DNA of 24,541 bases from a virus (IMGVR_UViG_3300029448_000422:1-24541); one strand, 5' to 3'. Positions 1 through 24,541 are shown, counted from the first letter of the stretch. Numbers and translations are program-made. The notes: generated by a model from the letters alone, not told the origin.

Positions 1-1
1 C

Positions 2-454
2 AATTGGGCTAAGTTAGCTAAACCAGTTAATCCATTCGGTACAGAGCAATGGGAAGTGCAAATTGCTACTACAGATAAAGCTATTGCTGACGAATGGAAA
101 GCTAACCATCTTGCAGTTAAGCAAGATAAAAATAATGCTGCTAAATTTACTGTCTCGCTAAAACGTAAAGTCTATAAGCAAGACGGCAGCACTAATGGTC
201 CTGTAAGAGTATTCGATGCTCAAGCTAAACCATTCGAATCTGTTGCTAATATCGGTAACGGTTCCACTGGTAACGTCGTAGTTTATCAGTATCCATACGA
301 AACTATGGGTAAGAAAGGTATCGCAGGTTCTCTAACTGCAATACAAATTACTTCTCTCGAAACCTACACAGCTGCAGTTGACTTCGAACCTGTAGTATCT
401 GTAGATGAAGCTGAAGCTCCTGCTGAAACTAAAGAAGCTTCAATGCCGTTCTAA
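2..454 (+). CDS. Single-stranded DNA-binding protein (3' part, start outside window)
   Basis: The reading frame is open from the first bases, so the gene begins upstream; a GTG at 56 is internal and not the likely start. The visible 150 residues are rich in beta-strand-like segments and end in an acidic tail (DEAEAPAETKEASMPF) with a terminal Phe. Acidic tails ending in an aromatic residue are typical of phage T7 gp2.5 and bacterial SSB, where the tail docks replication partners. The role inferred is coating single-stranded DNA during replication and recombination. Codons are richer in C and G than in later genes, as expected for an abundant protein. A hairpin terminator follows directly. The family call rests on overall appearance and the tail; another OB-fold protein is possible. 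Confidence 0.72.
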   Translation, partial: NWAKLAKPVNPFGTEQWEVQIATTDKAIADEWKANHLAVKQDKNNAAKFTVSLKRKVYKQDGSTNGPVRVFDAQAKPFESVANIGNGSTGNVVVYQYPYETMGKKGIAGSLTAIQITSLETYTAAVDFEPVVSVDEAEAPAETKEASMPF

Positions 455-466
455 GTATCCTCCTCG

Positions 467-500
467 AGAGCTCAAGGCTAATCCCTTGGGCTCTTAAAAT
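467..500 (+). terminator. Hairpin terminator after the SSB gene
   Basis: Bases 467-477 pair with 484-494 (11 bp, one G-T wobble) around a 6-base loop CTAATC. An AT-rich stretch (TAAAATTT) follows. It sits 12 bases after the SSB stop codon. The U-tract is imperfect, so it may be a partial terminator or an mRNA-stabilising hairpin. Confidence 0.55.
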
Positions 501-530
501 TTAGTTAACCTTCATCCGAAAGTATACATC

Positions 531-1136
531 ATGTCCACATATAATTTACCTCTAAATAATTGTGAAGCATCAAGATCTACAGGTTATAAGTTTACTGTGC
601 CAAATAAAGCTGATCCTTCATTACTTAACTTAAAACGTAATATTCGTATAGCTAACTCTCTTTCTAAAACCTGGCTTCAGACTTACTGGGATAAAGATGG
701 TGAGTATGCAACAGCACACTTCGATCGTCTTAAGAAAAACTTTAAACTATACAAAGTTTCTTTAATGGGTCGTGGTCCAAGAAGATGGAACACATATATG
801 TCTCAGAACGTTCCTTTGTATCATGAGTTAAATGAAGTTGAAAAAGTATCTCTCATTAATAAATATCGCGAAGCGATGCAGTCTCCACGCGATAACAAAA
901 ACTCAAAGTACTTACACTTTGATTGTGATCGTAGTCTAAGACATAAGTTCGCAAATCGTTTTGATGTTTATGTTCATAGAGATTCTACTCACGAAAGAAA
1001 GTTCTTTACTTTTCTCGAAGATGATCTTTCATTCTCTGCTCAAAATAAAATTGCTAAGCTTCAAAATGAAATATGGAATATTGAATTAAACTCTAAAAGA
1101 TATATTCGTAACACTAAAGTATTGAGGCAAGTATAA
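531..1136 (+). CDS. Uncharacterised 201-residue protein
   Basis: I do not recognise this protein. It is basic and rich in Lys, Arg, Asn and aromatic residues, with no signal peptide or membrane segment. A central stretch (residues about 60-90) is rich in Arg, Gly and Trp, and the C-terminal third looks helical. No strong Shine-Dalgarno sequence precedes the ATG. Its stop shares one base with the next start (TAATG), so it heads the translationally coupled string of small genes that runs to 2974. The basic charge would suit nucleic-acid binding, but that is a guess. Confidence 0.75.
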   Translation: MSTYNLPLNNCEASRSTGYKFTVPNKADPSLLNLKRNIRIANSLSKTWLQTYWDKDGEYATAHFDRLKKNFKLYKVSLMGRGPRRWNTYMSQNVPLYHELNEVEKVSLINKYREAMQSPRDNKNSKYLHFDCDRSLRHKFANRFDVYVHRDSTHERKFFTFLEDDLSFSAQNKIAKLQNEIWNIELNSKRYIRNTKVLRQV

Positions 1137-1366
1137 TGGAAATTCACGGTATGCATATTGATAAACAGCAATTACTTACGTCACTCGATTCTATCAAGCA
1201 ACTAACAGAAGTTGCTCAAGATCAAATACAATTTGCACAATCGCAAGTTCCTAATGACTTTGACGATCTTGTTCAATCAATTGACGAATGCGAAATTGCT
1301 ATAAACGATTCGCTCGATGAAATAAATCAACTACTTTATCAAGTAGAATCAACCGATGAAATTTAG
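1136..1366 (+). CDS. Small acidic helical protein, unknown function
   Basis: A 76-residue protein starting in a TAATG overlap with the gene before it. It is strongly acidic, rich in Gln, Asp and Ile, and has a heptad-like spacing of Leu and Ile over most of its length, so it probably forms a helical hairpin or short coiled coil. There is no membrane segment and no recognised domain. The next small gene starts inside its 3' end at 1356. Confidence 0.65.
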   Translation: MEIHGMHIDKQQLLTSLDSIKQLTEVAQDQIQFAQSQVPNDFDDLVQSIDECEIAINDSLDEINQLLYQVESTDEI

Positions 1367-1475
1367 TATAGATCCACAAGGCGATAGTATATGGCACATT
1401 CTTGGTATACTATTGCCTATTCTTTTAATAATCCGTGCTCTATTATATTATGCTAACCAGAATCGAGGTACTTAA
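1356..1475 (+). CDS. 39-residue single-pass membrane protein
   Basis: An ATG at 1356 opens a 39-codon frame overlapping the previous gene by 11 bases and ending in a TAATG overlap with the next gene. Residues about 13-32 (WHILGILLPILLIIRALLYY) form one clear membrane segment, with a short acidic N-terminus and a polar C-terminus. Overlap on both sides supports a real coupled gene despite its size. It could be a small inner-membrane effector; a holin role is possible but unsupported. Confidence 0.55.
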   Translation: MKFSIDPQGDSIWHILGILLPILLIIRALLYYANQNRGT

Positions 1476-1645
1476 TGACCAGAAAACATTTTATAGCATT
1501 TGCAGAATTATGTGCATATAATGATGTAGATGATGCAGTTGCTTATGATATAGCTAAAGTCTGTAAAACTTTTAACGGACAATTTAGTACTACAAAATTC
1601 TTTGATTATATTTATACACTCAAAGAAAAAATTAAAAGACACTAA
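1475..1645 (+). CDS. 56-residue conserved-type phage protein, unknown function
   Basis: It starts in a TAATG overlap with the small membrane protein gene and ends two bases before the next ATG. The N-terminus MTRKHFIAFAE and the C-terminal part with FxxxKFFDYI resemble a short protein family often seen in phages of Gram-negative hosts (RKHF near the start, FD..RFL near the end). This resemblance is from memory and the function is unknown. It is probably all helical and soluble. Confidence 0.62.
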   Translation: MTRKHFIAFAELCAYNDVDDAVAYDIAKVCKTFNGQFSTTKFFDYIYTLKEKIKRH

Positions 1646-1647
1646 TT

Positions 1648-1872
1648 ATGTTTGAAGCAGTTATTATAGCTTGCTTAAGCTTGCATATGCATCCTAACAA
1701 TTGTATTACAGTTGTAGATACATACGGTCCATACCTTAACAAATCTCAATGTGAATCAAGAATCGAACAAATGCGTCCAATGATTATTGAAGACATGTTT
1801 CCTTACATACCACTCTCTTGGCAATGTTCTAAACCTGAATTTCATCTTAAACATAGAAAGATTCCATTATGA
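1648..1872 (+). CDS. Small cysteine-containing protein, possibly exported
   Basis: A 74-residue protein with a short hydrophobic N-terminus (MFEAVIIACLSLHMH) that could act as a signal or anchor. It has four cysteines (9, 19, 35, 60), spaced as in a small disulfide-bonded domain. The middle part (VVDTYGPYLNKSQCESRIE) resembles short exported proteins I associate with marine phages, but I cannot name the family. Its stop overlaps the next start (ATGATTA...). A periplasmic location is inference. Confidence 0.62.
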   Translation: MFEAVIIACLSLHMHPNNCITVVDTYGPYLNKSQCESRIEQMRPMIIEDMFPYIPLSWQCSKPEFHLKHRKIPL

Positions 1873-2078
1873 TTATCGATAAACCTATTATATATTATGT
1901 AACTAAAGATCAAGTAGCTAAAAGATTGTCTAATCAAATTACATATATTCGCGAAGCAATTAAACCTAATAATGATAAATCAAATCTTCAAATTGCTACA
2001 TTTCTTATCGAACATGTTATAGCTCAAATGCACGACCTTGAGAACTTTAACGAAATCAAACCATCTGTAATGCCATGA
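1869..2078 (+). CDS. 69-residue protein, unknown function
   Basis: It begins in a 4-base ATGA overlap with the cysteine protein gene and ends in another ATGA overlap with the 27-codon frame that follows. The sequence is mostly helical-looking (IREAIKPNNDKSNLQIATFLIEHVIAQ), with no membrane segment or known motif. Support comes from its exact fit in the coupled string. Confidence 0.58.
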   Translation: MIIDKPIIYYVTKDQVAKRLSNQITYIREAIKPNNDKSNLQIATFLIEHVIAQMHDLENFNEIKPSVMP

Positions 2079-2158
2079 TGTATGATCCATTCGATAAGTA
2101 CGATAAAATGCTCGTGCTAATTATTATTTCTTTTTATATACTTTACTTAATCAATTAA
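2075..2158 (+). CDS. 27-residue membrane peptide
   Basis: An ATG at 2075 overlaps the preceding stop (ATGA) and opens a 27-codon frame. Residues 13-26 (LVLIIISFYILYLI) are strongly hydrophobic after a charged N-terminus (MMYDPFDKYDK). The charge pattern, hydrophobic segment and coupled start make it a plausible micro-protein of the membrane, but a frame this short could be chance. Confidence 0.4.
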   Translation: MMYDPFDKYDKMLVLIIISFYILYLIN

Positions 2159-2173
2159 CCTGAGGAGTTACTT

Positions 2174-2590
2174 ATGAATGACTTAAATCCTACTGAAACC
2201 ATGTCTGAAGATGCAGCTGACAAAGCTGTTTGGGAAGCAGCTAAAGCCGAAGCACCTCATCCATATGAAGGTAACATCGGTGTTGGCGAGTATACTAAAA
2301 ACGGTGATCTCAATAAAATATCTCAAAACATTATCGATGAAGTATGCTATAGAGTTGACAGTGAAAGAGAAGCCGCAATATATGCTATCGATGAATACAT
2401 CAATGAACTAAAAGAAGGCGCAACCGAAAATATAAAAGCAGACATGACAGAATTTGTTGCTGATAAATATAATCTTAGTTATGAAGATGCTGATGTAATT
2501 ATTAAAGGCTGTGGTGATTTCGATTTACTTGATGATGTTATTGATTCTAAAGTCGAAATGGAATTTGATTATCTAAACGCGAATAACTAA
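2174..2590 (+). CDS. Acidic 138-residue protein, unknown function
   Basis: A strong Shine-Dalgarno sequence (TGAGGAG, 2160-2166) precedes this ATG. The protein is very acidic (many Asp and Glu) and mostly helical-looking, with two Cys and no membrane segment. Small acidic phage proteins sometimes mimic DNA or inhibit host nucleases or polymerases, but nothing here shows which, if any. Its stop is joined to the next start by TAATG. This gene has the best ribosome-binding site of the small-gene string and is probably the most expressed. Confidence 0.7.
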   Translation: MNDLNPTETMSEDAADKAVWEAAKAEAPHPYEGNIGVGEYTKNGDLNKISQNIIDEVCYRVDSEREAAIYAIDEYINELKEGATENIKADMTEFVADKYNLSYEDADVIIKGCGDFDLLDDVIDSKVEMEFDYLNANN

Positions 2591-2751
2591 TGAATATAGA
2601 TTTATCAAATAAACAAATAGCTTTACTTCTCGATCTTATCGAACATCGTACATTCTTATTACGAAGCAGAATCGATAACGAAAAAGATCCTGAAGAAATT
2701 GCTAATCTCGAATCAACTCATGATAAACTTATTATACATGTAAAGGGCTAA
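2590..2751 (+). CDS. 53-residue helical protein, unknown function
   Basis: A 53-codon frame starting in a TAATG overlap and ending one base before the next ATG. The sequence reads as two amphipathic helices (KQIALLLDLIEHRTFLLRSR, then an acidic turn and EEIANLESTHDKLI). This two-helix pattern is common in small phage proteins of unknown role. Confidence 0.58.
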   Translation: MNIDLSNKQIALLLDLIEHRTFLLRSRIDNEKDPEEIANLESTHDKLIIHVKG

Positions 2752-2752
2752 T

Positions 2753-2974
2753 ATGTTATTATCACATTTTACTGTTACTAAAACTAAATCTTCAGTCGAT
2801 AATATGTTTCGAGCATTTGCCAAAGCATCTTCAATCGACTTAGGTTTCATCACTAACGCTGATATAAAAGCTAAAACACATATCAATAGTTTACACTGGG
2901 TTCCTCTCGGTTCATTCAAAAATAAAAAGTTAGCTTACGATCATATAGCTACTTTAAAGAATTCGTTAATATAG
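2753..2974 (+). CDS. 73-residue protein, unknown function
   Basis: Last gene of the small-gene string, starting one base after the previous stop, with AAAGGG upstream as ribosome-binding site. The protein is basic, mixed alpha and beta by appearance, with no cysteine or membrane segment. I see no recognisable family. It ends just before the structured non-coding region. Confidence 0.58.
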   Translation: MLLSHFTVTKTKSSVDNMFRAFAKASSIDLGFITNADIKAKTHINSLHWVPLGSFKNKKLAYDHIATLKNSLI

Positions 2975-2984
2975 AGTAGATTAA

Positions 2985-3350
2985 GTTGCGAAAATTTAAC
3001 GAATAATATAGTTTACCAGAACCGGCGAAATTAATCGACAGTCTTCTATGACGATAGAGTAAACTATATAACATGCGCAATAAACTGACAAAGACTTTTT
3101 TGCATCCTACATTGCTTGAGATTACGTAAGGCTCGATTTATCGCGGTAATTCCTGTGAATGATTACGGGACATAAGTCTGACGACGGTCTACGAGGTGAG
3201 CGCGAAATTTGCAATGAGAGTCAAGGCCTCCGGCTTGGTAGCGCAAGTAAAAACGTAACTCTGAGTGTAACTACTAGCTCACTAGGCCTGGTGAGATTGC
3301 AAAAATAAGCCTAAGGTACATATAGTATCTTAGGCTTATTGATTTTTTAA
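2985..3350 (+). ncRNA. Candidate structured non-coding RNA
   Basis: No gene lies between 2975 and 3365, yet the stretch is more G+C-rich than its surroundings and full of complementary segments. Seen directly: 3006-3016 with 3059-3069 (11 bp) enclosing hairpin 3045-3049/3054-3058 (loop GACG); 3121-3125 with 3146-3150 enclosing 3134-3136/3141-3143; 3151-3156 with 3165-3170; 3208-3215 with 3296-3303 (8 bp) enclosing 3217-3221/3258-3262, hairpin 3222-3237 and hairpin 3278-3282/3291-3295. The last closing stem abuts the terminator stem that begins at 3304. AGTCTT at 3040 could also pair with AAGACT at 3091, crossing the first stem as a pseudoknot. The plus orientation follows from the terminator and upstream genes. 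It could instead be a regulatory leader, a replication origin or packaging region. I do not recognise an RNA family. Confidence 0.5.
3304..3348 (+). terminator. Bidirectional intrinsic terminator
   Basis: Bases 3304-3319 pair with 3325-3340: a 16-bp stem (one G-T wobble) with a 5-base loop ATATA. Six T follow at 3343-3348. On the minus strand the stem is followed by five T (3301-3305), so it can also stop the minus-strand gene that ends at 3366. It lies exactly between converging units. Confidence 0.88.
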
Positions 3351-3365
3351 CGAACCACCATCCGA

Positions 3366-3761
3366 CTAGTCTTGCAGTGCTGCTATCTTTGCTGCCAGTT
3401 CTTCTTCGGACAACTCCGCAGCATCTAACGCTAATGACGTCTGATCGATTCTCTGCAACTTTGGTTGCTCAAACTCTGCAAGTGCTAATGCTAATCTCTC
3501 AATTGTTTCCTGATCTTCAACCTGCATAGCTTTAACTAGCTGTACTTTAAGTATATCAACGGCTGAAGGCAACTCAGTAATAACATCATCCTTAATCTTT
3601 TTAAACTCAGAAGCGGATATTTTCATTGCTTCTCGTAGAGCTTTGTTTCTTCTGCGAGTTTCAGCACCTTTTGCCTGCATTTCTTTTGCTTTCTCAGAGT
3701 CCATAACAGGACGCAATTGTGCAAGTGAATTAGGATGCTTTCCGCAATTTTCGTATCCCAT
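3366..3761 (-). CDS. Possible terminase small subunit
   Basis: A 131-residue protein on the minus strand, with a good ribosome-binding site (AGGAG at 3768-3772 on the minus strand) six bases before its ATG. The N-terminus has a basic helix (ETRRRNKALREAMK), the centre looks all helical, and the C-terminal part (PKLQRIDQT... then an acidic ELSEEELAAKIAALQ helix) resembles small phage proteins annotated as terminase small subunits or DNA-packaging proteins. It is the only minus-strand gene in the first 13.7 kb. Transcription ends at the shared terminator 3304-3340. The family call is tentative; a transcription regulator is the main alternative. Confidence 0.45.
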   Translation of the reverse strand: MGYENCGKHPNSLAQLRPVMDSEKAKEMQAKGAETRRRNKALREAMKISASEFKKIKDDVITELPSAVDILKVQLVKAMQVEDQETIERLALALAEFEQPKLQRIDQTSLALDAAELSEEELAAKIAALQD

Positions 3762-3834
3762 AATAATCTCCTAGTTAAATAATTACTTAAAGGAGACATT
3801 CAAAATTTTTAATAACCCACATCCGGAGATTCCA
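3762..3834. promoter_or_regulatory. Divergent promoter region with inverted AGGAGA motif
   Basis: This 73-base gap separates the minus-strand gene from the plus-strand operon, so both promoters should be here. TCTCCT (3767-3772) and AGGAGA (3791-3796) are inverted copies; each lies after an AT-rich ACT-containing stretch. The plus copy, ACTTAAAGGAGA (3785-3796), resembles the 3' half of the T7 promoter (CACTATAGGGAGA, 9 of 13 matches) and has no start codon at a useful distance, so it is not a simple ribosome-binding site. The minus copy does serve as one. A second site (CCGGAGA, 3823-3829) is the ribosome-binding site of the gene at 3835. Confidence 0.35.
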
Positions 3835-3987
3835 ATGCTGAAAATAAATCCTATTGCAAAGGCGATAGCTTTGAATCGCCGGCGTACTGCTAGTCTTGTT
3901 GTACCTAACAAGAAAAAATATAATCGTAAAAAATCTAAAGAAGTGGCTAACGCCACTTTTTATAGAGATAATAATAAAGAAAGGTAG
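3835..3987 (+). CDS. 50-residue highly basic protein
   Basis: The ATG at 3835 follows CGGAGA by five bases. The product is very basic: MLKINPIAKAIALNRRR, then VVPNKKKYNRKKSK. An NPIA(K/R)A start, an Arg-rich stretch, VVP-KKK and YNRK recur in short proteins of T7-like phages infecting Proteobacteria, as far as I recall, though their function is unknown. It is the first gene of the replication operon, seven bases before the next start. It probably binds nucleic acid or an acidic partner. Confidence 0.7.
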   Translation: MLKINPIAKAIALNRRRTASLVVPNKKKYNRKKSKEVANATFYRDNNKER

Positions 3988-3993
3988 GCTATT

Positions 3994-4302
3994 ATGGCTA
4001 AAGTTACTGCTACTAAAATATTACAAGAAGCTATTAAGCTTAAAGAAAAGAAAAGTCAAGACTATCAAGGTTCAATGTTTTCTGAAGAGGACTACTTTCC
4101 ATTCGGAAATGCATCATATATGCACATGATTCATACTAAATATTTACGAATGAGAAGTTTATCTGATAAACCATTTCAAGATATAAACTTTGAATCACTT
4201 GAAGATACACTAACAGATATGTCAATCTATTGTGCAATGTTTCAAGCATATTTAGAAAATAAAAGAAATAGTGAAACCTGGCCACCACCAAGAAAGGAAT
4301 AG
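3994..4302 (+). CDS. DUF1599 / nucleotide-modification-associated domain 1-like protein
   Basis: A 102-residue protein that looks like a single all-helical domain. Features seen: KSQDYQGS (20-27), YFPFG (34-38), a conserved-looking helix MIHTKYLRMRSL (45-56), and NFESLEDTLTDMSIYC (65-80). The order DY, FG, K..R...L, ES..DT..D matches my memory of DUF1599 (Nmad1), a family found in phages and linked to base-modification gene sets. It lies two bases upstream of the thymidylate-synthase-family gene and in the same operon as a MazG-like gene, so a role in nucleotide hydrolysis or modification is reasonable. No catalytic activity can be assigned from sequence alone. Confidence 0.6.
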   Translation: MAKVTATKILQEAIKLKEKKSQDYQGSMFSEEDYFPFGNASYMHMIHTKYLRMRSLSDKPFQDINFESLEDTLTDMSIYCAMFQAYLENKRNSETWPPPRKE

Positions 4303-4304
4303 AA

Positions 4305-5102
4305 ATGGAATTACTTCCAAATGAAAGAGGCTATAAGAAAATAGCTCATGACATTTTACATAACGGTAGTTATCGTAAAACTAGAAATGGTCATGTAAGA
4401 TCTTTACCTAATCAAATACTTAAAATTACAGGTTTAGATCATGGTGTATTTCCAATTATTACAACCAGATATATACACTGGCCTGGAATACTTGGTGAAT
4501 ATGCCGCATTAATAAGAGGCCCAAAGAATGTTGAAGACTTTGAAAGATGGGGTTGTAACTATTGGTCGTATCTTGGCGATGAAAATGGTAACCTTAACCT
4601 GGACTATGGTAATCTCTGGATTGATGCGGATGGTAGAAACCAGATGCAAGAAGTTGCTAATGATCTTCGTAATAATCCAACTAGTCGTCGCATGGTTATT
4701 AGTGGATGGAATCCTGGTAAACAAAATGATCTTAGTCTTCCCTGTTGTCACTACTCTTATCAGTTTTGGCGCAACGATGACTATGTGGATTTACTCTGGA
4801 CCCAAAGATCTGGTGACTGGATGGTGGGGATTCCTAGTGATATGGTGCTCGCTGCTACTATGCTTTCTTGCTTCGCCTCTTATTGTCGTATTAAGCCAAG
4901 AAATATTACTATGATAATTGGTGATGCACATATTTATGAAGATCATTTTGATATAGCGAAAGTACAACTTGATAAAGTATGGTGGGAACCACCTAAATTT
5001 AGATTAAAGAAACAATGGGATATTCAAGGATTTAAACCTGAAGATCTTGGTATATTTGAATATAGACATAGAGGAAAATTAAGTTATGTATTTAAACCGT
5101 AA
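4305..5102 (+). CDS. Thymidylate-synthase-family enzyme, probable dCMP hydroxymethylase
   Basis: 265 residues, full length for the family. Landmarks: Arg27 in the KTRNG loop, Glu65, Trp87, SRR (127-129, phosphate binding), the nucleophile in PCCH (Cys148), QRSGD (167-171), and His209/Tyr211 in GDAHIYEDH. The family residue that selects dUMP is Asn (177 in E. coli ThyA, motif PFNIA). Here the aligned motif is IPSDM, with Asp179. Asp at this site is the mark of T4 dCMP hydroxymethylase (Asp179), and Asn-to-Asp changes in thymidylate synthase are known to shift preference to dCMP. The second Trp of the E. coli motif IWDEW is Leu here (YWSYL). The most likely reaction is dCMP plus methylene-tetrahydrofolate to hydroxymethyl-dCMP; dCMP methylation is the alternative. 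It overlaps the next gene by 17 bases. Confidence 0.72.
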   Translation: MELLPNERGYKKIAHDILHNGSYRKTRNGHVRSLPNQILKITGLDHGVFPIITTRYIHWPGILGEYAALIRGPKNVEDFERWGCNYWSYLGDENGNLNLDYGNLWIDADGRNQMQEVANDLRNNPTSRRMVISGWNPGKQNDLSLPCCHYSYQFWRNDDYVDLLWTQRSGDWMVGIPSDMVLAATMLSCFASYCRIKPRNITMIIGDAHIYEDHFDIAKVQLDKVWWEPPKFRLKKQWDIQGFKPEDLGIFEYRHRGKLSYVFKP

Positions 5103-5547
5103 TGATTGGGTAGCCGATATTGAAGTAATGCACGATAAATATAAAGCTAAAGAATGGGTTGTAAAACAATTTGAAGAAGGGAATTATGATATTTTACGTA
5201 AATTCTTAGCATATAGATTGGATTTTGTTGAAGAAGAATTCGAAGAAACATTAGATGCATTTGCAGATAATAATCCAAAAGAAATTGTTGATGGACTAAT
5301 TGATATAATTGTTGTAGCAATTGGTACATTAGATTTATTTGGTGTTGATTCTATAAAAGTATGGAATGAAATACATAAATCTAATATGAATAAAGAAGTT
5401 GGCATAAAAGAATCTAGACCAAATCCTTTTGGCATGCCAGACTTAGTTAAACCAGAAGGTTGGAAACCACCCGTAATTACTTATGAAGATTGCGGTATTT
5501 TACCAGCATTATTAATGCAAATAAAATGGGAACCTAAAAAAAAATAA
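5086..5547 (+). CDS. MazG-like nucleoside triphosphate pyrophosphohydrolase
   Basis: A 153-residue all-helical protein. The metal-binding pattern of the family is clear: EEEFEE (49-54) on one helix and EIVDG (66-70) on the next, followed by the helix LIDIIVVAIGTL and GVD. The C-terminal segment NMNKEVGIKESRPNPFGMPD (100-119) matches phage members of the all-alpha NTP-pyrophosphatase group. Such enzymes remove dUTP, dCTP or other nucleotides; in a phage that makes modified cytosine, a dCTP-clearing role would fit, but substrate cannot be read from sequence. The ATG at 5086 lies inside the upstream gene, with GAGGA about ten bases before it, so the two are coupled. Confidence 0.78.
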   Translation: MYLNRNDWVADIEVMHDKYKAKEWVVKQFEEGNYDILRKFLAYRLDFVEEEFEETLDAFADNNPKEIVDGLIDIIVVAIGTLDLFGVDSIKVWNEIHKSNMNKEVGIKESRPNPFGMPDLVKPEGWKPPVITYEDCGILPALLMQIKWEPKKK

Positions 5548-5571
5548 ACTATCCATTTAAGTTTCCGCTTA

Positions 5572-5612
5572 ATAAGATATACATAAAGGACGATAAGTCC
5601 GGAAAGGAATAA
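5572..5612 (+). promoter_or_regulatory. Possible phage promoter with 5' hairpin before the DNA polymerase gene
   Basis: The 66-base gap before the polymerase gene is the widest in this operon. It holds ACATAAAGGA (5581-5590), similar to ACTTAAAGGAGA at 3785. The G at 5588 would start an RNA beginning with the small hairpin GGAC-GATAA-GTCC (5588-5600). Early hairpins on phage transcripts protect the 5' end, as in T7 leaders. A true ribosome-binding site (GGAAAGGA, 5601-5608) follows. This is inference from position and resemblance. Confidence 0.3.
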
Positions 5613-5613
5613 T

Positions 5614-7440
5614 ATGAAACTCACGTTTGATATTGAAACCGATGGAATTGATGCAACTAAAATATGGTGTTTAGTTGTACAAAATGTAGAAAGTAGTGGC
5701 GTACATAAGTTCACTAATGAAAATGATAAATATCCTAGTATCGCTGATGGTATTAGATTATTACAAGATGCTGAACTATTAATTGCTCATAATGGTATTG
5801 GATTTGATGCACTTATTATTAAGAAATTATATGGTGTTGATTTATACGAAAAGAAATTCTTTGATACCTGGATTGCATCACAAGTATTAAACTATCGAAG
5901 ACCACATAAACATGGTCTTGCCGGATGGGGTGAGCATCTTAAGTATCCTAAGTTTGATTTTCATGAGTTCGATAGATACTCAGAAACAATGATGAACTAT
6001 TGTGTTAGGGATGTTAAATTAAATACAGTTATATTTAAAAGATTAATGACTGAACTTGAAGCAATTAAATCAAAACAACCTATGATTAGTAAAGGTTTAT
6101 CTTCTGAAATGGAAGCCGCTAAGTTTGATGCATATTGCAGATATTATGGTTGGTCATTTGATAAAGCTAACGCTTTGAAATTGCTAGATAAAATCAAATT
6201 ACGTATGTCAGTAATCGAAAATAACATTGAACCTAAATTACCTCAGGTTACAAAGTTAATTGATAAGACACCAAAGATACCAAAGTTTACAAAGAAAGGT
6301 TACTATACAGCAACAACTGCACGTATACTATCTGAGTATTTAAATAAACAGGTAACAGCCGAAGATATAAGAGCATGGCCCGCAGGTAAAGAGTTTCAAA
6401 GAAAAATTACAACACCTGCAAACTTAGGTAACTTAGAACAAGTTAAAGAATATCTATATTCAATTGGATGGAAACCTGATGATTGGAAAATGGAAAGAGT
6501 TGGTAGAGAGTTTGTAAAGAAAACACCTAAACTAACTAAGACTTCATTAGATAAACTTGGATTTGATGGTTCATCTATACATCACTGGACTACACTTAGA
6601 TCACGTAAAGGTGTTATCGAAGGTTGGTTAAGAGACTTAAAAGATGACAGATTACATGGTAAACTTTGGATTGTAGGCACTCCTACCTTTCGATGTAGAC
6701 ATGAAGTTATTGCTAATCTTCCAGCAGTTGATGCTGAATTAGGTAAAGAATTACGTGAACTATTAGTAGCAGAACCTGGAAGAAAAATTGTAGGTGCTGA
6801 CTCTAGTGGTAATCAATTTAGATCTCTTGCTCATTATGTTAAAGATGAAAATCTTACTAATCAAATTATGAGTGGTGATATACATCAATATAATGCAGAT
6901 ATTATAGGAACAACTAGACGTATTGCAAAGACCTGGATTTATGCTTTCTTATTTGGTGCAGGTGCAACTAAACTTGGTAAAGTATTATCAGGTGTTGGTA
7001 ATATAAAAGTTGGTAAAGAATCTGTTGAAAAATATGGTGATGCAATACCTGGTCTTAAAAGTTTGAAAGAAAAGATTGAAGACATATGGCAAACAACTGA
7101 TAATCAATTATCAACTGAAGGTTATATTCCAGGTCTTGATGGTCGTAGAGTATATACACCACAAGCTTATCAAACTTTAAATTATTTGTTGCAAAGTTGT
7201 GAAGCTATTACAACTAAAGCTGCCTTAGCATATCAAATGAAAAAGATTAAAGAAGAAAATCTTGATGCTCAACCTAGACTTTATTATCATGATGAAGTTG
7301 CATGGTCTGCGTCTGATAAAGATGCTGATAGAGTATTACAAATTCTTATTGAATCATTTGCTGAAGGTCCTAAAGAAGTTGGCGTTAATATAATGGCTGG
7401 CGAAGGAACAATCGGTAACAACTATGCAGAGGTACACTAA
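5614..7440 (+). CDS. Family A DNA polymerase with 3'-5' exonuclease (T7 gp5-like)
   Basis: 608 residues, about 100 shorter than T7 gp5. The proofreading domain has all three motifs: DIE (Asp6, Glu8), NGIGFD (60-65) and YCVRD (Tyr129, Asp133). The polymerase domain has motif A around Asp396 (GADSSGNQFR), motif B RRIAKTWIYAFLFGAG (435-450, Lys439 and Tyr443), and motif C HDE (559-561). The motif A Glu that acts as sugar gate in most family A enzymes (T7 Glu480) is Gln401. It is the replicative polymerase. Whether it uses host thioredoxin, as T7 does, is unclear. The stop overlaps the next start (TAATG). Confidence 0.95.
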   Translation: MKLTFDIETDGIDATKIWCLVVQNVESSGVHKFTNENDKYPSIADGIRLLQDAELLIAHNGIGFDALIIKKLYGVDLYEKKFFDTWIASQVLNYRRPHKHGLAGWGEHLKYPKFDFHEFDRYSETMMNYCVRDVKLNTVIFKRLMTELEAIKSKQPMISKGLSSEMEAAKFDAYCRYYGWSFDKANALKLLDKIKLRMSVIENNIEPKLPQVTKLIDKTPKIPKFTKKGYYTATTARILSEYLNKQVTAEDIRAWPAGKEFQRKITTPANLGNLEQVKEYLYSIGWKPDDWKMERVGREFVKKTPKLTKTSLDKLGFDGSSIHHWTTLRSRKGVIEGWLRDLKDDRLHGKLWIVGTPTFRCRHEVIANLPAVDAELGKELRELLVAEPGRKIVGADSSGNQFRSLAHYVKDENLTNQIMSGDIHQYNADIIGTTRRIAKTWIYAFLFGAGATKLGKVLSGVGNIKVGKESVEKYGDAIPGLKSLKEKIEDIWQTTDNQLSTEGYIPGLDGRRVYTPQAYQTLNYLLQSCEAITTKAALAYQMKKIKEENLDAQPRLYYHDEVAWSASDKDADRVLQILIESFAEGPKEVGVNIMAGEGTIGNNYAEVH

Positions 7441-7892
7441 TGATTAAAACTATTCCAATAACACAAGACTTTATTGATCAACGAGATATTCGTGCAGAAA
7501 AATATAATCCTAATGGTCGTAGTCTTGAAAAATTAAAGCTTGATATTGAATGTGAAGTTTATGAATGGCATCAAATAAAAACAGGACACTGGGAAGAACA
7601 CCCATCTTGGAAAGTTGATGGCACATTTAAAGGTATTAATATTGACGTAAAGTTTATTAAAACCTGGTACAATATACCAATAAAGAAAATGATTTACTTA
7701 CTACAGCAAAGAGATACTACTCATGAATTCTTTTTCTGTGAATGGCATTCAAGACCTGAACGATTATTAGAATCAGGTGATGAAGTTAAAGTAAATACAC
7801 TTGGCATACTACAATACTGGGATCTAGTAGATTTAATTAAACCATCTAGATTTAATGGATTTTATGCAGACGTAAGAAAGGCGTTAGGATAA
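7440..7892 (+). CDS. Possible PD-(D/E)XK-fold nuclease
   Basis: 150 residues, no named family recognised. The segment around residues 58-71 reads KVDGTFKGINIDVK: an Asp (60), about nine residues, then Asp69-Val-Lys71. This is the spacing and hydrophobic pattern of a PD-(D/E)XK active site, with a possible first-helix acid at Glu30 or Glu37. The second half has many Trp and Phe residues and no membrane segment. It sits between the DNA polymerase and 5'-3' exonuclease genes with one-base overlaps (TAATG) on both sides, where T7-like phages often carry endonucleases. The fold call depends on one motif and could be wrong. Confidence 0.5.
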   Translation: MIKTIPITQDFIDQRDIRAEKYNPNGRSLEKLKLDIECEVYEWHQIKTGHWEEHPSWKVDGTFKGINIDVKFIKTWYNIPIKKMIYLLQQRDTTHEFFFCEWHSRPERLLESGDEVKVNTLGILQYWDLVDLIKPSRFNGFYADVRKALG

Positions 7893-8686
7893 TGACAAAT
7901 AAAAATATTAATATGTTTGTAGATACGGATTCTATATTCTTTAAGATTGCGTATAACGCAAAGACTGAAAATGAATTACGTAAAAGTTTTAATACTTTTT
8001 GTAATACAATGGAACTAAGCATTAAAGAAAAACTTTCTAATCCTTTTGATGAAGAAGAAAACTTTTCTGTTTTATATGCTATTAAAGGTTTAAATAATTT
8101 TCGTAAAGAATTATCCGGAGATTACAAAGCTAAACGACCTGAGCTAGATCAAGATATAAAAGATCGCTTAAACTTTTTGCATAAGCATGCAGTAAAGAAG
8201 GGAGCTATTGAAGCTACTGGTATGGAAGCAGATGATTTAGTTTCTATATGGGCATACGAAGCACGTGAAAGAAAAGAACAATACGTAATATGTGGTATTG
8301 ATAAAGATCTATTACAAATTCCAGGCAATCATTATAATTATAATAAAGCAACCTGGCAATTTATAGGTGATGAAGCTGCACATTATAATTTAATGATACA
8401 ATGTTTAACTGGTGATAGTACAGATAATATCATGGGACTAAAAGGTATTGGTCCTAAGAAAGCTGCAAAGTTACTTGATGGTTTATCTAGTGCTGATCTA
8501 TGGCCTAAGGTTCAAGACCTTTGGAAAGAACATGGTTATCATCATGAACAATGTTTAGTTAGCTATAACTTGTTACGTATGTTAACGACATGGGAAGAAT
8601 ATGAAAAAGTTAAAACATACATTCAAAATAAAACCTCTGTCCGCAAATCAAATGACATACAGAAACAAAGCAATAAAGCAAATTAA
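7892..8686 (+). CDS. 5'-3' exonuclease / flap endonuclease family protein
   Basis: 264 residues. Acidic metal ligands of the family are in place: VDTD (Asp11, Asp13), MEADD (Glu112, Asp114, Asp115), GIDKD (Asp137, Asp139), and LTGDSTDN (Asp175, Asp178). The helix-hairpin-helix GLKGIGPKKAAKLL (182-195) follows. A basic arch-like segment RKELSGDYKAKR lies at 71-82. It corresponds in role to T7 gp6, removing RNA primers and degrading DNA from 5' ends. The last 86 bases overlap the next gene in another frame, so the basic C-terminal tail (residues about 236-264) shares its DNA with that gene. Confidence 0.9.
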   Translation: MTNKNINMFVDTDSIFFKIAYNAKTENELRKSFNTFCNTMELSIKEKLSNPFDEEENFSVLYAIKGLNNFRKELSGDYKAKRPELDQDIKDRLNFLHKHAVKKGAIEATGMEADDLVSIWAYEARERKEQYVICGIDKDLLQIPGNHYNYNKATWQFIGDEAAHYNLMIQCLTGDSTDNIMGLKGIGPKKAAKLLDGLSSADLWPKVQDLWKEHGYHHEQCLVSYNLLRMLTTWEEYEKVKTYIQNKTSVRKSNDIQKQSNKAN

Positions 8687-8963
8687 ATATATTGAATATC
8701 AAAATGATTTACGGGATGAAATGAAGGGAGTAAAATGGATATTCTCTTCTCATCCTGTTTCATTTAAAATTATTGCTGGGTTTTCAAATAAAGCTGCGGA
8801 TTTAGATAATGTAATAAAACCTTTGTTCGATACTTATCAAGGTATCTTTGAAGAGTTCAATGATAATAAAGTTTATTATGCTGAACTACATAAAAAGATT
8901 GTACCTAAAGGTGAAGAGTATTTAACAGTTGAAGTGAAAGAATATAAAAATGAAAAATTATAA
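8601..8963 (+). CDS. RusA-like Holliday junction resolvase
   Basis: 120 residues, the normal RusA length. The active-site pattern ADLDNVIKPLFD (66-77) gives Asp67, Asp69 and Lys73, and FNDNKV supplies Asp88; E. coli RusA uses Asp70, Asp72, Lys76 and Asp91 in the same arrangement. The N-terminal part, including KIKPLSANQMTYRNK, belongs to the fold, so the start at 8601 inside the exonuclease gene is preferred over a shorter form. The enzyme would cut branched DNA made during replication before packaging. It overlaps the primase-helicase gene by 14 bases. Many T7-like phages use gp3 endonuclease for this job instead. Confidence 0.82.
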   Translation: MKKLKHTFKIKPLSANQMTYRNKAIKQIKYIEYQNDLRDEMKGVKWIFSSHPVSFKIIAGFSNKAADLDNVIKPLFDTYQGIFEEFNDNKVYYAELHKKIVPKGEEYLTVEVKEYKNEKL

Positions 8964-10557
8964 ACAAACGGAATGTCCGAAGTGCGATTCATCAGATGCA
9001 TTTACAATTTATGAAGATGGCGCTTATTGTTTTTCCTGTAATTATTCAACAAATAAAGTTAACAATAACAATAACTTAGTTAAAGAAAGTCAATCTAATA
9101 TGTTAGAAGAAATAAAAGATTTAAATAGCTTTGCAATTACGTCAAGAGGTATATCAAAACAAATTGTAGATCACTTTGGAATTAAGATGTCAGTAAATCC
9201 TGATGGCTCTGGTGGTTCACACTTTTATCCATACACTAATAAGTATGATGGTAAAGTAATTGCATGGAAAGAAAGAAAATTACCTAAAGATTTTATTATA
9301 CATGGTAACTTTACTAACGTAGAATTATTTGGTCAAGCCTCTGCAACAGGTGGTAAGACGCTTGTTATTACTGAAGGTGAGTTGGATGCATGTGCAGTAG
9401 CTCAAGCATTTTTATCAAAGTATAATAAAATATATTCTGTTGTAGCTATACCTAGCGCATCTGGATGCAATACATTATTGCAAGAAAGAGAATGGGTACA
9501 AAAGTTTGATAGTGTTATACTATTCTTTGATCAAGATGAAGCTGGTAAGAAAGCTATTGAAAAAGCTGCAAAGATTATCGGCGCTGGTAAAGTTAAAGTA
9601 GCAAAGCTATTAGAGAAAGATCCTTGTGAACAACTATTAAAGCATGGATTCCAATCTTTAATTGATAGCTACTGGTCAGCACAAACCTGGTCGCCAGCTG
9701 GTATTATAACTGGTGAATCAATATGGGAACAATACAAAGAAAGACAATCAACTAAGTCTTTACCTTATCCCGATTGTTTGAAAGGATTAAATGATAAACT
9801 AAAAGGTATACGACATGGCGAGATTACGTTGTTCACTAGCGGTACTGGTTCTGGTAAAAGTACTGTTGTCAAAGAAATTATCTTGGACTTACTTCACAAG
9901 ACTGAGGATAAGATTGGTCTCATATCTCTTGAAGAAAGTGTCGGTGATACAGCCGAAAAATTCATCGACATGGTACTTAAACGGGGAACACGGGAAACTG
10001 TTGAGCCTACGCAGCAAGAACGAGACGCTTACCTGGAAGTATTTGGAAATGAGAACCTTGTACTCCTCGACCATCAAGGATCTGTCGGAGACTCTTCGTT
10101 AATAGATAAGATAGAATATATGGCATTGATGGGTTGTAAATATCTTATCCTAGATCATATTACTATTGCAGTATCCGAAGGTACTGAAGGTTTATCTGGT
10201 AACGAAGCAGTTGATAAAGTTATGTCAGACTTACTTAAGATTGTAAAGAAACATAATGTATGGCTATGTTTGATTTCTCATTTACGTAAAGCACCTGGTG
10301 GTGGTACATCATTTGAAGAGGGTAAGCTTGCATCTATTGATGATATTAAAGGTTCAGGTTCTATCAAACAAATATCATTTGATATTGTAACCTTTGCTAG
10401 AAACTTAGTATCTGAAGATCCAACTGAAAGAAATACAATTAGATTTAGAGTTCTTAAATCTAGATTTACTGGTCTTACAGGTTCCGCTGGTGGTGCTATT
10501 TATAATCCTGATACTGGTAGATTAGCTTCTTCTAACACTGATTTTGTGAGCGTTTAA
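8950..10557 (+). CDS. Primase-helicase (T7 gp4-like)
   Basis: 535 residues, close to T7 gp4. The N-terminal zinc ribbon has CPKC (9-12) and CFSC (27-30). The Toprim primase core has TEGELDA (140-146, Glu141) and FFDQD (191-195). The helicase has Walker A SGTGSGKS (296-303), LEES (326-329), Walker B LILDH (398-402), and the SHLRK motif (442-446). It unwinds the fork and makes primers for the DNA polymerase encoded upstream. The acidic C-terminal tail by which T7 gp4 contacts the polymerase is not evident, since the protein ends TDFVSV. The next gene starts directly after its stop. Confidence 0.93.
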   Translation: MKNYKQTECPKCDSSDAFTIYEDGAYCFSCNYSTNKVNNNNNLVKESQSNMLEEIKDLNSFAITSRGISKQIVDHFGIKMSVNPDGSGGSHFYPYTNKYDGKVIAWKERKLPKDFIIHGNFTNVELFGQASATGGKTLVITEGELDACAVAQAFLSKYNKIYSVVAIPSASGCNTLLQEREWVQKFDSVILFFDQDEAGKKAIEKAAKIIGAGKVKVAKLLEKDPCEQLLKHGFQSLIDSYWSAQTWSPAGIITGESIWEQYKERQSTKSLPYPDCLKGLNDKLKGIRHGEITLFTSGTGSGKSTVVKEIILDLLHKTEDKIGLISLEESVGDTAEKFIDMVLKRGTRETVEPTQQERDAYLEVFGNENLVLLDHQGSVGDSSLIDKIEYMALMGCKYLILDHITIAVSEGTEGLSGNEAVDKVMSDLLKIVKKHNVWLCLISHLRKAPGGGTSFEEGKLASIDDIKGSGSIKQISFDIVTFARNLVSEDPTERNTIRFRVLKSRFTGLTGSAGGAIYNPDTGRLASSNTDFVSV

Positions 10558-11001
10558 ATGCCTGATAATATGTTACAATTTAATAAGAAAACCAGGTACG
10601 ATTATTTGTACCTGGATATTGCGCAATGTATAACAAAGATGTCTTTTGATAGACACACAAAAGTTGGTGCTATTATTGTAAAAGATAATAACATATTAGC
10701 TTTTGGATTTAATGGTATGCCAGCTGGTATGGATAATGAATGTAAAGATTCTAAAGGAAAAACTAAACCTGAAGTTATTCATGCCGAAGCAAATGCTATT
10801 TGTAAAGTAGCTAGAACAACTGGCAGCTGTGAAGGGGCTACTATATACTGTACTCATGCACCATGTATTGAATGTTGTAAACTTATATTACAGAGTGGTA
10901 TTAAAAGAGTTGTATATAAACACGCACATTTACAAAGCTGGTTTGAAAATAGTCCAGATGTATTAAGAGAAAATAATATTGAAGTAGATCATCTAACATA
11001 A
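10558..11001 (+). CDS. dCMP deaminase
   Basis: 147 residues. Zinc-site motifs of the cytidine/deoxycytidylate deaminase family are complete: HAE (His75, Glu77) and PCIEC (Cys103, Cys106). The FNGMPAGMDNEC segment (51-62) is typical of dCMP deaminases of the phage T4 and eukaryotic type. It makes dUMP from dCMP and so sets the balance between dCMP for the hydroxymethylase-like enzyme and dUMP for thymidylate. Near its start, CCAGGTAC (10592-10599) and GTACCTGG (10608-10615) form a perfect 8-bp inverted repeat inside the coding sequence. There is no gap to the primase-helicase gene. Confidence 0.93.
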   Translation: MPDNMLQFNKKTRYDYLYLDIAQCITKMSFDRHTKVGAIIVKDNNILAFGFNGMPAGMDNECKDSKGKTKPEVIHAEANAICKVARTTGSCEGATIYCTHAPCIECCKLILQSGIKRVVYKHAHLQSWFENSPDVLRENNIEVDHLT

Positions 11002-11010
11002 AGGATTAGT

Positions 11011-13203
11011 ATGGAGACACAATTAAAATATTTAGAGAATAAAATTGTAAAATCTAAAGCGCATATTGCTTGTAGCTTATTAAAGAATGTCTCTTCAGAT
11101 AACTTAAAATCTTATTTAGTATTTACTATGGATACTATACAACAACACTTTACTAGGAATAGTACTCGAGGAAATAAATCATATCAAGGTGAAGCTAACT
11201 TAACGCATTTAAGTATAGCAGTTGGTTCTTTTATATTAGATGAAATTAAATATTCTAATAAAGACCACGCACCTTGGGATTGGTTTAGACTAAGAGCTAT
11301 GATGGGTGATTTATTTATAGAAGCTTTCTATCAAACGCATCAAATTAATATTGGTAAAACTAAAGAAAATAATTTTATACCAGTAGAAAATTTAGATCGA
11401 AGTCTTAAAAGAAGTAGAGCTCATTATATTGTTACACCCGAATTATGGAATTTAATTATTCCTGATAGTAGAAGAGACTTATTACGAGGTACAACTTTTG
11501 AAAAGCCTAAAGATATTGATAGCTTAATTCAAAGCGAAACTTTAAAACCTGTTATTAAAGGCTGGGATTATAGTAGACGTAATGAATTTAATAAGCATAT
11601 TAATAATAATTTTATTAAGAGTATGAATGTACTACAGCAAACTTCTTGGAAAATAAATACAGAAGTAAGAAGTATATTACATATTAATCGTAATAAATTA
11701 TTAAATCAATATAAAGCATTTCCAAAGAAATACAAATCAAAAATTATAGAATTTGATTTAACTATGGCAAGAGCGGATACGATAAAAGAAGAAGCATTCT
11801 ATCAATATGTTGAAGCAGATTATCGTGGTCGTATATATTATACTACGCCGTTCTTAAACTTTCAGGGTAACGATTTAGCTAGAGGACAAATGTTATTTGC
11901 TGAAGGTAAACTTATGACTGACGAAGGATTAAGAAGATTAAAGATACATATTGCTTGTTCTTATAATCAAACTTTTAATAAAGGAAACTTACCTGAGTGG
12001 TTAACAACAGACTATAAACCTTTCCTTGAAAATGAAGGATTGGAAGATATATCTGTAGATAAAATGACATTAGAAGATCGTGAAGCTTGGACCGATAATA
12101 ATATAGATTTTATATTAGATCTAGCTGAAAAGAAAATGATTGATGCTAATGCCGAAAAACCTGTATCATTATTAGCTGCAGCTTTAGAAATTTATAATGC
12201 AACTAAAACTGAAGGACCTTATATTAGTTTCTTACCTATACCAATTGACGGTAGTAATAACGGATGGCAACATCTATCTGCAATGTCAAAAGATAAACAG
12301 GCAGGAGAATTAGTAGGAGTTGTTCCTCAGAAAATACAGAAAGACTTTTATGTACAATGTGCTAAAAGTTTAATAAAGAAAGCGCCTGAATGGTTTGAAG
12401 AACGTCAAATGCCAATGAAGCATATTCGAAAAGGTATTACTAAAAGAGGTTCAATGACTAGAGCTTATAGTGCTGGTGCTTTAAAGATAGCAGAAAACAT
12501 GTATCTTGATTGTCATGTTGAAGGTTATCTCGAAAAATATAATATAACTGAGGACGATTGCTTAATGCTTTCTAGGAAACTAGTTAAAGCAATTGATGAA
12601 GTGTGTGCTGGACCATTACAAACGATGAAGTTTTTACAAAAGATTGCTGAATCAGAAATTGCTTCTGACTATGCAAAGAATAATAGACTGAAATCAATTA
12701 AGTGGACTACACCTTCAGGCTTTCCAGTTATTTACGAATCGTTTACGGAAAACGAATTCAAAGAAAAGGCAACAATTAGTTGTAGCGAAAGAGAAGTAAA
12801 GCCAACAATTCTTAAAGAAGATGGTTCTAAAGAAGAAACTGATACAATAAGAATACAGCATGTTGGTAAAGAGCCTACAGATAAACCAAGAATAAGATCT
12901 TTTATGTCTGGTATCTCACCTAACTTTGTGCATTCTATGGATGCTGCTCATATGGCTAATGTAATTTGTGAATGGGAGGGAGATTTTGGTGCAGTCCATG
13001 ATTCCTTTAGCGTTCATGCATGCGATATAGATAAACTTTTATTATTAATTAAAGATAAGTTTATTAATATGTATAGCTATCCTAATTTCTTTGATGTAAT
13101 TCAAAAGATGATTGTAACTAATCCGGATTTTAATCATGAGCAACCTAAAATAGGCGAACTAAATATTAAGGAGGTACAAAGTAGTGACTACTTCTTCGCG
13201 TAA
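11011..13203 (+). CDS. Single-subunit DNA-dependent RNA polymerase (T7 type)
   Basis: 730 residues against 883 in T7. Catalytic residues align by motif: Asp413 in PIDGSNNGWQHLSAM (T7 Asp537), Lys478 and Tyr486 in TKRGSMTRAY (T7 Lys631 and Tyr639), and His663-Asp664 in VHDSF (T7 His811-Asp812). The DxxGR motif is DYRGR, and NFVHSMDAAHM precedes motif C. The protein ends SDYFFA, like the SDFAFA foot of T7 RNA polymerase that closes the active site, so the C-terminus is complete. It should transcribe phage genes from its own promoters. It lies at the end of the replication operon rather than early as in T7, so something else must transcribe this operon first. Confidence 0.95.
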   Translation: METQLKYLENKIVKSKAHIACSLLKNVSSDNLKSYLVFTMDTIQQHFTRNSTRGNKSYQGEANLTHLSIAVGSFILDEIKYSNKDHAPWDWFRLRAMMGDLFIEAFYQTHQINIGKTKENNFIPVENLDRSLKRSRAHYIVTPELWNLIIPDSRRDLLRGTTFEKPKDIDSLIQSETLKPVIKGWDYSRRNEFNKHINNNFIKSMNVLQQTSWKINTEVRSILHINRNKLLNQYKAFPKKYKSKIIEFDLTMARADTIKEEAFYQYVEADYRGRIYYTTPFLNFQGNDLARGQMLFAEGKLMTDEGLRRLKIHIACSYNQTFNKGNLPEWLTTDYKPFLENEGLEDISVDKMTLEDREAWTDNNIDFILDLAEKKMIDANAEKPVSLLAAALEIYNATKTEGPYISFLPIPIDGSNNGWQHLSAMSKDKQAGELVGVVPQKIQKDFYVQCAKSLIKKAPEWFEERQMPMKHIRKGITKRGSMTRAYSAGALKIAENMYLDCHVEGYLEKYNITEDDCLMLSRKLVKAIDEVCAGPLQTMKFLQKIAESEIASDYAKNNRLKSIKWTTPSGFPVIYESFTENEFKEKATISCSEREVKPTILKEDGSKEETDTIRIQHVGKEPTDKPRIRSFMSGISPNFVHSMDAAHMANVICEWEGDFGAVHDSFSVHACDIDKLLLLIKDKFINMYSYPNFFDVIQKMIVTNPDFNHEQPKIGELNIKEVQSSDYFFA
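13168..13174 (+). promoter_or_regulatory. Ribosome-binding site that sets a GTG start
   Basis: AAGGAGG, the strongest Shine-Dalgarno sequence in the operon, lies inside the end of the RNA polymerase gene, nine bases before the GTG at 13184. It is the reason for choosing GTG over the later ATG codons. Confidence 0.8.
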
Positions 13204-13441
13204 AGGAATGCTGCCAGTAAGACTTGGTATAGAACCAGATAATGCTACAGCACTTGAAGGCTTAGGGTTAAACCCTGAGCTTTCAAATACAATGAGTGAC
13301 AGACAACTTGATGAACATGTTATAGAAGAGGAATATAAAAGAGTAATTGAGTGGTTTAAAAGTAAAGATAATGAAACTGAAGGTATTAAAGCTGCTAATG
13401 AATTTAAAAGTTTAGCACTTAAACAAATTAAAAATCAATAA
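13184..13441 (+). CDS. Small acidic protein, unknown function
   Basis: 85 residues starting at GTG and overlapping the RNA polymerase gene by 20 bases. The protein has a short polar N-terminus with LPVRLGIEP and an acidic helical second half (DEHVIEEEYKRVIEWFKSK). No domain recognised. Its strong ribosome-binding site and position directly after the polymerase gene suggest good expression, perhaps as a partner or regulator of the polymerase. The stop overlaps the next ATG (TAATG). Confidence 0.65.
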   Translation: MTTSSRKGMLPVRLGIEPDNATALEGLGLNPELSNTMSDRQLDEHVIEEEYKRVIEWFKSKDNETEGIKAANEFKSLALKQIKNQ

Positions 13442-13560
13442 TGGTAGAATACTTTTGGCCTAATTGGTGGGAATGGTGGTTAACAATTGCTATTACTACT
13501 AACACTATATTAAATATGGTTGTATTCTTTAAAGGTAGAATCTATATAAAAAAGAAATAA
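13441..13560 (+). CDS. 39-residue Trp-rich membrane protein
   Basis: A 39-codon frame starting in a TAATG overlap with the previous gene. The N-terminus has five Trp in a row-like cluster (FWPNWWEWW), then a membrane segment (about residues 14-30, LTIAITTNTILNMVVFF) and a basic tail (KGRIYIKKK). It would be an N-out, C-in membrane protein by the positive-inside rule. The final codons run directly into the terminator. It may be a small holin-like or membrane-altering protein; that role is inference. Confidence 0.6.
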   Translation: MVEYFWPNWWEWWLTIAITTNTILNMVVFFKGRIYIKKK

Positions 13561-13563
13561 AAA

Positions 13564-13605
13564 AACCCCAAGAGTATCCTAAGATATTCTTGGGGTTATT
13601 TTTTT
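13564..13605. terminator. Bidirectional intrinsic terminator between replication and virion modules
   Basis: Bases 13564-13578 pair with 13583-13597: a 15-bp stem including four G-C pairs in a row, with one G-T wobble and loop CTAA. Seven T follow (13599-13605). On the minus strand the stem is followed by seven T (13559-13565, read in reverse). It ends the plus-strand replication operon and the minus-strand virion operon. The remaining gap, 13606-13718, shows no gene or clear signal. Confidence 0.93.
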
Positions 13606-13718
13606 AACGTTACCGTAGTCCCTTTATGCGGTGATAACGATGTAATAATTTTACATGATAGTTATAAAAATAGTTTCCTATATTAAGAAAAGGTTTTGAA
13701 AAAGTTAAACATAAATTA

Positions 13719-16700
13719 CTAAGGCGTAATATTAACATTCATTGTATCCTCATTTTTAATTTGTGATCTAAGTTCTGCTCTACGTTTTTGTAGTGTATTT
13801 AAAGCAGCATTATTTCTTGCTCTAAGATTTAAACCTTCTGGTCCTATAACTAATGAAAGCAATTCTTTAACCTGTCCCATAGTAAGTTGTTCTGCTTTAA
13901 GATTAATATCAGATTTTTCTATATATCTTTTAATGGCAGCTGATTTTCCTGCAGCATTTAAAGTTTTTCTTTTACTATATGCATCTATAGTTTCGCCTTC
14001 AGCTTTTCTTTCATCACTCATACGAGAAAACATTGTAGTTAAATTACTATAAGATTTACCAGTACCAGAAACTTCTGTAAACAAATGAGCTAATCCCTTG
14101 AATGCTGCACCTGGTTGTAAGCTACTTGCAGCTTGCCAATTTATTGTATCGCTATCATTCATAGCATTAACTTTTGTCATTGTTTCATTATACCAATCAT
14201 CTAATATTGTTTGTGTATAATCGTGATTCATTAGAGATTCTTTATGATGCTTATTTGCTTCAGCTCGGACAGCTGAAAATGATCCTAAGTCTACTATAAA
14301 CGCATCAAAAATAGGAAGCGCAAAAGTATTTGATCCACCTAATCTTTCTGTATCAGATTGGATTCTATTATAAGAACCACCACTTAATGTACGACCAACC
14401 ATATTTCCATCATAACTTTGTACAGGTACGGGTAAAGATAATCCTACAGTTCGACCACCAACCTGATCTTTTCCTTGAACTTTTCTTACAGCTGAAGGAG
14501 ACGTTTTAGTTTTATAAAATTGTACAGTTACTTTTCTTCTTGGATCTTTAAATTCAAATGAACTTTGCTTTACATTTTCTGGATCTGTTTCTTTAGCAGA
14601 CAAGTAAGAAGTAAAACCCATTGCATTTTTAAATGATAAAACATTTTCCGTTAATACAGAAAGTTGTGCATTACTTTTAACAACTTGATTAATCTGTAAA
14701 GTTTCAGGATCAAAGGTTTCATATATTGAATCAACTAATAATGAATGTAAAAAGTTAATTACTTTACCTTGATCAAGACCGTTTTGATTTATCAGTTGTG
14801 TAATTTCACCACCCTGAAATACAGTTGCATCAACATGCTGTTGTAAAGAAACTAAATCCTGACCATATCCCATAGTCATAGGTGATTTTTTTAAAAATCT
14901 TTCTTTATCTTTAATAGCAAACTCTAAAATTTCTCTATAAATTGGTGCTTGATTTTCAGGGATACCACCAATACCTGTAGCTGCATCAACTTTATTTCTC
15001 ATAGTATCTGCCATTGCATCACGCAAATCTTTATACTCATCTAGCTTAGCTGTAATATTACCTATAGCTGGTGTTAAAGTTCCGGATCTTTTTGCAATTG
15101 GTACACTTCCTAATAGCATAGCCATTGTTGCAGGTCCATGTGTTTTACCATCTATCTCTGCAATAATTGAAGACTTATGTATTGTATTTGTTTTACTTGC
15201 ATTATCCCATTTAGCTAAGTCCATAAAGTAATCCGCATATAATATTGCTTCTTCTTTTTCTTCACCTAAAAATGTTTTTAAATCATTACCTAATTCATCT
15301 TTATATTCATCTCTTATTCTTTGTTTAATATCAGCTTTAGCCTGATTAGATTGAGCAGACTCTGGTGCTTTTACAACCTCTCTTAGTTGTAACATTAACT
15401 GTTTACTATTTTCAGTATTAAAATTAGCTGTAGCAGTTAACAATTGATTACCCCATCTAACATATTGTGAATATAAACCACCTTGTGTTAGTGCTTCTTG
15501 ATCAAATATTCTTATACGCTCTTCGGCTGATCTAGAAAATCCCATATCTTTTTTAAATGCTTTTTCATATAGCTTTGTAGATAAAATTTCTTTCCAGTTT
15601 CTTTCAATTTCACCATTTGTATTTGGTTTAAATTGATAAATATTTCCACTACCTGTTAAGAAACGAATTAGCTTATGTGCCTGTGGACTATATACAGTTT
15701 GTTGATCATGTATCCTACCGGTTAATGCTTGTAAAGCAAAAGTTAAATGATTAGCTTTTCCTGAATACTCAGCTGCACCACCAATAACATTTAAAAACTT
15801 TTCTCTTTGTTCTTGTATAATACTATTAGGATTATAATTTTCAGCAAGCTTTTGCAGGCTCTTTGATTTTTCTTCTAGTCCTTGTTCAGCAGCACGCTTA
15901 GCCGCAAAGAATAGCAATCTTTTTTCAGCTTCAGCTTCTTTAAATTTTTCTGTGCCTATTTGAAATATACTTGCATAAGTTTGTTGATTCGGATCTGTGC
16001 TAAGAGAATTTATTATTGCAGATGTACCTAACATAAATACTAACGCTTCTCTACGAGGATCGTTTATAAAGGCTGTCTTGTTTGCATTGATCATTGCTTC
16101 ATCAACAATACTAGTATCACCCATTTTTCCTAGTACAGTAGTTACATTTCTTGTATATGTTTTTGCTTCAGTTTCTTTCTTACCTGTTTCAGTAGGAGCT
16201 AAGTTAGGTTTTACTTCAGGTTGTGCCATAAAACCTTTTGCTTTATTTCTTAATACTTCAATAGCTCTTACACCATTTGGTTGTAAAGTAAAAATTACTT
16301 GACCATCTTGCAAAACAGGTTCGCGATATAATACATCAGGATTTGATTCAGCGTAAACTTCTTTTGCTTGATCTCCTAAAAAAGTAAAAGCTTCAGAGCT
16401 TACTTGATCATAGTCTTGAACATATGAATCCGTATCTAAACCTTTTTGTTCGGCTTGTACTCTTTTCCAATTTCTATAAATATCTCGACCCAACTTTTCA
16501 TTACCTTTTGCTTTAGTAAACTTATAACCTAAAGGTTGAAATGGTTCTATATTACCTTCTGGATCTGTACCTTCTTTAACATCTGCAAATTGATCTACAT
16601 TATTATCAGCTTGAAACATTGATTGTAATAATGATTGTTCAACAGTTAAAGACATAACACGTCCTAACTCTGGATCAATAACCATATTACCATCAGGTGC

Positions 16701-17357
16701 TACAATAGATGCATCAAGTAAATCTTTTTGAAACATTAAAGCCTGTGTGCCTACATTAACAAGTGAACCTTTTTTAATAGGTGCTGTTGGCTGTATGTCA
16801 GAAGTAGCTCTATCTTCAAATGCAGTTTCTGTAAAACCAGTTTCAACTAAAACACTATCATCGCCAGTTTGTTTTGCTAAAGCTAAAGACTCAGGTGTAT
16901 ACCTAATATTTTTTGTTACCTTTGTACCTGCAACTTTTTCTTGAAAAACTTTATTAAAATTTTCACCTCTTTGAAGTGCTTGATAGTATGGCATATTTTT
17001 ATTAACAGCATCAGGATCTAAACTTGTTACACCTAAAGTACTTAAAATAGATGGTACTCGATCTAACTCTCTTTGCTGTGTATCTAAATCTGTTGTTGCA
17101 CCTTCAATTAATGTTTGTGATACATTATCAACTGGGGCGCTTGGTTCTACTGCAATATCTTCATTTATTTCTGGAGCTAATGCTTCACCTGTTACTTCAG
17201 TTCCTAATAAAAAAGGATTATCTTCTGGTTTAGAAGGTAACTCTGTAGGTGTAACTGGTGCAAATAATTGTTCAGTTGGTATATTAGCTGCACTATCTTC
17301 TAAAGGTAATTTTAATTGTGCACCTGGTAATACACTTGGTCCGCTAAATTTAGCCAT
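13719..17357 (-). CDS. Putative virion-associated single-subunit RNA polymerase
   Basis: 1212 residues; the last of three giant minus-strand genes, two bases after its neighbour, with ribosome-binding site GGAGA about six bases before the ATG. The first 100 residues look disordered. The central and C-terminal parts carry RNA-polymerase-like motifs in order: LTGR (545-548) followed by VYSPQ, like the GR...NPQ region of T7; EIDGKTHG (734-741, Asp736), like motif A; KKSPMTMGYG (823-832), with Lys823 eight residues before Tyr831 exactly as T7 Lys631/Tyr639; and LPIFDAFIVD (1014-1023, Asp1018), like motif C HDSF, followed by a T7-like acidic helical end. Motif C has Phe in place of His. Spacing falls between that of T7 and phage N4 virion polymerase. 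If right, it would enter the cell with the DNA. Otherwise it is an internal virion protein of unknown function. Confidence 0.6.
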   Translation of the reverse strand: MAKFSGPSVLPGAQLKLPLEDSAANIPTEQLFAPVTPTELPSKPEDNPFLLGTEVTGEALAPEINEDIAVEPSAPVDNVSQTLIEGATTDLDTQQRELDRVPSILSTLGVTSLDPDAVNKNMPYYQALQRGENFNKVFQEKVAGTKVTKNIRYTPESLALAKQTGDDSVLVETGFTETAFEDRATSDIQPTAPIKKGSLVNVGTQALMFQKDLLDASIVAPDGNMVIDPELGRVMSLTVEQSLLQSMFQADNNVDQFADVKEGTDPEGNIEPFQPLGYKFTKAKGNEKLGRDIYRNWKRVQAEQKGLDTDSYVQDYDQVSSEAFTFLGDQAKEVYAESNPDVLYREPVLQDGQVIFTLQPNGVRAIEVLRNKAKGFMAQPEVKPNLAPTETGKKETEAKTYTRNVTTVLGKMGDTSIVDEAMINANKTAFINDPRREALVFMLGTSAIINSLSTDPNQQTYASIFQIGTEKFKEAEAEKRLLFFAAKRAAEQGLEEKSKSLQKLAENYNPNSIIQEQREKFLNVIGGAAEYSGKANHLTFALQALTGRIHDQQTVYSPQAHKLIRFLTGSGNIYQFKPNTNGEIERNWKEILSTKLYEKAFKKDMGFSRSAEERIRIFDQEALTQGGLYSQYVRWGNQLLTATANFNTENSKQLMLQLREVVKAPESAQSNQAKADIKQRIRDEYKDELGNDLKTFLGEEKEEAILYADYFMDLAKWDNASKTNTIHKSSIIAEIDGKTHGPATMAMLLGSVPIAKRSGTLTPAIGNITAKLDEYKDLRDAMADTMRNKVDAATGIGGIPENQAPIYREILEFAIKDKERFLKKSPMTMGYGQDLVSLQQHVDATVFQGGEITQLINQNGLDQGKVINFLHSLLVDSIYETFDPETLQINQVVKSNAQLSVLTENVLSFKNAMGFTSYLSAKETDPENVKQSSFEFKDPRRKVTVQFYKTKTSPSAVRKVQGKDQVGGRTVGLSLPVPVQSYDGNMVGRTLSGGSYNRIQSDTERLGGSNTFALPIFDAFIVDLGSFSAVRAEANKHHKESLMNHDYTQTILDDWYNETMTKVNAMNDSDTINWQAASSLQPGAAFKGLAHLFTEVSGTGKSYSNLTTMFSRMSDERKAEGETIDAYSKRKTLNAAGKSAAIKRYIEKSDINLKAEQLTMGQVKELLSLVIGPEGLNLRARNNAALNTLQKRRAELRSQIKNEDTMNVNITP

Positions 17358-17359
17358 AA

Positions 17360-20300
17360 TTAATCTCCAAATACGCCACTAGCTATATTCCTATTAAATT
17401 GATTGAAAGGTCCAGTGAATGGTGTAGTTTTTAATACCCTATAAAAACCAGTTTCCGGATCACCATCGACAAATTTTTCAGTAGCACTTATAACTCTTGC
17501 TACGTTTGATAATGAAGCAGCCTCACCTGATACAGTTGTAAATAACCATTCAGCCGAGTTCTTAGATGATGATTCATAGATAGGAAAGAAAAAGTTTAAT
17601 GGTCTTTCAGCTACTCCTAATAATCCTGAAGAACCTAATCCTCTTTGAATTTTTTCCATATCATCTAAGTAAGGTGAAGGCTTACCATACTTTAATAAAT
17701 CTTTTAAATATTGTGAGGCAAATCCTAATGCAATCATAGTTGTCATAACAGCAAAAGCATTATACTTCATTGCAGGTGTACCACGTTTAACATACTCACC
17801 CCACATTCTAGGAATATGGTTTGCTGTAAATGTAGCAATAAAACCTTGGAACTGTGTGAACAAAGCTAAGTGTTGGTTCTGATAAAACAATGGTCTATTA
17901 TAAGTACCAGGTAATGCAATAGCTTCATTAACAAAGTTAGCAGAAGCTTGATGCATCATATCATCAAACTCTTTATTTTCTTCAGCTGTCCATTGTCTAG
18001 TATTAATAGAATTTAATTCAATTATTCTATCAACATTAATACCTAAGTTTCTTAACTGCTCTTCAGCTTCTTGAATTTCATTAGTATATATTACATCTTT
18101 TTGAAATAACGGCATAGTGCTTTCTTGTCTATACGTATTAATCAAATTAACTTTATCCATAACAAAGTCACTAGCAATTGATGCTCTAATACTTCTTGTA
18201 TAATCTGTCCATTGTTGTAGCAAAATAATTCTAAAGAAATTATCTAGTAACCTTCTTGACCCATGCGAATTTTCAGTAGCACCTGTCGTTTGTGCAGCAC
18301 CTACATCCCAATCAAAGTAACCTAGTCTTTTAATATTAGATTGTCTTTGTTCTTTTGCTAATTGTCTTTCAGTTGAAGAAAATCTAGGATCTTTAATTGT
18401 TGCCCAAGCTGCTTGTGCAAATTCTTTACTTGCATTCATAATTGTTTTAGATACTTGACCTGGATTTAAAGCTCTAGTTGTAATTGCTAATTCAACAAAC
18501 GAAGATATAACTGCCATAGGTAAGCCAGCCATAGTTGTCCAGAATAATAAGTTCTTTTGGATCTTACTCATTGTTGTATTATCTATACGCTTATAGTTAC
18601 CTGACTCTGCATCTAAATAATCTTGTAGTTGTGCTGCAATCTTATTTACTTTATCTGCTGATACTCCTTGCTCTAATGCTTGATTAAGTTTTTCATTTAT
18701 CTTTTCATTATTATCACCAAGAAATTCTTGATAAGTAATAAATCTCGAAGCTGACTTTGCAGCATTAGATATATTTAAAAATGCATCGCTTTCCATATAC
18801 TCATCGAATGCAGCATTTTCTGCTAAGCCTAACCTTCTTTTTTTATGTGCGGCTGGTATAAACTTTCCTTTACCTACCTGAAATAAACTATCAGCATCAG
18901 TAACATCACCAGAATCTAGTATCTCTCTAGTTAAATCTTTAGCTGTATTTAAATCCATATTATATTCTTTAACTAATGCTGCTGCAAATCCATTAGGATT
19001 TTTTTCAATAGCAACTTTATTAAATGATTTATATCTTTGTAAATAGTTTTGTAGATAACCTACTTCAAATTTTCTACCGTTATTTTCTCTAGCATTTTTT
19101 TGATCTTGATATAATGTGTTTGATAAGTTTTGTGTATCTTTATACCATTTAGATAACCAGGCTTCATGCTTTTTTAAATCATCAGGTAATGTATCCCACT
19201 TAACTTTTACTTTTTTACCAACCCATGTATTAAACTTTTGTATAATACCTGATAATTCTTTTTGATTAATTGATGTAAACCCTGCAGCTTTTGCAATCTC
19301 TGCAGGCGTTTGCACCATATTACGATACTTACTTAATTGATTATGCTTTTTTTCTTCAAAGTGTTCACCTGAATGTATACGCTGTAAGTTACCACCAAAC
19401 ATACTGGCTAGTTCTCGCATAGCTTGTGCAGATCTTTGAGTTGCTTCATCAAATATAAATCGTGTTGATCCTTTCCATAATACTGGTATACTACCCCACA
19501 TATCTTTTACTTTATCAAAAGTATCTTTTTGTTTAGTATTTTTTCTACCAGCATCAACCTTATCTTTAAACTGAGAAGCAGTTGTTCCTCTTCTTTGTAC
19601 ACCTGATGCTGCCTTAGTATTAATTTCTTTTATATCTTGTATTCTATTTGTTTTTCTTTTTTCTTCATTTGCCATTTCACCTGCAAACGATAACTTATTT
19701 GCATCAGCTTCAGCTTGACCGACTGCAATATTTGCCCAAGCTCCTGCATCATATGCAGCACCAGGAATTGCAAAGGCTTTACCCATAGTTCCACCAGCAA
19801 TTGCAGCGTTTAATAATCTATTTTGTAACTCAACAGCATCAAACTCTTTATCACTACCATAAGTTGCAGCTAAATAACCTGTTAGTTCTTGTCCAACTTC
19901 AGTAGATCCTTCACCAACAAAACCAATTGCACCACGTTTTGCAATAGTTTTTAATAAGTTACGAGCTTTTAATTGTTCTTTTGCAACCTTAGCAGCGTTA
20001 CCTAATAGCTTAGCTGCTTCTAATCTAGTTAGTTTATTAATAGTTGATCTTGCAGCAGCTGCTGAAACATTATTTTTTTTCATAACAGCTTGAACAAGTT
20101 TATTTCTAAAGGTACCGTTAAGTAATGTTCCTTTTGTATTACCTAACAATAACTTCACACCTAGTCGATCTAATAAAGTTTGTGTAACACCTGAAGCAAC
20201 AGCTAGTGTTGCACTTCTATTGTTACCTTCCATCTCATTCCAGGTTTGTCCGGTATATATAGATACAGGTAACGCAAGCGACACACCTTTTGTTACAGGT

Positions 20301-21337
20301 GCTAAAGCACTACCAATCATTGTTGCACCCATATAAGGTAATGATATAGCAACATTTGTTCCTAGGTATTCAAAGAACTCTCCCATACTACTAATGTCCC
20401 ATTCGTTTCCGATAACATTACCTTCATCATCAAGAACAGGTTTTAGTGCATTCATTTTTAAATCTGGTTTCTCAGCAAGGTAAGCTCGTTGTCTTGCTAT
20501 ACCTGCTTCACCAATTTCTTCTAGCCAATTAAAATCAGTTTTTTCACCAATCATTTCAGCCATACCATACATACCTTCAATAGCACCAGTCCAACCTACA
20601 TCAAAGCCTTCACTAAAAGGATGTAATGCTTTGTTATCAATTGAACGATCTTGCCAATCTTGAAGTACAGTATGTGATTGATAATTCTTAGCTTCTTGTT
20701 GTCTTAATGCATAAGCTAATATTGTTTCGCCTGGTTGTCTTGGCGCATTTAATCTAGCTAATTCTTTTTCATTAAGCGCAACCTTTTTAAATTCTTTACC
20801 ATACCAGTTTTCAGCATCAGCTGCATTTTCAATTGCAAGCTTTGCTTTTTCAAATTCATTTAAAGGACGATTATTAAAATGATCATTCTGATAATCTTGC
20901 TTAACAGCTTGTCCCCATTGCCATGCTAATATTTCATCAGGAGTGCTATATTTATTTAAATTTAATATACCATGCCTAGCAACTGTTTCTGTAAAGTCTC
21001 TACCAGAATCATCAGTTAATCTAACTAATTGACGACTACCTGTTGCATCTAGCTTAGGACTTCCATCTTCATTTGTTAAGTAATGTATATTATGAAAACC
21101 AAATTGCTCAGCTAAAGTTTGCATTTGTTTATAAGCTGCGGTACCACCTGGAGTTCCAGGACTAAATCCATCTTCAATAATTTTTAAAGTTTCTGGTGCA
21201 TCTAATCCTTCAATTCTAAGTAGCTGTCCTTTAGTATTTCTTAAAGTATCTCCATCAATAAAAGTATGTCCATTACTATTTGGTATTTCTGTTTGAATAG
21301 GTGCAAACAGTTCTGAAGTAGATTCGACTGTTATCAT
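17360..21337 (-). CDS. Large internal virion (DNA ejection) protein with N-terminal nuclease domain
   Basis: 1325 residues, similar in size to T7 gp16. Residues about 22-130 match the staphylococcal-nuclease fold: FIDGDTL (Asp28, Asp30), then RIEGLDAPE with Arg41, Asp46 and Glu49 in the spacing of S. aureus nuclease Arg35, Asp40 and Glu43, and SGRDF near 111-115. The rest is helical with several hydrophobic stretches (about 327-362, 925-955 and 1190-1215), as expected for a protein that inserts into the host envelope. A ribosome-binding site (AGGAG) lies just before the ATG, overlapping the end of the upstream gene. The proposed role is channel formation during genome entry; the nuclease may act on DNA in the cell or be structural. 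Confidence 0.72.
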   Translation of the reverse strand: MITVESTSELFAPIQTEIPNSNGHTFIDGDTLRNTKGQLLRIEGLDAPETLKIIEDGFSPGTPGGTAAYKQMQTLAEQFGFHNIHYLTNEDGSPKLDATGSRQLVRLTDDSGRDFTETVARHGILNLNKYSTPDEILAWQWGQAVKQDYQNDHFNNRPLNEFEKAKLAIENAADAENWYGKEFKKVALNEKELARLNAPRQPGETILAYALRQQEAKNYQSHTVLQDWQDRSIDNKALHPFSEGFDVGWTGAIEGMYGMAEMIGEKTDFNWLEEIGEAGIARQRAYLAEKPDLKMNALKPVLDDEGNVIGNEWDISSMGEFFEYLGTNVAISLPYMGATMIGSALAPVTKGVSLALPVSIYTGQTWNEMEGNNRSATLAVASGVTQTLLDRLGVKLLLGNTKGTLLNGTFRNKLVQAVMKKNNVSAAAARSTINKLTRLEAAKLLGNAAKVAKEQLKARNLLKTIAKRGAIGFVGEGSTEVGQELTGYLAATYGSDKEFDAVELQNRLLNAAIAGGTMGKAFAIPGAAYDAGAWANIAVGQAEADANKLSFAGEMANEEKRKTNRIQDIKEINTKAASGVQRRGTTASQFKDKVDAGRKNTKQKDTFDKVKDMWGSIPVLWKGSTRFIFDEATQRSAQAMRELASMFGGNLQRIHSGEHFEEKKHNQLSKYRNMVQTPAEIAKAAGFTSINQKELSGIIQKFNTWVGKKVKVKWDTLPDDLKKHEAWLSKWYKDTQNLSNTLYQDQKNARENNGRKFEVGYLQNYLQRYKSFNKVAIEKNPNGFAAALVKEYNMDLNTAKDLTREILDSGDVTDADSLFQVGKGKFIPAAHKKRRLGLAENAAFDEYMESDAFLNISNAAKSASRFITYQEFLGDNNEKINEKLNQALEQGVSADKVNKIAAQLQDYLDAESGNYKRIDNTTMSKIQKNLLFWTTMAGLPMAVISSFVELAITTRALNPGQVSKTIMNASKEFAQAAWATIKDPRFSSTERQLAKEQRQSNIKRLGYFDWDVGAAQTTGATENSHGSRRLLDNFFRIILLQQWTDYTRSIRASIASDFVMDKVNLINTYRQESTMPLFQKDVIYTNEIQEAEEQLRNLGINVDRIIELNSINTRQWTAEENKEFDDMMHQASANFVNEAIALPGTYNRPLFYQNQHLALFTQFQGFIATFTANHIPRMWGEYVKRGTPAMKYNAFAVMTTMIALGFASQYLKDLLKYGKPSPYLDDMEKIQRGLGSSGLLGVAERPLNFFFPIYESSSKNSAEWLFTTVSGEAASLSNVARVISATEKFVDGDPETGFYRVLKTTPFTGPFNQFNRNIASGVFGD

Positions 21338-21346
21338 ATAGTACTC

Positions 21347-24300
21347 CTATTTACTTTGAGCTAATCTTAATTTATTAGCTTCAATTGCTTGTTGTAAATA
21401 ATAACCAAACGGTGTATAACCATCAGGTGTATTTGCAACATACTTTGCTCTGTCAGGATCTTGTAAGAAAGATTGATTTAGTTTACCATAAAATCCTTGC
21501 AATGCTTCCTTTTGTTGTTTAGCGTTATTATTACCTGGCAAAATCATATTTAATACGTCTTGATTCATTGTTTTAAATTTATCATTATTTAATTTATAAA
21601 CTGTGTCACCAATTTTTTCTTCAGTAATACCCATTACACCTGCAATATTTCTCATTTCTAATTGTTCTAAATAAGGAATCAATGTAGTTGCTTGAATATT
21701 TCTTGCAGTTGAATCTTGAATTGCTAACTCATATGCGCTTTGAATTTGACCACCAAGCTGCTGCATATTGTAACCATTTTTCTTAGCCCATAATGCAACA
21801 TTTTGTGCGTCACCTTCAGGTAATATTTTAGTTACATATGTTTTCTTTTTACTACCAAGCTTATCAGTTTTAGTAATTGTTTCATCGTAAGTTGTTCTAT
21901 TTTGTGCAATTATTTTTGAAACAATAGAGGCTTGTGCATTAACTTCTTTTTGATACTCATCAGAAGTTGGAACTAATTTAGCATCATCATGATGTCCTTG
22001 AGGTACTCTAGTTTTACCACCATCATAAGAATAATAACTTATATTTTTACCATCAGGTGTAGTAATATTATATTTTAATGCTTGTCTCTTTTTACCTATT
22101 GAATCATAAAAGAATTTACGTTCACCAGTTCCTCTAGGTATTTGTCCTTTAGGTACAAGCACTGACCAGTCTCCACTTTCTTCATATGCTTTTAATGATT
22201 CAGGTGTATACTTAGTTGCATTTTCTCTAATCCATTTCGTTTTAGCTGCAGACTTTGTATCAACTCTATCTAAGTATGATTTTGCTACATACTTTAAAGA
22301 ACCATTATGACTACCTCCTAGCAGTCTTGAACCTAAATAAATTATCGCAGCTCGCTTAAGTTCTTTTGTATCAAATAAATCACCAAAGAATCCTTTAAGT
22401 GTAAACTCTGCATTTTGTTTATCTTTATTGTTACCTTCTTTACCAGTAGAAATAATTTTTTCTTTAGTTATGTTTGGTTTTTCTTCTACAATTGTTTTAG
22501 ATTTTGAAGTGCTTGTCCAAAGATCCATTAACTTTTTATCATTTTTTTCAGATAAAGTAATTGTTTTTTCTTCTGGCTTATTTTTATTTTTTATTTCATT
22601 AATTTTCTTTTCAATTTTTTCATTAACAGAATCATTACCATCTATCTTTTGGCTTTCTAATTTTGTAATTTCTTTTTGATCATCTGCTGATTGTTGCTCA
22701 GATGTAATACGATCTTGTTTTGCTTTCCATGCTTTATGTGCTTTGTCTTGCATAACTGCCATATTAAATTCATTTATCTGTGCATCATAACGCTCTCTAT
22801 TTCCGCTTGTTGCATATAGTTCTTCAATTTGATTTTTTCTATCTTCAGAAATTCTATTAGAGTTAACCGACTGCGGTTCACCTGTACTCGATATAATAAT
22901 ATCATTAAAGAATGTATCTTTAGTTTCTTCATCATTAGCAAAAGCTTGTTCAGCCTGCTGCACTTTATTTGGTTTACCTATTTGATTTGTCATTTGACCA
23001 GAAAACTGTGGTCGACTTTCATAAGTTTTTGGAAATGCTATTTCAGTTAAGCTACGATCTTCACCAGTATAATCTGCTACTCCTTTAGGTAATTCCCCTG
23101 GAGGTACAGCAATACCATCAAGCTCTGGTATTTCAAGATTTGGATTTCCATAGTCTACATCGTTTCTGTTTTTAGTAACTTCAGTTTCAATAGGCACATT
23201 ATTATTTTGCATTTCTGCTAATGCTTTATTATAAGCTTTCAGTCTAAGAGGACTCATGTTATTAGGATTTTGTCCTTCAAAACCAGGAACTACAATAGTA
23301 GGTATAGCAAACTCATCATCGCTTTGTGGCAAGAAAGGATCATCACCTCTATTTAAATTTCCTTTACCTTCCCAATGTTGTAAGTTCCAAGTAGAAGGAT
23401 CTAATACATGTGGTCCACCATGTGCATAATACACTGGTACATTACCACCCTCATTCATTTTTATATTAAGCAATTTATCATACCAACTTTTTTCTTCTTT
23501 TGGTTTAACTGGTTCTTGATATTTTTCTTCACCAGGAAATGATGTTCCTTCTAACATTGATTTAATCATCATAACTTTATTTGCATTAGTCACAGCTGTT
23601 GGACTTTTAGTATAAGGACCTGCATTATAAAACTGATACATAACATTCATTTCGTTATCAGGTGATTCAATAAAATCTTTTTGAAAACCTTTAGCACCTT
23701 TATTTGCATTAGCAACATAATTATCTTTTAATAATTGTAGGTATTGAGCTGATGCTTCTATATTTGCAATTGGATTATTTTGTACATCTTCAAACTTTTT
23801 AAAAGGAAACCTACCATACTTTTCTATTATATCATCAAAGGCTGGTTTTCTAATTTGTCCTAAACCAAAAGCTTTATTTTTTAAATTCTTATCTCCTTCT
23901 GCCGTAGGATTACCAGAACTTTCAGCGTATAAAACTGCTTTTAAAAAGTTAGGATTAAGATTATAACGGTCAGCCGCTTTATTTATAGTGTCATCAAATT
24001 TATTTATATTTGTAAAGTCAACTGACTCTTGCTTAAAATTTGTTGGCATACGATTTTCTTGTTGAAATAATTTATAAAGGTTTGGTTTTTTCATAGGTAA
24101 ACCAGGTATAACCTTCATACCTCGTTCGGCATATTGCGGCATATCTTCTTGTATTTCTCTTCCATGATCATTCATTTGTTTAATGACTGGCCCATATATA
24201 TCTGTTGCTTCTTTATTAACTACAAACTCACCAGGGGTTAACCAAGCAGGTACTGTATCTGTACCTTTAGGATCTCCAGGATGATCATACATAGGCATAG

Positions 24301-24397
24301 GTATTTGTTGCATAGAAGGTACATTTGCTTCTGTTTCAAATTCAAAGTGCATCATATTACCATGCCTATCTTTTTGAATAAACTTTTTTAAATTCAT
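21347..24397 (-). CDS. Virion protein with lytic transglycosylase domain
   Basis: 1016 residues. Residues about 135-265 are an SLT-type lysozyme-like domain: catalytic Glu159 in LYAESSGNP, AFGLGQI (176-182) and FYNAG (256-260). It would cut peptidoglycan locally during DNA entry, as the transglycosylase of T7 gp16 does. Upstream, residues 45-60 read GTDTVPAWLTPGEFVV, a motif I associate with tail tape-measure proteins of long-tailed phages. The centre is low-complexity and acidic or Lys-rich (about 480-660), probably flexible, and the C-terminal third is helical. No signal peptide. It lies nine bases upstream of the nuclease-domain gene and its start overlaps the preceding stop (TAATG). Confidence 0.8.
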   Translation of the reverse strand: MNLKKFIQKDRHGNMMHFEFETEANVPSMQQIPMPMYDHPGDPKGTDTVPAWLTPGEFVVNKEATDIYGPVIKQMNDHGREIQEDMPQYAERGMKVIPGLPMKKPNLYKLFQQENRMPTNFKQESVDFTNINKFDDTINKAADRYNLNPNFLKAVLYAESSGNPTAEGDKNLKNKAFGLGQIRKPAFDDIIEKYGRFPFKKFEDVQNNPIANIEASAQYLQLLKDNYVANANKGAKGFQKDFIESPDNEMNVMYQFYNAGPYTKSPTAVTNANKVMMIKSMLEGTSFPGEEKYQEPVKPKEEKSWYDKLLNIKMNEGGNVPVYYAHGGPHVLDPSTWNLQHWEGKGNLNRGDDPFLPQSDDEFAIPTIVVPGFEGQNPNNMSPLRLKAYNKALAEMQNNNVPIETEVTKNRNDVDYGNPNLEIPELDGIAVPPGELPKGVADYTGEDRSLTEIAFPKTYESRPQFSGQMTNQIGKPNKVQQAEQAFANDEETKDTFFNDIIISSTGEPQSVNSNRISEDRKNQIEELYATSGNRERYDAQINEFNMAVMQDKAHKAWKAKQDRITSEQQSADDQKEITKLESQKIDGNDSVNEKIEKKINEIKNKNKPEEKTITLSEKNDKKLMDLWTSTSKSKTIVEEKPNITKEKIISTGKEGNNKDKQNAEFTLKGFFGDLFDTKELKRAAIIYLGSRLLGGSHNGSLKYVAKSYLDRVDTKSAAKTKWIRENATKYTPESLKAYEESGDWSVLVPKGQIPRGTGERKFFYDSIGKKRQALKYNITTPDGKNISYYSYDGGKTRVPQGHHDDAKLVPTSDEYQKEVNAQASIVSKIIAQNRTTYDETITKTDKLGSKKKTYVTKILPEGDAQNVALWAKKNGYNMQQLGGQIQSAYELAIQDSTARNIQATTLIPYLEQLEMRNIAGVMGITEEKIGDTVYKLNNDKFKTMNQDVLNMILPGNNNAKQQKEALQGFYGKLNQSFLQDPDRAKYVANTPDGYTPFGYYLQQAIEANKLRLAQSK

Positions 24398-24541
24398 TAC
24401 TTACCTCCAGAGCCTGATGATTGTGCATCATCTGCGTAGCTTGTTCCTGTTCCTTTTCCTTGACCAGCTGTTGCTGTTGAACTAGTAGTTCCAGTAGTAC
24501 TTGTACCTTGATCTTGTTCGTCAGTTACATCTCCTCCATAT
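24397..24541 (-). CDS. C-terminal end of an upstream virion gene (partial)
   Basis: On the minus strand a frame with no stop runs in from the window edge and ends with TAA at 24397-24399, sharing one base with the next ATG. The 47 visible residues are rich in Thr, Ser, Gly and Gln and end SSGSGGK. There is no start codon in this piece, so the gene begins outside the window. The low-complexity tail gives no family; by position it is another virion protein. Confidence 0.72.
   Translation of the reverse strand, partial: YGGDVTDEQDQGTSTTGTTSSTATAGQGKGTGTSYADDAQSSGSGGK

Follow-up and report, generated by a model that had tools for sequence, protein, structure and literature searches.

Organization of the locus

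The window analysed here is the whole of a 24.5-kb fragment (24,541 nucleotides) from an uncultured virus (IMGVR_UViG_3300029448_000422:1-24541). A rightward replication module encodes thymidylate synthase, a MazG-like protein, DNA polymerase, an exonuclease, a RusA-like protein, a primase-helicase, dCMP deaminase and, as its last large gene, a T7-type RNA polymerase (11011-13203, plus strand; PF00940, E 3.8e-58; PHROG 414, E 2.4e-100). Three large genes on the minus strand (21347-24397, 17360-21337 and 13719-17357) converge on the latter. The nearest of them, at 13719-17357, encodes the candidate virion RNA polymerase that is the subject of this study; a terminator-like hairpin followed by a T-run (13564-13597, plus strand) lies between the two convergent polymerase genes. 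Contigs of relatives, 54-58 kb in length, have the identical plan, with leftward terminase, portal, capsid and tail genes upstream of the large-protein cassette.

The first large protein of the cassette within the window (21347-24397; 1,016 aa) contains in residues 137-261 an SLT lytic transglycosylase domain (PF01464, E 3.2e-12), which is characteristic of ejected proteins whose task is to breach the cell wall. The second (17360-21337; 1,325 aa) matches PHROG 6958, a virion structural protein (E 5.8e-24); it has relatives in phages tf, JB8, KIT05 and CRP-7, and in its C-terminal half it shows homology to a phage tf protein annotated as a particle protein. Third and last in this run of large late genes is the candidate, which in all three long relatives again comes last, directly after both large proteins. 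By following the SLT-domain protein and the relative of the tf particle protein, the gene does lie with proteins of the ejection type, as the original prediction had it. The neighbourhoods of the second cassette protein in tf, JB8 and KIT05 (L189, L190 and L191) contained no polymerase of the candidate type; there, no other large gene stands between the homologue of that protein and the convergence.

Several minor features of the locus were recorded. A 131-aa gene (3366-3761, minus strand) is reversed within the rightward module and is about 80% identical in all relatives checked; by eye its product resembles a small terminase subunit, while the family libraries gave a weak match only, to a family of unknown function. 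Residues ~25-55 of the 17360-21337 protein look, by eye, like the start of a staphylococcal nuclease (DGDT...LRIEGLDAPE); no nuclease match of this kind was found in Pfam or NCBIfam. A segment reading YTPESL...GD.SVLV..G is shared by the candidate (residues 152-174) and the SLT-domain protein (residues 729-751), with 13 of 23 positions identical, and is conserved in relatives of the SLT-domain protein. It could conceivably be a docking or packaging signal. In some relatives, the convergence zone just past the candidate holds an extra leftward gene or promoter-like element (L098, near 13736, minus strand; G002, 46947-47975, minus strand).

Polymerase motifs in the candidate protein

The candidate reading frame starts with an ATG at 17357 and its stop codon ends at 13719 on the minus strand, giving a protein of 1,212 aa. 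The original prediction, which left out the strand, had described four polymerase-like motifs in the right order in a 1212-residue protein, and its positions and intervals are all correct. The TGR motif spans residues 546-548 (15714-15722), with R548 corresponding to R425 of T7 RNA polymerase and R424 of the N4 mini-virion RNA polymerase (mini-vRNAP). Motif A, EIDGKTHG, occupies residues 734-741 (15135-15158) and contains D736, the counterpart of T7 D537 and N4 D559. Motif B, KKSPMTMGYG, covers residues 823-832 (14862-14891), with K823 matching T7 K631 and Y831 matching T7 Y639 and N4 Y678; the Lys-Tyr spacing is identical to that of T7 RNA polymerase, as predicted. In the comparison with N4, K824 rather than K823 aligns with N4 K670, a one-residue shift inside the motif. 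Motif C, IFDAF, lies at residues 1016-1020 (14298-14312), with D1018 corresponding to T7 D812 and N4 D951. The R-to-D, D-to-K and K-to-D intervals are 188, 87 and 195 residues. A further motif, called pre-C here, had been missed: VQSYDGN at residues 979-985 (14403-14423), whose first six residues (979-984) are the counterpart of T7 VHSQDG, with Q980 in place of H784 and D983 equivalent to D787. All five motifs are on the minus strand.

A family of 22 non-redundant proteins was assembled around the candidate; the first scans used motif-B peptides among others and so favoured motif B. Complete relatives are 1,162-1,478 aa long. Conservation within the family, taken in 12-residue windows, peaks at motif B (LKKSPMTMGYGQ, the same in all 22 proteins), motif A (EIDGKTHGPATM), a helix at residues 868-879, the GR motif (LTGRIHDQQTVY) and motif C (LPIFDAFIVDLG). 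The GR arginine, the motif A aspartate, the motif B lysine and tyrosine and the motif C aspartate are invariant, and in order, across the 22 relatives, with motif A kept as E.DG.THG in 22/22. Judged by this conservation, and by an unforced alignment to the T7 and N4 motifs, the candidate's predicted motifs are not due to chance.

Relationship to known single-subunit RNA polymerases

Direct searches with the candidate gave no match in Pfam, PHROGs, the PDB sequences or 50,697 phage records, and PDB sequences did not match the family profile either. PF00940 was unmatched by the candidate and all 22 relatives, as was PHROG 414 by the candidate. These missing matches are no argument against homology. 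The protein is too divergent from the N4 vRNAP for detection by BLAST, Pfam or PHROGs. When profiles were compared (hhalign), as the original prediction had proposed for the N4 and T7 enzymes, the family aligned with 14 schitovirus vRNAPs at 98.6% (score 147) and with seven T7-type RNA polymerases at 74% (score 55). Controls comprising reversed profiles, single-column and 10-column-block shuffles and both neighbouring cassette families scored 13-36, far below the N4 value; against N4, reversed profiles gave 17-19 and the two kinds of shuffle 16-36, the column-shuffled and reversed profiles together spanning 16-21. Shuffling in 20-column blocks, which leaves single motifs intact and destroys their order, gave 39-67 against N4. 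The T7 alignment pairs R548, D736, K823, Y831, Q980, D983 and D1018 with R425, D537, K631, Y639, H784, D787 and D812, and in an unforced alignment of 38 proteins from all groups the motifs are in register except for the GR motif of the CRP-7 type.

A template-free AlphaFold2 model of residues 151-1165, with the relatives as alignment, reached a pLDDT of 80.8 and a pTM of 0.79. All 50 matches listed by a fold search of the PDB are T7 RNA polymerase, yeast or human mitochondrial RNA polymerase or N4 vRNAP (best E 1.5e-11), and the matches in BFVD are T7-type RNA polymerases and schitovirus vRNAPs. A second structure aligner gave Z 20.8 over 525 residues (5.6 Å) for T7 RNA polymerase and Z 19.8 over 685 residues (7.4 Å) for the N4 mini-vRNAP; these large deviations make domain positions uncertain and leave the fold assignment unaffected. 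A confident model without a polymerase palm was to have counted against the original prediction; the prediction passes this check, and the candidate almost certainly has the single-subunit RNA polymerase fold. In the model, with secondary structure read by eye, D736 ends a strand and D1018 sits in a turn between two strands, which is where motifs A and C should place them. The motif-B stretch is non-helical, with pLDDT under 50 at residues 828-833. Part of motif B sits on a mobile loop in the N4 vRNAP (PMC12633501); the low confidence here is no proof that such a loop would exist in the candidate.

With the N4 vRNAP (gp50; Schitoviridae) the candidate shares the single-subunit fold, the K.P.T...YG form of motif B, the IFD of motif C and an NPQ..K..R sequence after the GR motif. 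Its EIDGKTHG also fits the motif A signature published for vRNAPs, ExDGxxxG (PMC10654107). The two differ in size, the N4 protein having ~3,500 aa and the candidate about a third of that. Reference N4 vRNAPs range from 2,842 to 3,820 aa (PMC10654107), so that the term "compact" in the original prediction is apt. The N4 enzyme has large N-terminal and autoinhibitory C-terminal domains (PMC12633501), for which a chain of only 1,212 aa leaves no room. With T7 RNA polymerase (PF00940) the candidate has in common the fold, the catalytic residues and the Lys-Tyr spacing of motif B. T7-type enzymes, however, are PF00940/PHROG 414 members encoded in the early or middle region, whereas the candidate belongs to neither family and is encoded in the late cassette.

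In a maximum-likelihood tree (unrooted, 547 poorly conserved columns) T7-type enzymes, N4-type enzymes and the candidate family are separate, with support of 94-100. The N4 proteins form a group of their own (support 100) and the candidate family falls outside it; as the three groups have no outside root, the tree does not bear on whether the family is sister to the N4 or to the T7 enzymes. Because the giant chain is absent and the family lies outside the N4 clade, we did not file the candidate as an N4 vRNAP. The candidate family together with gp33 of the Roseobacter phage CRP-7 is a third group beside the T7-type and N4-type enzymes.

Distribution of the candidate family

Each of 14 family records has exactly one candidate polymerase beside one T7-type RNA polymerase; CRP-7 and one relative likewise have one T7-type enzyme each, making 16 records with one each in all. 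A second scan, designed to be free of motif bias, gathered loci through the neighbouring T7-type polymerase gene. This RNAP-anchored set comprised 56 loci with at least 600 bp downstream, overlapping partly with the earlier records, and extended to clades whose T7-type enzyme is only ~42% identical. The candidate was found by profile in 54 of the 56 loci, convergent in every case; of the remaining two, L180 has a divergent copy recognisable by alignment and the other has only 852 bp downstream. In hhalign comparisons, the convergent proteins of the distant clades gave 99.8% with the window family, 98.5% with N4 and 94.3% with the CRP-7 type. The aspartates of motifs A and C, the motif B tyrosine and the pre-C aspartate are retained throughout these clades. 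The motif B lysine, on the other hand, is replaced by arginine in two outlying clades (L180, L185 and L186, and the CRP-7 type). Conservation of the four catalytic residues, whose loss was to have refuted the original prediction, holds without exception in the 22 relatives and persists in the distant clades apart from the lysine in these two. With both catalytic aspartates kept, the Lys-to-Arg change may reflect altered rather than lost catalysis.

The CRP-7 protein, gp33 (L016, 17859-21566, minus strand), is homologous to the candidate via intermediate clades (hhalign 94.3%). Like the candidate gene, its gene is convergent with that of a T7-type RNA polymerase, and the motif A and C aspartates are kept. 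It differs in having arginine for the motif-B lysine, and BLAST with the window protein misses it. A CRP-7-type model built from five close sequences had a pLDDT of 38 and was left unused. CRP-7 gp33 is annotated as a hypothetical protein, and the paper describing the phage names only the T7-type RNA polymerase, ORF30 (PMC6918029).

Promoter-like elements and early transcription

The window and five relatives together contain 18 copies of an 18-bp element, TTAAATGTCYCCTAWAAG, where 1.3 would be expected; the consensus was derived from some of the copies then counted. The element precedes leftward genes, namely those for the large terminase and ribonucleotide reductase and the gene at 3366-3761 (element at 3786-3803, minus strand), and is also found in relatives L095-L107. 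A divergent pair separates the large terminase gene from the rightward genes, and where the rightward side begins divergently, a right-facing copy is followed by a G-run. The element recalls T7-class promoters and most likely serves the T7-type enzyme, although this is a guess.

Hairpins of the N4 style (stem of at least 7, loop of 3 only) showed no enrichment in four genomes, and exact 15-mer repeats were not found. Sigma-70-like sites were no commoner than in shuffled sequences, a comparison that says little in AT-rich DNA. One hairpin at 3941-3958 (AAGTGGC-TAAC-GCCACTT, then a T-run), inside a small ORF ahead of 3994, is absent from G002, G004 and G007 and present in G001.

The gene of the T7-type RNA polymerase comes last on the rightward side, and its first transcription must be the work of a different enzyme, a task that either an injected polymerase or host RNA polymerase could perform. 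Since host-type promoters are possible, the genome alone forces no early role on the candidate.

A putative packaged polymerase

The N4 enzyme is one of three ejection proteins, with gp51 and gp52; it is injected and transcribes the early genes (PMC12633501). Its gene is likewise the last of the ejection cassette gp50-51-52. That the candidate is catalytically active, is packaged and ejected, recognises promoters and transcribes early genes is our inference; packaging, ejection and early transcription are suggested by its position, last in a cassette laid out like N4 gp50-52. The compact polymerase would be made late and stored in the virion among three ejection proteins, would be injected with or ahead of the phage DNA, and would transcribe the earliest phage genes while the T7-type enzyme is not yet made. 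This would be the strategy of N4, carried out by an enzyme roughly one-third as large. We put the probability that the candidate is active, packaged in the virion and used early at about 0.75. The original prediction was right about the enzyme, and plausibly right in its reading of the role.

As a late-operon gene whose product lacks a proven virion signal, it might instead encode an active polymerase made late in the cell, unpackaged and stage-specific, with host RNA polymerase handling the early genes. The presence of TTAAATGTCYCCTAWAAG ahead of late genes, where either polymerase might read it, would accord with this. Such a transcriptase appears unlikely, however, as a T7-type polymerase is already available for middle and late genes, and as the gene closes an ejection-type cassette in all three long relatives, like that of the packaged N4 enzyme. 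The T7 ejection proteins offer a comparison. T7 gp14, gp15 and gp16, too, are three large late proteins that follow one another, and gp16 carries a lytic transglycosylase domain. None of them is a polymerase, and in the candidate cassette the transglycosylase is in a different protein. That the third of the row, gp16, does not polymerise (PMC12633501), and that the motif-B lysine is an arginine in the CRP-7 type and in L180, L185 and L186, could suggest a polymerase-derived ejection protein that no longer polymerises and has become part of the injection channel or a DNA-gripping motor. We regard this as quite improbable: the active-site windows exceed nearly all other regions in conservation, the Asp/Asp/Lys/Tyr set is invariant in 22 relatives, and both aspartates and the tyrosine are kept even in distant clades.

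A packaged enzyme could also act mainly in replication or genome pulling, by making primers or by transcribing, while the early genes are transcribed by others. Transcription has been proposed to help pull the genome in for N4 (PMC12633501). The phage encodes its own primase-helicase, however, and pulling or priming would be compatible with early transcription too, leaving this reading only a slight chance of being correct.

If early use of a packaged enzyme is the correct reading, each of these phages has two polymerases of its own, the first of them injected and the other made inside the cell, and packaged transcription works without the giant protein of N4. The injected enzyme would explain the first expression of the operon encoding the T7-type RNA polymerase. 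To our knowledge, packaged single-subunit RNA polymerases are known only as giant schitovirus proteins, and a literature search of incomplete coverage turned up no description of the present family. Compact versions would have escaped a published survey of IMG/VR for N4 vRNAPs, which dropped all related proteins of less than 2,500 aa on the grounds that most were distant T7-type enzymes (PMC10654107). On balance, we lean toward a compact, virion-carried third polymerase lineage fixed in a large, mostly uncultured group of CRP-7-like marine podoviruses, which would have no need of host RNA polymerase at the start. With this family, the strategy of N4 would reach a separate group of marine phages, and the small form of the enzyme would offer a yardstick for the roles of the extra N4 domains. 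Because CRP-7 has been isolated and its host is in culture, the prediction is open to direct test. The only relative in a bacterial genome collection (L188; NZIO01000029.1) is on a 15.6-kb contig binned as Pelagibacter, a weak hint at a SAR11 host, or else a binning error.
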